A stretch of 64,000 nt of DNA from Longimicrobiales bacterium (GTDB lineage Bacteria; Gemmatimonadota; Gemmatimonadetes; Longimicrobiales; Gaopeijiaceae): NCBI GenBank assembly GCA_028278645.1, contig JANQDZ010000004.1, positions 1 to 64,000 of the forward strand, given 5' to 3'. The notes under the pieces were generated by a model. It made no database searches, was not told the origin of the DNA, and saw only the letters and a program-made list of their open reading frames with translations. The translations under genes were made by a program, and so were the position numbers. This document shows positions 1 to 64,000 of the stretch, in pieces (position 1 is the first letter of the stretch; each line of letters opens with the position of its first letter).

Positions 1-2
1 TC

Positions 3-1184
3 GACTCCATCACCGTCCCCGACTACCTGGAAGACCGGTTCCGTGACAAGGCCCACGTGCTCCGGTGGATCAGCGTTGTCATCATCTTCTCCATGGTCAC
101 CGCTTATACCGCGGCCCAGCTGACAGCTTCGGGAAAAGCCTTCGGATCGTTTCTGGGGACCAGCTACAGCACGGGCGTTCTCATCGGGGCGGCGGTCATC
201 CTCTACTACACCACGGTGGGAGGCTTCAAGGCCGTGGCGTATTCGGACCTCCTCCAGGGGGTCCTCATGTTCGCGTGCCTGGTGGTCCTCCCCATCGTGG
301 CCATCCCGGCGGCAGGTGGATGGACCGAGGTCATGGGCGCGCTCCACGCCGAAGACCCGGCACTGCTCCGACCGATGGGGTCCTTTGGGCTCACGCTTCC
401 GGGTGTCATCAGCGCCGCGGGGTTCGTGGGGATCGGGCTTGCTTTCCTCGGCGCCCCCCAACTCCTGGCCCGATTCATCTCGGCCCGAGACCAGAAGCAG
501 ATCGTGGAGGGCGGGTTCATCGCCGTAATCTGCGTGATTGGGTTCGACGTGGGAGCGGTCCTCTCCGGCATGGCAGGCCGCGTCCTCTTCCCGGGCCTCC
601 TGGATCCGGAAACAGTCCTGCCTGAGATGAGCGCCTCTCTTTTCCCTGCCTTATTCACGGGGATCTTCTTGGTGGTGGTCCTGGCAGCCATCATGTCCAC
701 CGTGGACTCCCTCCTGATCCTGGCGTCTTCCGCGGTGGTCCGGGACATCGTCCAGCAGGTGTTCAAACCGGAGTGGCCCGAGACCCGATTCTCCCTTTAC
801 GGGAAGCTGGTGACCGTGGTCATCGGCGGCGGAGCCTTGGTCATGGCTCTTGCCGAGGTGAGGATGGTGTTCTGGTTCGTGCTATTCGCATGGTCGGGCC
901 TGGCCTGCGCGTTCACGCCCGTGGTTCTTTGCTCCCTGTTCTGGAAGGGAACGACCCGGGCAGGCGCCATCGCCGGAATGGTCGGTGGATTCCTGACGAC
1001 GGTGGGCTGGGTGGTCTTCTTCAAAGAGGGATTCTACAACCTTTACGAGATGCTCCCGGGTTTTGCCGCCGGGTTCCTCTGTACCATCGTCGTGAGCCTC
1101 TTCACCACCCCGCCTGAGGGAGCGGCGGAAGAGCTGGACGCCATCCGGGAAGAGGTGGGACCTATCTTCCGGTCGAAGGTGTGA
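3..1184 (+). CDS. Sodium:solute symporter (PutP-like SSS family), 5'-truncated
   Basis: This is the C-terminal 393 codons of a Na+-coupled transporter of the solute:sodium symporter family. The reading frame is open from base 3, so the true start lies left of the window. A GTG at 57 is internal and should not be taken as the start. The first visible residues, ITVPDYLEDRF, match the loop after the early helices in PutP-type proteins, where a (T/S)(V/I)P-(D/E)-(Y/F)-L-x-x-R-(F/Y) signature is usual. About nine further hydrophobic segments follow, with the family-typical stretch AAIMSTVDSLLILASSAVVRD. The substrate cannot be read from sequence; proline, pantothenate and other organic solutes are all possible. 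It converges on the DmpA-like peptidase gene with 14 bp between stops. Confidence 0.85.
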   Translation, partial: DSITVPDYLEDRFRDKAHVLRWISVVIIFSMVTAYTAAQLTASGKAFGSFLGTSYSTGVLIGAAVILYYTTVGGFKAVAYSDLLQGVLMFACLVVLPIVAIPAAGGWTEVMGALHAEDPALLRPMGSFGLTLPGVISAAGFVGIGLAFLGAPQLLARFISARDQKQIVEGGFIAVICVIGFDVGAVLSGMAGRVLFPGLLDPETVLPEMSASLFPALFTGIFLVVVLAAIMSTVDSLLILASSAVVRDIVQQVFKPEWPETRFSLYGKLVTVVIGGGALVMALAEVRMVFWFVLFAWSGLACAFTPVVLCSLFWKGTTRAGAIAGMVGGFLTTVGWVVFFKEGFYNLYEMLPGFAAGFLCTIVVSLFTTPPEGAAEELDAIREEVGPIFRSKV

Positions 1185-1198
1185 CGGCGTAGCACCCC

Positions 1199-2446
1199 CT
1201 ACCGGTTCAGCCTCCCGTACTTCTCCAGGATCTCCCGGACCCGATCGTGAGGGAGCGCGTGGACCTTGGTGCCGTTGATGCCCTCCATGGTTTCGGCGGC
1301 AACCATGGCGTTCACGATGGCTTCCTCCGTGGCCTCGGCGGTGGCCAGGAAGTAGGGACTGAGCCGGTCGTTCGGTAGCATCTCGGCCGTGGTGGGGCGT
1401 CGGCGATCCCACGCCTCTTCGTTGGCCGTTGAGAAAGCCAGGAAGATATCTCCCGATCCGTTGCTCCCGTACCCACCCATGCGACCGATGCCTATGGGCA
1501 CTCGCCTGGCGAGGCGCTTGAGCTGGTGGGGGAGGAGCGGGGCGTCGGTGGCCACGATGACGATGATGGAACCGAAGCCTTCCGTCATGCCATCGGTCTG
1601 GGCATCCATCGAAGCTGGGGGGTGAGCGTCGGCCGAGGCCGAGGCATCACCGGGATCCGACGCCGGCTCGTCTCGCCCACCGTACTCGGGCATGAGATCC
1701 CGGATCTCCTGGCCTACCGGTGCTCCGGCGATCCGCAGCCCCGCCCGGCCGCCGTAGTTACACTGGACCAGAACCCCCACGGTGTGATCGCCCACGCGAC
1801 GTGACGCGGTCCCGATCCCGCCTTTGAACTGATGACAGACCATCCCGGTCCCGCCCCCCACATTCCCCTCTTCCACCGGGCCAGCCTTGGCGTTGTCCAA
1901 TGCCGCCATGGCGTGTTCTGCCCTGACGTGGAACCCGTTGATGTCGTTCAGGCTTCCGTCGTAGGTCTCGGCTACCACCGGCAGGCCCCACCATACCCCT
2001 GGGGCCAGCTCGTCCACGGCCCTCCTGTCCCGCATCCACTCCAACACGGCGTCCCTGACAATCCCGACACTGTGGGTGTTGGTGATCATCACAGGACCCT
2101 CGAGGAACCCCGACTCCTCCACCCAGGTGGTCCCGGTCATCTCCCCGTTCCCGTTGAGGGAATACCACCCTGCGAAAACCGGTGAGAATCCGAATCCCCG
2201 GGGAAGGATCGCCGTGACTCCGGTCCGAACCGGACCCTCACCCACCACCAGAGGGCCGGGTTCTCCCTCGACGATAGTGGTATGACCCACCGTAACCCCG
2301 GCCACGTCTGTGATGGCGTTGAAGGGCCCCGGCGTACCATCGAAGGGGATTCCCAAGTCCCTTGCCCGGATGGACTGGCCTGCAGCCGGGATCAGGGGAA
2401 CCAGAGTGAGCAGGACGGCCGTAGCCGCCAAGGCGGTCCATGACAT
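1199..2446 (-). CDS. P1 (DmpA/BapA) family aminopeptidase, exported
   Basis: Predicted 415-residue N-terminal-nucleophile hydrolase of the DmpA family, which removes N-terminal residues from small peptides, amides or beta-peptides. Residues 1-23 form a signal peptide, suggesting periplasmic action. Family blocks are visible: TNTHSVG (123-129), NDINGFHVRAEHA (168-179), GNVGGGTGMVCHQFKGGIGTAS (194-215). Family members self-cleave before a Ser/Thr; here the bond would be Gly212-Thr213 in GGIGTAS, giving alpha and beta chains. The ATG at 2446 follows GAGG with 5-base spacing. It is the last gene of a minus-strand run, 30 bp after the alanine symporter stop. Specificity (D-amino, L-amino or beta-aminopeptidase) is not resolved. 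A 60-residue insertion rich in Asp/Ala near residue 260 is unusual. Confidence 0.9.
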   Translation of the reverse strand: MSWTALAATAVLLTLVPLIPAAGQSIRARDLGIPFDGTPGPFNAITDVAGVTVGHTTIVEGEPGPLVVGEGPVRTGVTAILPRGFGFSPVFAGWYSLNGNGEMTGTTWVEESGFLEGPVMITNTHSVGIVRDAVLEWMRDRRAVDELAPGVWWGLPVVAETYDGSLNDINGFHVRAEHAMAALDNAKAGPVEEGNVGGGTGMVCHQFKGGIGTASRRVGDHTVGVLVQCNYGGRAGLRIAGAPVGQEIRDLMPEYGGRDEPASDPGDASASADAHPPASMDAQTDGMTEGFGSIIVIVATDAPLLPHQLKRLARRVPIGIGRMGGYGSNGSGDIFLAFSTANEEAWDRRRPTTAEMLPNDRLSPYFLATAEATEEAIVNAMVAAETMEGINGTKVHALPHDRVREILEKYGRLNR

Positions 2447-2476
2447 AAGAACCTCGCACAGATGTGTTGTGGTGAG

Positions 2477-3988
2477 TTACCTACTCCGGACGTACTCCTT
2501 GGAGACGTCGATGATCCCCGTGGCATACCGGTTCGCCCGGGACAGATAGTCGCCCATCAGCGTCATGAATACGCCGGCCAATGACAGCACTGCGATGAGA
2601 TTCGGGATGGCGCAGATAGCCACTGCGATGTTGGCGAACACCCAAAGCCGGTCCACATCCGCCACACCGGCAAATACCAATGGTGGGATGAAGTAGAGGA
2701 ACCGAATCCATCGTGTCGCCACCCGTCCGAACACGTCCACGAGAGCTGTCTCGAAGTAGATGAAGAACCCGATCTGCGTGGAGAGACAAAAGGAGAGAAT
2801 ACAGAAGGAGATGAGGTTCCCGGCCACGGCCTCAGGAAACACGGAGGAGAAGGCCAGGATCACCAGCTCGATGCCCGACTCCCCGCTCGAGAGAACCCCC
2901 GTGGAGAGCACCGCGAAGCACGTGATGGTGCAGATCACGAAAGTCACCACGAACACCTCGAACGCTCCCCACATACCCTGCTGGAACGGATGGTCCGTTT
3001 CTGCCGTGGCGTGAGCCATGGGAGCGGTCCCCATACCCGCTTCGTTCGAAAACATCCCCCTGGACACGCCCTGCTGAATCGCCTGCATCACCGCCGCGCC
3101 AGCGAACCCGCCCGCGGCGGGAATTGGAGCCAGGGCATACTGGAAGACCGAAGCGAAGACCTGCGGGATCTCCCTCCAGTTGACGAAAAACAGGAACAAC
3201 CCTCCCCCGATGTAGACCAAGGACATAAACGGGACCAACGCTTCGCTCACCCGGCCGATGCGACGAATCCCGCCGATGACGACGGTGGCGGTCACCAGGG
3301 TCATGGTTCCGGCCACCAAATAGGGATCGAGGCCGTAGGAGGCGAGGAAGGAACGGCCGACCGTGTGGGCCTGCAGCAGGCTGGCGCTGAAGAGGGCGTT
3401 GACGATGATGGCGAGGCTGAACACCGTGGCCAGCGCAGGCCAGCCCAACCCACGCCTGATGTAGTACATGGGCCCGCCCCGAATCCGGCCCGTCTCGTCG
3501 ATGTCCCGGTAGTGGACGGCCAGCGTGATCTCGGCGGTTTTGGTGATGGTGCTGATGAGGGCCAGGAGCCACATCCAGAAGATTGCCCCCGGGCCGCCGA
3601 TGGAGAGTGCCACGGCAATCCCGGCGATGCTCCCCATCCCCACCGTGCTGGCCAAAGCGGTGGAGGTCGCCTGGAACGGCGTCATCCGCCCCTTTTTCCG
3701 CTGCTTGGCGGTTTCCGCCGCACCAGGTGCAGTTGCCTCTAGGCCGGGGGCACCTGAGGCGGGGGTCGGATCCGGAACCCGACCTGGCCCAACGCCGGCA
3801 GACTTCGATGCCCCAGGCCGAAGCAGACTCCCGAAGGTCGTCCGGAAGATCTCTCCCAAGCCCCTAACCTGGAAAACCCTCGATCGAACCGTGAAGTAGA
3901 GCGAAACGCTGCCGATGAAGACCAGCGTCCACGGGCCCCACAGGAGCTCGTCGATGCGGGCAGCGACGTTCAGAATTGTGTCGATCAT
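2477..3988 (-). CDS. Sodium:alanine symporter family protein (AGCS)
   Basis: Inner-membrane Na+ (or H+) coupled transporter for alanine, glycine or related amino acids. The 503-residue protein is of normal family length and very hydrophobic. It carries hallmark blocks: WGPWTLVFI near the N-terminus, TVGMGSIAGIAVAL, GGPGAIFWMW, and NEAGMGTAPMAHA, which matches the AGCS signature NEAGxGSAP. A hydrophilic Gly/Pro/Ala-rich insertion around residues 60-95 sits between the first helices and looks lineage-specific. It starts at an ATG 73 bp downstream of the PLP decarboxylase stop, with no strong Shine-Dalgarno. Its place between a decarboxylase and an aminopeptidase suggests that it imports an amino acid handled by those enzymes. 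Confidence 0.92.
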   Translation of the reverse strand: MIDTILNVAARIDELLWGPWTLVFIGSVSLYFTVRSRVFQVRGLGEIFRTTFGSLLRPGASKSAGVGPGRVPDPTPASGAPGLEATAPGAAETAKQRKKGRMTPFQATSTALASTVGMGSIAGIAVALSIGGPGAIFWMWLLALISTITKTAEITLAVHYRDIDETGRIRGGPMYYIRRGLGWPALATVFSLAIIVNALFSASLLQAHTVGRSFLASYGLDPYLVAGTMTLVTATVVIGGIRRIGRVSEALVPFMSLVYIGGGLFLFFVNWREIPQVFASVFQYALAPIPAAGGFAGAAVMQAIQQGVSRGMFSNEAGMGTAPMAHATAETDHPFQQGMWGAFEVFVVTFVICTITCFAVLSTGVLSSGESGIELVILAFSSVFPEAVAGNLISFCILSFCLSTQIGFFIYFETALVDVFGRVATRWIRFLYFIPPLVFAGVADVDRLWVFANIAVAICAIPNLIAVLSLAGVFMTLMGDYLSRANRYATGIIDVSKEYVRSR

Positions 3989-4061
3989 TAGCGGATGCGG
4001 GGGGCTGTGGTGATGGGGCGCCAGGGAGTAGGAGATCGCAGGGTCGAGCCCGGGCTCCAGA

Positions 4062-5420
4062 TCACCGGAAAGCGCCCGCGATCATCAACGCCTCGGACAG
4101 GGTGTTCACGAGGGACCGGGTGGTCACCTCGGGGCTGATGGCCACGGCCCGAAGGGCTGGTTTTCCCCCGAGGCGGGTGACCGACACGATCCTTTTTCCC
4201 TTCCGCTGGATCGTGCGATAGATGTGCTCCTGAAGTCGATCCACCTCCCCCGGATCCAGGGCTTCCTGTTTCACCCGATAGCAGAGGATCCCCGTATCCG
4301 GTTCGTGGAGGGGGTCCACATCTGGGTGTTCGCGAAGAATGTCGTAGAACCCACGGATCGCCTCCAAAGGAGACCGAAGCCGCTCGATGAGCTTCGTCAG
4401 ACCCTGGTGACGGATGGAGCACACCAACGGAAGGGCCGCGAAGGGCCGGGTGCTGGGGATGGACTTCAGCCCCGGGTTCGGCCCCGGCGCGTCCACCCGG
4501 TTCCAGTAGTCGCTGAACAGTGCCAGCGGTTTGAACAACTCCCTGTCCCGAGCAAAAAGGACGGAGTTCGGGATGGGAACGGCCATTTGTTTGTGGGGAT
4601 CCCACGCTACGGTGTCGGCCTTTTCCAATCCCTCGAACAGCTGGGTCTTTTCGGGCACGAGCATGTACGCCAAGCCGTAGGCGCCATCGGCATGAAGCCA
4701 GGCCCCTTCCTCCCGGCACACCTCGGCGATCTCTCCCACCGGGTCCACCGCACCGGTGGAGGTGGTTCCCACTGTGGCCACCACACAAAACACGTCCCGA
4801 GTTCCACGAAGCTCCCCCAGGATGCGCTTCAAGGCGCCCACGTCCATTCTCTGCTTATCGTCCACGGGCACCTGAATCAATGCCCCTTCCCCCAACCCGA
4901 GAAAGCGCACGGCATGTTTGAGGGAGAAGTGGGCGTCGGCGGACACGACCACGGCCAGCCGGGAGGGATCCTGGAATCCGGCCAGGCCTCTTTCTGAAAA
5001 GTCGAAGCCGGCCTTTTTAGCCCAGTGATGCAAAGCCATGTAGACGGCTTGCTGATTTGCATAGGTGCCGCTGTACAAAACGGTACCGTCGGCGTCGGGA
5101 CCGAGACCAAAAAGCTTGCAGAGGGCTTTGCAGCAGAGCTCCTCGAGCGTCGCTCCCCCGGGAGACACCTGCCAGTTGGTGACGCCCTGGTTCCACTCGA
5201 GGGCCACCTCGGCACCGTACGCCGCGCCCTCCTCCAACGGGGAGTTGAACAGGCCCTGACAGGACGGCAGCTCGTAACGCATCAGGTGCGGGATCAGATC
5301 GTCCTCGACCATCCATATCAGGTCGGCGATGTGCATCCCCTCTTCTTGGAAGTCCACCAGAGAGGCCAGCGCTTCCGCCACCTTTTCGGGAGAAGCCCCG
5401 GAAAAGAGCCGGTCAGCCAT
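4062..5420 (-). CDS. PLP-dependent group II decarboxylase (aromatic-L-amino-acid decarboxylase-like)
   Basis: A 452-residue pyridoxal-phosphate enzyme of the group II amino-acid decarboxylase family (aromatic amino acid, glutamate, aspartate or histidine decarboxylases). The cofactor lysine is Lys277 in DPHKQM. The PLP-ring Asp lies in HADGAYG (243-249), and the phosphate-binding SGTYANQQA and His-containing ADAHFSLKHA segments are present. I place the start at ATG 5420, which has GGAGG four bases upstream and overlaps the hydantoinase stop by 8 bp (ATGGCTGA), rather than at the in-frame ATG at 5480 inside the upstream gene. The overlap implies translational coupling. The substrate is unknown; aspartate to beta-alanine or an aromatic acid to an amine are both possible. 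Confidence 0.88.
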   Translation of the reverse strand: MADRLFSGASPEKVAEALASLVDFQEEGMHIADLIWMVEDDLIPHLMRYELPSCQGLFNSPLEEGAAYGAEVALEWNQGVTNWQVSPGGATLEELCCKALCKLFGLGPDADGTVLYSGTYANQQAVYMALHHWAKKAGFDFSERGLAGFQDPSRLAVVVSADAHFSLKHAVRFLGLGEGALIQVPVDDKQRMDVGALKRILGELRGTRDVFCVVATVGTTSTGAVDPVGEIAEVCREEGAWLHADGAYGLAYMLVPEKTQLFEGLEKADTVAWDPHKQMAVPIPNSVLFARDRELFKPLALFSDYWNRVDAPGPNPGLKSIPSTRPFAALPLVCSIRHQGLTKLIERLRSPLEAIRGFYDILREHPDVDPLHEPDTGILCYRVKQEALDPGEVDRLQEHIYRTIQRKGKRIVSVTRLGGKPALRAVAISPEVTTRSLVNTLSEALMIAGAFR

Positions 5421-6843
5421 GGAGCCTCCGGTGCAGGAACCTCCCTCGGCCCGGTGTGCCCAGGCACTCATCGCCATCAATGAGGAGCTCGCCTCGGGAA
5501 AAGACCTTTAGGATCTTCCCTGTAATCTCGATCCCTTCGTAGGCCGACCAGTCGGTGCTCATATGGAGGGTGTCCTGCCCCATGATCCATTTCGCCTCTG
5601 GATCCAACAGCACGACATCAGCGTCGGCTCCGGGTTCCAGCCTTCCTTTCTTCGGCGCCATCCCGAACAGACGGGCGGGCTCCGAGGAGACGATCTCGAC
5701 AAATCGCGGTAGAGAGATCCTGCCCTTGGCCACACCTTCGGAATAGAGCAGTGGGAACCTTGACTCGATGCCGGGGATCCCGTTCGGACAAAGGTCGAAG
5801 CGGTCCTTCCCGTAGAGCTTGGCCTCCCAGGAGAAAGCAGCGTCGTCGGAAGTCACCATCCTGATCCTGCCGTCCACGACCCCCTGCCAGAGGACCTCGA
5901 TTGCAGCTTCGTCCCGGAGGGGAGGAGAGCAGATCCACTTGATTCCGTCTTCCCGCTCCAGGACGGAATCGCTGAAGTAGAGGTAGTGGGCGCAGGTCTC
6001 CGGCCTGATGTCCAGGCCTTCCTCCATGGCATCCGTCAGAAGCTCGAGACCGCCGGGGCTGGCGAGGTGCACGATGAAGAACCGACCTCCGGTTTCCCGG
6101 GCCATTTCGATGATACGCCGGATCGCTTCCGTCTCCACTTCGGGTGGCTTGCTCCTGGCATGGTAGATGGCCGAGGTCTTCCCTTGGTCGATGAGTCGGG
6201 GAACGTTCGCCTCGATCATGTCGTTGTCCTCGGCGTGCAGCATGAGCATGCCACCTGCGTCGGTCAGCGGACGGACGATACGCATGAGGTCTTCGTCCTC
6301 GATCAGAAGACCGTCTTCCCGGTACGTCATGTAGCACTTCATGGTGGGAGCCCCGGCCGCCACCACTTCCGGGATCTCGGCCAGGGTTTCCTCGTCCGGA
6401 CGGGTAATGGCGGGATGAACGCCAAAGTCGATCAATGCCTTCCCTTCGGATTCCTCCCACTTGTCCTGGAGGGTCTTCGCCAGGGATCCGCCCGGCACCT
6501 GATTGGAGAAGTCGATGACGCTGGTGGTTCCCCCGAAAGCCGCCGCCCTGGTACCGGTGAAGTAGTCGTGGACGCTCACCGTCTTCATGAAGATGTCGTT
6601 GAAGTGGACGTGGGTGTCGATCCCGCCGGGCAGGACAAGGAGTCCGTCGGCGTCGATCTCCTGGTCCGCCTCCATGTGAGACAGGTCACCCAGAGCCGCC
6701 ACGGTCTCCCCTCGGATCAGCAGATCCTGATGGATCACCGCTTGGCCAACCACCATCCGACCGCCTCGAATCAGGATGGATGACTCGGTGGGGGATTCCT
6801 CGGTGGGATGGGCACCAGCGGAGGAGAGAGCATCCGACTCCAT
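5413..6843 (-). CDS. Dihydropyrimidinase / D-hydantoinase-like amidohydrolase
   Basis: Cytosolic cyclic-amide hydrolase of the amidohydrolase superfamily, 476 residues, expected to open dihydropyrimidine, hydantoin or allantoin-type rings. All metal-site residues are visible: HVH (78-80), the carboxylated lysine Lys169 in TMKCYMTY, His203 in MLHAEDND, His259 in IVHLASPGG, and Asp333 in VTSDD. The substrate-contact segment SPPLRD is also present. The start at 6843 is chosen because GGAGGTGGTCT immediately precedes that ATG; an upstream in-frame extension to 6915 lacks family similarity. It is the first gene of the minus-strand cluster and overlaps the decarboxylase by 8 bp. TMKCYMTY favours the dihydropyrimidinase/hydantoinase branch over dihydroorotase. 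Confidence 0.9.
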   Translation of the reverse strand: MESDALSSAGAHPTEESPTESSILIRGGRMVVGQAVIHQDLLIRGETVAALGDLSHMEADQEIDADGLLVLPGGIDTHVHFNDIFMKTVSVHDYFTGTRAAAFGGTTSVIDFSNQVPGGSLAKTLQDKWEESEGKALIDFGVHPAITRPDEETLAEIPEVVAAGAPTMKCYMTYREDGLLIEDEDLMRIVRPLTDAGGMLMLHAEDNDMIEANVPRLIDQGKTSAIYHARSKPPEVETEAIRRIIEMARETGGRFFIVHLASPGGLELLTDAMEEGLDIRPETCAHYLYFSDSVLEREDGIKWICSPPLRDEAAIEVLWQGVVDGRIRMVTSDDAAFSWEAKLYGKDRFDLCPNGIPGIESRFPLLYSEGVAKGRISLPRFVEIVSSEPARLFGMAPKKGRLEPGADADVVLLDPEAKWIMGQDTLHMSTDWSAYEGIEITGKILKVFSRGELLIDGDECLGTPGRGRFLHRRLHG

Positions 6844-7017
6844 AGACCACCTCCAGGGTAGCTGCGCCAGAAACACGGAGCGTCGTCTGACCGGTTCGGG
6901 CAACTTGGGGCCCAACCCGCAGGAGGGAAAGGAACTCGTGCGAGGTTGTCGGTGCTAGGCCGGCAAAGCATGTTGCAGGATCGGTGTTGAAACCAGGACC
7001 AGGCGGGGGAAAAACCC

Positions 7018-7914
7018 ATGACCGACCTCAAGACGTACGCAGCACTGGCCCGGGCCCCATTCCTTCTCCTCCCCGTGACGCTGGTAGTCTGCGGCGCCGG
7101 TGCGGCAGCCTTCGAAGGCGACGCCTACCTTGGCCCGACCCTTTTCGCTCTTGTTGGCCTTGTGGCTGTTCACATCGCCGTTAACGCTCTTAATGAATGG
7201 AGCGACATGCGGCGGGGCATTGACCTCAACACGGTCCGCACGCCGTTCTCCGGAGGTTCGGGCACTCTTCCGGCCGGAAAAGCTCCTGTGGAAGCCGCTC
7301 TCCGACTCGGCCTGTTCTTCGCGGCGGTGGGCTTGATCATCGGTATCTGGTTCCTGTCCAGGATCGGTCCTGCCTTCCTTCCCTTCCTTCTCTTCGGCGC
7401 CGTATTCGTCCTGGGGTACACCGATGCCCTGGCACGTGTGGGAGTAGGGGAGGTAGCCGCCGGTCTGGGGTTGGGCGGAATGGCCGTCTCGGGTGTGGCC
7501 ATCGTGCAGGAGGGGATACTGGGGAATGTGGCCATCGCCGCATCGGTCCCGGCGTTCCTCATGACCTTCAACCTCCTCCTCCTGAACGAGTTCCCGGACG
7601 AGGAAGCCGACAGAAAAGGGGGAAGGAAAAACCTGGTGCTTTTACTCGGACGAAAGGGCGCGGCAATGGTTTACGTCATCGCCGGGCTGTTGGTCCCAAT
7701 CTGGATCGTGGCCAGTGTTTTGGTGGGCCCCTTCCCCGTCTGGGCCTTGCTCGGAGCCCTGCCCTCGGTGCTCCTGGCCAAGCCCCTCTCCTGGGCGTTC
7801 GGAGACGCCTCTGCCGACGTCCCCATTCCCGCTCTGGGAGCCAACGTCGTGTGGAACTTGGCGACGAACACGCTGCTCGGAGTGGGGCTCCTGGTGGCCG
7901 CGGTACTGGCCTAG
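7018..7914 (+). CDS. UbiA-family prenyltransferase (MenA-like)
   Basis: Integral-membrane aromatic prenyltransferase of the UbiA superfamily, 298 residues with about nine helices. Both Asp-rich diphosphate/Mg2+ motifs are clear: NEWSDMRRGID (59-69, the NxxxDxxxxxD pattern) and NEFPDEEADRKGGRK (190-204). The second motif, with its charged GGRKN tail, resembles MenA and related quinone-pathway enzymes more than cytochrome-type farnesyltransferases. It probably attaches a polyprenyl chain to a quinone precursor, but no other menaquinone gene is nearby, so the acceptor is an inference. It stands alone on the plus strand, transcribed divergently from the hydantoinase cluster. Confidence 0.85.
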   Translation: MTDLKTYAALARAPFLLLPVTLVVCGAGAAAFEGDAYLGPTLFALVGLVAVHIAVNALNEWSDMRRGIDLNTVRTPFSGGSGTLPAGKAPVEAALRLGLFFAAVGLIIGIWFLSRIGPAFLPFLLFGAVFVLGYTDALARVGVGEVAAGLGLGGMAVSGVAIVQEGILGNVAIAASVPAFLMTFNLLLLNEFPDEEADRKGGRKNLVLLLGRKGAAMVYVIAGLLVPIWIVASVLVGPFPVWALLGALPSVLLAKPLSWAFGDASADVPIPALGANVVWNLATNTLLGVGLLVAAVLA

Positions 7915-7994
7915 AAGCCCCTGGCGCAGGTAGGCGCGGCGCCCCCCAGCGGGAGCGCCACACCCAACAGGAATACCGGTGCTGTTCGACCGAC

Positions 7995-8285
7995 CTACCC
8001 GGAAACCGCCACCTTGAAGATCTTCCGATCACCTTCGATCACGTGGTCCATATACCCGGCCATTCCCTCTCGGGCGGCCGGATCATCGGCGATGGCGAAG
8101 TAGGCGTCCAGATTTTCCACCTCGGTCTCCAGGACCACCGTCCAGTAGCTGGCGACAACGTCCACCAGGACCCGCTGGCTCTTGATCCCCCCGGTCTGCA
8201 TCTGCGGAAGGGTCCTCTCGAACTTCTCGATGAGGGCGCTTCCCTGCCCCGGTTTTGCTTTGAAGGTGTCGATGACGACGAACAT
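7995..8285 (-). CDS. Small dimeric alpha/beta-barrel-like protein
   Basis: A 96-residue cytosolic protein with no signal peptide. It begins with a strand (FVVIDTFKAKPG), then a helix (ALIEKFERTLPQM), then strands (VLVDVVASYWTVVLETEV), and a second helix. This is the layout of the dimeric ferredoxin-like alpha/beta-barrel (ABM/NIPSNAP-type) fold. No catalytic residue can be assigned. It lies 60 bp downstream of the lipoprotein gene on the same strand, and that lipoprotein is built of two units with a comparable strand-helix layout, so the two may work together. The function is unknown. Confidence 0.65.
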   Translation of the reverse strand: MFVVIDTFKAKPGQGSALIEKFERTLPQMQTGGIKSQRVLVDVVASYWTVVLETEVENLDAYFAIADDPAAREGMAGYMDHVIEGDRKIFKVAVSG

Positions 8286-8345
8286 GGGTCACCTCACTGT
8301 CTTTCCAACCAGTCCCCTTGAAGGGACGGGCTCTGGTCCCCGAGC

Positions 8346-9104
8346 TCAGGAACCCGAGTTTGTGGTGGGAACGTAAATGACGTCATTGTGGCCCTGGATC
8401 ATGCTCATGTACTTCTCGAAGTCGGCAGGAGTCTGTTCGGCCATCGTCCCGAGAACCTGCCCGGTGAAGTCGTCAATGTGGTCCCAATCCTCGAAAAAGA
8501 AGAGAAGTTTGTAGTTGTGCCGGCCCCCGGTGTTGTGACCCAGGGTGACCCACCCCCCTAGGATCCCATCCGCCATCGCTTGGTTGAAGAGGGGCCCTGC
8601 AACCTCATCGTGGATCCTGATCCACTCGGATTCGTCCTGGAAGTTGTACTGGTAGGTGGCAGCATACATGTACGCTGTTTCCAAGCCCTCGGGCACGTTG
8701 ATGGTCCCGAAGTTCCAGATCTCGTCGTGGTGTGCTTGGATCATGCCAGCGCTGGCCTGACTCTCGGCTTCGGGGGTAGAAGCCTGGAGTCCTTCAAAGT
8801 ACTGGCTCCAGAACGAGTCGATGGAATTCCAGTCATTGGTTCGGATTGCCATCCGGACGTTGTACTCTCCCCCGGTGTTGTGCTCCCACTGGTTGTAACC
8901 CTCGATAACTCCCCGAGAGACCAGGTCGTCGAGGACCGGAACGGAGTACTGGAAATACTGCCGATTCCACTCCGGAAGGTCGGCATAGTTCACCTTGAAG
9001 AAAGCCTCGTAGAGGTGGGTCGGTCCATCCGCTTCCTGAGCGCCACATCCAAAGGTCGGGGTCAGGAGAAGAAGGAGGGCGAAAAGAGATGCTACACGGT
9101 ACAT
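8346..9104 (-). CDS. Lipoprotein with two tandem homologous domains, function unknown
   Basis: A 252-residue exported lipoprotein: MYRVASLFALLLLLTPTFGC gives a lipobox ending at Cys20. The mature part consists of two related halves. Each half has an HNTGG block (EHNTGGEYNVRMAI, then GHNTGGRHNYKLLF), a DW-x-x-IDxF helix (DWNSIDSF, then DWDHIDDF), and a closing MIQ-(A/G)-H-x-D-x-I segment (MIQAHHDEIW, then MIQGHNDVIY). This is a clear internal duplication. The start at 9104 follows GGAGG at 4 bases and is preferred over the ATG-like extension upstream. Predicted secondary structure resembles dimeric alpha/beta barrels, so the two halves may form a pseudo-dimer. No enzyme family is recognised. 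Confidence 0.75.
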   Translation of the reverse strand: MYRVASLFALLLLLTPTFGCGAQEADGPTHLYEAFFKVNYADLPEWNRQYFQYSVPVLDDLVSRGVIEGYNQWEHNTGGEYNVRMAIRTNDWNSIDSFWSQYFEGLQASTPEAESQASAGMIQAHHDEIWNFGTINVPEGLETAYMYAATYQYNFQDESEWIRIHDEVAGPLFNQAMADGILGGWVTLGHNTGGRHNYKLLFFFEDWDHIDDFTGQVLGTMAEQTPADFEKYMSMIQGHNDVIYVPTTNSGS

Positions 9105-9458
9105 GGTGCCTCCAACGATGGGGGTACAGATGCCAAAAACCACTGCAGTCTTTCAGGGTGGGGCGGAACGCTGATCAAAAACCGCCGCTCACCTGATTAT
9201 TCAGGAACGCTCCTGACTACTTCGGAGCTGGATACGCGATGGCCCCGGCCTTGCCCATGGCCTGGATCCCTTCCTCTACCGTGACCAGCGGATAACCTCC
9301 TGTTTGGCAGGGAATAACAGAAATGCCGGCCTGGGGGACGGCTGAAAGCATAACGCGTCCAAGCCGCCAGGCCCGGCGACGGAGATCCACAACTTTCTGG
9401 GGTGTTGATCCGAGCCCAATTAAGGCTTGGACTTTTTAATTGTCAAGAAAATTTTTCT
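9105..9458. other. Intergenic region with overlapping inverted repeats
   Basis: This 354-bp stretch separates the regulator stop from the lipoprotein start. It has no convincing gene. At 9192-9216 there are two overlapping inverted repeats: CCTGA-TTAT-TCAGG, then TCAGGA-ACGC-TCCTGA sharing the middle arm. They lie about 90 bp upstream of the lipoprotein start, where an operator would be expected. Near 9448-9462 an A/T-rich inverted repeat (AAGAAAA/TTTTTCTT) follows the regulator gene stop and may help terminate its transcript. The region is more AT-rich than its flanks. Confidence 0.5.
9192..9216. promoter_or_regulatory. Overlapping inverted repeats, candidate operator
   Basis: Three consecutive alternating half-sites: CCTGA, TCAGGA and TCCTGA. 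The first pair is spaced by TTAT and the second by ACGC. The sites are upstream of the duplicated-domain lipoprotein. No regulator can be named. Confidence 0.35.
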
Positions 9459-10796
9459 TCAGGAAGACTCTTCCGAGTGGATTCCGTATTCCTTCAGCTT
9501 ACGCCAAAGAGTGGTGCGGCTCATCCCCAGGCGCTCTGCGGCAATGGTGCGCACGCCACCAGCCTCCGCCAGGGCCCGTTCGATGTCCGCACGTTCCACC
9601 TCCGGCGGGCTCTGGACCTGGTATCGCTCCCCGGGGCCTTGTTGGACGTCCCGTCCGCCTCGGACCTCGGCCGGGAGATGTTGCGCCTCGATGCGCCGCC
9701 CGCCGGACTGGATATGGGCGCTCTCCAGCGCCGACAGGAGCTCCCGGACGTTGCCGGGCCAGGAGTGTGCCTGGAGTTGACGAATGGCCAACGGTGAGCA
9801 CGCCGCGTGGGGTGGGAGTCCTACCCGCCGGAAGAACGACTCGGCAATAAGGGGGATGTCCTCCCTTCGTTCTCTGAGGGGCGGGATCTCTACGCGGACA
9901 ACGTTGAGGCGATAGTAGAGGTCGTCGCGAAAACGGCCCGCTTCCATCTCGGCTCGGAGGTCCCGGTTCGTGGCGGCCAGGACGCGAACGTCGACCTGGA
10001 CCGGGCGCTCGGCGCCTACGGGGGTCAATTCGCGCTCCTGGAGCACACGCAAGAGACGGTGTTGCAGCCCTGACGAAACGTCACCGATTTCGTCAAGGAG
10101 CACGGTCCCGCCGCGGGCGGCCTCGAACAGGCCCTTCCGGTCCCGCGTGGCTCCGGTGAACGCCCCGCGCACGTGGCCAAAAAGCTCGGATTCCAGAACA
10201 CCTTCGGCCAGCGCTGCGCAGTTTACTGCCAGGAAAGGTGCCGAGGTACGGCCGGACAGTTCATGGATGGCCCTAGCCACGAGCTCCTTGCCTGTGCCCG
10301 TCTCGCCGGTGATGAGGACCGTGGCGTCCGTGGGCGCCACGCGCTCGATGACCTCCAGTACCGCCCGAATACCTCCCGAGCGACCCAGGATTCCACCCGG
10401 TGGGGTCTCGCCTTCCCTGGGAAGCGACGGACGGCGGGTAAGCAGTGCGTCCACCCTGGCGCTGAGAACGTCGGGCTCGACGGGCTTCGTGAGAAAATCG
10501 TCAACGCCGGTGTGAAGCGCCTGCACCGCCGAGTCCACGGTCCCGTACCCGGTGATCATGAGGATGGGTGTGTCCGCTCCCCAAGTCCTCAGCACCTCCA
10601 CAATACCGATTCCGTCCAGGCCGGGCATGCGCAGGTCCAGGAGGATCAGGTCGTAGTCGTCCTCCTTGAGGAAGCGCACCGCCTCGGCGCCGTCGCCTGC
10701 TTCGTCCACCTCGTGGCCGTCCTCCCGTAGCAGTGCTGAGGTGGAAAGACGGAACGTCGGATCGTCGTCAACGACCAGCAGGCGCGCCACGCTCAC
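9459..10796 (-). CDS. NtrC-family sigma-54-dependent response regulator
   Basis: A 445-residue transcription activator with three domains. The receiver domain (about 1-120) has phospho-acceptor Asp54 in LILLDLRMPG and Lys104 in LTKPV. The AAA+ domain (about 135-370) has Walker A GETGTGKE (164-171) and the sigma-54 contact loop GAFTGA at 211-216. A Fis-type helix-turn-helix lies at the C-terminus (ERLGMSRTTLWRKLKEYG). An intact GAFTGA indicates that it opens sigma-54 promoter complexes after phosphorylation. It begins at GTG 10796 and overlaps the histidine kinase stop by GTGA, so the two are co-translated. Palindromic sites near 12749-12796, upstream of a candidate sigma-54 promoter, are plausible targets. 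Confidence 0.95.
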   Translation of the reverse strand: MSVARLLVVDDDPTFRLSTSALLREDGHEVDEAGDGAEAVRFLKEDDYDLILLDLRMPGLDGIGIVEVLRTWGADTPILMITGYGTVDSAVQALHTGVDDFLTKPVEPDVLSARVDALLTRRPSLPREGETPPGGILGRSGGIRAVLEVIERVAPTDATVLITGETGTGKELVARAIHELSGRTSAPFLAVNCAALAEGVLESELFGHVRGAFTGATRDRKGLFEAARGGTVLLDEIGDVSSGLQHRLLRVLQERELTPVGAERPVQVDVRVLAATNRDLRAEMEAGRFRDDLYYRLNVVRVEIPPLRERREDIPLIAESFFRRVGLPPHAACSPLAIRQLQAHSWPGNVRELLSALESAHIQSGGRRIEAQHLPAEVRGGRDVQQGPGERYQVQSPPEVERADIERALAEAGGVRTIAAERLGMSRTTLWRKLKEYGIHSEESS

Positions 10797-12553
10797 GAAA
10801 GGACCTCACCGGCGGCTTCCACCGTGGCCAGGGGCAGGTCGACGGTCATTTCGGCCCCGCCGCCGTCCCGGTTGCGGGCAACGAGGCGCCCACCGTAAGT
10901 GCGGGCCAGGCCGTCGGCGGTGAACAGGCCTAACCCCACCCCGTGGACGTCGGCCTTCGTCGTGAAGAAAGGATCAAATACGTGGGCCAGGGCGTCATCG
11001 GCGATGCCTGGCCCCGTATCCTGGATAACGACCGCGCCCCGTCCCTTTTCGGCGCCCACGCGGATCGTCACGCTCCCGGACCCGGTGATGGCGTCTTGGG
11101 CGTTCTGAAGGAGGTTCAAGAGGATCTGCTTGAGGGGATCGGCAGAGATGGAGACGTGGACGGGTGTATCTGCCTCGACGTTCACGGCTACGTCACGCTC
11201 GCCCATGCCGAGGCGCACCACCTCGGCCACCTCGCCGGCTACCACGGCGGCGTCGCACTCTCCCTCCTCCTCCCGCGGGCGATGCAGGTCTAACATCTGC
11301 TCGGTCAGCTCGTGCATCCGCAGGAGTTCGTCGATGGCCAGGTCGGCGAACCGGCTCGCATCGGCGTCGTCCGTCACCCGCCTCCGGAGGATCTCCAAGC
11401 AGTTACGTACGCTGGCGACGGGGTTCCGCACTTCGTGCGCCAGCTGGGCCAGGAGTCTTGCGGACGACGATAGACGATCTCGCTGCACCAGCTCCGCCTG
11501 CAACATGGCCAGCCTCGCCTGCCGTTCTTCCAGTGCATCGTTGGCCCTGCTCAGTTCGGCGATTCGGGCACGCAAAGCGTCACGCATCAACTCGAAGGAC
11601 CGGGTAACCTGCTCCACCTCGGCGATGGCCGAGTGCTGGACCGGCGAGTCGAAATCGCCCTCTCCAACGCGCTCGGCAGCCACGGCCAGGGCCCGGACCG
11701 GGCGGGCCAGGCGAACCGCGAAAAGTGTTCCCACGGCGAAGGCCAGGACCAGCGCCACGGCAAAAACCGTCAGGTGCATCCGCCTCAGAGCGGGAACCAC
11801 GGCCAGGGCTTCGTCCAATGAGCGCACGAAGGTGACCCGGGCACCGCCGGGGATGGAAGCACTCAAAACCAGGTATCTGACCCCGCCCCATTCTAGCTCG
11901 TGGACCTCCTCGTTCTGCGGTATCTGCGATAGGAGCCCGAAGAGCCCCATGGCGGGCTCGGCCCGCCCGGTATAGGCGCCGAGTGCATGGTCCGGCGCCG
12001 TGATGAGCACGTCGGAGCGGGTCAGGGCGGCGAGGGTCGCCGCCTCTTCTGAGGCCATGGGCACCCAGACTCCGGCGGCCCCCATCCACTCGTCCCCGAG
12101 CTTCACCGGAGCCAAGGCCACCGTGCCCACTTCATCCCCAGACTTCACGACCTCCACCGGCATGGCTCCGCCCCTGGTCACCTCTACCAACTCCATGGGG
12201 AGAGACGGCCCCACCCAGCTCAGGCCTCCCGGATCGACCACAAGGGGCTGCTCACCCGGGAACGGCGCGGCGAGCTCCGTGGCCGCGGCCACGGCCGTGG
12301 CGGTGTCTCCGTCCAGGATGGCCCGGGCGAGGCGCCCACTCCCCGAGATCTCCCGGGCGTGCATCATCCGGGCGCCCGCCTGGTTCTGGAACTGGTCACG
12401 AAGCACCAGCGGCGCGGCGCCGAGCTCCTCGCGGACGTTCTCCTCCAGGGAGGCTCGCAGGCGGCGATCCAGCACCACGCCCGCCGGCACCAGCCCGATG
12501 GCCAGCACGACGAGCACGAGCACTAGTAGCGCGCGTTGTAGTGATACGCTCAT
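10793..12553 (-). CDS. Membrane sensor histidine kinase, NtrB/DctB-like architecture
   Basis: A 586-residue sensor kinase. There is a helix at about 7-28, a roughly 230-residue extracytoplasmic sensor region, and a second helix at about 262-284. A HAMP segment follows (ARPVRALAVAAERVGEGDF), then a coiled-coil stretch (ELSRANDALEERQARLAMLQ). HisKA has phospho-acceptor His373 in LAHEVRNP, and the HATPase domain has N-box LLNLLQNAQDA, G1 DTGPGIA and G2 GVGLGLFTADGL. The start at ATG 12553 is preferred; a GTG at 12571 with AGGGGGG upstream is an alternative. Pairing with the NtrC-type regulator by the 4-bp overlap is certain. The ligand is unknown; the sensor region shows no recognisable PAS or Cache signature by eye. 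Confidence 0.93.
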   Translation of the reverse strand: MSVSLQRALLVLVLVVLAIGLVPAGVVLDRRLRASLEENVREELGAAPLVLRDQFQNQAGARMMHAREISGSGRLARAILDGDTATAVAAATELAAPFPGEQPLVVDPGGLSWVGPSLPMELVEVTRGGAMPVEVVKSGDEVGTVALAPVKLGDEWMGAAGVWVPMASEEAATLAALTRSDVLITAPDHALGAYTGRAEPAMGLFGLLSQIPQNEEVHELEWGGVRYLVLSASIPGGARVTFVRSLDEALAVVPALRRMHLTVFAVALVLAFAVGTLFAVRLARPVRALAVAAERVGEGDFDSPVQHSAIAEVEQVTRSFELMRDALRARIAELSRANDALEERQARLAMLQAELVQRDRLSSSARLLAQLAHEVRNPVASVRNCLEILRRRVTDDADASRFADLAIDELLRMHELTEQMLDLHRPREEEGECDAAVVAGEVAEVVRLGMGERDVAVNVEADTPVHVSISADPLKQILLNLLQNAQDAITGSGSVTIRVGAEKGRGAVVIQDTGPGIADDALAHVFDPFFTTKADVHGVGLGLFTADGLARTYGGRLVARNRDGGGAEMTVDLPLATVEAAGEVLS

Positions 12554-12748
12554 GGGCCCACCCTGGGGCACGCGGCCCCCCTGGAACGGAGATAAAAAGA
12601 ACCCTAAGCAGAAACTGGGCGCGACGCCAACCGGTTTCCGCCCCCGGCGCCATCCTTTGCACGAATCGTTCCCGCGCCGGGAAGCCAGCTTTCACGGGCC
12701 GTTGCCCCCGAGTCGGCCGGCAGAAACGCTGCCCAGTGGCGATAGAAG

Positions 12749-12796
12749 TGTTTCATCGAACCCTCAGGGGCGTTTCATCGGTGTTCCATGAAACAC
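12749..12796. promoter_or_regulatory. Palindromic upstream activator sites, probably for the NtrC-type regulator
   Basis: Three related sites lie within 48 bp. GTGTTTCATCGAAC begins at 12749, CGTTTCATCGGTGTTC spans 12771-12786, and GTGTTCCATGAAACAC spans 12781-12796. The last is a 16-bp palindrome with one mismatched pair. GTGTTTCAT (12749-12757) is the exact reverse complement of ATGAAACAC (12788-12796). Centres are about 22 and 10 bp apart. They sit about 70-110 bp upstream of a candidate sigma-54 promoter, the usual position for enhancer sites. Confidence 0.5.
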
Positions 12797-12859
12797 TCGG
12801 GCGCCGCGTATCCTCGCCCGCCCCAGGGCCGCGGATAGCCCGTCTCCCTTGGCCTTGGC

Positions 12860-12876
12860 CGGCACTGGGCCGGCCA
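12860..12876 (+). promoter_or_regulatory. Candidate sigma-54 promoter
   Basis: The segment has a GG at 12861-12862 (as GGCAC, matching the -24 element TGGCAC) and a GC at 12873-12874, exactly ten bases apart as sigma-54 requires. The -12 element is only a partial match (CGGCC against TTGCA). The expected start site near 12886 is about 85 bp upstream of the lipoprotein gene. The surrounding DNA is very GC-rich, so a chance match is possible. Confidence 0.35.
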
Positions 12877-12972
12877 CGGCACGCATAGCACAGCTCCTGC
12901 TCCTGACATGACCCCATGGCGCGCCGGCGGTCGGTGAGCCCATTCCAACCGTTGTGAAGGAGGAGATCAGCA

Positions 12973-13875
12973 ATGACAGGCAAGAATGCTTTGGTCCTCT
13001 TGACGTGCGCGCTTGCGCTGGGGGCCTGTGACGACGATCCAACCGAGCCCGAGGTCATGACCCTCGCGCTCTCGTTTTCAGGACTCGAGCCACTGGCGAA
13101 CGGGTTCCACTACGAGGGCTGGGCCATCATTAACGGCGCGGCGGTGACCACCGGGAAGTTCAACGTTGCCTCAGGGGGTGGCCTGGTGACCGTTGATGGC
13201 TCCGCCATCGCCGGCGGCGCCTTCGACACGGGCGTCGATCTCGAAGACGCCGCGGCCATCGTCATCACCATCGAGCCGGCGGGCGACACGGACGACATCC
13301 CTGCCTCTACCCACATCCTGGCCGGCCCGGTGTCCGGGGGTGGGGCGAACCTCGCCGCCGCAGACGGCGCCGCCCTGGGCAGTGACTTCCTTGGGGCCAC
13401 CGGTGACTACATCCTGGCCACTCCCACCGACGGCGCCGAGACCAACGAGAATAGCGGCATCTGGTTCCTGAGACTGGCAGGCGGGGGTCCGGCGGTAGGC
13501 CTGGACCTACCCACGCTCCCCGGCGGGTGGGCATACGAGGGCTGGGTGGTCATTGACGGCACGCCCGTCACCACCGGTCGCTTCACCGCTGTCGATGCCG
13601 CGGACTTCTCGGCGCCGTTCAGCGGAATGGAAGCCGGCCCGCCCTTCCCCGGGGAGGACTTCCTTATGAACGCCCCGGCGGGCCTGACCTTCCCTACCGA
13701 TCTGGCCGGGACCACCGCGGTCATCTCTGTGGAGCCCGAGCCTGACGACTCACCGGCCCCGTTCACGCTAAAACCCCTGGCCGGCGGCGTCCCGGCGAAC
13801 GCCATGGATCACCAGACATACGCTCTGGGCAACAACGCGGCGGGCTTCCCCACCGGAACTGCCGTCATCCGATAA
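12973..13875 (+). CDS. Lipoprotein with two YEGW repeats (anti-sigma-K-like)
   Basis: A 300-residue exported lipoprotein (lipobox LALGAC, Cys17). It contains two copies of a beta-rich unit: HYEGWAIINGAAVTTGKFNV near residue 45 and AYEGWVVIDGTPVTTGRF near residue 185. Each is followed by a Gly/Ala/Asp-rich region and an IVITIEPAGDTDD / VISVEPEPDDSPAP segment. The YExW-x-I-x-G-x-P-x-x-x-G-x-F pattern recalls the extracytoplasmic domain of RskA-type anti-sigma-K factors. There is no transmembrane helix or cytosolic anti-sigma domain here, so this is a secreted relative at most. AAGGAGGAG precedes the ATG. Its gene faces away from the two-component system, with possible sigma-54 control between them. 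Confidence 0.75.
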   Translation: MTGKNALVLLTCALALGACDDDPTEPEVMTLALSFSGLEPLANGFHYEGWAIINGAAVTTGKFNVASGGGLVTVDGSAIAGGAFDTGVDLEDAAAIVITIEPAGDTDDIPASTHILAGPVSGGGANLAAADGAALGSDFLGATGDYILATPTDGAETNENSGIWFLRLAGGGPAVGLDLPTLPGGWAYEGWVVIDGTPVTTGRFTAVDAADFSAPFSGMEAGPPFPGEDFLMNAPAGLTFPTDLAGTTAVISVEPEPDDSPAPFTLKPLAGGVPANAMDHQTYALGNNAAGFPTGTAVIR

Positions 13876-13896
13876 GGGAGACGTCGGTGCGTGGGT

Positions 13897-13924
13897 CCCG
13901 GGGCGGTCGACCGACCGTCCCGGG
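13897..13924 (+). terminator. Strong GC hairpin after the YEGW lipoprotein
   Basis: A 13-bp stem (13897-13909 with 13912-13924, one G-U pair in RNA) forms 21 bp after the stop codon. The closing pairs must open because only two bases separate the arms. No T-run follows, so termination would be of the U-less kind or need Rho. Confidence 0.5.
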
Positions 13925-14124
13925 GCCTCCAGGGCCGCTGGGAGGAATTGCGGATACCCTGCCCATCCCAAGGACCGTTTCCATCCTCCGCCCCAGCCAC
14001 TAATGTTCTGCTTGTAACAGACCGGTAGACTCGGGCCCGGCAGGCTCGTTTCGGGTTACCTCCCAGGAACCTGGACCGAGAATCGCCGGGCTTTGGGTTC
14101 GCGAACATTCAGCTGGAGAAATCA

Positions 14125-15852
14125 ATGTTCCGTACGCGCATCGGTAGTCTCCGCACCCTCCTTGTTTCCGCCGCAGGCCTCTCTTTGGCACTCCTTCCGG
14201 CCTGTGAGCCCTCGGGCGACGGGGGTCCTCCCGAAGAGGTAGTTCTGAATCTCCCATCGGACGGGGCAATCGAAGAGGCGTTTGCCAGCATCACGGAAGA
14301 GGAGATCAGGGAGTACACCCAAGTCCTGGCCTCCGACGAATTCGAAGGCCGGGCCCCCTCGTCCAGAGGTGAGGAGCGGACCATCCAGTACCTGACGGAA
14401 CAGGCAGCTGCTCTGGGCCTGGAACCGGGCGGGGAGAACGGCACCTGGGTCCAGGAGGTTCCAGTCGTGGCCATCACCGCCGATCCGGAGATGACCCTCA
14501 CGATCAACGGTGAACCCGGGGAAACCACCCTCGAGTACGGAACGGATTTTGTCGCCAACACCCCTCGAGTAGTGGATCAGGTCGGCTTCATGGATTCGGA
14601 GATGGTCTTTGTGGGGTACGGCGCCGTGGCTCCCGAGTTCGGCTGGGATGACTACGCAGGGGTGGACGTGACAGGAAAGACGGTGGTCGTCCTGGTGAAC
14701 GACCCCGGTTATGCCACTCAGGACCCGGACCTCTTCAAGGGCAACGCCATGACCTATTACGGGCGTTGGACCTACAAGTATGAGGAAGGGGCCCGGCAGG
14801 GTGCCGCCGCGGTTCTGATCGTTCACGAGACCGCACCGGCCGCCTACGGATGGGCAACCGTGGAAAACGGCTGGACCGGCACTCAGTTCAACCTGGTCGC
14901 GGAGAACAACAACATGGACCGGGTCGTGGCTGAAGGTTGGATCACGCTTGAGGCCGCGGAGAACATCTTCGAGATGGCTGAGCTGGACTACCACGCGCTG
15001 AAGGCTCAAGCCCAGGAACCAGGGTTCGAGGCCGTGCCTTTGGGGAACCTCACGGCCTCCCTGGGAATCACCAATACCATCGAACGTTCCACGTCCAAGA
15101 ACTTCCTGGCCAAAATCCCCGGCACCACACGGGCCGACGAAGTCGTGATCTACATGGGGCATTGGGACCACTTCGGGATGGATCCGACCCTCGAGGGCGA
15201 TCAGGTCTATAACGGCGCCGTGGACAACGCCAGCGGCGTAGCGACCATCCTCGAGATCGCGGAGGCTTTCACCATGCTCGATCCGGGCCCGGAACGGACG
15301 GTGGTGTTCTGGGGGACCACTCTGGAAGAGCAAGGACTATTGGGTTCGGCGTACTATGCCGCGAACCCGGTGTACCCGCTCAACAAGACGGCCGCGGCCA
15401 TCAACATCGACGCTCTACCCATTACCGGCGCCACACACGACTACACGATCGTCGGCCACGGGAATTCAGGGTTGGATGAATACGCGGTTCGTGCCAACGC
15501 CATGATTGACCGGGTGGTGAAACCGAACCCCACGCCGGAGAAGGGATCGTTCTACCGCTCGGATCATTTTCCCTTGGCCAAGCAGGGAGTCCCGGCCCAC
15601 TATGGAAGCGCCGGACACGACAACATCGAGCACGGTGAAGAGTGGAGCCGGGCCCAAGATGAGGCTTGGACGGCAGACAATTACCACCAGGTCACCGACA
15701 ACTATTCCCCGGATTGGGACCTGGCCGGGGCCATGCAGGACGTCTTTGTCTGGTTCAGGATCGGTTTGGAGTTGGCGTACTCCAACGCCTTCCCCGGCTG
15801 GAACGAGGGAACCGAGTTCAAAGCCATTCGGGATGCCATGATGGGAGGCTGA
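14125..15852 (+). CDS. Exported M28-family zinc metallopeptidase with PA domain
   Basis: A 575-residue lipoprotein peptidase (lipobox ALLPAC, Cys27), expected to remove N-terminal residues from peptides outside the cytoplasm. A PA-type insert spans about 130-290. The catalytic domain carries the zinc ligands of M28: His346 in MGHWDHFG, Asp367 in AVDNASG, the Glu pair in TTLEEQGLLGS, Asp in NIDALP, and a C-terminal His in YGSAGHDN. The full set indicates an active enzyme. GGAGA precedes the ATG. It is the first gene of a tight three-gene run (16-bp gaps) with a small lipoprotein and a TlpA-like protein. The length and order of domains agree with plasma glutamate-carboxypeptidase-like M28 enzymes. 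Confidence 0.92.
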   Translation: MFRTRIGSLRTLLVSAAGLSLALLPACEPSGDGGPPEEVVLNLPSDGAIEEAFASITEEEIREYTQVLASDEFEGRAPSSRGEERTIQYLTEQAAALGLEPGGENGTWVQEVPVVAITADPEMTLTINGEPGETTLEYGTDFVANTPRVVDQVGFMDSEMVFVGYGAVAPEFGWDDYAGVDVTGKTVVVLVNDPGYATQDPDLFKGNAMTYYGRWTYKYEEGARQGAAAVLIVHETAPAAYGWATVENGWTGTQFNLVAENNNMDRVVAEGWITLEAAENIFEMAELDYHALKAQAQEPGFEAVPLGNLTASLGITNTIERSTSKNFLAKIPGTTRADEVVIYMGHWDHFGMDPTLEGDQVYNGAVDNASGVATILEIAEAFTMLDPGPERTVVFWGTTLEEQGLLGSAYYAANPVYPLNKTAAAINIDALPITGATHDYTIVGHGNSGLDEYAVRANAMIDRVVKPNPTPEKGSFYRSDHFPLAKQGVPAHYGSAGHDNIEHGEEWSRAQDEAWTADNYHQVTDNYSPDWDLAGAMQDVFVWFRIGLELAYSNAFPGWNEGTEFKAIRDAMMGG

Positions 15853-15868
15853 GGCCGGAGGGTTTCCC

Positions 15869-16603
15869 ATGAAGAAGCAAACACTCGCTTTTCCGCTGCT
15901 GATCATGCTGGCTTTGTCGGCCTGTTCTGATACGTCGCCGACGAGCGTCGAGGAAGGAATGGACGAAGCCGCCTTTGCCCTAGCGGCCGAGTCTGCCCTG
16001 GAGGTGAACGACCAACAGGGCACCCCCCTGCCTTCCTTGGACGACCTTTTGCGGCAGACCTTCGAAGCCATCCGGGCCAACGATGGACATGGCCAGGGAG
16101 TTCGGCTCCTCAGGGCCGGCGAACCCCTGAAAGCCATCATCGTGGTGTTGGGTCCCAGCGTAGCGGGGGAAAGCTTGAGGGGCGTGCAAAACGCCCTGGT
16201 TCAGATCCACTCCGGCATCGGTGATCGACCGATTCCGGACCGAGTGAGGAATACCCTCCACCGAGCGCGGACCGTCTTCCAGCGGGGTGTCGCGGCCATG
16301 GAGGCCGGAAACCCGGTGGGTGCCTTGGGGGCGGCACTGACCTCGGCCGAGCTCATCCGCTCCCTTTCGCCCAGGTACCAGGCCCGGCGAGCCATAGAAC
16401 GGGCCAATCGAGCTTTCGAAGCGGCCCGGAATGCGGCGGGCGACGCCCCCGATGCCAACTTTGCGGAGGCGCTACGACAAGCTCATCGGTTCCTGGGCGG
16501 GGCCGTGGAAGCCTTCAGAGTCAAGAAGTACCGGGAGGCGTTTGGCTTGGCGCGGAAATCTCTGGAGATCTCGCAAGAAGTGCTGAAGGCCCTGGCCGGG
16601 TGA
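15869..16603 (+). CDS. Helical lipoprotein of unknown function
   Basis: A 244-residue lipoprotein (MKKQTLAFPLLIMLALSAC, Cys19). The mature chain is almost entirely predicted helix, rich in Ala, Arg and Glu, and arranged as several helical hairpins of about 35-40 residues (for example RNTLHRARTVFQRGVAAMEAG and ARRAIERANRAFEAARNAAG). The alternation resembles TPR-like or other alpha-alpha repeats, but no family consensus is recognised. GGAGG sits 7 bases before the ATG. It lies 16 bp after the M28 peptidase and 16 bp before the TlpA-like gene, so all three probably share a transcript. Confidence 0.7.
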   Translation: MKKQTLAFPLLIMLALSACSDTSPTSVEEGMDEAAFALAAESALEVNDQQGTPLPSLDDLLRQTFEAIRANDGHGQGVRLLRAGEPLKAIIVVLGPSVAGESLRGVQNALVQIHSGIGDRPIPDRVRNTLHRARTVFQRGVAAMEAGNPVGALGAALTSAELIRSLSPRYQARRAIERANRAFEAARNAAGDAPDANFAEALRQAHRFLGGAVEAFRVKKYREAFGLARKSLEISQEVLKALAG

Positions 16604-16619
16604 CAGCCGTTGGTTTGAC

Positions 16620-17171
16620 GTGACGAAGATGAAGTCGGTGTGGGAGAAGGTGAAGCGACCCCTGGAATTCCTCCTTTGGGCAGGAGTTCTGGGGCTCGTT
16701 TTTTTCCGCTTGGGCCCCCAGGTGACGGCCGCCGTAGGCGTGGGGGGTGGGGAGGACCAACTTTCCGTCGCCCCGTTCAAAACATTGGGCGGGGATGAGC
16801 TCGGCGAATCCGACCTTCGGGGCAAGGTCGTCCTCATCAATGCTTGGGCCACCTGGTGCCGTCCGTGCGTCATCGAGATGCCTTCTTTCCAGAGGGTGTA
16901 CGACGACTACAAGGACCGGGGATTCCTGGTCCTGGGGGTTTCCCGGGACCGGGGCGATCCCTCCCAGGTCTCTGAATTCCTGGAAAGGAAAGGGATCACC
17001 TACCCGGTGGCCCTGGGCCGGGACGTGGACTTTGGAGGGATCACAATTGTCAACACTCTCCCGACCTCGTACCTCATCGGTCGGGACGGGACCATCCGGC
17101 ACAAGGTAGAGGGCCTCTATGCCGGGCCCGCCCTCCGTTTAGCCGTCAAGCGGTTGTTGGCTGAAGAGTAA
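16620..17171 (+). CDS. TlpA/ResA-like membrane-anchored thioredoxin
   Basis: A 183-residue thiol-disulfide oxidoreductase anchored by one N-terminal helix (LEFLLWAGVLGLVFFRL), with its thioredoxin domain in the periplasm. The active site is WCRPC within INAWATWCRPC. A cis-proline loop (VNTLPTSYLIGRDG) and the AhpC/TSA-type region are present. It probably keeps cysteines reduced in exported proteins or cytochromes. The annotated start is GTG 16620; an ATG at 16629 is an equally good alternative, and neither has a strong Shine-Dalgarno. The last codons (VKRLLAEE and stop) lie within the first unit of a 41-bp tandem repeat. Confidence 0.88.
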   Translation: MTKMKSVWEKVKRPLEFLLWAGVLGLVFFRLGPQVTAAVGVGGGEDQLSVAPFKTLGGDELGESDLRGKVVLINAWATWCRPCVIEMPSFQRVYDDYKDRGFLVLGVSRDRGDPSQVSEFLERKGITYPVALGRDVDFGGITIVNTLPTSYLIGRDGTIRHKVEGLYAGPALRLAVKRLLAEE

Positions 17172-17250
17172 AGCGCGCAACTTCCGTCAAACGGTTGAAG
17201 GCTGAAGGGTAGAGCGCGCCACCTCCGTCAAGCGGTTACTGGCTGAGGGT
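17143..17250. repeat. 41-bp tandem repeat spanning two convergent gene ends
   Basis: Copies begin at 17143, 17184 and 17225, each with CCGTCAA-CGGTT...GGCTGA; the third copy is partial (26 bp). The period is exactly 41 bp and copies differ at several positions. Copy 1 encodes the C-terminus and stop of the TlpA-like protein. Copy 3, read on the other strand, encodes the last residues (QPVTA) and stop of the YwaF-like protein. Confidence 0.85.
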
Positions 17251-17941
17251 CCCTGGCCCGGTTGGCCAGCCACATTGGAAGGTAGAGGAGGACGAAGAAG
17301 GACAACCCCAGCACCTCGAACACCAAGATATACCAGGGCCACTCCCCGATGAGGAATGGACTCTCCCCACCCGGCTTCCAGCAAACGAAGAAGTAGTTCG
17401 CGTTCAGAATGAGATTGATGATCGCAATTGGGATCATCATCAGATTTGTGATCAGGAAGACCTTCAGCCAGGACCACCTCCGGCATCGCATCCCGTCCAC
17501 GAACACCAACCAGAACACGTTCAACATGATGACGCCGTGGGAAAGGAAGTTCCAGAAAACGTCCAGTTCTCCCAGGCGCCACCTTGTATTGTCGGGGGTG
17601 AGGATGGCCTGTGTGGCAGCCGCAAGGACCCAGAAGTAAGCCACCTCGAACACGAGCTGCTTCCGGGAGAGAAGCGCCCACACACTCACCAGCATCCCCA
17701 GTGAGCAGAGGTGGAACGGCAGAGCGGTCTCGGCAGCCCACACCCCGTGGTATACACGCAAAAGGTCGTCGGCCAGCTCCTGGGCCAAGCTGAAGAAGGC
17801 CAATCCCAGGGCCACGCGTCGGCCTTGTTTTGGATCCAAACGACGGAGGCCCAGCCACAACACCACGATCCAAACGAGCACCGTCGCCCCCATGTAGAGG
17901 AGGTGCTTCGTTCCAAGGGTGTCGAAGGGGTAGCCGGTCAT
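17228..17941 (-). CDS. TIGR02206/YwaF-family integral membrane protein
   Basis: A 237-residue protein with six or seven transmembrane helices. It matches the YwaF/TIGR02206 pattern: a conserved HLCSLGM block after helix 2, a TPDNTRW loop, a FFLSHG-like WNFLSHGVIMLNV segment, and NANYFFVCWKPGG followed by W-P-W-Y near the end. The family's biochemical role is unknown. The start ATG at 17941 is read divergently from the GbsR-like regulator, with about 200 bp between them. Its last codons lie in the 41-bp tandem repeat shared with the converging TlpA-like gene. Confidence 0.85.
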   Translation of the reverse strand: MTGYPFDTLGTKHLLYMGATVLVWIVVLWLGLRRLDPKQGRRVALGLAFFSLAQELADDLLRVYHGVWAAETALPFHLCSLGMLVSVWALLSRKQLVFEVAYFWVLAAATQAILTPDNTRWRLGELDVFWNFLSHGVIMLNVFWLVFVDGMRCRRWSWLKVFLITNLMMIPIAIINLILNANYFFVCWKPGGESPFLIGEWPWYILVFEVLGLSFFVLLYLPMWLANRARDPQPVTA

Positions 17942-18094
17942 TGACCATCCGATCTGAGGGCATAGGCCGTCGGCTCGAACTGGCCGGAGAATCTGCCACA
18001 GCCGACACGGCTCGCCAAGATCTCAGAGTGCCTCGAACTTGCGGAACTCCTCCGGCCGAGAACTTCATTGACCATACGGCCCACACCCTTTTTA

Positions 18095-18126
18095 TTCAGA
18101 AAATACTGAACAAACAGAACATTCTG
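18095..18126. promoter_or_regulatory. Two adjacent inverted repeats upstream of the GbsR/MarR gene
   Basis: TTCAG-(6)-CTGAA at about 18095-18110 and CAGAA-CA-TTCTG at about 18115-18126 lie in an AT-rich patch just upstream of the Shine-Dalgarno AGGAGG and start codon. Position and symmetry suggest an autoregulatory operator for the GbsR/MarR-type regulator. Confidence 0.5.
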
Positions 18127-18143
18127 GATCAGGAGGATGTTTC

Positions 18144-18662
18144 ATGGACGCCGACACCCGCACCGAGTTTGTGGAATCTTGGGGTTCCATGGGTGTGATG
18201 TGGGGAATCAACCGGTCCATGGCCCGGATCCACGCCCTACTTTTGGCCACCAAAGAACCGCTCGGGCTCGAGGAGATCACCGACGAGCTCGGCATGAGCA
18301 GGGGAAACGCCAGCATGTGCCTGAAGGACCTCCGGCATTGGGGAGTGGTCAGGAGGGTGAATCTCACGGGGGAGCGGCGCGACTTCTACATCGCCGAGGA
18401 CGATCCCTGGTCCATGCTCTTCCGCATCGCGTCTCAGCGAAAAAAGCGGGAGTTCGACCCGGCCGTCACGGCCCTCCAGAAGGTTCTGGCCACCGCCGGC
18501 GAGGGGGACGATCTGGTGAGAGAGCGACTCGAGGACCTGGAAGAAATGCTCCGGGCCATGGACCGACTCCTCCAGCGGTTCCTGGCAAACGAAGGGGCCA
18601 GCCGTGGAATGCTGAAGTTCCTCTCGGCACAGATCCCGTACAGGGCCAAGCGGGAGGACTAG
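18144..18662 (+). CDS. GbsR/MarR-family transcriptional regulator
   Basis: A 172-residue winged-helix DNA-binding protein of the GbsR branch, whose members control osmolyte uptake and related transport genes. The winged helix occupies about 25-90, with recognition helix block MSRGNASMCLKDLRHWGVV, the diagnostic SRGN-x-S pattern of the family, and wing NLTGERRDFY. A helical C-terminal half (about 105-170) serves dimerisation. AGGAGG lies 7 bases before the ATG. It is divergent from the YwaF-like gene, which could be a target. The final codons and stop are part of an exact 29-bp tandem duplication. Confidence 0.88.
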   Translation: MDADTRTEFVESWGSMGVMWGINRSMARIHALLLATKEPLGLEEITDELGMSRGNASMCLKDLRHWGVVRRVNLTGERRDFYIAEDDPWSMLFRIASQRKKREFDPAVTALQKVLATAGEGDDLVRERLEDLEEMLRAMDRLLQRFLANEGASRGMLKFLSAQIPYRAKRED

Positions 18663-18709
18663 GGGGCCGCCGAACCGCCGGGGAGGACTAGGGGGCCGCC
18701 GAACCGCCG
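18652..18709. repeat. Exact 29-bp tandem duplication at the 3' end of the GbsR gene
   Basis: Two identical 29-bp units (18652-18680 and 18681-18709), each beginning GGGAGGACTAGGGGG. The first includes the last codons and TAG stop of the regulator gene; the second is non-coding. Identity of the copies suggests a recent slippage or duplication event. Confidence 0.85.
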
Positions 18710-18758
18710 GATCGGCGAACCGGAGTGACCTCGAACCCGGCCTGGCCCCCGGCCCTCG

Positions 18759-19547
18759 TCAACGTCCGGGTTCCAGCATTTCCAAGGATCTCATCGCTGC
18801 CTCATACCCCTCCTGGACGATCTCCGGAATATGCCGGAGCTCCGTGGAGCTGAACCGGTAAAGGTCCGGCGCGATGAGGAGGTCCACGTCCTCCACAACC
18901 TGCCGGGACCCCTGGACCAACACGATGTCCACGGAGTTCTTTATGAGGTTCACGAGGGTTTTGGGGCGCTGAAATGTCATTCCGATGAAGGCGTCAACAG
19001 CGATGATACGCTCCACGCCCCAAGACTTGAGGGGCGAAACCGGCAGATGCTCCGTTAACCCCCCATCGACGAGGAGCTTTCCTTCCCACTCCACCGGAAG
19101 GAAGATCCCCGGGAAGCAGGCACTGGCAGAAGCGGCCTCAGCCAGGTCCCCGGAGGTCAGGACAACTTTCTCACCCGTACTGATGTCCGTGGTCACCAAG
19201 GCCGTCGAAATGGCGGCGTCCTCGATCCTCGCGTCGCCGAAGCGCGCCCTCAGCGTGGCCCGGAGTCGATCCTGTGAAAAGAGGCCCAGCCGGGAAGGAG
19301 ACGGGCGGGCCAGATCCTTCCAGCGTAACCCCTCGGCAATCGCCTGGATCTCCTTCCCCGAGCACCCGGAGGCATAAAAGGCGGCGACCAACGCCCCGAT
19401 GCTGGTCCCCGCAAGGTGGGTGACCCGGATACCACATTCGTCCAGGGCCTGGAGGACCCCGATGTGGGCGCACCCCAGCACGGCCCCACCGGAAAGGGCC
19501 AACCCCAGCGTCGGCTGGTGGGTATCCGTCCCAGGATCCATCCCCAC
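18759..19547 (-). CDS. Patatin-like phospholipase / RssA-type hydrolase
   Basis: A 262-residue patatin-fold lipid acyl hydrolase with a Ser-Asp dyad. The oxyanion loop is SGGAVLGCAHIG, the nucleophile elbow is GTSIG (Ser46 or close), and the catalytic Asp lies in DGGLTEHLP. The size and motif order match short bacterial patatins such as RssA, without signal peptide or outer-membrane domain, so it is probably cytosolic or membrane-associated. It starts 2 bp after the stop of the M28-type peptidase gene, which indicates co-transcription. The endogenous substrate is unknown. Confidence 0.9.
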   Translation of the reverse strand: MGMDPGTDTHQPTLGLALSGGAVLGCAHIGVLQALDECGIRVTHLAGTSIGALVAAFYASGCSGKEIQAIAEGLRWKDLARPSPSRLGLFSQDRLRATLRARFGDARIEDAAISTALVTTDISTGEKVVLTSGDLAEAASASACFPGIFLPVEWEGKLLVDGGLTEHLPVSPLKSWGVERIIAVDAFIGMTFQRPKTLVNLIKNSVDIVLVQGSRQVVEDVDLLIAPDLYRFSSTELRHIPEIVQEGYEAAMRSLEMLEPGR

Positions 19548-19549
19548 GC

Positions 19550-21718
19550 CTACCTCGAACCCCCGATCTCCACCCAGCCGATCTCTTCCAAGACCTCCAG
19601 GTATCGTGCAACCAGCGCAACGTCGAGCTCCGCGCCGGTGCTGGCGGCCACCCGATCCCGAATGGTCAAAATCGATCGTTCCCCATTCACCCAGTTGGAG
19701 ATCTGGCTGGTTTGGGCGTTGGAGAGACCGAGCTCGTTCAGGATGCCTGGGTTATCTCGGAAGTAGGCCTGAGCCGGTGGGAACCGCCCCATGTTGAACT
19801 CTTGCCCGCGAATGCCCGTTGCCAGACGGGGGATCCTGGAGTCCAAGGCGGTCTCCTCCCCGGTAGGCCCTGGCAGTTCCAGGCCCCCGGGAGAATCCGG
19901 GTCGGCAGCCTGGAGGACAAAACCTCGAAGGGCTTCGCCATAGACTGCCCAGGACTCCAACTCGTCATCCACCAGTCGGGCGGCCGTTCGACTGCCGCTG
20001 TGGATGTCATGGATGGACCGAACGGCGTCCCGCTCCCGCTCGACGGCCGCCTCGATGATCTTCACAGCCAGGGCGCCGGCCTCCCGGTCACCCGTTCCAC
20101 CCCCCTCCAGGACCTCCAAGGCTCTCGGGATCCCCCGCTCCGCCACCCGGTGGTACCCGAAATCCGCAACCGCCGTCAGGAGGTCCGGCAGCATTTCGTC
20201 GGTGAGGTTGGCGGAAACCCACGCGGTGGATGCCCCAATGAAGGCCACCCGCTTCATCTCAGTGGGGTCCCCTTTGTCGGGGGTATCCGTATCTGCGTGA
20301 TACCACTGATCGGGCCAGGTGAAAAACTCGATTCCGGGCACGGCCACGGATGAGTTGTTGAAAACAATGTGGTCGCTTCCACCGGTAGCCTCGTGGATGA
20401 AGTACCGGAAGGCATCCCTTGACCCGTTCTTCTCCCACATGGGAATCGGGAAATACTGTCCACCCGGCCGCCCTCGAGGGGCCCCGGGCAAGTACACGAT
20501 GTCATTGGTTCGCCAGACGTAGTTCAGAACCGCCGCCGCGAGGCCGTCATAGTAAGAAGCCAGCTGGGCCGGGGTTTCGCTCATGGTGAACCAGCTGTTG
20601 GCGTTTCGAAGGCCCTCGCTCACCATGTCCATGTTGATGTTGATGGACCATTTCTCCACCAACGACGGATCCCTTCGGATGAACTCGTAGGTTCCTGAAA
20701 TCTCGTTGGGCCAGATGAAATGGATGGTCCGTCTGGGCTGAGGAAGTTGGCCCGATTCGATGAGATGGTGGAGTGCCCGGACGATCTCGAGCTGGATGGC
20801 CGGCCCACCCATGTTGTCGTTCGCTCCCCGTTTGGTATAACCCTCGAAGAGGTGGGCTGTGAAGACCACGCCGGGTAATTCCGGCTCCGTGCCGGGAATC
20901 CAGGCATAGACGGTTTCGAACCGGTTCGGGAAGGTCTCCATCACAGCGCTGGCCTTCACCGGAATCTCCATGCCCCTCTGAACGTCTTCCAGCATCTCCG
21001 ACCATTGGCGCCACGATACCGTCAGGCCCAAACGCAGGTTCTCGCCCTGACCGTAGCTCCCCCTGGCATACACGACCTGATCGGGGTCGAAATAGCGTTC
21101 CCGCGAGCTGAAGCTGATGACGGCCTGGACCCCCGCCCGGTCCAGGATCTCGAACATGGGTCCCCGGGGGTGGGTCCACATGAGCGCCACGTTCCCCCGG
21201 TACGCCTCCGGATGCGCGGAAACCGCCTCCTCGAAAGCCGACAGATCCTCTTGCGGCACCTCAGGAACATAGATGAGGGAACCCTCCACCTCCCCCGTCT
21301 GACTGCCGCTCGCCACCAAGGCCGCGTCGGCTGGGATCCTGGCAATGCGTCGACCCCCGATCCAGAGGTCACCGGACATGGGATACGCGAAGGTCCCCGG
21401 CGCTTCGTATCGGTCGAACCGAACGGTCTCGATGCCGTAGGCCCGGGCCAGACGATAAATCTCTTCGGACTCGTAGAAGTTGTTCTCCCCCGTCAGCTCA
21501 CCGCGGACCCTGAGCCAGGGGGCTCCGGCCAACTTCACCATGTTGTCGAACGCCAACTGGCCACTGATCTCGTTCGAGAACAGCTCGATGGCGGCGTCCG
21601 AGAGCGGCGTCTTGAGGGGTTGGGAGCGCTGGGCAACCAACCGGTCCAGAGGGGAGAAGAAGGGGATGGAAAGAAGAACAAAAACACCGAGGAGGAATCC
21701 GACGCGATGGGGGCGCAT
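19550..21718 (-). CDS. Exported M28-type peptidase, long form
   Basis: A 722-residue secreted protein (signal sequence within the first 30 residues) with an M28 zinc-peptidase core. A PA-like segment covers about 110-230. Metal-ligand blocks are visible: His in FTAHLFEGYTKRGANDNMGG with Asp in ANDN, a Glu in WPNEISGTYE, Asp in NINMDMVSEG, and His in QWYHADTDTPDKGD. In the third block the usual EE is NE, so the general base may be the single Glu. The C-terminal 200 residues form an extra helical region seen in DUF4910-like relatives. Upstream of the patatin gene by 2 bp. Substrates are probably peptides. Confidence 0.85.
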   Translation of the reverse strand: MRPHRVGFLLGVFVLLSIPFFSPLDRLVAQRSQPLKTPLSDAAIELFSNEISGQLAFDNMVKLAGAPWLRVRGELTGENNFYESEEIYRLARAYGIETVRFDRYEAPGTFAYPMSGDLWIGGRRIARIPADAALVASGSQTGEVEGSLIYVPEVPQEDLSAFEEAVSAHPEAYRGNVALMWTHPRGPMFEILDRAGVQAVISFSSRERYFDPDQVVYARGSYGQGENLRLGLTVSWRQWSEMLEDVQRGMEIPVKASAVMETFPNRFETVYAWIPGTEPELPGVVFTAHLFEGYTKRGANDNMGGPAIQLEIVRALHHLIESGQLPQPRRTIHFIWPNEISGTYEFIRRDPSLVEKWSININMDMVSEGLRNANSWFTMSETPAQLASYYDGLAAAVLNYVWRTNDIVYLPGAPRGRPGGQYFPIPMWEKNGSRDAFRYFIHEATGGSDHIVFNNSSVAVPGIEFFTWPDQWYHADTDTPDKGDPTEMKRVAFIGASTAWVSANLTDEMLPDLLTAVADFGYHRVAERGIPRALEVLEGGGTGDREAGALAVKIIEAAVERERDAVRSIHDIHSGSRTAARLVDDELESWAVYGEALRGFVLQAADPDSPGGLELPGPTGEETALDSRIPRLATGIRGQEFNMGRFPPAQAYFRDNPGILNELGLSNAQTSQISNWVNGERSILTIRDRVAASTGAELDVALVARYLEVLEEIGWVEIGGSR

Positions 21719-21806
21719 GGGGGCATCTCCCTGAATGGCCTGATTTGAACCTGCAATCAGGGCAATCTAGGGGATCTGTTTCCAGATGGCTCGGGGGGAA
21801 GGGGAG

Positions 21807-21847
21807 AAAAAGGAACGAGGGCCCGGGAGACGTTTCCCGGACCCTCG
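21807..21847 (-). terminator. Intrinsic terminator of the TPR gene
   Basis: Stem 21816-21828 with 21835-21847 (13 bp, one mismatch), followed on the minus strand by a T-run (21807-21811). It lies 24 bp beyond the TPR gene stop and before the M28-type gene. Confidence 0.65.
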
Positions 21848-21870
21848 CGTCGGGACCTCAGCACCGTGGG

Positions 21871-24225
21871 TCAGGCAGCATCGCGACCCACCGCAACAAG
21901 TTTGGCCCTGAGCTCTCCGACCCGGGGCTGGAGGGCAGGATCCGCCCCGGACCACAGATCGTACAGCCACTGGTAATAATCCCCGGCCCTCTCGGGTTGC
22001 CCGAGGGCCTCATACGACCGGCCCAAGCCCCACAACACCCGATGGAGCTTGGTGTTGTCCTGCTGTGACCGGAAGAGGCCATCGGCCTCCAAGTATTCCT
22101 CATAGGCTGCCACAGCCGAGTCGGGCATGGCAGCTGCCTCGAAAGCTTCGCCCAACTCGGGCATTCCGCAGAAGTAACACTTCGGAGCCAGGGCTCGGCC
22201 CTCGTTATACATGCGGACAGCCTCCTCAGGGTTTCCTTCTACCAGGGCGATGGCCCCTTGGACAAATCTGATTCCCGCCTCCCGGAGTTCTCCATACTTG
22301 GCGTCGTCGGCAGTGCCAGGGCCGGCTTCGGAGAACGCGGCCAGCAGTCTTCGAGCAACCTCCGGCCTGCCGGCTTGGGCATACAGACCTGCAATCTCCA
22401 GCCAGGCCTCTGCGTCCGGCTCCACGTCCTGAATGGCAGGGCTCTCCATGGCCTGATCGAGGATCTGAACAGCCCCCTCCGGATCATCGAGGAAATGCAG
22501 TTGGATCGTGGCCGTCCCGAAGGGTTCGAAAAGGGATTCGGGGAACTCGATGAAACGGCCTCCCTCTTCGGTCTGCATCTCAAAAGCCCGGAGGACCCGC
22601 TCTCCTGCTTCAGCCACACGTCCCCTGATCATGGCGTAGCTGGCCAGTTCGGCCTCGGCCCACATCTGCATTCGGGGATTCCCCTCCAATCGGTCCACCA
22701 GGTTCCGAACCATCCCCTCTGCCGCGTCGTAATCGAACTGCGCGCTGGCCATTGCCGCCGAGTACTGGACGGCCTGAGGATGGTTGGGATAGGCCTCCCT
22801 GAAGCGAGTCAACACCGATGAGGCGGAATCCGCCTGCCCCAGCTCGAAGAGCGTGAAGACCGCGTTGGTATAGCTAACGGCCGGGGCGTGGCCTCGATCG
22901 ATTGCCGCCAGATAGAGATCGGCGGCTTTCTGCATCTCATCCTGCTCACCATAAAGGACCGCCAGGTTGTTCCCGGCGATGCCGTCGGTGGGATAGATGG
23001 CCAGAACATCCTCGTAAGCCTCCACGGCCGCGTCGAAATCCTCCGTCACGTAGGTATGGTACGCGGCCTCTGCCAGGAGCCTTTCCCTGTCCGGGAGCCG
23101 GTCCCGGCCTTCGTAAGCTTTGGTGAAAGCCGCACTAGCCTCGTCCCTGTTCCTGGATTGGTTGGAGAGGAGGACGCCCAGCTTCCGGTAAGCCATGGCG
23201 AAGGTGGAATCCAGGGTGATGGCCTCCCCGATCAAGGCCTCTGCTGTAGCCACGTCCCCCATGTCCAGAGCCCATTCTGCCTGCACGTACTTCCTGAGGG
23301 CTTCGATGGACCCCGTTGTCACCTCGCCCAGTGGCGGGTCGCCCTGAATGCTCTTCAGAGACTCACCGATCCTCACTCTGAGCTGCGCCGAAAGCCGGTC
23401 GACGGCGTCAGGTACGGCGTCGATGGTCCGGGCCGTTTCCCTCAGCGCCACAAGCATCTCACCCGACCCGGCTGCCACCAGCCGAGTTGAGACCACGGCC
23501 CCGGGCCCCAATGGGAGGACCTCTCCTGAGACCACCGCTTTCACCCCTTCCCGCTGGGCGAGCTCCATGGCCACGTCGTGGGTTATGGGAGCCGTCGGAT
23601 CCATTTCCATCCGGACCAGTGCCGGGGAGAGCTCCGACCGGCTCAGGAGATGAATTGAGGTGGATTGGCTCAGGTCGATTCGGAACAGGGCGGCCACCGT
23701 TTCCCCCAGGGCCTCATCGGACGTCCGGTCCTCAAAATCCGCCAGAATGAGATTCTCGTTCGATTCGAAGACACCGCTGGCCAACAAAGATCCAAACGGC
23801 CCGATCCCGGCCGACCTGAGTCCCGAGTACCCGGCCGATCCCAGTACGAGGAGTCCTCCCATGACCGCACCACCCACCAGAGCGTTCCGCCAGGTAAAGA
23901 CATTGTTTAGGGCATCCCTGACAGGGCGGCTCTCCAGAGGTCTCCAGGAGGAGAGGGAGGCATCGGCACCATCGCCGGGATCACGGAAATCCGCCGGGAG
24001 GACGCTTCTTTTGAGCCCCCCCTGGGTGAGAGTGGTCAGAAGGAGTACGGGGAAACCCAGCAGCACGACCACGACGATGGCCGGCCCGAACCAGAGTGGG
24101 AGACCGATCAACCCCTCGAGGGTCTCCGCAAGCTGGAGGATGATCCATGCTACCACGGTGTAGCTCCCCATCACCTGCCAGACGGAGCGCCGGTGGATCT
24201 CGCCGATTAGTCCGCTGAGCCGCAT
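21871..24225 (-). CDS. Membrane-anchored tetratricopeptide-repeat protein
   Basis: A 784-residue protein. The N-terminus holds two closely spaced helices (WQVMGSYTVVAWIILQLAET and FGPAIVVVVLLGFPVLLL) and a third near residue 120 (VGGAVMGGLLVLGSAGY). A periplasmic alpha/beta region at about 150-290 (VAALFRIDLSQSTSIHLLSRSEL, MALVALRETARTIDAV) resembles the FlgO-like domain of TPR-type signalling proteins. The rest is a chain of about ten TPRs. The same N-terminus occurs in adenylate-cyclase-like and TPR proteins of Gemmatimonadota and related groups. AGGGGG precedes ATG 24225. It probably acts as a scaffold; no catalytic domain is visible. Confidence 0.8.
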   Translation of the reverse strand: MRLSGLIGEIHRRSVWQVMGSYTVVAWIILQLAETLEGLIGLPLWFGPAIVVVVLLGFPVLLLTTLTQGGLKRSVLPADFRDPGDGADASLSSWRPLESRPVRDALNNVFTWRNALVGGAVMGGLLVLGSAGYSGLRSAGIGPFGSLLASGVFESNENLILADFEDRTSDEALGETVAALFRIDLSQSTSIHLLSRSELSPALVRMEMDPTAPITHDVAMELAQREGVKAVVSGEVLPLGPGAVVSTRLVAAGSGEMLVALRETARTIDAVPDAVDRLSAQLRVRIGESLKSIQGDPPLGEVTTGSIEALRKYVQAEWALDMGDVATAEALIGEAITLDSTFAMAYRKLGVLLSNQSRNRDEASAAFTKAYEGRDRLPDRERLLAEAAYHTYVTEDFDAAVEAYEDVLAIYPTDGIAGNNLAVLYGEQDEMQKAADLYLAAIDRGHAPAVSYTNAVFTLFELGQADSASSVLTRFREAYPNHPQAVQYSAAMASAQFDYDAAEGMVRNLVDRLEGNPRMQMWAEAELASYAMIRGRVAEAGERVLRAFEMQTEEGGRFIEFPESLFEPFGTATIQLHFLDDPEGAVQILDQAMESPAIQDVEPDAEAWLEIAGLYAQAGRPEVARRLLAAFSEAGPGTADDAKYGELREAGIRFVQGAIALVEGNPEEAVRMYNEGRALAPKCYFCGMPELGEAFEAAAMPDSAVAAYEEYLEADGLFRSQQDNTKLHRVLWGLGRSYEALGQPERAGDYYQWLYDLWSGADPALQPRVGELRAKLVAVGRDAA

Positions 24226-24335
24226 CGTGACCCCCTCTCCAAGCTGCTCCTCGCTTACCGAAGGTCGGGACGGTTCCGAAAATTTTTCTGAAAGAAAATG
24301 CCCTTTCGAATCCCCCTCGACATCGGGAATCCTCT

Positions 24336-24359
24336 AAAAAGAGGGGCCGATTTCGGCCC
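24336..24359 (-). terminator. Second hairpin with minus-strand T-run
   Basis: Perfect 7-bp inverted repeat GGGCCGA/TCGGCCC at 24344-24359 with minus-strand T-run at 24336-24340. It sits upstream of the TPR gene and downstream of the small zinc protein gene. Confidence 0.4.
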
Positions 24360-24496
24360 AAGGCCGAGGTTCGGGTTTTGGGGGGAAGCAAAAAGGACGT
24401 CAGGCCGCCCGTGTCACATCTCTAATACGTATGGGATGCGGATTTGTGTCGGTTGGTTGCACTGGGCCGGTTCTGGCCCTGCTTCCGGAGGGGTGG

Positions 24497-24533
24497 AAAA
24501 AGAGCCGCCGGGGCGGTGTGGTCCGCCGCCCCG
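24497..24533 (-). terminator. Terminator after the small zinc protein gene
   Basis: Stem CGGGGCGG/CCGCCCCG (24509-24516 with 24526-24533), then a T5 run on the minus strand at 24497-24501. It lies about 57 bp beyond the stop at 24590. The remaining gap, about 24226-24589, holds the probable promoter of the TPR gene and nothing else recognised. Confidence 0.55.
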
Positions 24534-24589
24534 AACAGCTGGTATTCCCTGCTCTTTCGACCGCCTTTGAAGCTGGCGGCCTCCCCTCC

Positions 24590-24790
24590 TCAATCCCCGG
24601 TATCGGCGGCTTCGAAGCCGGCGGCACCCGGTAGGACTTCAGCGAGCTTCGTCGGATCATGGATCAGGATCGGCAGGTGCTGGGGGCAGATGAATAGGTC
24701 CGACCCTTGGTAGCGGAACGAGATCAAGGGGATCTCGTCGGAGGTCCTTTTGCAGACCAAGCAGTGTGCGTTGTCGGCGGTCATGGTCAC
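24590..24790 (-). CDS. Small conserved zinc-binding-type protein
   Basis: A 66-residue protein with a CxxC pair (HCLVCKR) and a second pair CPQH, spaced 22 residues apart: a treble-clef-like or zinc-ribbon arrangement. The stretch ICPQHLPILIHDPTKLAEVLPGA looks like a conserved small-protein family, in which the metal site is followed by a LIHDP motif. The coding sequence has a clear start and is followed by a strong terminator. No function is known. Cytosolic, no signal. The last residues (GFEAADTGD) are less likely to be conserved. Confidence 0.7.
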   Translation of the reverse strand: MTMTADNAHCLVCKRTSDEIPLISFRYQGSDLFICPQHLPILIHDPTKLAEVLPGAAGFEAADTGD

Positions 24791-24851
24791 CTCGTCTCGA
24801 TTCTGGGAGTCTCTGGTCGGCTGCGGGAATCGGAAAAAAACGACGGACGAA

Positions 24852-25820
24852 TCAATAAGAGACCGGCTTCGAACGCAAGGACTTCACGGCATCGCCCTTG
24901 ATCTCTAAAACTTCGGTGCGCCCGCCGTAATGGGCGGACATCCCTACGTCGACGCACCACAACCGACCTCCACAGTAGGCGGTGATCCCGGCGTCCTGGA
25001 CCGTGTGGCCCACGACCATCCGCTCCAACCCGAGCCGGTCCAGGACCAACTCGAGGGTGTCACAAGCCGCCACGCTCGGCTCTCCGGAATAGGCGCGGTT
25101 CCACACCGGACTCGAGTCACCACGGATCCACTTTGGTTGCGGAGACTCCGCCAGCAACCAAGCCCGGACATCGGAGTTCATCCGGTCCAACCCCAACTCC
25201 ACGTGGTAGGGGAGAACCCCTGCATGGGTGAAAACGGTCTCTCCCAGCACCAGGGTAAGGGGTTGTTCTGCGACCCGCTTGGCCATCGGGCCACCGGGTC
25301 GAAAAGCAGCCGCCCTGGACCGATGGGCCGGGTCCAGGGAGGCCATGACCGAATCGGCGAGGTCCACTTCAGCCTCACCGGCGAAATCCGCGAGTCCGCC
25401 TTCGGTCACATATCTGAAGTCCAGATAAGAATTCATGAGCTCGTGATTGCCGCTCAGCACATGTACGGCACCCCCTGCCGCAGCCGCCTCGTCCCTTAGC
25501 CTGTCGAACAGCGCCATGATCCTCGACTCGTCGTCGCCACGGTCGAGAATATCACCGGTTTGCACGACGACGAGGTTTCCACCGATCCACTGATCGGTCT
25601 CACCGATGGCCCCTGCCAACTGGAGGGCGGCCCGGGCGGCGGCCAGGTCCCCATGCAGGTCCCCGATGGCCACGATGCGTTGTTCTGGCTCCTCGGCTTC
25701 GGCCGCGACTTTTCCGTCGGTCTCCTGGCAAGCCAGAGGCAGAACCCCGAGCAGGAGGAGGGTAGGTATGCGGAGGATACCGGTAGGAAAGGAGTTACCC
25801 GATCGATCCATGGTGGTCAT
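24852..25820 (-). CDS. Lipoprotein PPP-type metallophosphoesterase
   Basis: A 322-residue calcineurin-like phosphoesterase with a lipobox (LLLLGVLPLAC). Metal-binding motifs are in standard order: GDLHGD, GDILDRGDDE, GNHELMN, then VVGHTVQDAG and a final C-terminal H in DVGMSAHYGG. These match the Shewanella-like, serine/threonine-phosphatase-related branch of PPP enzymes. It is exported, so it is likely to hydrolyse extracytoplasmic phosphate esters or phosphoproteins. The start at 25820 is tentative; ATG 25811 is also possible. An upstream in-frame extension to 25913 has no signal-like sequence and is less likely. It is transcribed divergently from the NTF2-like gene. Confidence 0.85.
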   Translation of the reverse strand: MTTMDRSGNSFPTGILRIPTLLLLGVLPLACQETDGKVAAEAEEPEQRIVAIGDLHGDLAAARAALQLAGAIGETDQWIGGNLVVVQTGDILDRGDDESRIMALFDRLRDEAAAAGGAVHVLSGNHELMNSYLDFRYVTEGGLADFAGEAEVDLADSVMASLDPAHRSRAAAFRPGGPMAKRVAEQPLTLVLGETVFTHAGVLPYHVELGLDRMNSDVRAWLLAESPQPKWIRGDSSPVWNRAYSGEPSVAACDTLELVLDRLGLERMVVGHTVQDAGITAYCGGRLWCVDVGMSAHYGGRTEVLEIKGDAVKSLRSKPVSY

Positions 25821-26018
25821 TGATCCAAAAGTGGGGGACGAAAATACTCCGGAAGTATAACCCCCCAACAAAAAGCCGGAAGGAAGTGGGATCTGTTTCC
25901 CCCTTTTCTCCACCGAGCTATGCGGCCGGAGATGGAAGAGAGTAGGTTGCCGGTGGCTCGGAGCCGAAGGGCGGCACCGGGCCTCGGTTCCTACCCCCCG
26001 GACGAAGAGGGCGGAAGA

Positions 26019-26492
26019 ATGAGAAAAATGATCGTAGCCCTATCCCTGGCGATCCTACTGCTATCACCCCCGGGCTCTGACCTCCGGGCCCAAAGTGTCG
26101 AGGAGGAGGTGATCTCGGTGGTGGCGAAGTTGTTCGAGGGGATGAGAACCCGCGATGCCGACCTGCTTAGATCTCTATTTCACGCCGACGCGTTGATGAC
26201 GGGCACCGGGATTCGGGAAGGGAGTTACCGGGTGACCATGAATCCCCCGAACGGATGGATCCAGTCCATCTCCTCCTCCACGGGTCCGGAGATCGAAGAG
26301 AAGTTCTACGATCCGGTGGTCCAGGTCTCGGGCCCGTTGGCGTCGGTTTGGACCGAGTACGACCTCTTCGTCGGCGGGGAATTTCGGCACTGCGGGGTGG
26401 ATGCTTTCCACCTCGCTATGACGGACGACGGTTGGAAGATCGTTCACCTTGCCGACACCAGGGTGCGGGACGGATGTCCCCAGCGGAAGTAG
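26019..26492 (+). CDS. Exported NTF2-like (SnoaL/DUF4440-type) protein
   Basis: A 157-residue protein with a signal peptide of about 24 residues ending at LRAQS. The mature part fits the cone-like NTF2 fold: a helix (EEEVISVVAKLFEGMRTRD), LLRSLFHADALMTGTG, and strands ending in AMTDDGWKIVHLADT. Such proteins act as small-molecule enzymes or binding modules; active residues cannot be assigned. The start at 26019 follows an AGAGGGCGGAAGA Shine-Dalgarno region. The in-frame extension to 25920 is not signal-like. The following small ORF begins 3 bp after the stop. Confidence 0.75.
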   Translation: MRKMIVALSLAILLLSPPGSDLRAQSVEEEVISVVAKLFEGMRTRDADLLRSLFHADALMTGTGIREGSYRVTMNPPNGWIQSISSSTGPEIEEKFYDPVVQVSGPLASVWTEYDLFVGGEFRHCGVDAFHLAMTDDGWKIVHLADTRVRDGCPQRK

Positions 26493-26494
26493 CC

Positions 26495-26620
26495 ATGAAG
26501 AAGGTCATGGGCTCGCCGGCCTTCGGGCTGCTCAACCTTCTGGCCGTCTGGTCTGATAGGCCGGACCCGGAGTACGTTCGATCCTATCACATCGACAAAA
26601 ACCCAACGGACACACAATGA
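26495..26620 (+). CDS. Possible 41-residue ORF between NTF2-like and phosphoesterase genes
   Basis: An ATG at 26495, 5 bases after GGAAG, opens a 41-codon frame that ends in TGA overlapping the ATG of the phosphoesterase (ATGA). It holds a short hydrophobic stretch (FGLLNLLAVW) and a polar tail. The overlap suggests translational coupling, but composition alone does not prove that the peptide is made. Confidence 0.35.
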   Translation: MKKVMGSPAFGLLNLLAVWSDRPDPEYVRSYHIDKNPTDTQ

Positions 26621-28239
26621 AGCCCTTATACGGTTTTCTAGCGGTCTTCGTAGCAGCTCTAGCCCTCTACCTCGTCCTTCGAGGCGGAGATGGAACCTCC
26701 GGCCGGCCTCCCGAGGGTTATGGGGATCCGGGCTACGCCCAAGGCGTGGTATTCCACGACCAGAACAAAAACGGACATAGGGACGATGGGGAACCCGGTA
26801 TCGGCGGGGTCCGGGTATCGGACCAACGCGGGGTGACTGAAACGGACGCCGCCGGACGCTGGGTCCTACCCGCCCACGACGAGGCCATCTATTTCGTGAT
26901 CAAACCCCGGGGATATCGGACCGCTCTGTCCGAGGACAACCTCCCCCTCTTTTACTACATCCATAAAGAAACCGAAGCCCTTCCTCTGGAGGGCCCCACT
27001 GTGCAGCCCACCGGACCCCTTCCCGAATCCATCGACTTCCCTCTGGTGGAACAGGACGAGCCGGACCGGTTCGATGCGCTGTTCCTGGGAGATCCTCAGC
27101 CAAGGAACGTGGAGGAGGTGAACTACCTCACCCACGACGTGCTGGAGGAGATGGTGGGCACCACGGCCGCGTTCGCGGTGGTTCTGGGAGACATCAGCTT
27201 CGACAACCGGGACACCTACGGCCCATATAACCAGGCCACCGGAAGGGTCGGCATCCCCTTCTACAATGTCGCGGGGAACCACGACGCCAACTACGACGGG
27301 CTCGATACGTACGAACACTATGACACATGGCGCACGATCTATGGGCCACGGTATTACTCGTTCGACTATGGGCCGGTGCATTTCATCGTCCTGGCGGACG
27401 TGATCTTCCCCGAACAGGGGACCCGGTACATCACCGGGCTCGGAGAACAGCAGTTGGCCTGGATCGAAGCAGACCTGGCCCACGTCCCACCAGAGACCCA
27501 GGTGGTTCTGGCCATGCACATCCCGCTGACCCCGGCTTTCCAGAACGCCGACTTCGCGAGGCTCTATGAGCTGTTCGAAGGGTATCCCAACACCCTCTCC
27601 TTCAGCGCCCACTCCCACACCGTCTCCCAGGGATTCATCACTTCTGACTTCGGTTGGGCCGGACCGAACCCCCACCACCATATCGTGGCTGGCGCCACCT
27701 GCGGCCGATGGTGGGGTGGAGCGAGAGACGAGACCGACATCCCCCACGCCACCGGATCGGACGGCACACCCAACGGTTACTTCGTGGTGAGCTTCGACCA
27801 GAACGGGTACTCGTTCCGGTACAAAGCCGCGCGCAAACCAGCGGACTTCCAGATGCAGGTCCAAGCACCAAGCGCCGTGGCACGAGCCGACCTCTCGGAG
27901 ACCCAGGTTCTCGTGAACTTCTTCGGCGGAAACGAGCGATCGGAGCTGGCCATGCAGGTGGGCGATTCCGGGGTCTGGATCCCCCTGGACTATATGCCCC
28001 AGCGAGATCCCCTCTATGCCCGGGTCACCGAAAGGGAAAGTGGACAGGGAGCGTCGGTGGCCACCCACATCTGGCAGGGGTGGCTGCCTTCCGACCTCCC
28101 CATGGGTGCACATCTGATCACGGTCCGGGCCGTGGATATGTTTGGTCAGGAGTTCTCCGGAACCCGGATCCTTCGGGTTGTGGAACAGGTGGAGGGCGTT
28201 CCCACGACAGAGGAAGACGAGGGAGTGGGTTCCGGCTGA
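26617..28239 (+). CDS. Exported calcineurin-like phosphoesterase with N- and C-terminal accessory domains
   Basis: A 540-residue protein with an N-terminal signal/anchor (FLAVFVAALALYLVL). Residues about 40-115 form a SdrD/Cna-like beta domain (VFHDQNKNGHRDDGEPGIGGV), the MetallophosN type. The phosphoesterase core at about 140-360 has GDPQPRN, VLGDISFDN, AGNHDANYDG, MHIPL and SAHSHTV. A C-terminal beta domain (about 400-530) matches the MetallophosC type. The order equals known tripartite bacterial phosphoesterases. It may act on phosphodiesters outside the cell. The gene begins by ATGA overlap with a possible 41-codon ORF. Confidence 0.87.
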   Translation: MKPLYGFLAVFVAALALYLVLRGGDGTSGRPPEGYGDPGYAQGVVFHDQNKNGHRDDGEPGIGGVRVSDQRGVTETDAAGRWVLPAHDEAIYFVIKPRGYRTALSEDNLPLFYYIHKETEALPLEGPTVQPTGPLPESIDFPLVEQDEPDRFDALFLGDPQPRNVEEVNYLTHDVLEEMVGTTAAFAVVLGDISFDNRDTYGPYNQATGRVGIPFYNVAGNHDANYDGLDTYEHYDTWRTIYGPRYYSFDYGPVHFIVLADVIFPEQGTRYITGLGEQQLAWIEADLAHVPPETQVVLAMHIPLTPAFQNADFARLYELFEGYPNTLSFSAHSHTVSQGFITSDFGWAGPNPHHHIVAGATCGRWWGGARDETDIPHATGSDGTPNGYFVVSFDQNGYSFRYKAARKPADFQMQVQAPSAVARADLSETQVLVNFFGGNERSELAMQVGDSGVWIPLDYMPQRDPLYARVTERESGQGASVATHIWQGWLPSDLPMGAHLITVRAVDMFGQEFSGTRILRVVEQVEGVPTTEEDEGVGSG

Positions 28240-28303
28240 GCCTGCCGGAAAAAAAGAAACTTGATCTTGGCCCGGGCCGTATGTACCCTGGAGTTCACCA
28301 ACG

Positions 28304-28321
28304 CCGTTTCCAAGGAAACGG
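28304..28321. promoter_or_regulatory. Perfect inverted repeat CCGTTTCC-AA-GGAAACGG
   Basis: An 18-bp perfect inverted repeat in the leader region ahead of the ABC transporter operon. A shorter related palindrome, GTTTCCGGAAAC at 31644-31655, lies ahead of the algH-like gene. It is followed closely by another CGTTTCC direct copy. It may be an operator. Confidence 0.4.
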
Positions 28322-28390
28322 TGGCCTATCGCGTTTCCGCCTGGAGCGGGGCGCCTAGAAACAGGAATCCTCTCACGGACCCGATTAGCG

Positions 28391-28534
28391 ATGAGATGCA
28401 CTCACACCGAAACCCGCGGCTTCGGCCCTGCCACCGATCCGGTGGCCAAGGCCCGGATGCGGGTGCGTGCATCGTACCTGCTGAGCCAGTGGGTCCAAGC
28501 GCCGATCATCGATTGGCGGGAGGCGGATACCTGA
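28391..28534 (+). CDS. Possible 47-residue small protein upstream of the ABC transporter
   Basis: An ATG-to-TGA frame of 48 codons with GC-rich third positions similar to neighbouring genes. The peptide is Arg-rich and contains MRVRASYLLSQWVQAPIIDW, which could form an amphipathic helix. No Shine-Dalgarno is visible. A strong terminator follows about 30 bp after its stop, so it could be a small gene or a leader peptide for attenuation of the ABC operon. Confidence 0.3.
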   Translation: MRCTHTETRGFGPATDPVAKARMRVRASYLLSQWVQAPIIDWREADT

Positions 28535-28564
28535 TCTAACTACAGACATAGTAGACGTTCCGTA

Positions 28565-28629
28565 TCCGGACTTCCGCCGCCCTAGGCGCCCCAGGCGACC
28601 AGGCGCCGCGCGGAAGCCGGATTTTTGTT
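28565..28629 (+). terminator. Strong intrinsic terminator in the ABC operon leader
   Basis: Outer stem TCCGG-CTTCCGC / GCGGAAG-CCGGA (12 bp with one bulged A) encloses an inner GGCGCC/GGCGCC pair, and TTTTTGTTTG follows. It ends 44 bp before the ABC transporter ATG. It may end transcripts from upstream, or act as an attenuator. Confidence 0.65.
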
Positions 28630-28672
28630 TGCCCCTAACGCGGGTCGGAGGCCCGTAAGAAGCGAGAAGATC

Positions 28673-31009
28673 ATGAACAAGACGATGGATCAGAGGATCA
28701 TCAGCAAGTACACGGACCAGCCGGACAGAATGCCGGCCGAAGTCCGGAAGGCCATGGAGGACGCCTGGGGCGGCCGGCCGGTGCAGCTGTATGCCCTCAC
28801 GGACTTGGACGCCGGGATGCGTCTGGCCGAGGTCTGGTTGGGCCTCGGTGAGACCGAGGTCGCACTGGCGCGGCGGGAGGCCGCCTCGGCCGGGCCAGAA
28901 GGCAGCGGGTGGTCGATACAATCGATCTCCCGGAAAAGCGTCACGAGAATCCTGGAAACACCGGGGCTCTCCGGAAGCACGCTGACCTTCATGGGAGCGC
29001 ACGACGAACCGGCGCTGGCGGTGGTTCGGTACACACACCGGCAGCGTAGGGCGGTGGAGAACGTGCGCTTTGTCCTCGAGCAGGAGCTCGAGGGGCGTTA
29101 CGTGCCCGAAGCCGACGGCGATGAAGAGTATGCCAGGAGCGTTGCGGCACCCATCCGGGAGGCCCAGGCCCTGGTAGCCGGGAACCAAGCGGCAGTGCTC
29201 TTTCGCCTGCTGGGATACCTGCGCAGGTACAAGAAAAAGGTCGCCATGGGGTTCGCGGCGGCCATGCTCATCACGCTGGTGAGCTTGGTCCCGCCATACC
29301 TGGCCGGATACCTCATCGACTCTGTCGTGAGGCCGGTCCAGGACGGGACCTTGTCGGCCGGCCGAGGAGCCCTGATCGCTTGGATCGCCGTGACGGCCAT
29401 GGCGGTGGTTTTCCTGATCCGGCAGGCCTCGGCGGTTGTACGCCTTCGGCACATGGCGGTGCTGGGTGAGTGGGTTGCCCGTGACCTGAGGACTGAGTTG
29501 TACGAGCACCTGCAGAGGCTTTCCCTGGGCTTCTTCTCTCGGAAGAAGACCGGAAGCCTCATCACGCGGGTGAGCTCGGATACCGATCGGCTCTGGGACT
29601 TCCTGGCTTTCGGGATCGTGGACGTGTCCCTGTCGGGGGCCATGCTCATTGGACTGAGCCTGGTTCTGCTCAGCCTCGATTGGAGGCTGGGGCTGGTTAT
29701 GGTCGTGCCGGTTCCTGTCTTCATCTGGGCGATTTTCCGGCACGGCGAACATATGAACCGGTTCTTCATCCGTGCATGGAGGAAGTGGTCTCGGGTCACC
29801 GACGTGCTCTCGGACACCATTCCCGGCATGCGGGTCGTGAAGGCCTTCAACCAGGAGGAGCGTGAGACGGGGCGTTTCAACGAGCGCAACGTCGATGTGA
29901 CGAACGAATACAATCGGATCCACCACTCGTGGACCACGTTCTGGCCGATCCTGATGTTCGCGGTTCATGGCACCACGGTTGTGGTGTGGGCCTTCGCCAT
30001 ACCGCGCCTGTTGGGGACGTCGGCCGACGGTGTGACGCTGACGGCGGGGACGTTCGTCTCGTTCCTGCTCTATACCGGCATGTTCGTCTGGCCCATGGAG
30101 GTCATTGGGCAGATGGCTCGGACGGTTCAGCGGGCCACCACCTCGGCTCACCGGGTGTTCGAGATTCTGGACACCGAGCCGGAGATCGTGGACGTGACGG
30201 AGCCCGTGAGGCTGGAGCCGGTGGAAGGCCGCATCCAGTTCGAGGAAGTCAGCTTCGGCTACGACGGCGTGAAGCAAGTCCTGCGGGGCGTGTCATTCGA
30301 CGTCCAGCCGGGTGAGATGATCGGACTGGTGGGTCCGTCGGGAGGCGGAAAGACGACGGTGACGAACCTCATCGCCCGTTTCTACGACGTGACGTCGGGC
30401 CGGATACTGGTGGACGGAGTGGATGTCCGGGAGTTGGACACCGGGCACTACCGAAGGCAGATCGGGATCGTGCTCCAAGAGCCCTACCTGTTCTACGGGT
30501 CGGTTCTGGAGAACATCCGGTATGGTCATCCGGAAGCCCGCTTGGAGAGGGTGGTGGAGGCCGCCAAGGCGGCCAACGCCCACGACTTCATCGTGAGGCT
30601 TCCCCAGGGCTACGACACGATCGTGGGTGAGCGGGGGCAGAATCTCTCCGGAGGAGAGCGGCAAAGGGTGTCCATAGCCCGAGCCATCCTTCACGATCCG
30701 AGGATTCTGATCCTGGATGAGGCGACATCGGCGGTGGACACGGACACCGAAAGGAAGATCCAGGAAGCCATGGATCGTCTGGTTGCCGGAAGGACGGTGT
30801 TCGCCATCGCGCACAGGCTGTCGACGCTCCACAAAGCGTCACGGCTATTCGTAATGAAGGACGGGCGGCTGGCGGAAGCCGGGACTCATCGTGAGCTGTT
30901 GGCACGGCCCGACGGGATCTACGCCCGCCTTCACAGCTTGCAGATGGAGTTGCAGGTCGGAGGGGAACCAAAGGACCCTGACGCCGACCACGAACAGGAA
31001 AGGAGGTAG
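28673..31009 (+). CDS. ABC exporter with N-terminal extra domain (DUF1854-associated)
   Basis: A 778-residue half transporter: an unusual soluble N-terminal region of about 170 residues, then six transmembrane helices (about 185-470), then a nucleotide-binding domain (about 510-760). ATPase motifs are complete: Walker A GPSGGGKTT near 553, Q-loop VLQEP, signature LSGGERQRVSIARA near 657, Walker B ILILDEATSAVD, and H-loop IAHRLS. The N-terminal domain contains RPVQLYALTDLDAGMRLAEVW and is beta-rich. From memory, this arrangement together with the adjacent DUF1854 gene is the pair named in connection with cyanophycin metabolism. Start 28673 is chosen over a TTG at 28625. The transported compound is unknown; no cyanophycin synthetase is present in the window. 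Confidence 0.88.
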   Translation: MNKTMDQRIISKYTDQPDRMPAEVRKAMEDAWGGRPVQLYALTDLDAGMRLAEVWLGLGETEVALARREAASAGPEGSGWSIQSISRKSVTRILETPGLSGSTLTFMGAHDEPALAVVRYTHRQRRAVENVRFVLEQELEGRYVPEADGDEEYARSVAAPIREAQALVAGNQAAVLFRLLGYLRRYKKKVAMGFAAAMLITLVSLVPPYLAGYLIDSVVRPVQDGTLSAGRGALIAWIAVTAMAVVFLIRQASAVVRLRHMAVLGEWVARDLRTELYEHLQRLSLGFFSRKKTGSLITRVSSDTDRLWDFLAFGIVDVSLSGAMLIGLSLVLLSLDWRLGLVMVVPVPVFIWAIFRHGEHMNRFFIRAWRKWSRVTDVLSDTIPGMRVVKAFNQEERETGRFNERNVDVTNEYNRIHHSWTTFWPILMFAVHGTTVVVWAFAIPRLLGTSADGVTLTAGTFVSFLLYTGMFVWPMEVIGQMARTVQRATTSAHRVFEILDTEPEIVDVTEPVRLEPVEGRIQFEEVSFGYDGVKQVLRGVSFDVQPGEMIGLVGPSGGGKTTVTNLIARFYDVTSGRILVDGVDVRELDTGHYRRQIGIVLQEPYLFYGSVLENIRYGHPEARLERVVEAAKAANAHDFIVRLPQGYDTIVGERGQNLSGGERQRVSIARAILHDPRILILDEATSAVDTDTERKIQEAMDRLVAGRTVFAIAHRLSTLHKASRLFVMKDGRLAEAGTHRELLARPDGIYARLHSLQMELQVGGEPKDPDADHEQERR

Positions 31010-31012
31010 AAA

Positions 31013-31504
31013 ATGGTACGGCTCAACAAGACGATGGAGAAAGCCACCCAGTTACTCCTGGAGCGGAGGGGTGACGGTCAACTCTGGGCCATCTCGAACG
31101 GAGCGTCTTCGCCCGTCCGGGTCCACCGGTGCTTCCCCTGGTCGGAGCCCAACCAGTTCCTGTCCCTCAGGGACCAGGAGAATCAGGAAGTGGCCATGGT
31201 GGCCCATTTGGACGAGTTGGAGAGGGAGTCCAGGGAGGCATTGGCGGCTTCTTTGCTGGAGGCCGGCTTTGTCCTCCGGGTCACCCGAATCCTGGAGGTC
31301 GACGAGGAAGTCGAGATCAGGACCTGGAAGGTGGAGACGGAACAGGGTCCCCGGTCCTTCCAAACCAAGCTCGACGACTGGCCATGGGAGGTTCCCGGAG
31401 GCGGGATCGTCATCCGGGACGTGGCTGGAGACCTCTATTACGTAGCCAACCCTGAAGGCATGGACGAGAAGAGCCGGAAGTGGCTCTGGGCGTTCGTGGA
31501 CTGA
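31013..31504 (+). CDS. DUF1854 family protein
   Basis: A 163-residue protein with the DUF1854 layout: V-x-V-x-R-CFPWSEPNQFLSLRD, then EVAMVAHLDELERESREALAASL, the VTRILEVDEEVEIRTWKVETEQG strand region, and a closing IVIRDVAGDLYYVANPEGMDEKSRKWL. It is soluble. GGAGG overlaps the ABC gene stop, which lies 3 bp before this ATG, so the pair is co-translated. The family is usually found next to this type of ABC transporter, suggesting that it is a partner or accessory protein; the molecular role is not known. Confidence 0.85.
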   Translation: MVRLNKTMEKATQLLLERRGDGQLWAISNGASSPVRVHRCFPWSEPNQFLSLRDQENQEVAMVAHLDELERESREALAASLLEAGFVLRVTRILEVDEEVEIRTWKVETEQGPRSFQTKLDDWPWEVPGGGIVIRDVAGDLYYVANPEGMDEKSRKWLWAFVD

Positions 31505-31524
31505 TGGAGGATGAACCTCAAACA

Positions 31525-31552
31525 GGGGCTGGGAGCTTCGGCTCCCGGCCCC
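31525..31552 (+). terminator. Hairpin with UUCG tetraloop after the DUF1854 gene
   Basis: A 12-bp stem (31525-31536 with 31541-31552, one G-U pair) closed by C(TTCG)G. It lies 20 bp after the DUF1854 stop. Only a short T-containing tail (TTGCTCCTT) follows. It probably ends the ABC/DUF1854 transcript. Confidence 0.6.
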
Positions 31553-31643
31553 TTGCTCCTTACCACCCGACCCGGGTCCAAGAGCGAATGATCCCGCAGG
31601 TCCGAGCCACGCAGCCGTGGCGAGGGCACCAGGAGGAATCTAC

Positions 31644-31655
31644 GTTTCCGGAAAC
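31644..31655. promoter_or_regulatory. Palindrome GTTTCCGGAAAC upstream of algH-like gene
   Basis: A 12-bp perfect palindrome 38 bp before the start codon of the AlgH-family gene, followed by a T8 run. It resembles the inverted repeat at 28304-28321. Possible operator. Confidence 0.35.
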
Positions 31656-31692
31656 CGGAGGAGCCCACGACTTTTTTTTAAGAGGGACGAAG

Positions 31693-32235
31693 ATGGAGAG
31701 CTTTAGAGGTAGCCTGCTGATTTCCAGCGGCGGCCTCCACGATCCGAACTTCCGCCATACGGTGGTTCTCATTGGCGAACACAACCAGGACGGTGCTCTC
31801 GGTGTGGTCCTGAACCGGGCCATGGACGTGACGGTTGAACAGATCGTCCCTCCCCTCAGCGCTCTGGTGCCGCCAGGCGAAGCCCTTCACGAAGGGGGAC
31901 CGGTTCAGCCGGAAGGGCTCGTTCTCCTGGCCGAGGTCACCGACCCGGAGCTGTTGGACCTTCGAGTGTTCGGGTCCATAGGGTTTCTCATCGGCGACGT
32001 GCCGGAGGACATCGGGGGGAAGGTGCTGCGTGCGAGGGTGTTCGCCGGGTATTCAGGCTGGGGGCCCGGTCAGCTCGAGGCCGAGATGGACGTGGACAGC
32101 TGGATCCTGGAGCCCGCCCGCGTGGACGACGTGTTCACCGACGCCCCGGACCTCCTCTGGAGCAGAGTCTTGAAGCGTAAGGGTCCTGAATACCAGCTCC
32201 TCTCTCGAATGCCCTACGATCCGTCCATGAACTGA
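31693..32235 (+). CDS. YqgE/AlgH family protein (UPF0301)
   Basis: A 180-residue protein of the UPF0301/AlgH family. Family blocks are FRGSLLISSGGLHDPNFRHTVVLI, GALGVVLNRAMDVTVEQIVP, LHEGGPVQPEGLVLL and VFAGYSGWGPGQLEAEM. The start at 31693 is chosen because homologues begin with this segment and AGAGGGACGAAG precedes it; the in-frame extension upstream has no family similarity. It is cytosolic. Its biochemical function is unknown, despite the historical link to alginate gene regulation. Confidence 0.92.
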   Translation: MESFRGSLLISSGGLHDPNFRHTVVLIGEHNQDGALGVVLNRAMDVTVEQIVPPLSALVPPGEALHEGGPVQPEGLVLLAEVTDPELLDLRVFGSIGFLIGDVPEDIGGKVLRARVFAGYSGWGPGQLEAEMDVDSWILEPARVDDVFTDAPDLLWSRVLKRKGPEYQLLSRMPYDPSMN

Positions 32236-32280
32236 AGGACAAAGAACTGTAAGGCAATCAACCGAACGGAAGATTACCTG

Positions 32281-33219
32281 ATGGCCTCAAAAAAAGCGTT
32301 GGATATACGGACACTGCTCTCCTCCATGGCATTCCTGGCGGTCCTCTCCCTTTCGGCTTGTGACGGAGGGGGGTATGGGGGCGATGATCCGGACCCGGCC
32401 ATCTCGCCTGGCCACCAGCTGGACGAAGTGGAGAACGTGGGTTTCCAAACCCCTGCCTCCGTTCTCCATGACGAGGCGACTGATGTTTATCTGGTGAGCA
32501 ACATCAATGGAGGGGCCCTGGACCGAGACGGGAACGGGTTCATATCCCGCATGGATCCCTATGGGCGCCTGATGGGCCTTCGCTGGATCGAGGGAGGAAA
32601 AGACGGCGTGGAGCTGAACGGTCCCAAGGGTATGGCGATCCTGGGAGACACCCTCTTCGTCGCCGACATCGATTGTGTCCGTCTGTTCAACCGCAGGTCC
32701 GGGGATCCCATGGGTTCGGTTTGTCCCGAGGGAGCCGTGAACCTGCACGACCTGGCGGTGAAACGACGGGGCCCCCTGTACGTTACCGATCGGGCCGGAG
32801 CCATCTATGCCATCGAGGGAGACGGAACCTCTTCGGAGGTCCTACGGGGAGATACCCTCGGAGAACCCACCGGCATCGCCTCCAGCGTCAGGGGTGTTTT
32901 CGTGGCCGGATTCCAGAACCGTAGCATATCACAGCTCTGGCCCGAAGACCTGAAGCCCTTCGTGAGAGGACGGAACTGGAAGCTGACCGGAGTCGCCATC
33001 ACGGAGGACGGAAGCTTCGTTTTCCCCAACTGGGCCGACTCCACCGTCCTCTACATTCAGGCCAGCAAAGGCGGATCCAGGGGGAACATCTTCACCCTCC
33101 TTCAAGGGATCCCGAACCCCGGGGATATCGGGTACGACGGTAGGAGAGACAGGATCCTCGTACCCGTCCTCGATCAAAACAGGGTATTCTTCGTAGACCT
33201 TTGGAGCTCCACCCCCTAG
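32281..33219 (+). CDS. SMP-30/gluconolactonase-like beta-propeller lipoprotein
   Basis: A 312-residue lipoprotein (lipobox LSLSAC, Cys27). The mature part is a six-bladed beta-propeller of the SMP-30/NHL kind, shown by repeated strand patterns ending in loops such as TPASVLHDEATDVYLVSN, GPKGMAILGDTLFVAD, NLHDLAVKRRGPLYVTD and TGIASSVRGVFVAGF. A Ca2+-binding-like DRDGNGFISR loop is present. It could be a lactonase, but the catalytic residues are not certain and many such lipoproteins are only binding modules. It is 45 bp after algH and 52 bp before a serine hydrolase gene, all on the same strand. Confidence 0.75.
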   Translation: MASKKALDIRTLLSSMAFLAVLSLSACDGGGYGGDDPDPAISPGHQLDEVENVGFQTPASVLHDEATDVYLVSNINGGALDRDGNGFISRMDPYGRLMGLRWIEGGKDGVELNGPKGMAILGDTLFVADIDCVRLFNRRSGDPMGSVCPEGAVNLHDLAVKRRGPLYVTDRAGAIYAIEGDGTSSEVLRGDTLGEPTGIASSVRGVFVAGFQNRSISQLWPEDLKPFVRGRNWKLTGVAITEDGSFVFPNWADSTVLYIQASKGGSRGNIFTLLQGIPNPGDIGYDGRRDRILVPVLDQNRVFFVDLWSSTP

Positions 33220-33271
33220 TCGGCCGGTTGGGGACAGCTTCACCCCCGTATACCACGACCTCGAGAGTGCC

Positions 33272-34927
33272 ATGAAGACCTGGATCACACTGTCCGCCCT
33301 TCTCCTCCTCATCCCAATGGTCACCTCAGAAGGGGGCGGCCAGACGGTGGCCGAGGTGGATATCTCCGCCATCGATGGCGTCTTCGAGGAGTTCGACGGA
33401 ACCAGGACGCCCGGGTGTGGCGTGGCGGTAAGTTTGCACGGCTCGCCCATCCTCCTCAGCGCCTACGGCATGGCCAACCTCGAACACGATATCCCCAACA
33501 CCCCGGAAACCGTCTTTGAGCCCGGATCGGTCTCCAAACAGTTCACCGCTGCGGCGACAATTCTCCTGGCTTTGGACGGGAAGTTGTCCCTTGACGATGA
33601 CATCAGGGACTACATCCCCGAGCTGCCGGACTACGGGGAGGTGATCACGATCCGTCATCTTCTTCACCACACCAGCGGGCTGAGGGACTGGGGATCGGTG
33701 GCCGCCATCGAGGGCTGGCCCAGGACTCGGAGGGCCCACACCCACATGCACATGCTGGACATCGCCAGCAGGCAGATGGCCCTCAACTACCCTCCCGGGA
33801 AGTATTACTCCTACACCAACACCGGTTACAACCTCCAAGCCGTCCTGGTGGAGCGGGTCAGCGGCATGTCCTTCGCGGAGTTCTCACGGGTGAGGATCTT
33901 TGAACCGCTGGGCATGACCCGTACCGAGTGGAGGGACGACTTCAACCGGATCGTGAAGGACCGGGCAACCGCCTACACCAGGACCCAGGAGGGTGGGTGG
34001 GCGCAACTCATGCCTTTCGAAAACGTCCATGGAAACGGCGGGCTTCTTACGACACCCGGCGATCTCCTCCGGTTCACCCACAACCTGAAAACGGGAGAGC
34101 TCGGAGGACCTCGATTCGTCGAAGAGATGCATCGCCAGAGCGTCTTGAACTCGGGGCAGGTCCACGCCTACGCCGGGGGCCTCCAGGTTGGAACGTACCG
34201 TGGCCTCCTCGTGGTCGAGCACGGTGGATCCACCGCCGGGTACCGGGCCCAGCTTTCCCGGTTCCCGGATCAGGGCCTCGCCATTTCCGTCATCTGCAAC
34301 GCTTCAAACGGGAATGCCGGTGGACGGCTGAGGGAGGTCGCAGATCTGTACCTGGGAGATTTCTTCGCCGAGGAGGCTGGCGACACTCCAGAGACCGGGG
34401 TGGAGATATCACCTTCCAGGCTCCAAGCCCTCGCCGGCGGTTATCGGGACATGCGCAGGGAAGCGATGGTCCGGATCGCTGCCGTAGACGGAGCCCTCAG
34501 GATGGGAGGAACGCTCCTTTTCCCTGTGGCCGAAAACCGATTTGAGAACGGTGGCACCAGCCTGGTCTTCGATGAGGAAGTGTTCGCAGACGGTCGGCCG
34601 GCCGCGGTCTTAAACACGTCAGGAGCCGATGGAGTCCGTTTGGAACCGGTTCCCGACTCCCGACCCACCGAGGCCGACCTGGCAGAGTTCACCGGCACCT
34701 ACCACAGCGATGAGGCCGAGGTCACCTACGTCGCCGAGATCGAAAACGGTACCTTCGTTCTGAAGGACCGCTGGGGCCGGGGGCGACCTTTGCAGCCCCT
34801 GTACCCGGACGCCTTCGGGGGTGGCGGAAACACCTTCATCTTCCGCCGGGACTCCTCAGGGAGGGTGGTCGCCATGAGTTGGAGCCAGGGCCGAGTCTGG
34901 GACCTGCGATTCCAGAAGATCGACTGA
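33272..34927 (+). CDS. Class-C beta-lactamase-like serine hydrolase, exported
   Basis: A 551-residue secreted serine hydrolase of the beta-lactamase/D-peptidase/esterase fold (PF00144). The signal peptide covers about the first 22 residues. The nucleophile motif is SVSK (SxxK), in PGSVSKQFTAAATILL, and the YxN motif is YTN in YSYTNTGY. The third motif is HGG in VVEHGGSTAGYRAQ. The C-terminal 150 residues form a beta-rich domain of the DUF3471 type seen in peptidase relatives. It probably cleaves small peptides or esters. Long for the family because of the tail domain. Confidence 0.88.
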   Translation: MKTWITLSALLLLIPMVTSEGGGQTVAEVDISAIDGVFEEFDGTRTPGCGVAVSLHGSPILLSAYGMANLEHDIPNTPETVFEPGSVSKQFTAAATILLALDGKLSLDDDIRDYIPELPDYGEVITIRHLLHHTSGLRDWGSVAAIEGWPRTRRAHTHMHMLDIASRQMALNYPPGKYYSYTNTGYNLQAVLVERVSGMSFAEFSRVRIFEPLGMTRTEWRDDFNRIVKDRATAYTRTQEGGWAQLMPFENVHGNGGLLTTPGDLLRFTHNLKTGELGGPRFVEEMHRQSVLNSGQVHAYAGGLQVGTYRGLLVVEHGGSTAGYRAQLSRFPDQGLAISVICNASNGNAGGRLREVADLYLGDFFAEEAGDTPETGVEISPSRLQALAGGYRDMRREAMVRIAAVDGALRMGGTLLFPVAENRFENGGTSLVFDEEVFADGRPAAVLNTSGADGVRLEPVPDSRPTEADLAEFTGTYHSDEAEVTYVAEIENGTFVLKDRWGRGRPLQPLYPDAFGGGGNTFIFRRDSSGRVVAMSWSQGRVWDLRFQKID

Positions 34928-34942
34928 GGTACCGGGAAGGCT

Positions 34943-34970
34943 GGGAGGCGTCCTCGTAGGGGCGTCTCCC
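34943..34970. terminator. Hairpin between convergent genes
   Basis: An 8-bp stem (GGGAGGCG with CGTCTCCC, one G-U pair) lies between the serine hydrolase and the converging glycosyltransferase. No T-run is visible on either side. Confidence 0.3.
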
Positions 34971-34995
34971 CGCCAGGCACCCCCGGGGGGTACCC

Positions 34996-36231
34996 TTAAC
35001 GCAGCCTAGCCCGCTCCTTCAGCTCGTCCACCGACACTCCGTCGAAGTCGGCGAACTCGTAGGGCTCTCTATCTACGATCTCCGGTGGAATGTTGGCCAC
35101 CAGCCGGGCAAAACCGGCTTCGTCCAAATCCTCGACGAACGAGGCGAACTCCTCCCGGGTCGGGTCCTCCGGAAGGTAGGTCCGGTACATGGCGGCGATG
35201 GACCTGAGCATTGGGAGGTAGGGCTGCAGGTCGGTGGTCGTGGACGCTTCCTCTGAGTCGATCCAAGCCAACGGGACCTTCGGGATGTGACGCTCGCCCC
35301 GCAGAACCGACTTCAGCAGGAGCTCGATGTCGAAGGCAAACCGGTATTCCAGCAGGTCGTCGAGGATTTGTTCGAGGGTATCGCTGGTGAACGCCTTAAA
35401 TCCGCACTGGGTATCGATGACCTCCCCCAACACCGGCACCATCCTCTTCCACAAGTAAATGAAGAGCTTCCCGCGATCGTTTCGGGTCCCTTTTTTCACG
35501 ACCACCGAGTCAGGCTCTCGCCGAGAACCGACGGCCACTCCCCTCCCCTCCTTGAGGATGGGTTCGATGAGAAGGCCCACCTGACCCAGGTGGGTTGATA
35601 GATCCGCGTCGGTATAAATGACGATGTGTTCCCCCCGTACCTCCCGTCGGGCCGCCTCCCACATCCCATAGATGATGGATCCACCCTTCTGGCTATCATC
35701 AGTCGTGGAAAGAGCGCGGACCGGTGGAATTCCTTCTCGGATTCCGTCGGCGAGAAAACGGACCTCGGCCTTTTCTTCCAACCCGTCGCCCTCAACGATC
35801 TCTTGAGCGATCTTCCCGCTTCCCTCGGGGCAGCCGTCGTCCACAACGATGAGCCGCCAGTGAAAATTCGGCCGATCGCCGAGCAACCGCTCTAGCTGCC
35901 CCACCTTCCTGCGGAGGAAGTCTTCGCCGTGAGGATGTTCGTCGGCCCTCCGGATCCGGTTGTGTTCTTTGTACATGGCGACGACCACGGAGAGGGTGAC
36001 GTCCCGCTGAACGTCTCGAAGGGCCAGCCTGGACTTTGCCAGCTTCAGAACCAGAAGAGAAAAGACCGGGGTCGGCCCTTCCACCTCGAGAAGCCCCTGC
36101 TCCAGTTCCTCCAGCTCGAGCTTCGATCCATGTGCCTCCAGGAGCTCCCGGACCTTGGCATCGGCCAGCTCCAGATGACGTGAGTCCTTCAGATCCACCT
36201 CGAGAGGGAGATCACCCAGAATTGAAGTCAC
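34996..36231 (-). CDS. Family-2 glycosyltransferase
   Basis: A 411-residue GT-A enzyme that transfers a sugar from a nucleotide donor. The N-terminal 90 residues are extra; the GT2 core begins at VTLSVVVAMYKEHNRI, has a VVDDG nucleotide motif, a DADLSTHLGQVG metal segment (DxD-like), and VIDTQCGFKAF near the acceptor site, the last typical of dolichyl-phosphate-glucose-synthase-like enzymes. There are no transmembrane helices. I place the start at GTG 36231, seven bases after GGAGAAGG; a TTG at 36237 is too close to that site. It is transcribed divergently from the gntR gene. The acceptor is unknown. Confidence 0.85.
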   Translation of the reverse strand: MTSILGDLPLEVDLKDSRHLELADAKVRELLEAHGSKLELEELEQGLLEVEGPTPVFSLLVLKLAKSRLALRDVQRDVTLSVVVAMYKEHNRIRRADEHPHGEDFLRRKVGQLERLLGDRPNFHWRLIVVDDGCPEGSGKIAQEIVEGDGLEEKAEVRFLADGIREGIPPVRALSTTDDSQKGGSIIYGMWEAARREVRGEHIVIYTDADLSTHLGQVGLLIEPILKEGRGVAVGSRREPDSVVVKKGTRNDRGKLFIYLWKRMVPVLGEVIDTQCGFKAFTSDTLEQILDDLLEYRFAFDIELLLKSVLRGERHIPKVPLAWIDSEEASTTTDLQPYLPMLRSIAAMYRTYLPEDPTREEFASFVEDLDEAGFARLVANIPPEIVDREPYEFADFDGVSVDELKERARLR

Positions 36232-36329
36232 GGTCAAGCCTTCTCCGGATTTCAGATGGACGTTCTGCCTAGAACCTCGGGAGTTGTTGGGTTACCGCCA
36301 AGCCTGATTTCAGTTCCGAGAGACCGATC

Positions 36330-36359
36330 TTGACATCTGTATACCATTTTGTATACAAT
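36330..36359 (+). promoter_or_regulatory. Sigma-70 promoter with embedded GntR operator
   Basis: The -35 TTGACA (36330-36335) matches consensus; TACAAT at 36354-36359 is the best -10 (18-bp spacing). Within it, TGTATAC-(6)-GTATACA (36338-36357) is a perfect inverted repeat overlapping the spacer and -10 box, so a bound regulator would block polymerase. Confidence 0.75.
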
Positions 36360-36368
36360 CAGTTCAAG

Positions 36369-36764
36369 ATGCTTACCATCACGATCGACCGGGGGCTGGA
36401 CGAGCCCGTTTACGCGCAGGTGGCCCGCCAGGTGCGCCAGCTGATCGCCTCCGGTGCCCTCTCGGCCGGGATGACCTTGCCCTCGGTGCGCCGTTTGGCC
36501 GTGGACCTGGGCGTCAACCTGAATACTGTCGCTCGGGCGTACCGAATGTTGGAGGAGGAGGGTTTCCTCATCATTCGCGGCCGATCAGGAGCGAAGGTGG
36601 CGGCACCGGCTGAGGAGGTGGAGGATTCGACGCATGTGAAGCTGGTTGAGGAAATGAGGACCCTGCTTGCCAAGTTTCGCCAGGCAGGGGTGACCCGCCA
36701 GGAGTTGATGGAGTTCGTCGAGCGGGAGTTGGAAGCCCTCGATGCGAGAGGAACGGAGGACTGA
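36369..36764 (+). CDS. GntR/YtrA-family transcriptional regulator
   Basis: A 131-residue repressor of the short YtrA-like GntR branch. The winged helix (about 10-75) has the canonical pattern PVYAQVARQVRQLIASGALSAG, LPSVRRLAVDLGVNLNTVARAYRMLEEEGF. A short C-terminal helical dimerisation region follows. The start ATG lies about 3 bp beyond the predicted transcription start, and no Shine-Dalgarno is visible, so the mRNA may be leaderless. A perfect TGTATAC-(6)-GTATACA operator covers the promoter, which points to autorepression. It is followed 1 bp later by a membrane protein gene, its likely partner and target. Confidence 0.9.
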   Translation: MLTITIDRGLDEPVYAQVARQVRQLIASGALSAGMTLPSVRRLAVDLGVNLNTVARAYRMLEEEGFLIIRGRSGAKVAAPAEEVEDSTHVKLVEEMRTLLAKFRQAGVTRQELMEFVERELEALDARGTED

Positions 36765-36765
36765 A

Positions 36766-37896
36766 ATGGGTGAGGACATGGGTGAAGTCATGGTCGTGAA
36801 TCTTTTCCTACTGGTTCGAGTTCTCCTGGTAGGGGGCATCTTCATCTTCTACCCGAGAATCACCAGGCGAGGGCTGTTTTTTGGGGTTTACGTGGGGGAG
36901 GAGTTCCCCGGTAGCGATCTGGCCGGAAGCATCCTGAAAACGTGGGACAAAAGCTGTTTGGCTTGGATGGTCACGGCCTTGGGCATCGGGCTTTTGGGGA
37001 CGATGGCCGGGAGCGCAGTGGGGGGGAACCTGACCGGAACGGCAGTCCTGATCATCGGGCTGACAGCTCTGTTCTTCCGTACCTACTCCAAGGTGAGGGC
37101 CCTGGGACCCGCGGTGGGGAGTGAACAGGCCTCGAAGGGTACCGCCACACTTCAGATCGGGAGCACGCAGGGGGAAAATTTCGCGAAGTTCGCGTTGGTG
37201 ATTTGCCTCGTCGTGGCGCTGGCCACACTTACCTACGCCTACCTCAGCTTCCCGAGCATGGGTGAGCGAATGCCCACCTTGTGGAGCCTCTTCGGTGGGG
37301 CTGAAGGCACAACTGAAGTCACCTATCTCAACCTCCTCTATTTCCCCGGCTGGAACCTCGTCATAGCTCCGCTCTTCGCCGTCCTGGCTTTGATGATCTC
37401 ATCGGCAAAACGGTCCCTGCGAGAGGGGCCCGGGAACCGCTCGAGCGAAGCCCAGGAAGCATTCAGGAATACGAACGCCATCCTCTTCAGTGGGAACGCG
37501 CTCTTTATGCTGGCCATGCTGACAACGGTCTCCCTAAACGTGCTGAGCATCGGAAGGGGCGCGAGCGATGCCATCTGGGGTTGGGTCTGGGTCGTCACGG
37601 TGGTCTACATCCTCTCCGCCCTGGTCGCCCTCGGGATTCTGTTCCGGCGCCTGGGGCAGGGTGGCTCCCGCATCGAGCGGGGGCACGACGACGGCGCGTT
37701 GACCGGCGGGTTGGCCGACAACGAGCGGTGGGTGGCCGGGGTTTTCTACGTCAACCCTGACGATCCCTCGCTCATGGTGGAGAGCCGGTTCGGGATCGGG
37801 TACGCCATGAACTGGGGCCAGGGCCTATCCGTGGTATTCGCGGCCTTCTTCGGCGGCCTGACGCTCACGCTCATCAGCCTGGGGTTTTTCCTGTAG
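36766..37896 (+). CDS. DUF1648/DUF5808-type membrane protein co-transcribed with gntR
   Basis: A 376-residue protein with about eight transmembrane helices. The first region (RITRRGLFFGVYVGEEF) resembles DUF1648, and the C-terminal part NERWVAGVFYVNPDDPSLMVESRFGIGYAMNWGQ matches DUF5808. Proteins of this shape are commonly paired with YtrA-type GntR regulators in cell-envelope stress responses; the activity is unknown. The start at 36766 lies 1 bp after the gntR stop; an in-frame start at 36742 would overlap gntR. A very strong hairpin begins on its stop codon. Confidence 0.8.
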   Translation: MGEDMGEVMVVNLFLLVRVLLVGGIFIFYPRITRRGLFFGVYVGEEFPGSDLAGSILKTWDKSCLAWMVTALGIGLLGTMAGSAVGGNLTGTAVLIIGLTALFFRTYSKVRALGPAVGSEQASKGTATLQIGSTQGENFAKFALVICLVVALATLTYAYLSFPSMGERMPTLWSLFGGAEGTTEVTYLNLLYFPGWNLVIAPLFAVLALMISSAKRSLREGPGNRSSEAQEAFRNTNAILFSGNALFMLAMLTTVSLNVLSIGRGASDAIWGWVWVVTVVYILSALVALGILFRRLGQGGSRIERGHDDGALTGGLADNERWVAGVFYVNPDDPSLMVESRFGIGYAMNWGQGLSVVFAAFFGGLTLTLISLGFFL

Positions 37897-37951
37897 GAGG
37901 CTGCTGGGAGTGTGGGGTGGGGCGGCTCGCCCCTCACTCCCGGCAGCCTCC
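37896..37951 (+). terminator. Long hairpin overlapping the membrane protein stop codon
   Basis: A 17-bp stem (37896-37912 with 37935-37951, one wobble) encloses a second GGGGCG/CGCCCC hairpin. It starts at the last base of the TAG stop. No T-run follows, but the stability makes it a likely terminator for the gntR operon. Confidence 0.6.
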
Positions 37952-37962
37952 CAGGACTTCCC

Positions 37963-37992
37963 TTGACACCCTCGACAGCCCCGCCGTAGATC
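37963..37992 (+). promoter_or_regulatory. Candidate sigma-70 promoter for the BNR gene
   Basis: TTGACA (37963-37968), 18-bp spacer, TAGATC. It is about 97 bp upstream of the first BNR-propeller gene. The -10 match is modest. Confidence 0.35.
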
Positions 37993-38089
37993 GATCCAGC
38001 ACGACAAGAATACAGCAATGGGATCCCGGCCCTGACCCGGCCTATCGCCGGGCCAGGTCGGGAACCACCCAAAGAAAGCGAGGCCGGAT

Positions 38090-41000
38090 ATGAAACGCGT
38101 CGTCCGTAGTCCCTCGTCTGGGATCCCTTCCCCACCCTTCCACCTTTTCGCTCCAGTCCTCATGGGTCTTCTAATGGCGGCTTCCGCCGGAGCCCAACAG
38201 ATCACGCCGGATCTCTATGACGGACTGCGCTGGCGGCACATCGGCCCTCCGGGCAACCGTACCTCCGCCGTGGTGGGCGTCCCGGGCAACCCGAATGTCT
38301 CCTTCATCGGAGCAGCTTCGGGCGGTGTCTGGAAGACCACCGACGGGGGTAACAACTGGTACCCGACCTTCGACGACATGGAAGCCCAGTCCGTCGGGGC
38401 CATGGCGATCGCTCCATCGGACCCGAACATCGTCTGGGTCGGAACCGGCGAGCCCTGGATACGCAGCAACATCTCCATCGGGAACGGCGTTTATAAATCC
38501 ACCGATGGGGGCGAGACATGGAACCACATGGGGTTGGATCTCACGGGGCGAATCGGACGTGTGGTCATCGATCCGCGGGATCCCGACGTCGTACACGTGG
38601 CCGCCATCGGGCATTCCTACGGGCCCCAACAAGAGCGCGGGATCTTCCGCACCACCGACGGGGGCGAGACCTGGGAGCAGACCCTCTTCATCGACGAAGA
38701 CACGGGGGTCTTCGAGATCGCCATGGACCCCAGCAATCCCCGGGTTCTTTTGGCTGGAGCCTGGCCGCTTGTGATTCGGACCTACGGACGGGAGAGCGGA
38801 GGACCCAACGGCGGGATCTACCGTTCCACAGATTCCGGCACCACCTGGGAAAAGCTCAGGGGTAACGGACTCCCGGACGATCCGGTGGGCAAGATCGGCA
38901 TCGCTTATTCCCAGAGTAACCCGGACGTCGTCTACGCCATGATCGAGACGGGCGCCCCGAACCGGGGCGTGTTGTGGCGATCCGAGAACGGAGGTGACAC
39001 CTGGAGATTGGTGAGCTACGACCGGCTCCTCAACGAGCGGTCCCACTATGCCGGCCGCATCGTGGTGAATACCGGTAACGAGAACGAGCTCTACTTCAAC
39101 GCCAACAGCCACAGCATCTCTCTCGACGGCGGCCTGACCACCGAGCGGTCGGGCTGGGGAGGCGACACCCACGACATGTGGGCCGACCCCCTCAATCCCG
39201 ACCGCATGATGATCAGCGACGACGGCGGAGCCAACATGACCTTCAACGGTGGGGAGACATGGCGCAGGATCGAGCTTCCCATCGCCCAGATGTATCATGT
39301 GAACGTTGACAACCAGATCCCCTACTACGTTTACGGCGGTATGCAGGACGGCCCCGGCTACAAGGGCCCCAGCACGTCCAGCAGCGGCCGCGGCAGCAGG
39401 GTCCCAACGGGTTGGGAATCCACCGCGGGCTGCGAGAGCGGGTTCATCGTCCCGGACCCGGTGATCCCGGAGATCGTTTGGGGCGGATGTTATACGGGCG
39501 GGTTCACCAAGGTGGACTATCGCACCGGCCACCGGCGAACAGTAAAGGTGTGGCCCGAATCCAGCTACGGCGCCGCGGCCAAGGACGTTCCGTACCGATT
39601 CAACTGGACCTTCCCCATCACCATCTCCCCCCACGACCACAACAAGGTCTACGTGGGGAGCCAGTATGTGCACCAAACCACAGACGGCGGGGAAAGCTGG
39701 CAGATCATCAGTCCTGATCTGAGTGGGAACGACACCACTCTCATGGGCCCATCGGGAGGGCTAACCAAAGACAACATCGGCGTGGAGATGGCCCAACTGG
39801 TGTTCGCCATCGCCGAATCCCCTCTTGAAGAAGGCGTGATCTGGGCCGGGACCAACGATGGGTTCGTTCACGTCACCCGGGACGGTGGTGGGAGCTGGAG
39901 CAACGTCACGGACAACATTCCAGACCTGCCGGTGTGGGGAACCGTCAGCAACATTCATGCGTCGAAACACGCCGCGGGAACCGCATACGTCAGCGTCGAC
40001 TTCCACCAGATGAACGGCCGCGATCCCTACGTCTACAAGACCACGGACTATGGCCAGACCTGGACTTCAATCGCCTCCGACATCCCGAGGAGTGTCTTCA
40101 GCTACGTGCATTGGGTGCACGAGGATCCGGTACGGCAGGGCCTCCTGTACCTGGGGACCGAGAACGCCATCTACATCTCCTTCAACGACGGAGGGAACTG
40201 GCACACGCTCCAGAACAATCTTCCCCATGCGCCGGTGCACGACGTGGTGGTCCAGGAGCACTACAACGACTTGGTCATCGCCACCTACGGCCGCGGCTTC
40301 TGGATCATGGACGACATCACCCCATTCCAGCAGCTCACGGATGAGGTTTTGGCGTCGGATGCCCACCTTTTCGCGCCGAGGCCCACATACCGGATGCACT
40401 CCATCGTGGGCGGACCGCCCACGCGCTCGTCGGCAAACATCAACTACTACCTGAAAGACGCCCCGTCCGGGGCGGTCAGCATCGAGATTCTCGACTCCGA
40501 CGGCGAGGTAGTAAACACCGTTCGAGGGTCCAGAAACAAAGGCATCAACAGGGCTTCCTGGAACCTGAGGTATCCAGGCCCCGACCAGGCCCGGATCCGG
40601 ACCAAGCCCCCGGGTAACCCCCGCGTGGTGGAGGAAAAGCGGTTCCGGACCCAGTGGGAGCGGGAAGGGTGGATCCCGGTTTTGAGTTGGGGCACTTCGG
40701 GGGGGTTCAGCGGCGTCACGGTGGCCCCCGGGACGTACACCGTGAGACTGACGGTGGACGGGCAGGAGTTCACTCAGGAGCTGGAAATCCTGAAAGACCC
40801 GCGGTCGGTAGGAACCTTGGCCGACATTCAGGAGATGGTGGCCATGCAGTTGGAGGTCCGGGACGACATCACCACCATCTCAGGAATGATCAACGAGATC
40901 GAGTGGATGAAGAAGCAACTCAACGACATCGAGGAATCGCTGGGGCGGGATAGGGATGCAGCGTCGGTGCGTGGCAGACTTGGGGGACTATACGCAAAAC

Positions 41001-41299
41001 TGCAGCACCTCGAAGACAAGATGCTCCAGCCCATCGCCGTGGAGGGCGATTCCAAGTCCTTCCGCTTCCCCAACATGCTTTACAGCAAGATGTCGGTGCT
41101 GGGCGGCGACTTGGCCCAGTCGGTAGACTTCGCCCCCAACCAACAGCAACGGGAGGTCCACCAGGTCCTGAAGGCCAGAATGCTCGAATACCAGGGCGAG
41201 TTGCGAGCCCTGGTGGCCGGAGATGTGGCCGAGTTCAACAACTTCCTGGCCGAACAGAATCTGGCGGGCGTCATCGGAGCCCCGGGGGGAGGGTTTTGA
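38090..41299 (+). CDS. Large secreted BNR/VPS10-type beta-propeller protein
   Basis: A 1069-residue secreted protein with a signal peptide ending near AGAQQ. Residues about 40-770 form many BNR/Asp-box repeats of the S-x-D-x-G-x-T-W kind: KTTDGGNNW, KSTDGGETW, RTTDGGETW, RSTDSGTTW, HQTTDGGESW and KTTDYGQTW. The sortilin/VPS10 and YVTN-like glycosidase propeller families look like this. The rest is a C-terminal beta-domain plus helices (about 950-1069). A role in binding or turnover of proteins or glycans outside the cell is likely, but the activity is unknown. An M24B peptidase follows by 2 bp. Confidence 0.85.
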   Translation: MKRVVRSPSSGIPSPPFHLFAPVLMGLLMAASAGAQQITPDLYDGLRWRHIGPPGNRTSAVVGVPGNPNVSFIGAASGGVWKTTDGGNNWYPTFDDMEAQSVGAMAIAPSDPNIVWVGTGEPWIRSNISIGNGVYKSTDGGETWNHMGLDLTGRIGRVVIDPRDPDVVHVAAIGHSYGPQQERGIFRTTDGGETWEQTLFIDEDTGVFEIAMDPSNPRVLLAGAWPLVIRTYGRESGGPNGGIYRSTDSGTTWEKLRGNGLPDDPVGKIGIAYSQSNPDVVYAMIETGAPNRGVLWRSENGGDTWRLVSYDRLLNERSHYAGRIVVNTGNENELYFNANSHSISLDGGLTTERSGWGGDTHDMWADPLNPDRMMISDDGGANMTFNGGETWRRIELPIAQMYHVNVDNQIPYYVYGGMQDGPGYKGPSTSSSGRGSRVPTGWESTAGCESGFIVPDPVIPEIVWGGCYTGGFTKVDYRTGHRRTVKVWPESSYGAAAKDVPYRFNWTFPITISPHDHNKVYVGSQYVHQTTDGGESWQIISPDLSGNDTTLMGPSGGLTKDNIGVEMAQLVFAIAESPLEEGVIWAGTNDGFVHVTRDGGGSWSNVTDNIPDLPVWGTVSNIHASKHAAGTAYVSVDFHQMNGRDPYVYKTTDYGQTWTSIASDIPRSVFSYVHWVHEDPVRQGLLYLGTENAIYISFNDGGNWHTLQNNLPHAPVHDVVVQEHYNDLVIATYGRGFWIMDDITPFQQLTDEVLASDAHLFAPRPTYRMHSIVGGPPTRSSANINYYLKDAPSGAVSIEILDSDGEVVNTVRGSRNKGINRASWNLRYPGPDQARIRTKPPGNPRVVEEKRFRTQWEREGWIPVLSWGTSGGFSGVTVAPGTYTVRLTVDGQEFTQELEILKDPRSVGTLADIQEMVAMQLEVRDDITTISGMINEIEWMKKQLNDIEESLGRDRDAASVRGRLGGLYAKLQHLEDKMLQPIAVEGDSKSFRFPNMLYSKMSVLGGDLAQSVDFAPNQQQREVHQVLKARMLEYQGELRALVAGDVAEFNNFLAEQNLAGVIGAPGGGF

Positions 41300-41301
41300 C
41301 G

Positions 41302-42687
41302 ATGAGAAGCTCAACAACTGCCCCCCGCAGAGCCCTTGGAAGATGCCTCACCAAGCGCGCGGAGTTGACGAGGTCCGTAAGCCTCCTCTTCGCGTTCCTT
41401 CTCGGGCCGTGGGGACAAGCGCTCACGGCCCAGGAGGAGATGTATGCTGCCCGGCGCCGGGCTCTGATGGATTCCATGGACGGCGGGATGGCCGTGCTCT
41501 ATGCCAACACCACCGGGAACGGCTTCAACAAGAACTTCTTTTATCTCACCGGCAGTAAGGAGCCGGGAGCCGCCCTGGTCCTGGCCCCGGGCGCCGAGGT
41601 GGAGGAGGCCTTCTTCAATCAAGCCGGACAGTGGGACTACGCGGATGGCGTGGCGTCGGCCAAGGCGTTCCCTTCGGACCTACTCACCCGGTCTCTATCC
41701 AACCTGACCAGGGAAAGGCCGACGGCCTACGTCTCGTTCCGGGATCTCGAGGCCCTCCTGGGAGCAGGCCGCGCCCTCTCATCCCTCTCGGATCTGAAAA
41801 ACATCGACGCCACAATTTCCGAGATGCGGGTACTCAAGGACGAGTTCGAGCTCGAGCTCCTTCGGCAGGCCTGTCAGATAACTGCCGAAGGGCTGAACGA
41901 GGCTTACCGGGCGGCGGAACCCGGTATCATGGAGAAGGACCTGGCGGACGTCCTGGAATCGGCCTTCCACGACAGGGGCTCTCCGGGTTCATCCTTCCTT
42001 CAAGCAGCGTCAGGTCCGAATGCGACCAACGTCCACTTCGGCGCCACGGAGCGAGTCCTGGAGGACGGCGATATTATCGTCTTCGACGTAGGAGCGTGGT
42101 GGAACGATTACACGGCCGATATCAGCCGAACCATCCCAGCCAACGGCAGGTTCTCTCAGGAGCAACGGGAGATCTACACGGTGGTGTTGAACTCACAGAA
42201 GGCCGCCATCGAGGCCATGCTCCCAGGTGCCAGCGTGGACGCGGTGAGGGAGGTCGCCCAGAACGTTCTCATCGATGGGCTACATGAGCTTGGCCTGGTC
42301 CTGGATCCGAAGGACCCGGCCCAGCGGCGGTTCTTCATCGCCCACGGTTACTATCACTTCATCGGGTTGGATATCCACGACGTGTGGTCGGAATACGGGC
42401 GGATGTCCGGTGAGAAGGTCTACCGGCCGGGAATGGTCATGACGATGGAGCCGGGTCTGTATTTCCCTCCCGACCACCTGGATCAGACGCTGGCCCGCCT
42501 GGGATCGCGGGAGGAGGACGAGTCGACCCGGCAATTCCTGGAGACCATTCGACCGGTGTACCGGAAGTATGTGAACATCGGCGTCAGGATCGAGGACGAT
42601 GTCCTCATTACGGTGGACGGAAACGAGGTCCTCACCTCGGCGGTTCCGAAGGAGATCGACGAGATCGAGGCGATGATGAAAAGGTAG
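41302..42687 (+). CDS. Exported Xaa-Pro aminopeptidase (M24B family)
   Basis: A 461-residue dinuclear metal peptidase with a pita-bread fold. The N-terminus carries a signal-like hydrophobic stretch (VSLLFAFLLGPWGQALTAQ), unusual for PepP-type enzymes, so export is predicted. Metal ligands are Asp in IVFDVGAWWNDYTADISRT (two Asp), His in HGYYHFIGLDIHD, Glu in MTMEPGLY and Glu in RIEDDV. The complete set implies activity on Xaa-Pro N-termini. It starts 2 bp after the BNR gene stop and so is translationally linked to it. The gene ends at a bidirectional terminator. Confidence 0.92.
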   Translation: MRSSTTAPRRALGRCLTKRAELTRSVSLLFAFLLGPWGQALTAQEEMYAARRRALMDSMDGGMAVLYANTTGNGFNKNFFYLTGSKEPGAALVLAPGAEVEEAFFNQAGQWDYADGVASAKAFPSDLLTRSLSNLTRERPTAYVSFRDLEALLGAGRALSSLSDLKNIDATISEMRVLKDEFELELLRQACQITAEGLNEAYRAAEPGIMEKDLADVLESAFHDRGSPGSSFLQAASGPNATNVHFGATERVLEDGDIIVFDVGAWWNDYTADISRTIPANGRFSQEQREIYTVVLNSQKAAIEAMLPGASVDAVREVAQNVLIDGLHELGLVLDPKDPAQRRFFIAHGYYHFIGLDIHDVWSEYGRMSGEKVYRPGMVMTMEPGLYFPPDHLDQTLARLGSREEDESTRQFLETIRPVYRKYVNIGVRIEDDVLITVDGNEVLTSAVPKEIDEIEAMMKR

Positions 42688-42704
42688 GACCGCCCTTCAG
42701 TCGC

Positions 42705-42748
42705 AAAAAACCCCTCCCCGGAACCAGTTCGGGGAGGGGCTCCTTTTT
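42705..42748. terminator. Bidirectional intrinsic terminator
   Basis: AAAAAA then a 10-bp stem CCCCTCCCCG / CGGGGAGGGG (42711-42720 with 42730-42739), then TTTTT, so it can stop transcripts from both sides. It separates the converging M24B and second BNR genes. Confidence 0.85.
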
Positions 42749-42758
42749 GGGCCGGGGA

Positions 42759-45458
42759 TCAGCGTCCCAGGTAGGTCGGGTTGTCCTTCTCGATGGTCAG
42801 GGTGGTGGTTTGAACCTCACCACCGACCGTGAGGCGGACCAGGTACTCACCCGGTTCCACCATGGCCGCCATCCTCCCCCCCCGGAACCTGGCCCCCGGT
42901 GACCCCTCCGGAGGCGGCGGAGGTGGGTCACCCCGGTGATTCCAGAACACCGTGTTGAGCCCGGCTTCAACGTCCACCTCCAGCGTCCGTTTCACGTCAC
43001 CCGCCAGGTCCAGGATCTCGATGGTTCCGCCTGGTGCTGGCGCGGCAGAATAGAAGGCGATTGTGGAGCCCGTGGGCGGATTGTCCTTGTAGAACCGTTT
43101 GTCCGTGGTCCAGGAGAACTCGTAGACCGTCACCCACTGGGTCTCGGGCCGCGGATCGAACAGCTCCAGCTCCTCCTCCATGGCATCCGACGTCAGCTGC
43201 TGGAGCGGCGTGATGTTGTCCGCAATCCAGACGCCCCTCCCATGGGTCCCGGCAATGAGGTCGAAGTCACGGGGATGGATCAGGAGGTCGTGTACCGGAA
43301 CGGTTGGGAGCCCGTTCATGAACCGGGCCCAGGTGGCCCCCCGGTCGATGGTGAAGTAGAGGCCCACCTCGCTCCCTGCGAAGAGGAGATCGGGATTCCT
43401 GGGGTCCTCTCGAACCACGTAGATGGACCCTTCCGGCAGGTTCCCGGTGATGTTGGCCCAGGTCTCCCCGTAGTCGTCGGTCGTGTAGATGTGGGGATCC
43501 AGATCCATGTGCCGGTGCCCGTCGAAGGCTACAAAAGCCCGGCCCGGCTCATGATGAGAGGCCTCCACATGTTTGATCCAGTATCCCTCCGGGGCGTTGG
43601 GGATGTTGCCGTTCAGAAGCTCCCAGTCGTGGTTCTCGCTCTGCCGGACCCACACATTCCCGTCGTTGGACCCCGCCCAGAGAAGACCCTGCACCAGGCT
43701 GGACTCGTCCACTGACACCAGTGCGCTGCTCCGGGCCTCGGGTTGGGCGGTGAGATCGGGGCTGATTGCCGTGTAGCTGTCTCCCCGGTTCACGGACTTG
43801 AACACCTTGTTCCCACCCACATAGACCGTCTGGGGATTGTGGGGGGAAAGGAAAAACGGGGTGTTCCAATCGAATCGGTACCTCTCCGCCTCCTCACCGG
43901 CCGCCGGCCGTGGCGGAGCAGGTCTGATGCGGGCCTGAACACCGGTCCTGAGGTCGCGACGGTAGAGGTTCCCACCCTGGGTGGTAGCATAAACGGTGTT
44001 GAAGTCGGTGGGATCGACCTGGGTGCCGAACCCGTCGGCGTTGGAGAGGGCGAACCAGTCGGCGTTCGTGACCCCACGAGTGATCCTTCCGCGGCTGGCT
44101 CCCACCCATACGCCGTTGTCCTGGAGGCCCACGGCCAGGTAGTAGGGCTTCCGCATGTCGGCTGAGAAGTCGTAGATCTGGGCCAGGCCGATCTGTTTCA
44201 CGACCTCCCACTGCTTCCCTCGATCCCAGGTGACGTTGATGCCACCGTCCCCGCCCACGATGACGTGGTCGGAGTTGTTGGGATCGATCCACCCGGCATG
44301 GTAATCGATGTGAGTATTTCCCTGGACCGCCTGCCCTGAAATAACGGTTTTCCCGCCGTCATCCGAATAGGCCATGGGGGAGGCAAAGCCCCAGATCACG
44401 TCGGCGTCGTTGGGATCGACTCGGATTTGGCTGTAGTAGGACGGCCGGTTATTCCAATCGTTCACCTTCTCCCAGGTGACGCCGTAGTCGGTGCTCTTGA
44501 AGATCCCGTCCCGGTTGGGATCGAGGGGCTCCCTCTCCTCCTCCTGAGCCGGGCGTCCGCCTTGTCCGCCCTCAGGCCTCGGCGGCGGCTGAGTGCTCAC
44601 CAGAGCGTACACGGTGCCCGGAGCGCTCCGGGCAACGTCGATCCCGGTCCGGCCCATCTCTACCGTGGGGAGGCCCTGTTCCGCCTTCGTCCACGTCGCA
44701 CCACCATCGTGGGTGATGTAGATCCCCGCATGGGGGCCCCACTGATCCACCGGGTCCCCTGCGTCGAACTTGTCCCTCTCCCGCATGTGTCCCACTGCGT
44801 AGAGGATGTTCGGATCCACCGGGTCCATGGCCAGGTCTGTCGCCCCGGTTTCCTCGTCCCAGTAGAGAACCTTCTCCCAAGTCTCCCCTCCGTCGGTGGT
44901 TTTGAAGACGCCCCGGTCTTCATTGAACCCCCAGAGATGACCCATGGCCGCAACGTAGACGATGTCCGGATCGGTGGGGTGAACCACGACCCGGGCGATG
45001 TGGCGGGTTTCTTTCAAACCTACGTAGGTCCAGGTCTCCCCACCGTCGGTGGACTTGAACATGCCGGCACCCCAGGGGGAACTGTTCCGGTTGTTGGGCT
45101 CTCCCGTTCCGACATACAGGATGTTCGGGTCCGACTTTGAGAGGCCTATGTCACCGATGGAACCGATGGGTTGGTCGTCGAAGATGGGCTCGTATGTGAT
45201 CCCGTCGTTGACGGTCTTCCACAATCCACCGGTGGCGGTCGCCACATAGTAGATGTGGGGGGCCGACTCCACCCCCTCCACATCCGTGATGCGTCCGCCG
45301 GGGTTCGCGGGTCCGACTTCCCGCCAGGTGAAATTCTCGGCCAAAGCGGTCAGGTCCTGCTGGGCCGAGGCTTGTGGTAGGAAGCCGAGAGTCAGGGAAA
45401 CCAGGAATGCCCCCAGGACTCCGGTCCGAATCGGGTCGAATGATCTCTGCGACATCAT
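42759..45458 (-). CDS. Second large secreted BNR/VPS10-type beta-propeller protein
   Basis: An 899-residue secreted relative of the 38090 gene. The signal sequence precedes AQQDLTALAENF. Repeated Asp-boxes are visible (FKSTDGGETW, FKTTDGGETW, YITHDGGATW, FKSTDYGVTW, FTIDRGATW), as well as a YVGTGEPN motif. The C-terminal region contains a KDNPPTGSTIAFYSAAP type beta-domain and ends in a short TLTIEKDNPTYLGR tail. It converges on the M24B gene. The start at 45458 (ATG ATG) is preferred over 45494 because the signal peptide then begins at the N-terminus. No enzymatic residues are identified. Confidence 0.85.
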   Translation of the reverse strand: MMSQRSFDPIRTGVLGAFLVSLTLGFLPQASAQQDLTALAENFTWREVGPANPGGRITDVEGVESAPHIYYVATATGGLWKTVNDGITYEPIFDDQPIGSIGDIGLSKSDPNILYVGTGEPNNRNSSPWGAGMFKSTDGGETWTYVGLKETRHIARVVVHPTDPDIVYVAAMGHLWGFNEDRGVFKTTDGGETWEKVLYWDEETGATDLAMDPVDPNILYAVGHMRERDKFDAGDPVDQWGPHAGIYITHDGGATWTKAEQGLPTVEMGRTGIDVARSAPGTVYALVSTQPPPRPEGGQGGRPAQEEEREPLDPNRDGIFKSTDYGVTWEKVNDWNNRPSYYSQIRVDPNDADVIWGFASPMAYSDDGGKTVISGQAVQGNTHIDYHAGWIDPNNSDHVIVGGDGGINVTWDRGKQWEVVKQIGLAQIYDFSADMRKPYYLAVGLQDNGVWVGASRGRITRGVTNADWFALSNADGFGTQVDPTDFNTVYATTQGGNLYRRDLRTGVQARIRPAPPRPAAGEEAERYRFDWNTPFFLSPHNPQTVYVGGNKVFKSVNRGDSYTAISPDLTAQPEARSSALVSVDESSLVQGLLWAGSNDGNVWVRQSENHDWELLNGNIPNAPEGYWIKHVEASHHEPGRAFVAFDGHRHMDLDPHIYTTDDYGETWANITGNLPEGSIYVVREDPRNPDLLFAGSEVGLYFTIDRGATWARFMNGLPTVPVHDLLIHPRDFDLIAGTHGRGVWIADNITPLQQLTSDAMEEELELFDPRPETQWVTVYEFSWTTDKRFYKDNPPTGSTIAFYSAAPAPGGTIEILDLAGDVKRTLEVDVEAGLNTVFWNHRGDPPPPPPEGSPGARFRGGRMAAMVEPGEYLVRLTVGGEVQTTTLTIEKDNPTYLGR

Positions 45459-45673
45459 ATTGGCTCGCTTGTTCTGGCGATTGGTTCGGTACACCGGAAT
45501 CGGGCAGGATACGGCCCGGAAGGGAGGACTTCAAGGAGGGAGGATCCCAAGCAACGGACTGAGGACGAATCCCTGCCCCGCCCTTGGCAACCCAAGCATC
45601 TGGCCGGTGTACGACGAGCGTAGATAAACAGCAATTCCCAACGCCCTCGGAGGGTCTCAACCGGGAAGCTTCC

Positions 45674-48520
45674 ATGAAAACCTCCCTTCGGTGCACCGTC
45701 ATTCTGTGCCTCCTTCTCATCGCATCCCCCAACTACGCACAGGCTCAAGACCCGACAGGCCTGGCGGCTACCATCGGGCTGGAGGAAAAGATCCCCATCG
45801 ATCCCGCTGTCACCGTGGGCAAACTAGACAACGGGCTGAGCTACTACATCCGGGAGAACGATGAGCCCGAGAAAAGAGCTTACCTTCGGCTCGTGGTGAA
45901 TGCCGGCTCGATCCTGGAAGACGAAGACCAGCAGGGGCTGGCACACTTTCTCGAGCACATGGCGTTTAATGGGACCACCAACTTCGAGAAGCAGGAACTG
46001 GTGGAATACATGGAGTCCATCGGCATGCGAATGGGCACGGGCCTTAACGCCAGTACGAGCTTTGATGAGACCATCTATGTCCTGAGTGTCCCCACCGATT
46101 CGTTGGAGGTCCTGGCCAAGGCCTTCCTCATTCTCGAAGACTGGGCCCACCGCCTCGCCTTTGATGAAGAGGAGATCGACAGGGAACGAGGGGTCATCGT
46201 CGAGGAGTGGCGCCTGGGCCAGGGAGCATCCGCCAGGATGCGGGACGCTCAATTCCCGATTCTGTTCAAGGGGTCCCGCTACGCCAAGAGACTGCCCATC
46301 GGGGATATGGACGTGGTCCAGAACTTCCAGCCGGATGTCCTCAAACAGTTCTACCGGGATTGGTACCGGCCGGATCTCATGGCGGTCATCGCCGTGGGGG
46401 ATTTCGACGGGGAGTATGTCGAGGGCCTCATCCAGGACCACTTCGCCAAACTAACACCCCCCGACGACCCCAAGCCTCGGACGGTCTATGACGTGCCGGA
46501 CCACAGGGAAACCCTCTTCGCCATCGCTACGGATGAGGAGGCACCGATCACCAGCGTCGCCCTCTACTTCAAGCAGCCCATCCAGCCTCAGGGAACGGTG
46601 GGCGCGTACAGGCAGGAGATCGTTGAGGGGTTCTTCAACTCCATGCTCAACCTGCGCCTCCGCGAGTTGACTCAACAGGCCGATCCCCCTTTCCTGGCAG
46701 CGTCTTCCAGCCAAGGGAATCTGAACCGTGCAAAGGGTGCCTATATCCTCGGCGCGACGGTGGACGACGAAGGCATACTTCCCGGCCTGGAGACCATTCT
46801 GCGGGAGGCGGAGAGAGTGGCTCAACACGGGTTCACGGATGCAGAGTTGGAGAGAGTGAAAACCCAGGCCCTGAGGGGGATGGAGCGATCCTATGAAGGG
46901 CGGGACACCCGGTCCTCGAGCAGCTTCGTCGGAGGGTTCATCAATCACTATCTGCGGGGCAGTCAGATCGGCGACATCGGATTCAGGTACGCCCTCTATC
47001 AACGGTTTGTCCCGGAAATCACGGTTGAGGAGGTGAATCAGTTGGCCCGGGAGTGGATCACCCCTGAGAACCGCGTGGTCATGGTGAACGCTCCGGAGAA
47101 AGAAGGCCTACACACCCCGACAGAGAACGAACTATCGGCTGTTCTGGCGACAGTGGATGCGGAGGAGTTGGAGCCCTACACCGAGGAACTGGCGGATGAA
47201 CCTCTGCTGGCCGACGTCCCGGAACCCGGAAGCATCATCTCGGAGCACAGGGCTGACACGGTGGACGTGACCGAGTGGTCCCTCTCCAACGGCGCCACCG
47301 TGGTCCTGAAGCCAACCGACTACCGGGACGACCAGATCCTCTTCCAAGCATTCAGCCCCGGGGGAAGCTCGCTGGTGGATACCGAAGACTACATACCGGT
47401 GTCCAGCGCCGGGGGGATAATCAACGGATCGGGGTTGGGACCTTTCAACCCGATTGACCTCGGGAAGAAGCTCACAGGGAAGGTGGCCAGCGCCAACGCG
47501 TCCATCTCCGCCCTGGAAGAGGGGTTGTCCGGTTCGGCCTCACCCCAGGACCTGGAGACCATGTTCCAGCTCATCTACATGAGGTTCACCGCACCGAGGG
47601 CGGATTCGACGCTCTTGGCCTCGAACCAAACCCGGAGCCTTGCTGTCCTGGAGAACATGAGAGCGAGTCCAGCGGCCGTCTTCAGCGATACTCTCCAATC
47701 CGTGATGACACAGAACCATCCCAGAGCCCCTCTCATCAGTGAAGAGCTGATCATGGCCACCGATCTGGAAGCGTCCCTGGCGCTCTACAAAGATCGGTTT
47801 GCCGATGCCAGCGACTTCACATTCGTCTTCGTCGGGGACCTCGAGCTCGAAACCATGCGCCCGCTGGTCGAGACCTACCTGGCCTCCCTGCCGTCCTTGG
47901 GCCGGGAGGAAACCTGGAGGGACGTGGGGCCGAAGCCACCGAAGGGCGTGGTCAAAAAGGCCGTATACAAGGGGATGGAGCCTCAGAGTCAATCGGTGTT
48001 CGTGTTCACAGGCGATTTCGAAAACTCCAGGGCAAACCGGAACGATTTCTCCGCTATGAACCGGGTGCTCCAGACCAAGCTTCGGGAGAGAATCCGCGAG
48101 GAGTTGGGCGGCACCTACGGGGTCTCTGTCGGGGGATCCACGTCGTGGAGACCGGAGGGAAGCTACACCATCACAATTCGGTTTGGGTCCGATCCAGAAA
48201 GAGTGGAGGAACTGGCCCAGGTAGTCTTTGACGAGATCGAGCTACTCAAGACCGGTGGACCTGATGTAGAAGACCTGGAAAACGTGAAGGAGGCTCTCCG
48301 TCGCACCAGGGAAACCAACCTGGAGTCGAACTCATACTGGTCCGGCCAGATCGTCGCCCTCTACCGGGAGGGGAAGGACTTCTCGGAATTCTGGGATTAT
48401 GAGGAGAGCATCAACGCCATCACCTTCGAATCGGTGAAGGCTGCAGCAAACCTGTATTATGACCTTAACAACTACGTTCAGGTCACGCTCTTCCCCGAGT
48501 CCATGAAGGGCGGAGGATGA
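45674..48520 (+). CDS. Exported M16-family zinc protease (pitrilysin/insulinase-like)
   Basis: A 948-residue secreted M16 peptidase with two tandem clan-ME halves. The N-terminal half has the inverted zinc motif HFLEH (His91, Glu94, His95), with the third ligand Glu in the GVIVEEW region about residue 175. The second half has the expected degenerate arrangement, ending with an R/Y-type GGTYGVSVGG segment. A signal peptide (CTVILCLLLIASPNYAQAQ) precedes. The start at 45674 is chosen for that reason. It is divergent from the second BNR gene, with 215 bp between. It probably degrades small peptides or proteins in the periplasm. Confidence 0.92.
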   Translation: MKTSLRCTVILCLLLIASPNYAQAQDPTGLAATIGLEEKIPIDPAVTVGKLDNGLSYYIRENDEPEKRAYLRLVVNAGSILEDEDQQGLAHFLEHMAFNGTTNFEKQELVEYMESIGMRMGTGLNASTSFDETIYVLSVPTDSLEVLAKAFLILEDWAHRLAFDEEEIDRERGVIVEEWRLGQGASARMRDAQFPILFKGSRYAKRLPIGDMDVVQNFQPDVLKQFYRDWYRPDLMAVIAVGDFDGEYVEGLIQDHFAKLTPPDDPKPRTVYDVPDHRETLFAIATDEEAPITSVALYFKQPIQPQGTVGAYRQEIVEGFFNSMLNLRLRELTQQADPPFLAASSSQGNLNRAKGAYILGATVDDEGILPGLETILREAERVAQHGFTDAELERVKTQALRGMERSYEGRDTRSSSSFVGGFINHYLRGSQIGDIGFRYALYQRFVPEITVEEVNQLAREWITPENRVVMVNAPEKEGLHTPTENELSAVLATVDAEELEPYTEELADEPLLADVPEPGSIISEHRADTVDVTEWSLSNGATVVLKPTDYRDDQILFQAFSPGGSSLVDTEDYIPVSSAGGIINGSGLGPFNPIDLGKKLTGKVASANASISALEEGLSGSASPQDLETMFQLIYMRFTAPRADSTLLASNQTRSLAVLENMRASPAAVFSDTLQSVMTQNHPRAPLISEELIMATDLEASLALYKDRFADASDFTFVFVGDLELETMRPLVETYLASLPSLGREETWRDVGPKPPKGVVKKAVYKGMEPQSQSVFVFTGDFENSRANRNDFSAMNRVLQTKLRERIREELGGTYGVSVGGSTSWRPEGSYTITIRFGSDPERVEELAQVVFDEIELLKTGGPDVEDLENVKEALRRTRETNLESNSYWSGQIVALYREGKDFSEFWDYEESINAITFESVKAAANLYYDLNNYVQVTLFPESMKGGG

Positions 48521-48565
48521 GGTCAGCCGAGGGTTGGGGTAGAGGGATCGCCGGGCGGCCGCACC

Positions 48566-51319
48566 TTAGCGGCCCCACCAGTAGCTGACCTTCAGGGCAA
48601 AAACGTTCTCCGGAGGGATGGTCCAGATGTCCCTGGCATCCTCCAGGAGATCGGTCTCACCATATAACGCGGTGCCGTACCGCCTCTGCTGCCAGACTAG
48701 GTAAACGGTGGACCCGGGACGGTATTCCCACCGAAGAACTGCGTTGCCACGGAGGGAGCGAACGTTGAAGTCCGGATTGGGCAGGGAAAAGGCTTCAACA
48801 GGTCCGTTCCCGTCCGGGTCCACCTCATAACCACCGTCTACCTCTGAAATCGTCCCGACTTCCTCACCATAGATATCCCACCCCCATTTCCGGGGCTCAT
48901 GAAGCTCCTTGAAACGGGCATAGTCGCCCCTCGCAAGGAAGGGCTGGAGATAAAGTTGAAGACTGAGACGAGGGGTGAAGGTCCAGCTCACCCGCGTGTC
49001 CATGGAAAGGATGGTTTGGTCCAGGTCGCTGAATACGTACCGGGAGCCAAACGTGCGTTCCGCGGTCTCGTCGGTGACAGCCCCGACATGCTGGGCGATC
49101 GCATGGGTTCTCCTGAGGGACGGCTCCAGGCTGACCTCAACAGCCGAGCCAGGCCGGACCGTAACTCCGAAGCTGGGCATGACACCCCACCCACCTCGGA
49201 AATTCTTGGCGTAGGTGAAGTTTCCGTTGACGCTGTATGATTTTCGTTGATCGGTCGAGATCCACTGACTAATGCTGAACCCACCCGGGTTCCGGGCAAC
49301 GGGACCGCCCCTGGTCAGCCGATCGTTGTCTGTCTCGGGATGGAAGCCGATGGCGGTCGAGGACATCCAGAAGTTGGTCCACTGCTGTACACTCCCCAAG
49401 AACATATTCGCGCCGACCAGGTCACCATCGAAGTTCCATTCCGCGCTCTGCATGAAGTCGATCTGGAAAAACCGGGTGGTGGAGTCCGGCTCCATGTCCC
49501 GGTATTGCAGCAACGCGCTCACGTCCCACGAATCGACCCGAGTTTCGAACCCCAGGTCATTGGCCTCAAAGCCTGGACTCTGGGCCTGCATCAGGACCGA
49601 TCCGAGCCAATGTTCTCCGGCCCTCTTCCCGGCCGAAAGTGACCCTCTCCACCCCAACATGCTGGTCCTCGAGGGGTCCACACTCACGTGCCCTGCGTCG
49701 GGCCGCTGCCAGTACCGGGCAGGAGATCTCTGTGTATAAAGGATCGCCTCTTCGCTCCCCTGGACCCTGCTCCCGGTCAGGGTGCCGTTCACGAACCACT
49801 GTCGATTGCTCCACATGTGGTTGAAGTCGATTCCACCCACATAGGCCGCGGAATGGAGGATCCCCTCCACAGTCGGATCGGCCAGGTCCCGGTTCACACC
49901 GGTGAAGATCCCGCCGATGGTGGTGCTGCCCTCTCGAAAATCCCTGCGGGCTCGTCCAACCAGGTAATTCGTGAGGGGCTCAACAGTGGCGGTTTGTTTC
50001 AGGCCATTGCCGTCGATGTATCGGCCTTCTTCCTCCTGAGTGACAGCTTCCATCAGCCCAACGGACCAAGGCCCCGCCCGGCCGCTGACCTTCATTGCGC
50101 CGGCGATGGTGCTCTGTTCCGGTACATCGACGAACCGGGCACCGGAGGCGTAAAGGTTCCTCTGCGGGGCACGGCCCACTCTTCGGGAATAAAAAAGCTC
50201 TCCGAAGTCGGACTGATTGAGCCCAAATCCTGGGAAGCCGTATCGGAAGATTTCCGCCCCCTCCACAAAGAACGGGCGCCGCTCAGGGTAGTAGGTCTCG
50301 TACTGGGTCAGGTTCACCACGGCCGGATCCACCTCGACCTGACCGAAGTCGGGATTGATGGTGGCGTCCAACGTCAGGTTGGATGTGATCCCGTACTTGA
50401 GATCAAGTCCGGCCGCATAAAACTGCTCCCCTTGGCCCCGGAAGGGATCGTCCCGGTGCACGTCCAGATGTTCGGAGCGACTGGTGGCATAGGGTAGAAG
50501 CTCGAGTCGGCTCGGGGCCTGGATCTGGCCCAAACCCGTCAGGTGGCCATACCGGTGAGGGCCCCCAGCCTCTTCCCGAGGCCTATGGGCAAACGTCACC
50601 GTCTCCTGTTTCCTGGCGACCACACGAGTGAGTTGGATCCCCCACATGGGATTTTCGGAGCTTTCGAACCGGAGTTGGGAGTACGGGATTCGGTATTCAC
50701 CGTACCAACCATCATCGTCTCGGGACGCGGCACCCTCCCAAACAGGGTCCCACCCGAAGTCATACTCACCGTCCGTCCCCAGGGCGGCATCCTGGTAGGC
50801 CCCTGAAGGAGTCAGGGTGAAGGCATAGGAGGTGTTGTGGTCATGGCGGGAATCGAGGTTCACGACGAAGTAGTCGAAATCCGAGACCACATCTCTCCGA
50901 ACCAGGGTGGCCCTGATCTGGTCGGGCTCGGAATCAAAAAGCCAAGCCCCGATGTAGAGGGCGTCGGGGCCGGCCAGAATCCTGACCTCGGTCCGCTCGG
51001 TAGCGGGCTCACCATTGTCCGGCTCCTGCTGCCGGAAGTCCGTGAAAACATCGGCCGACTGCCAAGCCCCCTCGTCCAGGATCCCATCGACCTGGATAGA
51101 GCCCACCAAGCGGGAAGCCTGAATGGACGGAGCCATGGTCTCATGATCATAAACCTCAGCGCCGGCTGCCTCCGACGCCGGGTTCGTCGAGCGTGACTGG
51201 GCAAAGGCTTCCTCTGGCGAGAAGAGATAAAGAAGCACAACGACAAAAATGAACAGCGCCAGAGGGACGGCTAGGAGGCACTGCCAGGAGGCAGATGTGG
51301 GAGGACGATGGCAGGGCAT
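48566..51319 (-). CDS. DUF5916 outer-membrane-type protein with CBM9-like N-terminal domain
   Basis: A 917-residue exported protein. After a signal/anchor (LAVPLALFIFVVVLLYLF), residues about 65-240 match the CBM9-like domain (VDGILDEGAWQSADVFTDFRQQEPDNG, AWLFDSEPDQIRATLVRRD). Residues 250 onward match DUF5916, with DFGQVEVDPAVVNLTQYETYYPERRPFFVEGAEIF and alternating beta strands ending with KVSYWWGR, a pattern typical of an outer-membrane beta-barrel. The N-terminal domain probably binds a glycan or peptide ligand. It converges on the M16 gene with 45 bp between the stops. Confidence 0.85.
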   Translation of the reverse strand: MPCHRPPTSASWQCLLAVPLALFIFVVVLLYLFSPEEAFAQSRSTNPASEAAGAEVYDHETMAPSIQASRLVGSIQVDGILDEGAWQSADVFTDFRQQEPDNGEPATERTEVRILAGPDALYIGAWLFDSEPDQIRATLVRRDVVSDFDYFVVNLDSRHDHNTSYAFTLTPSGAYQDAALGTDGEYDFGWDPVWEGAASRDDDGWYGEYRIPYSQLRFESSENPMWGIQLTRVVARKQETVTFAHRPREEAGGPHRYGHLTGLGQIQAPSRLELLPYATSRSEHLDVHRDDPFRGQGEQFYAAGLDLKYGITSNLTLDATINPDFGQVEVDPAVVNLTQYETYYPERRPFFVEGAEIFRYGFPGFGLNQSDFGELFYSRRVGRAPQRNLYASGARFVDVPEQSTIAGAMKVSGRAGPWSVGLMEAVTQEEEGRYIDGNGLKQTATVEPLTNYLVGRARRDFREGSTTIGGIFTGVNRDLADPTVEGILHSAAYVGGIDFNHMWSNRQWFVNGTLTGSRVQGSEEAILYTQRSPARYWQRPDAGHVSVDPSRTSMLGWRGSLSAGKRAGEHWLGSVLMQAQSPGFEANDLGFETRVDSWDVSALLQYRDMEPDSTTRFFQIDFMQSAEWNFDGDLVGANMFLGSVQQWTNFWMSSTAIGFHPETDNDRLTRGGPVARNPGGFSISQWISTDQRKSYSVNGNFTYAKNFRGGWGVMPSFGVTVRPGSAVEVSLEPSLRRTHAIAQHVGAVTDETAERTFGSRYVFSDLDQTILSMDTRVSWTFTPRLSLQLYLQPFLARGDYARFKELHEPRKWGWDIYGEEVGTISEVDGGYEVDPDGNGPVEAFSLPNPDFNVRSLRGNAVLRWEYRPGSTVYLVWQQRRYGTALYGETDLLEDARDIWTIPPENVFALKVSYWWGR

Positions 51320-51724
51320 GTCGAAATCCAGGTTTCAGAACAAACTTTCTCGGCGGTCGTTACACCCGTCCGCGTACCCACCACCGATCTGTCACTGAAG
51401 CCGAGAGCAGGTGCCCCACCCACCGGCCGGTCTGGTCCCTACTAAGATGCCGCAGGGCATGTCTAGGTTGGCGATGTCCCTGTCAGGGAGATGTCAGGAA
51501 TCCAACCGGTTGGGGATATTTTGGAAAAGAAACATATGTTTCCTTACTGGTACGAGCGTGCCTCACATCTGATTTCTCGAGGCGCGGCGGCCCGGGTGGA
51601 AATGGGGTCCCGGGAGTCCCATCGCTCAGGGTGGCTTGACGGAGGAAAATGGGTGGGCCTAAGTATTGGACTCAGTCTCCCAGTATCCCCCGGTCCTCCA
51701 TCCTCTATTCCGAGGTAGATCAGG
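51320..51724. other. Divergent intergenic region with three inverted repeats
   Basis: The 405-bp space between the DUF5916 gene and a serine hydrolase holds no convincing gene. It has three symmetric sites within 66 bp: TCCCTG-T-CAGGGA (51477-51489), CCAACCGGTTGG (51502-51513), and GAAACATATGTTTC (51529-51542). They may be operators. Confidence 0.5.
51477..51542. promoter_or_regulatory. Cluster of three perfect inverted repeats
   Basis: Centres are about 25 and 28 bp apart, so the sites would lie on similar faces of the helix. The third is a perfect 14-bp palindrome in an AT-rich patch. They are upstream of a serine hydrolase gene (start at 51725) and the divergent DUF5916 gene. Confidence 0.4.
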
Positions 51725-52993
51725 ATGTCGAAACTCCGAGACACCGTCCGTGCATCTGGCGAGTGCTTACAGCGGCCGCCTTTCTTGGCCGCCTTGGTTC
51801 TCCTCCTCCACCTCTCGGCCTTTGGCTGGGCTGCAGAACCGGCGGCCGCTTCCGTCCAACAATCCCGGGCATACCAGGACGTCACCCTCTCCTCCACCAC
51901 CCCGGAGGAGGCGGGCATGTCCTCGGCTCACCTGGAGTCGGGAGTCCAGCTGTTCAGGGACGCGGTGGAAGCTGGAGATCTGGTGGGAGCCGTCCTCCTG
52001 GTGGCCAAGGGCGGGAAGGTCGTTCTCCACGAAGCAATCGGCTGGCGGCATAAAGGGCGGGGCCTGCCTATGGAGAAGAACACCATGTTCCGCATGGCCT
52101 CGAACACCAAACCGACCATCGGCACGGCCATCAGCCAGTTGGTGGAGGAACGGAAGCTGGCCTTGGACGATCCGGTGCGTGACCACATCCCTTCTTTCGA
52201 CAACTACCGGGCCGGCTTCATCCAGATACGACATCTCCTGAACCACACGGCCGGGTTCCGCATCGGCTCCCTGTTTCTGCGACCGTACATGGAGCCCTCT
52301 CCAGAGCACCCCGATGCCCCAACCCTGAAGCTGGAGGCTGCACGTTTCGGGGAGGTGGGGGCGGAGGTGCTCCCGGGGAGTTCCTATTCCTACTCAAACC
52401 CCGGCTATAACACCCTCGGCGCTCTGGTGGAAATCGCCTCGGGGCAGAGCCTGGAGAGATACCTGGACGATAGGATCTACACCCCCCTGGGGATGCACGA
52501 CTCCTACAACCATGAGCTCCCCGAGAAGCTGGACGGGAAACTGGATCGGATGGGTGCGGTCTATTACCGGCGACAGGGCGGAGAGTGGGTGCCGGGTTGG
52601 GAGCCCGGCGACCCTCCGCAGGTCCCTTTTGTTCGGGCGTCAGGTGGGATGATCTCCACGGCATGGGACTACGCCATCTTCTGTCAGACCTTCCTGAACG
52701 GCGGGATCTATGACGGGGTCCGGATCCTCTCTCAGGAATCTGTGGCTGCCATGACCAGCGACACCTACTACTCCGGTGGAGAGTTCGATCCCGAACGGGG
52801 CGCCCGGGTGGGCTACGGGCTGGGGTGGCGGGTGGATCGAGACGGCACGTTCTCCCACGGGGGATCCGATGGGACACAGGCCTGGGTGGATCCCGACAGG
52901 AACCTGATGGTGCTGGTGTTCACACAAACTCCTGATGGCCAGAATCCCCGGAGGCGGTTCCTGGAGCTGGTGCGGGAATCAATCATGGAATAG
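51725..52993 (+). CDS. Class-C beta-lactamase-like serine hydrolase
   Basis: A 422-residue secreted hydrolase with signal peptide ending near AEPAAA. The nucleophile motif is SNTK (SxxK) in FRMASNTKPTIGTAISQL. The YxN motif is YSN in SYSYSNPGYNTLG. HGG appears in FSHGGSDGTQAW, replacing the KTG motif as in esterase-like members. The protein belongs to PF00144 and is of typical length. The substrate may be a D-amino-peptide or an ester. It is divergent from DUF5916 and followed 59 bp later by an FmdB zinc ribbon gene. Confidence 0.88.
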   Translation: MSKLRDTVRASGECLQRPPFLAALVLLLHLSAFGWAAEPAAASVQQSRAYQDVTLSSTTPEEAGMSSAHLESGVQLFRDAVEAGDLVGAVLLVAKGGKVVLHEAIGWRHKGRGLPMEKNTMFRMASNTKPTIGTAISQLVEERKLALDDPVRDHIPSFDNYRAGFIQIRHLLNHTAGFRIGSLFLRPYMEPSPEHPDAPTLKLEAARFGEVGAEVLPGSSYSYSNPGYNTLGALVEIASGQSLERYLDDRIYTPLGMHDSYNHELPEKLDGKLDRMGAVYYRRQGGEWVPGWEPGDPPQVPFVRASGGMISTAWDYAIFCQTFLNGGIYDGVRILSQESVAAMTSDTYYSGGEFDPERGARVGYGLGWRVDRDGTFSHGGSDGTQAWVDPDRNLMVLVFTQTPDGQNPRRRFLELVRESIME

Positions 52994-53052
52994 GGGGCGG
53001 CTCGGGGGTATTTTCCAGAAAGCCAAAACGAGCGCGCGCGGAGGGAGAAAAA

Positions 53053-53217
53053 ATGCCCACGTATGACTACGTCTGTAAAAAGTGCGGACACTCTTTTCAG
53101 CGCCTGGAGAAGATCTCCGAACACGGAACCAAGAAGGTCAAATGCCCTGAGTGCAAGAGCACGAGGGTAGAGCAGGTCTTCGGATCGATCTTCGTCAAGA
53201 CTTCCAGGAAGAGTTGA
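53053..53217 (+). CDS. FmdB-family zinc ribbon protein
   Basis: A 54-residue protein of the FmdB type. It has two CxxC pairs (CKKC and CPEC) 21 residues apart and the family start MPTYDYVC. Members are putative regulatory proteins with a zinc ribbon; their role is not established. GGAGAAAAA precedes the ATG, 59 bp after the serine hydrolase gene stop. It ends convergently near the small-protein genes on the opposite strand. Its size is usual for the short FmdB members. Confidence 0.9.
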   Translation: MPTYDYVCKKCGHSFQRLEKISEHGTKKVKCPECKSTRVEQVFGSIFVKTSRKS

Positions 53218-53229
53218 GCTGAGAAAACG

Positions 53230-53367
53230 TCAGCTCTCCTCCTCCCTGGCGAACCTCCTGTAGAGCAGGTACGTCCCCAGGAAGGACCCGACGAACAGCA
53301 GCGCCGGGATTACAACAGTCCAGACCACCCCTCCAATGGGCGGATCGACGGGAAGCGGTGCCATCAT
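53230..53367 (-). CDS. Small single-pass membrane protein downstream of the SSS symporter (second)
   Basis: A 45-residue protein with one helix (VVWTVVIPALLFVGSFLGTYLLY) and a basic-acidic tail RRFAREEES. The start (ATGATG at 53367) overlaps the preceding small gene's stop as ATGA. GGAGGGAGGGGA precedes it, a very strong ribosome site. It is the third gene of the symporter operon. Such small proteins are known as accessory subunits of some sodium:solute symporters, but this one has no name-level match. Confidence 0.7.
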   Translation of the reverse strand: MMAPLPVDPPIGGVVWTVVIPALLFVGSFLGTYLLYRRFAREEES

Positions 53368-53480
53368 TCCCCTCCCTCCTGGTGCCGCTTTTTCCATCCA
53401 TACCAAGCCAGGGCCATCCCCAGGAAAGAGGCAACGTAGGCGATGCTCATGCCGATAACGGTTACGAGTCCTTGTTCCAT
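53364..53480 (-). CDS. Small single-pass membrane protein downstream of the SSS symporter (first)
   Basis: A 38-residue protein with one helix (GMSIAYVASFLGMALAWYGW), followed by KKRHQEGGE. The start ATG 53480 lies 2 bp after the symporter stop and follows GGAGGGGAGGC at a good distance. The shape, an extracellular or periplasmic N-terminus, one helix ending in YGW and a basic tail, resembles the symporter small accessory proteins seen next to SSS transporters. It overlaps the next small gene by ATGA. The match is by pattern only. Confidence 0.7.
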   Translation of the reverse strand: MEQGLVTVIGMSIAYVASFLGMALAWYGWKKRHQEGGE

Positions 53481-53482
53481 GA

Positions 53483-55423
53483 TTATGCCTCCCCTCCGGA
53501 TCCGACGGGGCCAGATCCCTCCTGCTGCCACCGGACCCCTCTCTCCAACTCCTCCAGGTACTTCGCCTGACGCTGCTCGTACTCTCCTGAAACTGCTCGG
53601 AGTTTGGGATCGATGAGCCAGTAAATGACCAGGGTCCCGGCAATGGCCAGAAGCGTGAGGACGATGCCCCCGGGCCTCAGCACCAGAATCGACGCCACAC
53701 CGATCATGAACGAGGCCATGACCAGGGGTGACAGTCCGATGACGATCCAGTCCTCCCTGGTCCACTCCTCGGCCTCAGCCGCCGACCAGCTCCTCTTGAT
53801 GAGGGGCCGGCGACCGGCCCGTTGGGTCATTCCATCGCCCGCGGCCGCTGTTCCTTCATCGATGAGCCCTCGCCGGACCGCCTCCCGGTGTACCGGACCC
53901 CACCAGCCCAGTGGCCGAGTCTGGAGGTAGTACCGGATCAGGTGATCCATATCCTCGGGTTTCGTGAGGAGGGTCGCAGGGAAGAATACCGCCGCGCCCA
54001 GGGCCATGAGGAGCCAGAACTGTAGGTAGTCAGGAAGCGGCGGGAATACCCCGAAGGCAGGCAGGATCCAAACCACCAGCCACGCCACCCCCAGGTTTGC
54101 GATCCAGGCCGAGAGGTAACCCCAGGCGTTGAAGCGCCACCATACAACCTGAAGGATGTTGGGAAGCCAGATCCCGGCCATCATCAACCAGAGCGCGAAG
54201 ATCAACCACTGGGTGATCTCCTGCATCATCATCCCGTAGAAGAACGACCCGATGAGGAGAACGGCGGTGGCCGCCCTCCCCACCCAGACCAGCTCCTTCT
54301 CCGAGGCTTGGGGTTTCAGGTACCGCTGGAACAGGTCCCGGGTGAAATACAGGGCGCCCAAGTTCAGGTGGCTCGAGATCGTGGAAAGGTGGATGGCCAG
54401 GATGGCTGCAAAGAAAACCCCGACCAAACCGGCTGGCAGCAGCTCGAATCCCAGCCGGAACCAACCGAGCTCGTAGTCCGCCGCATCGACGATGCCCGGA
54501 GCCAGAACAAAAAACGCCAGAATGGACGCCGCCCAGAAGCCGTTCCGTATGAGGGTGATGGCTCCTCCGGCCCAGATCCCATAGGCCGCATCCCGCACCG
54601 ACCCGGCCGACTGGATACGCTGAGCCTCCGGGTACCAGTCGATACTGGTCCCCATGCCGAAGCCCCCCACAACCGCAATGACAAGCATCGTCAACCACCA
54701 CGCGGCCGGGAAATCGCCCGAAAAGAGACCCGTAAAAGCAAATGCGTCCATCCTCCATCCTTCCCCCATCTCCACGAGGCGTCCCGCCAGGTCCCCGGGC
54801 CCACCCACAGCAGCGATCCCCACCAACGAAACGATGAGGATGGCAAAAATCGCGACGATGCCTTGGAGGAAGTCACCCATGACCACACCCCAATAGCCCG
54901 CCACGAGGGTGTAAGCCGCGGTGATCAAAGTTGGGAAAACCAAACCGACCCATACCGGCCAGCCGAACACGAGGGCACCCACCTTACCCATTGCCATGCC
55001 CACCCAGCCCAGAATGAACATGTTCATGAACACCTGCCAGCCTGCCAGCCACCCCCTGAGGAGCTCCGCCCCAAAGCCACCGAACCGCATCACCTGCCAC
55101 TCGGCCTGAGAGTAGGCCAGCGAACGGCGGAATATTCGGGCCGAAACGAAGGATCCGATGGCAGTCCAGGCAGTGAAGAACGTGTACCAGAGGCCCCTAT
55201 ACCCGTGGGCGTAGATCACACCTGTGACCCACATGGGGGTGTCGGTGGCCGTATGGGTACTGAACACGCTGGAAGCCGGCAGCCACCAGGGCAGTCGGCG
55301 TCCCGCCAGGAAGAAGTCGGACTCGGACCGCCGGGCGAGGCGGTAGAAGAAGAACGCACCCCCGACCATGAGGAGGAGGAAAGCGCCGGCCCAGAACCAG
55401 TCCAGGGCGGTGAAGTCGATCAA
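53483..55423 (-). CDS. Sodium:solute symporter (SSS family), long form
   Basis: A 646-residue transporter with about 13-15 helices. The N-terminal hallmark (LDWFWAGAFLLLMVGG, then SDFFLAGRRLPWWLPASSVFSTHTATDTP) is an SSS family feature, and Na+-site block ILAIHLSTISSHLNLGALYFTRDLF is near the expected helix 8. The C-terminal 100 residues hold two extra helices and a charged tail. The start is TTG 55423, with GAGGGACCA upstream. It heads a minus-strand operon with two tiny membrane proteins. The substrate is not resolved. The divergent 55450 gene starts only 26 bp away. Confidence 0.88.
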   Translation of the reverse strand: MIDFTALDWFWAGAFLLLMVGGAFFFYRLARRSESDFFLAGRRLPWWLPASSVFSTHTATDTPMWVTGVIYAHGYRGLWYTFFTAWTAIGSFVSARIFRRSLAYSQAEWQVMRFGGFGAELLRGWLAGWQVFMNMFILGWVGMAMGKVGALVFGWPVWVGLVFPTLITAAYTLVAGYWGVVMGDFLQGIVAIFAILIVSLVGIAAVGGPGDLAGRLVEMGEGWRMDAFAFTGLFSGDFPAAWWLTMLVIAVVGGFGMGTSIDWYPEAQRIQSAGSVRDAAYGIWAGGAITLIRNGFWAASILAFFVLAPGIVDAADYELGWFRLGFELLPAGLVGVFFAAILAIHLSTISSHLNLGALYFTRDLFQRYLKPQASEKELVWVGRAATAVLLIGSFFYGMMMQEITQWLIFALWLMMAGIWLPNILQVVWWRFNAWGYLSAWIANLGVAWLVVWILPAFGVFPPLPDYLQFWLLMALGAAVFFPATLLTKPEDMDHLIRYYLQTRPLGWWGPVHREAVRRGLIDEGTAAAGDGMTQRAGRRPLIKRSWSAAEAEEWTREDWIVIGLSPLVMASFMIGVASILVLRPGGIVLTLLAIAGTLVIYWLIDPKLRAVSGEYEQRQAKYLEELERGVRWQQEGSGPVGSGGEA

Positions 55424-55449
55424 TGGTCCCTCGAAACCGAGAAAGGACG

Positions 55450-56406
55450 ATGGGGGAGGGCATTCCTGCCCCCCATTCGGACGGAACGAAGCTATGGGAG
55501 GCTATTCGAACCCACAACGCGGAGGGACGGCCCGTCAATCTCCCGGGGGGTGGTCCTGAGGGGGTGAAACCCCGACCTTTATGGACTCATTTTTTCGGCC
55601 CCGGGCAACCCGGGACCCAGCTTGATAAGGGAGTCATCAACGTGGCTGATCATCTCGCCGCTTTAGGTATCGGAAGCTCGTCGCCACAGGAACGACAGGA
55701 TCAGGTCCGACAGATCCTCAAAGACTCGCAGCCCCATTCGCAGCGAGCCGACAGCATGACCCTCCGCTGGCACGATCCGTCGGGAGCAGAGTTGTGGATA
55801 TATGTGGACCAGACGGGAACCATGAAATCGGTCCAGCCCCATTATTCCGGGGGTCCGAGGATCAGGTTGGAGATTCAAGCCATCCTGGATAGGGCCGAGG
55901 TGAGTCCGTATGACGGCGGTTTCCTGGGTCTGACCCAGACGGGCGGCTCGAACCCTTCGTTGGGCGGAGGCTTCCCCATCGTTTTTGACGCGCCGGACTT
56001 CCCTGATGTGAAGGAGGTCATACTCACGGCGAAGCACGATGTCGAGCTAGCCGGATTCGCGGTGGAGCTCAACGTGTACCCCACCGAAGAAGCCTTTAGA
56101 GACGCTCAGCCCGACCTGAACCCTCTGGGTGTGCCCGCCTTTATCCCGGCCGGGATGATGGCACAGATGGAGGGAGGGCAACCGACGGCTCATGCACTGA
56201 TGGTGGGCCGTGTTTTGGATGCCAAGAGAGTGACAAACGAGCTCACCGAGCGTGAGTTCGTCCGGGTCCAGATGGAGACCCCGGCCGGGCCCATCGATCT
56301 GATCGTTGACCCGGGACTTCTGGAGGAACTTCCGGAGAACGGCCACATCATCCAAACCGGAGCCTGGCTCTCCGGGCGGATCGCACCTGAGAACGACGAG
56401 AAATAG
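55450..56406 (+). CDS. Protein of unknown function
   Basis: A 318-residue soluble protein with no signal peptide. The N-terminal 60 residues are polar and Gly/Pro-rich; residues about 70-310 are mixed alpha/beta (for example PIVFDAPDFPDVKEVILTAKHDVELAGFAVELNVYPTEEAF). The C-terminal RVLDAKRVTNELTEREFVRVQMETPAGPIDLIVDP forms an OB-like or beta-barrel segment that could be a nucleic-acid or ligand domain. No family is recognised. ATG 55450 follows AAAGGA. It stands just before the mannosidase operon, on the same strand, with 22 bp to the next gene. Confidence 0.6.
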   Translation: MGEGIPAPHSDGTKLWEAIRTHNAEGRPVNLPGGGPEGVKPRPLWTHFFGPGQPGTQLDKGVINVADHLAALGIGSSSPQERQDQVRQILKDSQPHSQRADSMTLRWHDPSGAELWIYVDQTGTMKSVQPHYSGGPRIRLEIQAILDRAEVSPYDGGFLGLTQTGGSNPSLGGGFPIVFDAPDFPDVKEVILTAKHDVELAGFAVELNVYPTEEAFRDAQPDLNPLGVPAFIPAGMMAQMEGGQPTAHALMVGRVLDAKRVTNELTEREFVRVQMETPAGPIDLIVDPGLLEELPENGHIIQTGAWLSGRIAPENDEK

Positions 56407-56428
56407 AGACACGCGACCGGCGGACGCC

Positions 56429-57940
56429 ATGACCGACATTCCCGGGAAAGACCACCGCGATCCCTCCAGGCGAGACTTCCTGAAGAAGGGAGGGGCCGCG
56501 GCCCTGGGGGCTTCCATTCTCGGAGGGGAGAGGAGCAAAGGACCTTCCACCCAAAACCCGTCACCTGGGCCACGGGCCATCCAAGTCGGTCCCGGCCGCT
56601 CGCAGGACTTTGACTCCCGACGGCCACCCGTGGGAGAGCGAAAGTTCCGCTCCCAGGGGGTCGAGGAAACCATCCGCCGGGTATCGCAAGACATCGCCGA
56701 CCCCGAATTGGCCTGGCTCTTCGGAAACTGCTTCCCGAACACGCTGGACACGACGGTGGACTTCGGGACATTGGATGGGAAGCCGGACACCTTCGTCATC
56801 ACCGGTGACATCGAAGCCATGTGGCTCCGGGACTCCACCGCCCAGGTATGGCCCTATCTCCCACTGACACCCCAGGACCTGGAGCTACGGCAACTCATCA
56901 GAGGAGTCATTCACCGTCAGACCCGGTGCATCCTCATCGATCCCTATGCCAACGCCTTCAACAAAGAGGCTGGGGAGAGCCCTTGGGCCGATGACCTCAC
57001 CCAGATGAAACCGGAGCTCCACGAGCGGAAGTGGGAGATCGACTCCCTCTGTTATCCCATCCGCCTGGCGTACGCCTACTGGAAGACTACCGGGGACGAG
57101 TTGCCCTTCGACAGTGAGTGGCGGGAGGCCATGGGGCTGATCCTCAGAACTTTCCGGGAGCAGCAACGGAAGGAGGACCAAGGACCCTATAAGTTCCAAA
57201 GGGTCACCGGGTGGCAGACCGACACCGTGGCGGGAGCGGGTTGGGGGAATCCCATTCGACCGGTGGGACTCATCGTGAGCATTTTCCGACCCTCCGACGA
57301 CGCCACCACCTTTCCTTTCCTGGTTCCGTCCAACCAGTTCGCGGTGGTTTCTCTTCTTCAGCTCGCGGAGATGGTCAGGGGAATCCTGGGTGGCGTAGCC
57401 TTCGCCCGGGAACTGGAAACGCTGGCGAACGAGGTAAGGGAGGCGCTGTTCGCCCACGCCGTGGTGACCCACCCGGCCTACGGAGAAGTGTGGGCGTACG
57501 AGGTGGACGGATTCGGGAATCGTCACTACATGGACGATGCGAACATCCCCAGTCTCCTATCCCTTCCCTACCTCGGAGCGTGTGCGGCGGATGATCCCCT
57601 GTACCAGAGGACTCGCGCCTTCGCCCTGGGGCCGGATAACCCTTACTACTTCCAGGGTGAAGCAGGCGACGGAATTGGCGGGCCCCACGTGGGCCTCGAG
57701 ATGATCTGGCCCCTGGGGATCACGATGCGGGCTCTCACCTCAAACGATGATGCCGAAATCGCTCGATGCCTTCAGATGTTGAAGGAAACCCACGGGGGCA
57801 CGGGCTTCATGCATGAGTCTTTCCATCAAGACGATCCGACACGGTTCACCCGAGAGTGGTTCGCATGGGCGAACACCCTCTTCGGGGAGCTGATTCTCAA
57901 GGTACATCAAGAACGGCCACAGCTTTTGACGGCTCGCTGA
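56429..57940 (+). CDS. GH125 exo-alpha-1,6-mannosidase with Tat signal
   Basis: A 503-residue glycoside hydrolase of family GH125, which removes alpha-1,6-linked mannose by an inverting mechanism. The Tat-type signal RRDFLKKGGAAALGAS lies near residues 14-29. Family blocks are GDIEAMWLRDSTAQVWPYLPL, FNKEAGESPW, EIDSLCYPIRLAYAYWK, HYMDDANIPSLLSLPYLG and a C-terminal GFMHESFHQDDPTRFTREWFAWAN. All are typical. The start at 56429 puts the Tat motif at the N-terminus. It is followed 29 bp later by the GH92-GH47 gene. Its substrate is probably the alpha-1,6 branch of a mannose-rich glycan. Confidence 0.93.
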   Translation: MTDIPGKDHRDPSRRDFLKKGGAAALGASILGGERSKGPSTQNPSPGPRAIQVGPGRSQDFDSRRPPVGERKFRSQGVEETIRRVSQDIADPELAWLFGNCFPNTLDTTVDFGTLDGKPDTFVITGDIEAMWLRDSTAQVWPYLPLTPQDLELRQLIRGVIHRQTRCILIDPYANAFNKEAGESPWADDLTQMKPELHERKWEIDSLCYPIRLAYAYWKTTGDELPFDSEWREAMGLILRTFREQQRKEDQGPYKFQRVTGWQTDTVAGAGWGNPIRPVGLIVSIFRPSDDATTFPFLVPSNQFAVVSLLQLAEMVRGILGGVAFARELETLANEVREALFAHAVVTHPAYGEVWAYEVDGFGNRHYMDDANIPSLLSLPYLGACAADDPLYQRTRAFALGPDNPYYFQGEAGDGIGGPHVGLEMIWPLGITMRALTSNDDAEIARCLQMLKETHGGTGFMHESFHQDDPTRFTREWFAWANTLFGELILKVHQERPQLLTAR

Positions 57941-57969
57941 AGGAAGAAGGCGGCCGCGAAGGAGCTTTT

Positions 57970-60900
57970 ATGACACGCCTGATCTTGTGGGCTGTTTCCG
58001 CCATGGTGCTGGCGGCGGCTTGTCAGCCTCCGGACGCTCAGCCGAGGGACCCCCTCACCCAGTATGTAGATCCCTTCATCGGAACCGGGGGGCATGGCCA
58101 CGTCTACCCAGGAGCTACCGTACCCTGGGGCATGGTTCAGCTCAGCCCTGACCAAGGTCAGGGCGGTTGGGATTGGATCGCCGGTTACAACTGGGTGGAC
58201 AGCCTGCTCGTGGGCTTCAGCCATACCCACCTGAGCGGAACCGGGATCGGGGACCTTCTGGATGTCCTGGTAATGCCGGTTCGGAGTTATTTCCCGGTGA
58301 ACGAGGAGTTCGAAGACCGTTGGGGCCGGTCGGCGAAATCCCGGTTCTCCCATGACCAGGAAGAGGCGTCTCCGGGGTACTACTCGGTGTTCCTGGAGGA
58401 TCAGGAAATCCAGGCAGAGCTCACCGCCACCACCCGCGTAGGGGTGCATCGGTACACCTACCCAACCACGGACCAACCGGCGGTCTTCGTGGACCTGGGC
58501 TACGCCATCAACTGGGACAGGCCGGTGGAGACGAGCGTCAAAGTCGTGAACGACACCCTCGTCACCGGCTACAGGTTCTCCAGCGGATGGGCGCGGGACC
58601 AGAAGCTGTTTTTCGCCATGGTTTTTTCTGATCCCATCCGATCCCTCGCCTTTGCCGATTCGACCATCCCCATGGACGTTTTGGACCGGAACGAGGTGGC
58701 CGCGGGGGACATGAGGGCCACGACCACCGGCCTCAGAGCCCTCTTCGCCTTTGATCCCACGGTCCAAGGCGACGAGCTCTTGATCAAGGTGGGGCTCTCT
58801 TATGTGGATGAGGCCGGGGCCTTGAAAAACGTGGAGGCGGAGGTGCCCGACTGGGACTTCCACCGAGTTCGGAATGAAGCCCGCATGGCCTGGGAGAGCG
58901 AGCTGGGCAAGGTCCGGATCGAAGGAGGTTCGGAGCAGGACCTTCGGACCTTTTATACGTCGCTATACCGGACCCGCCTGGCCCCCATCCTTTTCCAGGA
59001 CGTGGACGACCGGTACCGGGGAGCAGACGGCCAGATCCATACGGCCGAGGGTTATCGGAAGCATGCGATCTATTCCCTCTGGGACACCTTCCGGGCTGCC
59101 CACCCTTTGTTCACTCTGATCGATCCGGACCGGGTGGATGACCTGATCAACTCAATGCTGTCCTACTATGACGAACATGGCCTCCTCCCCGTCTGGTCCC
59201 TGGTGGGGAATGAGACCAATACCATGACCGGGCACCACGCGGTCCCGGTCATCGCCGACGCCTACCTAAAAGGGTACCGGGGGTTCGACGCGGAGAAGGC
59301 CCTTGAGGCCATGATCAAGAGCGCCGACGCCGATCATCGGGGCTTGGCTTCGTACAAGGAGTACGGATACCTGCCCACCGATCTGGAAAACGAGTCGGTC
59401 ACAAAAACCCTGGAATACGCTTTTGACGATTGGGCCATCGCGGCCATGGCCGGCGCCTTGATGGGAGAAATGGAACCAGGATCGTCCGAACACGGGAGAC
59501 TCGAAGCCGAAGAGACTCGCTTCCTTCACCGGGCAGCCAGGTGGGAGAAGCTCCTGGACCCCGACACCCGCTTCATGAGGGGCAAGACGGCGGCGGGCGA
59601 TTGGGCTGAACCGTTCGATCCCCGGCGTTCGGACCACCGGGAAGGGCCCGACTATACGGAAGGAAACGCCTGGCAACACACCTGGTTCGTACCCCACGAC
59701 GCGAGGGGATTGATCGACGGGATGGGCGGGGAGGAGGCATTCCTCGCCAAGCTCGATTCCCTTTTTGAGATGGACTCGGAGATCACGGGTGAGAATGTGC
59801 CCGCCGATATTTCCGGACTGATCGGACAGTACGCTCACGGAAACGAGCCCAGCCACCACATCGCTTACCTCTACAACCACACCGGGCGACCTTGGCAGAC
59901 CGCGGACCGAGTGAGGGAAATCCTCACCACCCAGTACGACGACACACCATTCGGTTTGAGCGGAAACGAGGACTGCGGCCAGATGACGGCGTGGTATGTG
60001 TTGTCGGCCTTGGGGATCTACCCTGCGAACCCGGCGGACGCGAACTGGGTCTTGGGGTCACCTCTTTTTCCTGAAGTCACTGTCGATCTCGGTGACGGAA
60101 GGTCGTTCACGATCTCGGCTCCCGGGGTTTCTGATGAAGCCAGGTACATACAGGCCGCGAGCCTCAACGGGGTGCCCCTGAACCGGACTTACCTGCGGCA
60201 TGACGAGATCGCCGGTGGTGGAGTCCTGGAACTCGAGATGGGCACTGAACCTTCTGTTTGGGGAACCGCCAGAGATGCGCGGCCGCCGAGTCAGTCCGAC
60301 GCGTCCACCGAACCAGGGCCCGACCAGATCCTCGCCGACCTTCCCCCCGACTCGGTGATGGCGCGGGCCGTAAAAGACGAGTTCCTTCACGCGTGGAACG
60401 GGTACCTGGAGCACGCCCGGGGAATGGACGCTCTCCGACCTCTCTCCCAAAGCGGAAGGAACTGGTACGATGCGTCCCTGGTCATGACCCCCCTGGACGC
60501 CTATGACACCATGCTTCTCATGGGCATGGAAGAGGAGGCAGCGGAAGCGAAGGCGTTGATCCTGGACGGTCTGTCGTTTGATCACGACTTCTACGTGCAG
60601 GTGTTCGAGGTGACCATCCGGATTCTGGGGGGATTGCTGACGGCTTACCAGATGAACGGAGATCCCCGATTCCTGGAGCTGGCCACCGACCTCTCCGACA
60701 GGCTACTGCCGGCCTTCGAATCGGCCACGGGGATGCCGTACGTTCGGGTGAACCTCCGGACGGGTGAGAGGGAGGGGCAGGTCAACAACCCTGCGGAGAT
60801 CGGGACCTTGATGCTGGAGTTCGGGGCCCTCAGCCGGTTCACCGGAAACCCGGTCTACTACGAAAAGGCGAGAGCCGCCGTGGAAGCCCTCTTCGCTCGC

Positions 60901-61623
60901 CGCTCGGGCATTGGGCTGGTCGGGACCACTATCGACGTAGAGACGGGCGAGTGGCAGAACACCTCCTCCCACATCTCGGGGATGATCGATTCGTACTACG
61001 AGTATCTGCTGAAGGCCTGGATCCTCTTTGATGATGACGATTTCAAGGAAATGTGGGAAGCCAGCGTGGGGCCGGTAAACCGGTACCTGGCGGATGAAGT
61101 CGAGGGGGCTCTCTGGTACGGCCACGCCGACATGGTTACCGGGGAGCGAACTGCCACGAGGTTCGGGGCGTTGGACGCTTTCTGGCCCGGCGTCTTGGCC
61201 TTGGCCGGAGACATGGATCGCGCCTCACGCCTCATGGAGTCGGTCCACTCCATGTGGACCACCTTCGACGTCGAGCCGGAGCAGATGGACTACACCGCCA
61301 TGGAGGTCGTCCACGGCGGGTACCCGTTACGGCCGGAAGCCATAGAGTCGGCCTACATCCTTTATACTCTGACGGGAGACGATCGGTATAGAGCCATGGG
61401 GTGGGACATCTTCCAACGAATCGTCGAATGGTGCCGAAACGACGTGGGGTATGCTCACCTGGAGGACGTCCGGACCAAGGAACAGTCCGACGCCATGGAA
61501 AGCTTCTTCTTGGCCGAGACGCTGAAGTACGCATACCTGCTCTTCGCCCCCGACGGCACTCTGGATTTCCATAGCGTGATCTTCAACACCGAAGCCCACC
61601 CGCTGAGGAGGATCTGGGAATGA
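57970..61623 (+). CDS. GH92-GH47 fusion lipoprotein, two alpha-mannosidase domains
   Basis: A 1217-residue lipoprotein (lipobox VLAAAC). Residues about 25-755 are GH92: DPFIGTGGHGHVYPGATVP, GFSHTHLSGTG, GNETNTMTGHHAVP and GNEDCGQMTAWYVLSALG. GH92 enzymes are Ca2+-dependent exo-alpha-mannosidases, often alpha-1,2. An Ala/Ser/Pro linker covers about 760-795. Residues about 797-1217 are GH47, with E880 in VFEVTIRILGGLLTAY, D1007 in IDSYYEYLLKAW, E1123 in RPEAIESAY, then ESFFLAETLKYAY and the Ca2+-ligand Thr1207 in FNTEAHPL. These are the catalytic and metal residues of ER-mannosidase I/EDEM-type enzymes. AAGGAG precedes the ATG at 57970. Overlap ATGA with the next gene. Confidence 0.92.
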   Translation: MTRLILWAVSAMVLAAACQPPDAQPRDPLTQYVDPFIGTGGHGHVYPGATVPWGMVQLSPDQGQGGWDWIAGYNWVDSLLVGFSHTHLSGTGIGDLLDVLVMPVRSYFPVNEEFEDRWGRSAKSRFSHDQEEASPGYYSVFLEDQEIQAELTATTRVGVHRYTYPTTDQPAVFVDLGYAINWDRPVETSVKVVNDTLVTGYRFSSGWARDQKLFFAMVFSDPIRSLAFADSTIPMDVLDRNEVAAGDMRATTTGLRALFAFDPTVQGDELLIKVGLSYVDEAGALKNVEAEVPDWDFHRVRNEARMAWESELGKVRIEGGSEQDLRTFYTSLYRTRLAPILFQDVDDRYRGADGQIHTAEGYRKHAIYSLWDTFRAAHPLFTLIDPDRVDDLINSMLSYYDEHGLLPVWSLVGNETNTMTGHHAVPVIADAYLKGYRGFDAEKALEAMIKSADADHRGLASYKEYGYLPTDLENESVTKTLEYAFDDWAIAAMAGALMGEMEPGSSEHGRLEAEETRFLHRAARWEKLLDPDTRFMRGKTAAGDWAEPFDPRRSDHREGPDYTEGNAWQHTWFVPHDARGLIDGMGGEEAFLAKLDSLFEMDSEITGENVPADISGLIGQYAHGNEPSHHIAYLYNHTGRPWQTADRVREILTTQYDDTPFGLSGNEDCGQMTAWYVLSALGIYPANPADANWVLGSPLFPEVTVDLGDGRSFTISAPGVSDEARYIQAASLNGVPLNRTYLRHDEIAGGGVLELEMGTEPSVWGTARDARPPSQSDASTEPGPDQILADLPPDSVMARAVKDEFLHAWNGYLEHARGMDALRPLSQSGRNWYDASLVMTPLDAYDTMLLMGMEEEAAEAKALILDGLSFDHDFYVQVFEVTIRILGGLLTAYQMNGDPRFLELATDLSDRLLPAFESATGMPYVRVNLRTGEREGQVNNPAEIGTLMLEFGALSRFTGNPVYYEKARAAVEALFARRSGIGLVGTTIDVETGEWQNTSSHISGMIDSYYEYLLKAWILFDDDDFKEMWEASVGPVNRYLADEVEGALWYGHADMVTGERTATRFGALDAFWPGVLALAGDMDRASRLMESVHSMWTTFDVEPEQMDYTAMEVVHGGYPLRPEAIESAYILYTLTGDDRYRAMGWDIFQRIVEWCRNDVGYAHLEDVRTKEQSDAMESFFLAETLKYAYLLFAPDGTLDFHSVIFNTEAHPLRRIWE

Positions 61624-64000
61624 GACGGATCGAAGGGACCCGACTGTCTCCGAGGCCAGGGGTGCTGGGGGCCTTGGTCCTCACGGTGATGTCCGTTGCC
61701 TGCCAGGGCCCGGCCCCATCGAACCAAACGCTGGAGCTGACCGAGGGTTGGGAATTCCGCCGGGCTGACCTCCCCCCAGGACCGAGCTTCCCAGGGGATC
61801 TCGCCGATCCCCTTTCAGCCTGGATCCCAGCCACCATCCCGGGAACGATCCACACCGACCTCCTGAATGCCGAGTTGATTTCCGATCCGTTCTTTCGGAG
61901 TAACGAGATGGCACTCCAATGGATCGGCGAGGAGGGCTGGATATACCGAACGTCCTTCCAGGCTTCCCCGGGCCTCCTCGAGAAGGAAACTGTGGAGTTG
62001 GTCTTCCACGGTTTGGACACGTTCGCGGAGGTCCGCCTAAATGACCGCCCGATTCTCCGAGCCGACAACATGTTTCGGATTTGGTCGGTGGAGGTGAAAG
62101 ATCTTCTCCGGTCCGGCGAGAACACCCTCGAGATCCACCTTTCCTCACCCCTTCCTCCAGCCCTGGACGCAAGGGCGGCCCTCCCCTACGAGCTACCGGC
62201 CGGCAACGACCGGGGAGACCCCCCGTCCCGTGTTTTCGTGCGGAAGGCCGCCTACCACTACGGATGGGATTGGGGCCCCAGACTGGTGACCAGCGGAATC
62301 TGGCGGCCGGTGGAAATCACGGGCTGGAGCGGAGGGAGGATCACCGACCTTTACCTCACAACCGACTCCATCTCCGGCGAGACCGCTTTCCTCACCGGAA
62401 GCGTGGAAATCCTCATCTCCCGCGAGGAGGCGGATCGGCGGACCGCTGGTGGGAACGTACCAATCAACGTGACCCTTTCCAGTCCGGATGGAGCATTCGC
62501 GGCGGTGGAGCAGGAGCTGGTGGTGGAGTCGGGCACCAACCAGATCGCTTTCGGCCTCATGGTCGAGGATCCCCAGCTCTGGTGGCCGAATGGATCCGGT
62601 GATCCTCACCTCTACACCGCACAGGCTTCCATAAAAGCCGGCCGCAACACGGACACCCTCACGACCCGTTTCGGGGTGAGGACCGTGGAGCTTGTCACGG
62701 AGCCCGATACCATCGGAGAGAGCTTCTTCTTCCGCGTAAACGGGATCCCGGTCTTCATGAAGGGCGCCAACGTAATCCCCCTGGACCACTTCTCCCCCCG
62801 GGTCACCGAGGACGACTACAAATCCCTGTTTCAGGACGCGGTCGAAGCCAACATGAACATGCTTCGAGTGTGGGGCGGCGGAATCTATGAAGAAGACACC
62901 TTCTACGACATTGCCGACGAGTACGGGGTCCTCATCTGGCAGGACTTCATGTTCGCCAACGGAATGTACCCTGGGGATTCTGCTTTCTTGGCGAACGTCG
63001 AGGCGGAAGCCACCGATCAGGTCAGGCGCCTGAGGGGGCACGCCAGCATCGCCCTATGGTGCGGAAACAATGAGATGGACGAGGGCTGGCACAGGTGGGG
63101 CTGGGCCCGGAACTACGATACGCCCCAGGATTCGGCCGCGGTGCGGGACGCGTACGAGAACATCTTCCACCGGATCCTTCCGGGGGTGGTGGAGGCGGAA
63201 GACCCTGGACGCAGGTATTGGCCCTCGTCCCCGAGCCTGGGGTGGGGGGACCCCGAAAGCTTAAATCGGGGCGACAGCCATTACTGGGGGGTTTGGCACG
63301 GACAGGAACCGTTCCAGGTCTACGCCGAGAAGCTCCCGCGGTTCTCCAGCGAGTTCGGCTTCCAAGCCTTTCCGTCCATGGAGACGGTAGCAGCCTTCAC
63401 CTATCCGGAGGACAGGTCCCTCTTCGACCCGACGCTCCTCACCCACCAGAAACACCCCATCGGAAACGAACTGATCCTGGAGTACATGGAGCGGGATTAT
63501 CCGGTCCCGGAGGGGTTCGACGACTTCGTCTATGTGAGCCAGCTCCTGCAAGCCCGAGGAATGCGAACGGCCTTCGAGGCCCACCGCAGGGCCATGCCTC
63601 GAACCATGGGAACCTTGTACTGGCAGTTGAACGACACTTGGCCCGTGGTGTCATGGTCTGGCCGAGACTATTTCGGTCGGTGGAAAGCCCTTCACTATGC
63701 AGCAAAACACGCCTTCGCTCCGACCCTCGTCTCCTCCGTCCTCGGTGAAGCCTCCGTCGAGGTGTGGGGCGTTCATGAGGCTGCAGGGCCCTTGAACGGC
63801 AGTTTGCGCCTACGACTCCTAGAGTTCAGCGGCGCCGTCCTGTGGGAAGACTCCGTCGAGGTGAGTCTTGGGGAGAGGGAAAGCAGCGTCCTCTGGCGGA
63901 GCCCTGTAACCTGGCCGAGCCCCCTCACCGAATCGGAAGAGTTGGATACCCGGAGGGCCGTCTTCGTCGCTGAGCTGACGAGGGACCCCTCGGCGGAGGG
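61620..64000 (+). CDS. GH2 beta-mannosidase, exported lipoprotein, 3'-truncated
   Basis: The N-terminal 793 codons of a GH2-family beta-mannosidase; the gene continues past the window. The start ATG overlaps the GH92-GH47 stop by ATGA. A signal peptide with lipobox SVAC (Cys28) is present. The sugar-binding domain is at about 40-220 (YHYGWDWGPRLVTSGIWRPV, the beta-mannosidase signature). The catalytic core has acid/base Glu485 in CGNNEMDEGW and nucleophile Glu578 in FSSEFGFQAFP. YWQLNDTWPVVSW closes the active site. It would release beta-linked mannose, e.g. from the core Man-beta-1,4-GlcNAc or mannan. It completes the operon. Confidence 0.93.
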   Translation, partial: MRRIEGTRLSPRPGVLGALVLTVMSVACQGPAPSNQTLELTEGWEFRRADLPPGPSFPGDLADPLSAWIPATIPGTIHTDLLNAELISDPFFRSNEMALQWIGEEGWIYRTSFQASPGLLEKETVELVFHGLDTFAEVRLNDRPILRADNMFRIWSVEVKDLLRSGENTLEIHLSSPLPPALDARAALPYELPAGNDRGDPPSRVFVRKAAYHYGWDWGPRLVTSGIWRPVEITGWSGGRITDLYLTTDSISGETAFLTGSVEILISREEADRRTAGGNVPINVTLSSPDGAFAAVEQELVVESGTNQIAFGLMVEDPQLWWPNGSGDPHLYTAQASIKAGRNTDTLTTRFGVRTVELVTEPDTIGESFFFRVNGIPVFMKGANVIPLDHFSPRVTEDDYKSLFQDAVEANMNMLRVWGGGIYEEDTFYDIADEYGVLIWQDFMFANGMYPGDSAFLANVEAEATDQVRRLRGHASIALWCGNNEMDEGWHRWGWARNYDTPQDSAAVRDAYENIFHRILPGVVEAEDPGRRYWPSSPSLGWGDPESLNRGDSHYWGVWHGQEPFQVYAEKLPRFSSEFGFQAFPSMETVAAFTYPEDRSLFDPTLLTHQKHPIGNELILEYMERDYPVPEGFDDFVYVSQLLQARGMRTAFEAHRRAMPRTMGTLYWQLNDTWPVVSWSGRDYFGRWKALHYAAKHAFAPTLVSSVLGEASVEVWGVHEAAGPLNGSLRLRLLEFSGAVLWEDSVEVSLGERESSVLWRSPVTWPSPLTESEELDTRRAVFVAELTRDPSAE

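Follow-up and report, generated by a model that had tools for sequence, protein, structure and literature searches.

A GH92-GH47 fusion gene within a predicted N-glycan degradation operon of a Longimicrobiales bacterium

The locus and its genes

The window analysed here, a stretch of 64,000 nucleotides from a Longimicrobiales genome, carries towards its end a row of glycosidase genes, one of which encodes a GH92 and a GH47 enzyme within the same open frame (Table 1). This frame starts with ATG and runs for 1217 codons without an internal stop, and its two catalytic domains are matched by Pfam with E-values of 3.5e-176 (GH92) and 2.1e-121 (GH47, 406 bits), the GH92 half scoring in addition 696 bits against TIGR01180 and the protein terminating in FNTEAHPLRRIWE. 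The complete GH92 followed by GH47 that the preliminary description had read in a single frame was thus borne out by full-length domains. The product is probably an exported lipoprotein, facing the periplasm or placed at the surface, as judged from a lipobox assigned by eye at the end of the signal peptide.

The gene just upstream of the fusion matches GH125 structures at 5.8e-186 and its product begins with a twin-arginine-like leader (Tat-like motif SRRDFLKKGG), while the gene directly downstream, a GH2 member that overlaps the fusion gene, matches the beta-mannosidase 2vjx at 1e-224 and would end at 64316, as read in L043 (4621-7317). The order SSF symporter, orf327, GH125, fusion, GH2 is kept in a genome of the same genus (G846) and in one of another genus (G188). 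In L038, from another genome of the Gemmatimonadota, this symporter recurs at 72% identity next to a GH47 that stands alone. The flanking GH125 and GH2 genes and the conserved operon had been missed by the preliminary description, as had the separate Bacteroidota fusion and the unfused adjacent pairs reported below. As a side observation, orf327, located between the SSF and GH125 genes, has no Pfam or NCBIfam match and is 65-83% conserved in G846 and G188.

Table 1. The fusion gene, its parts and its neighbours, with positions counted from the first letter of the window
Feature	Position	Strand	Basis or remark
SSF sodium:solute symporter, divergent	53483..55423	-	Pfam; conserved beside the cluster
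orf327, 327 aa, upstream of GH125	55423..56406	+	kept in G846 and G188
GH125 exo-alpha-1,6-mannosidase (by family), probable start 56429 (open frame from 56306)	56429..57940	+	Pfam, structures
Shine-Dalgarno AGGAG of the fusion gene	57960..57964	+	sequence
GH92-GH47 fusion gene, 1217 aa	57970..61623	+	open frame, Pfam
Predicted signal peptide with lipobox LAAAC, Cys18	57970..58023	+	sequence, by eye
GH92N beta-sandwich (PF17678)	58063..58800	+	Pfam, residues 32-277, profile 1-236/236
GH92 catalytic domain (PF07971)	58816..60243	+	Pfam, residues 283-758, profile 1-463/464
Linker, residues about 768-804	60271..60381	+	between GH92 and GH47
GH47 catalytic domain (PF01532)	60382..61611	+	Pfam, residues 805-1214, profile 2-455/455
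GH2 beta-mannosidase (by family), ATGA overlap with the fusion gene	61620..64000	+	continues beyond the window

Integrity of the fusion gene

Both halves retain their catalytic residues. Alignment to BT3990 and BT3130 places the GH92 acid at E564 (TEGNAWQ; 59659-59661) and the base at D668 (GNEDCGQ; 59971-59973), and in the aligned GH47 half the acid E880, D1007, R1121, the base E1123 and the Ca2+ ligand T1207 are all present, which rules out the loss of GH47 catalytic residues contemplated in the preliminary description. Across 55 bacterial rows the Glu, Asp and Thr positions of GH47 do not vary except for gaps, and CkGH47 and the human and mouse enzymes have them too. The GC content is similar between the halves (61.2 and 60.9%). 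In a comparison with L002 and L003, dN/dS against the nearest relative was about 0.06 for GH92, about 0.05 for GH47 and about 0.47 for the 33-codon linker, values that are rough given that dS is near saturation. Such ratios indicate strong purifying selection on the two halves and far weaker constraint on the linker, whose length and sequence differ among relatives.

The GH92-GH47 fusion is a real single gene. An assembly chimera, or a hidden frameshift joining two genes, might come to mind for a genome assembled in 103 contigs, but its probability is negligible: the same fused frame is found in independent assemblies from two phyla, which excludes an assembly error as its origin, purifying selection acts on both halves, and the frameshift or join envisaged at about 60240-60350 does not exist.

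The AlphaFold model of the fusion (1199 aa, 12 rows) had a mean pLDDT of 57, with most of the GH47 half above 70. Its GH92 half is unreliable because the alignment had just three GH92 sequences, and the relative placement of the two active sites is therefore unreadable from it. A model too poor for inter-domain geometry leaves the earlier suggestion of processive trimming unsupported.

Distribution of the fusion

The source genome, 95.6% complete, encodes a single GH47 and a single GH92, namely those of the fusion protein. A search for the same domain pair elsewhere identified fusions in four Gemmatimonadota genomes, this one included (G000, G846, G188 and G847), and in five Bacteroidota. In the Gemmatimonadota family to which the source genome belongs, 5 of 121 genomes have a GH47, which is fused in four and stand-alone in the fifth (G322); the latter has a 973-aa open frame that was considered as a candidate fusion, and its upstream part was found to have no GH92 match. 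In G847, GH92 and 68 aa of GH47 lie on one contig and the remaining GH47 with GH2 on another, the fusion gene being split by contig ends (L124, 2051-4654 on contig C322; L125, 1-3686 on contig C16). Across the phylum, GH47 was detected in 14 of 395 genomes and is unfused outside the four carriers.

The Bacteroidota fusions are represented by frames of 1172-1193 aa (G440, G766, G906 and G907) and by a fifth one cut off by a contig end (G908), all from a single family that also holds the Ignavibacteriae genome behind L011. Full-length GH47 was found in about 32 of 395 Bacteroidota genomes, and in 4 of the 40 Calditrichota species sampled, none of whose genomes showed the fusion. The preliminary description had granted GH47 few bacterial members, a view that needs tempering, since the family is not very rare in the three phyla sampled here. 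Among plasmids searched by tblastn, no record covers 80% of the query, and the best of the matches listed are to GH92 alone.

One fusion or two

The fused rows form two clades in the GH47 tree, one within the Gemmatimonadota GH47s and the other within the Bacteroidota GH47s, where the surrounding members mostly adjoin GH125. A single fused clade was rejected on this tree (p-AU 0.0001; 0.0007 with more rows) and also on the GH92 tree (p-AU 0.0028; 0.0017 with more rows). Since both trees split the fused genes into two clades, the fusion probably arose twice, by the joining of neighbouring GH92 and GH47 genes. Such neighbours are seen in Bacteroidota, where GH92 and GH47 are adjacent with open frames that touch or overlap (L108, L110, L114, L115, L116 and L131), an arrangement that likely represents the state preceding fusion.

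All GH92s with a GH47 partner, whether fused to it or in the adjacent gene, constitute one clade (100/98), which means that the GH92-GH47 partnership is old and the fusion later. The age of the partnership could also speak for a single ancient fusion that was split or lost several times afterwards, a scenario which we consider unlikely in view of the non-monophyly of the fused rows in both trees and of the AU values above; on the GH47 tree it would moreover cost, by our own count, about five subsequent losses as against two gains, and is thus less economical than two fusions.

Predicted linkage specificity of the two halves

GH47 enzymes fold as an (alpha/alpha)7 barrel. The catalytic domain of GH92 is an (alpha/alpha)6 barrel (PMC5930347), so that the unrelated folds attributed to the two mannosidases in the preliminary description were too strong a statement. 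The bacterial GH92 enzymes specific for alpha-1,2 linkages are marked by a His-Glu pair, by Pro-Trp and by the sequence DED, and the alpha-1,3 enzymes carry NDD or NED (PMC12858847; PMC5930347). The GH92 half has NED at residues 666-668 instead of DED and lacks the other alpha-1,2 determinants of BT3990, that is, the His-Glu pair in the 580-loop and Pro-Trp, the three sites reading ADISGLIGQYAHGNEPSHH (loop), THLSGTG and NED. The other fused GH92s have NED as well, and neither His-Glu nor Pro-Trp. In the GH92 tree this half is separated from BT3990 and BT2199 with 100/100 support, the nearest characterised enzyme being left unresolved. From its motifs the GH92 half would be of the alpha-1,3 type, in a family where specificity can be mixed.

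The GH47 half falls within a clade of Bacteroidota, Gemmatimonadota and Calditrichota sequences, apart from CkGH47. This clade is about as near to human ERManI (38%) as to the Caulobacter GH47 (36%), whose branch is very long. At the alignment position that we take to be Arg461 of human ERManI, the GH47 half has Met and the mouse Golgi enzyme Leu; Met being nearer to the Golgi residue, this weakly hints at a broad branch choice. GH47 enzymes hydrolyse alpha-1,2 links (PMC10685318), and cleavage of this type is predicted for the GH47 half.

The two halves thus likely prefer different linkages, as had been proposed, the GH92 half not being of the alpha-1,2 type and the GH47 half being alpha-1,2 by family. 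It is improbable that both act on alpha-1,2 links, the fusion then serving dosage or avidity and not the pairing of specificities: many alpha-1,2-mannosidases do belong to GH92, and GH92 and GH47 are both Ca2+-dependent and inverting, but none of the three alpha-1,2 determinants is present in this GH92 half, which stands apart from BT3990 and BT2199. Also consistent with the preliminary description is the presence of two exo-alpha-mannosidase families of the Ca2+-type, inverting kind on one exported, probably lipid-anchored polypeptide.

A putative pathway for high-mannose N-glycans

Taken with its neighbours, the fusion quite probably encodes an exported, two-function exo-alpha-mannosidase that is central to an operon for the degradation of high-mannose (oligomannose) N-glycans, a reading in which substrate, linkages cut, order of action, localisation and role of the transporter are deduced from families, motifs and gene context. 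The GH47 half would take off the alpha-1,2-mannose caps and expose alpha-1,3-mannose, which would then be removed by the GH92 half. The neighbouring GH125, of a family that cleaves alpha-1,6 links (PMC10154615), would clear alpha-1,6-mannose; the last mannose, beta-1,4-linked to GlcNAc, would be released by the GH2 beta-mannosidase, and the freed sugar could be taken up through the nearby sodium symporter (SSF). By family assignment, every mannosidic linkage has its enzyme at the locus (GH47, GH92, GH125 and GH2), so that the cassette would cover all mannosidic bonds of Man9GlcNAc2, whose nine mannoses comprise four alpha-1,2, two alpha-1,3, two alpha-1,6 and one beta-1,4. High-mannose glycans on glycoproteins of eukaryotes could be cleared of all mannose by such a cluster. 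In the fusion, the two alpha-mannosidase activities would be held at 1:1 and co-located. It is a speculative idea, with a small chance of being right, that a hand-off on the same glycan, from alpha-1,2 uncapping by GH47 to alpha-1,3 removal by GH92, gave the advantage that drove fusion twice in separate phyla.

The gene context in relatives points in the same direction and agrees with the high-mannose substrate suggested at the outset. The fused Bacteroidota genes occur in the order GH20-GH125-GH92.GH47 (G440 and G907; L154 and L156), and GH125-GH47 pairs of that phylum lie near an alpha-fucosidase and a beta-galactosidase (L112) or near GH97 (L109). These neighbours, together with the glycosylasparaginase described next, would fit glycoprotein N-glycans. 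Two Bacteroidota loci display the unfused row GH92-GH47-glycosylasparaginase-SSF (L108, 5293-11526; L110, 5577-11654), which is a compact unfused N-glycan pathway; the hydrolase of L110 is much closer to glycosylasparaginase (about 1e-122) than to isoaspartyl peptidases (about 1e-31). In the source genome, GH20 is located on another contig only. A search for glycan-releasing endoglycosidases did not find GH85, and the one for PNGase F was uninformative, its controls being silent.

A cluster for fungal cell-wall alpha-mannan, with GH47 and GH92 acting on side chains and GH125 on the alpha-1,6 backbone, is a rather doubtful alternative. GH92, GH125 and GH47 families also serve alpha-mannan breakdown (PMC12858847), and environmental bacteria encounter fungal necromass. 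However, the endo-alpha-1,6-mannanase GH76 gave no match above cut-off in eight genomes (the source genome and related ones) in a search whose controls gave signal, the product of the overlapping beta-mannosidase gene would be useless on an all-alpha mannan, and glycosylasparaginase, GH20 and alpha-fucosidase adjoin these genes in relatives.

Comparison with known systems

The solved structures closest to the GH92 half are BT3130 of Bacteroides thetaiotaomicron (6f8z; 4.7e-186) and the GH92 7zgm (4.3e-182), which share with it the Asn-x-Asp base motif and the absence of His-Glu and Pro-Trp. Unlike the fusion, both are single-enzyme proteins without GH47. For the GH47 half they are CkGH47 (Caulobacter K31, 4ayo) and human ER alpha-mannosidase I (1fmi), with 36% and 38% identity, respectively, and all catalytic residues in common, although these enzymes stand alone. 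The multidomain GH92 of Neobacillus novalis (7nsn) also has extra domains, which include CBM32s and a helical bundle and no second catalytic domain, and is alpha-1,2-specific (PMC10167667).

The high-mannose locus of B. thetaiotaomicron (GH18 BT3987 and three GH92s) likewise encodes a set of exo-mannosidases, which remove, one after another, alpha-1,2-, alpha-1,3- and alpha-1,6-linked mannose (PMC10154615). It employs separate GH92s, in contrast to the GH125 and GH92-GH47 fusion of the present locus, and possesses an endoglycosidase (BT3987) where GH85 was not found here.

The fusion is therefore a new architecture of known enzyme families and not a new kind of system. No published description of the GH92-GH47 pair was found in the open-access literature, in line with the preliminary description, which knew of none, and GH47 goes unmentioned in a review from 2023 on how bacteria break down N-glycans (PMC10154615). 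Little physiological context has so far been available for bacterial GH47 enzymes; the fusion and its unfused neighbours would link part of one clade of bacterial GH47s with the catabolism of N-glycans in Gemmatimonadota and Bacteroidota, and the fused and adjacent pairs suggest which GH92s are the partners of GH47. In addition, the fusion offers a ready-made enzyme with two predicted activities for oligomannose trimming, and a pair that was apparently fused more than once allows the benefit of coupling to be put to the test.

Other genes in the window

Two Sortilin/Vps10-like BNR-repeat proteins (38090-41299 and 42759-45494) are encoded on either side of an M24 peptidase of the aminopeptidase P-type. 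An M16 peptidase nearby and two of the M28 family, encoded at other places in the window, suggest peptide scavenging.
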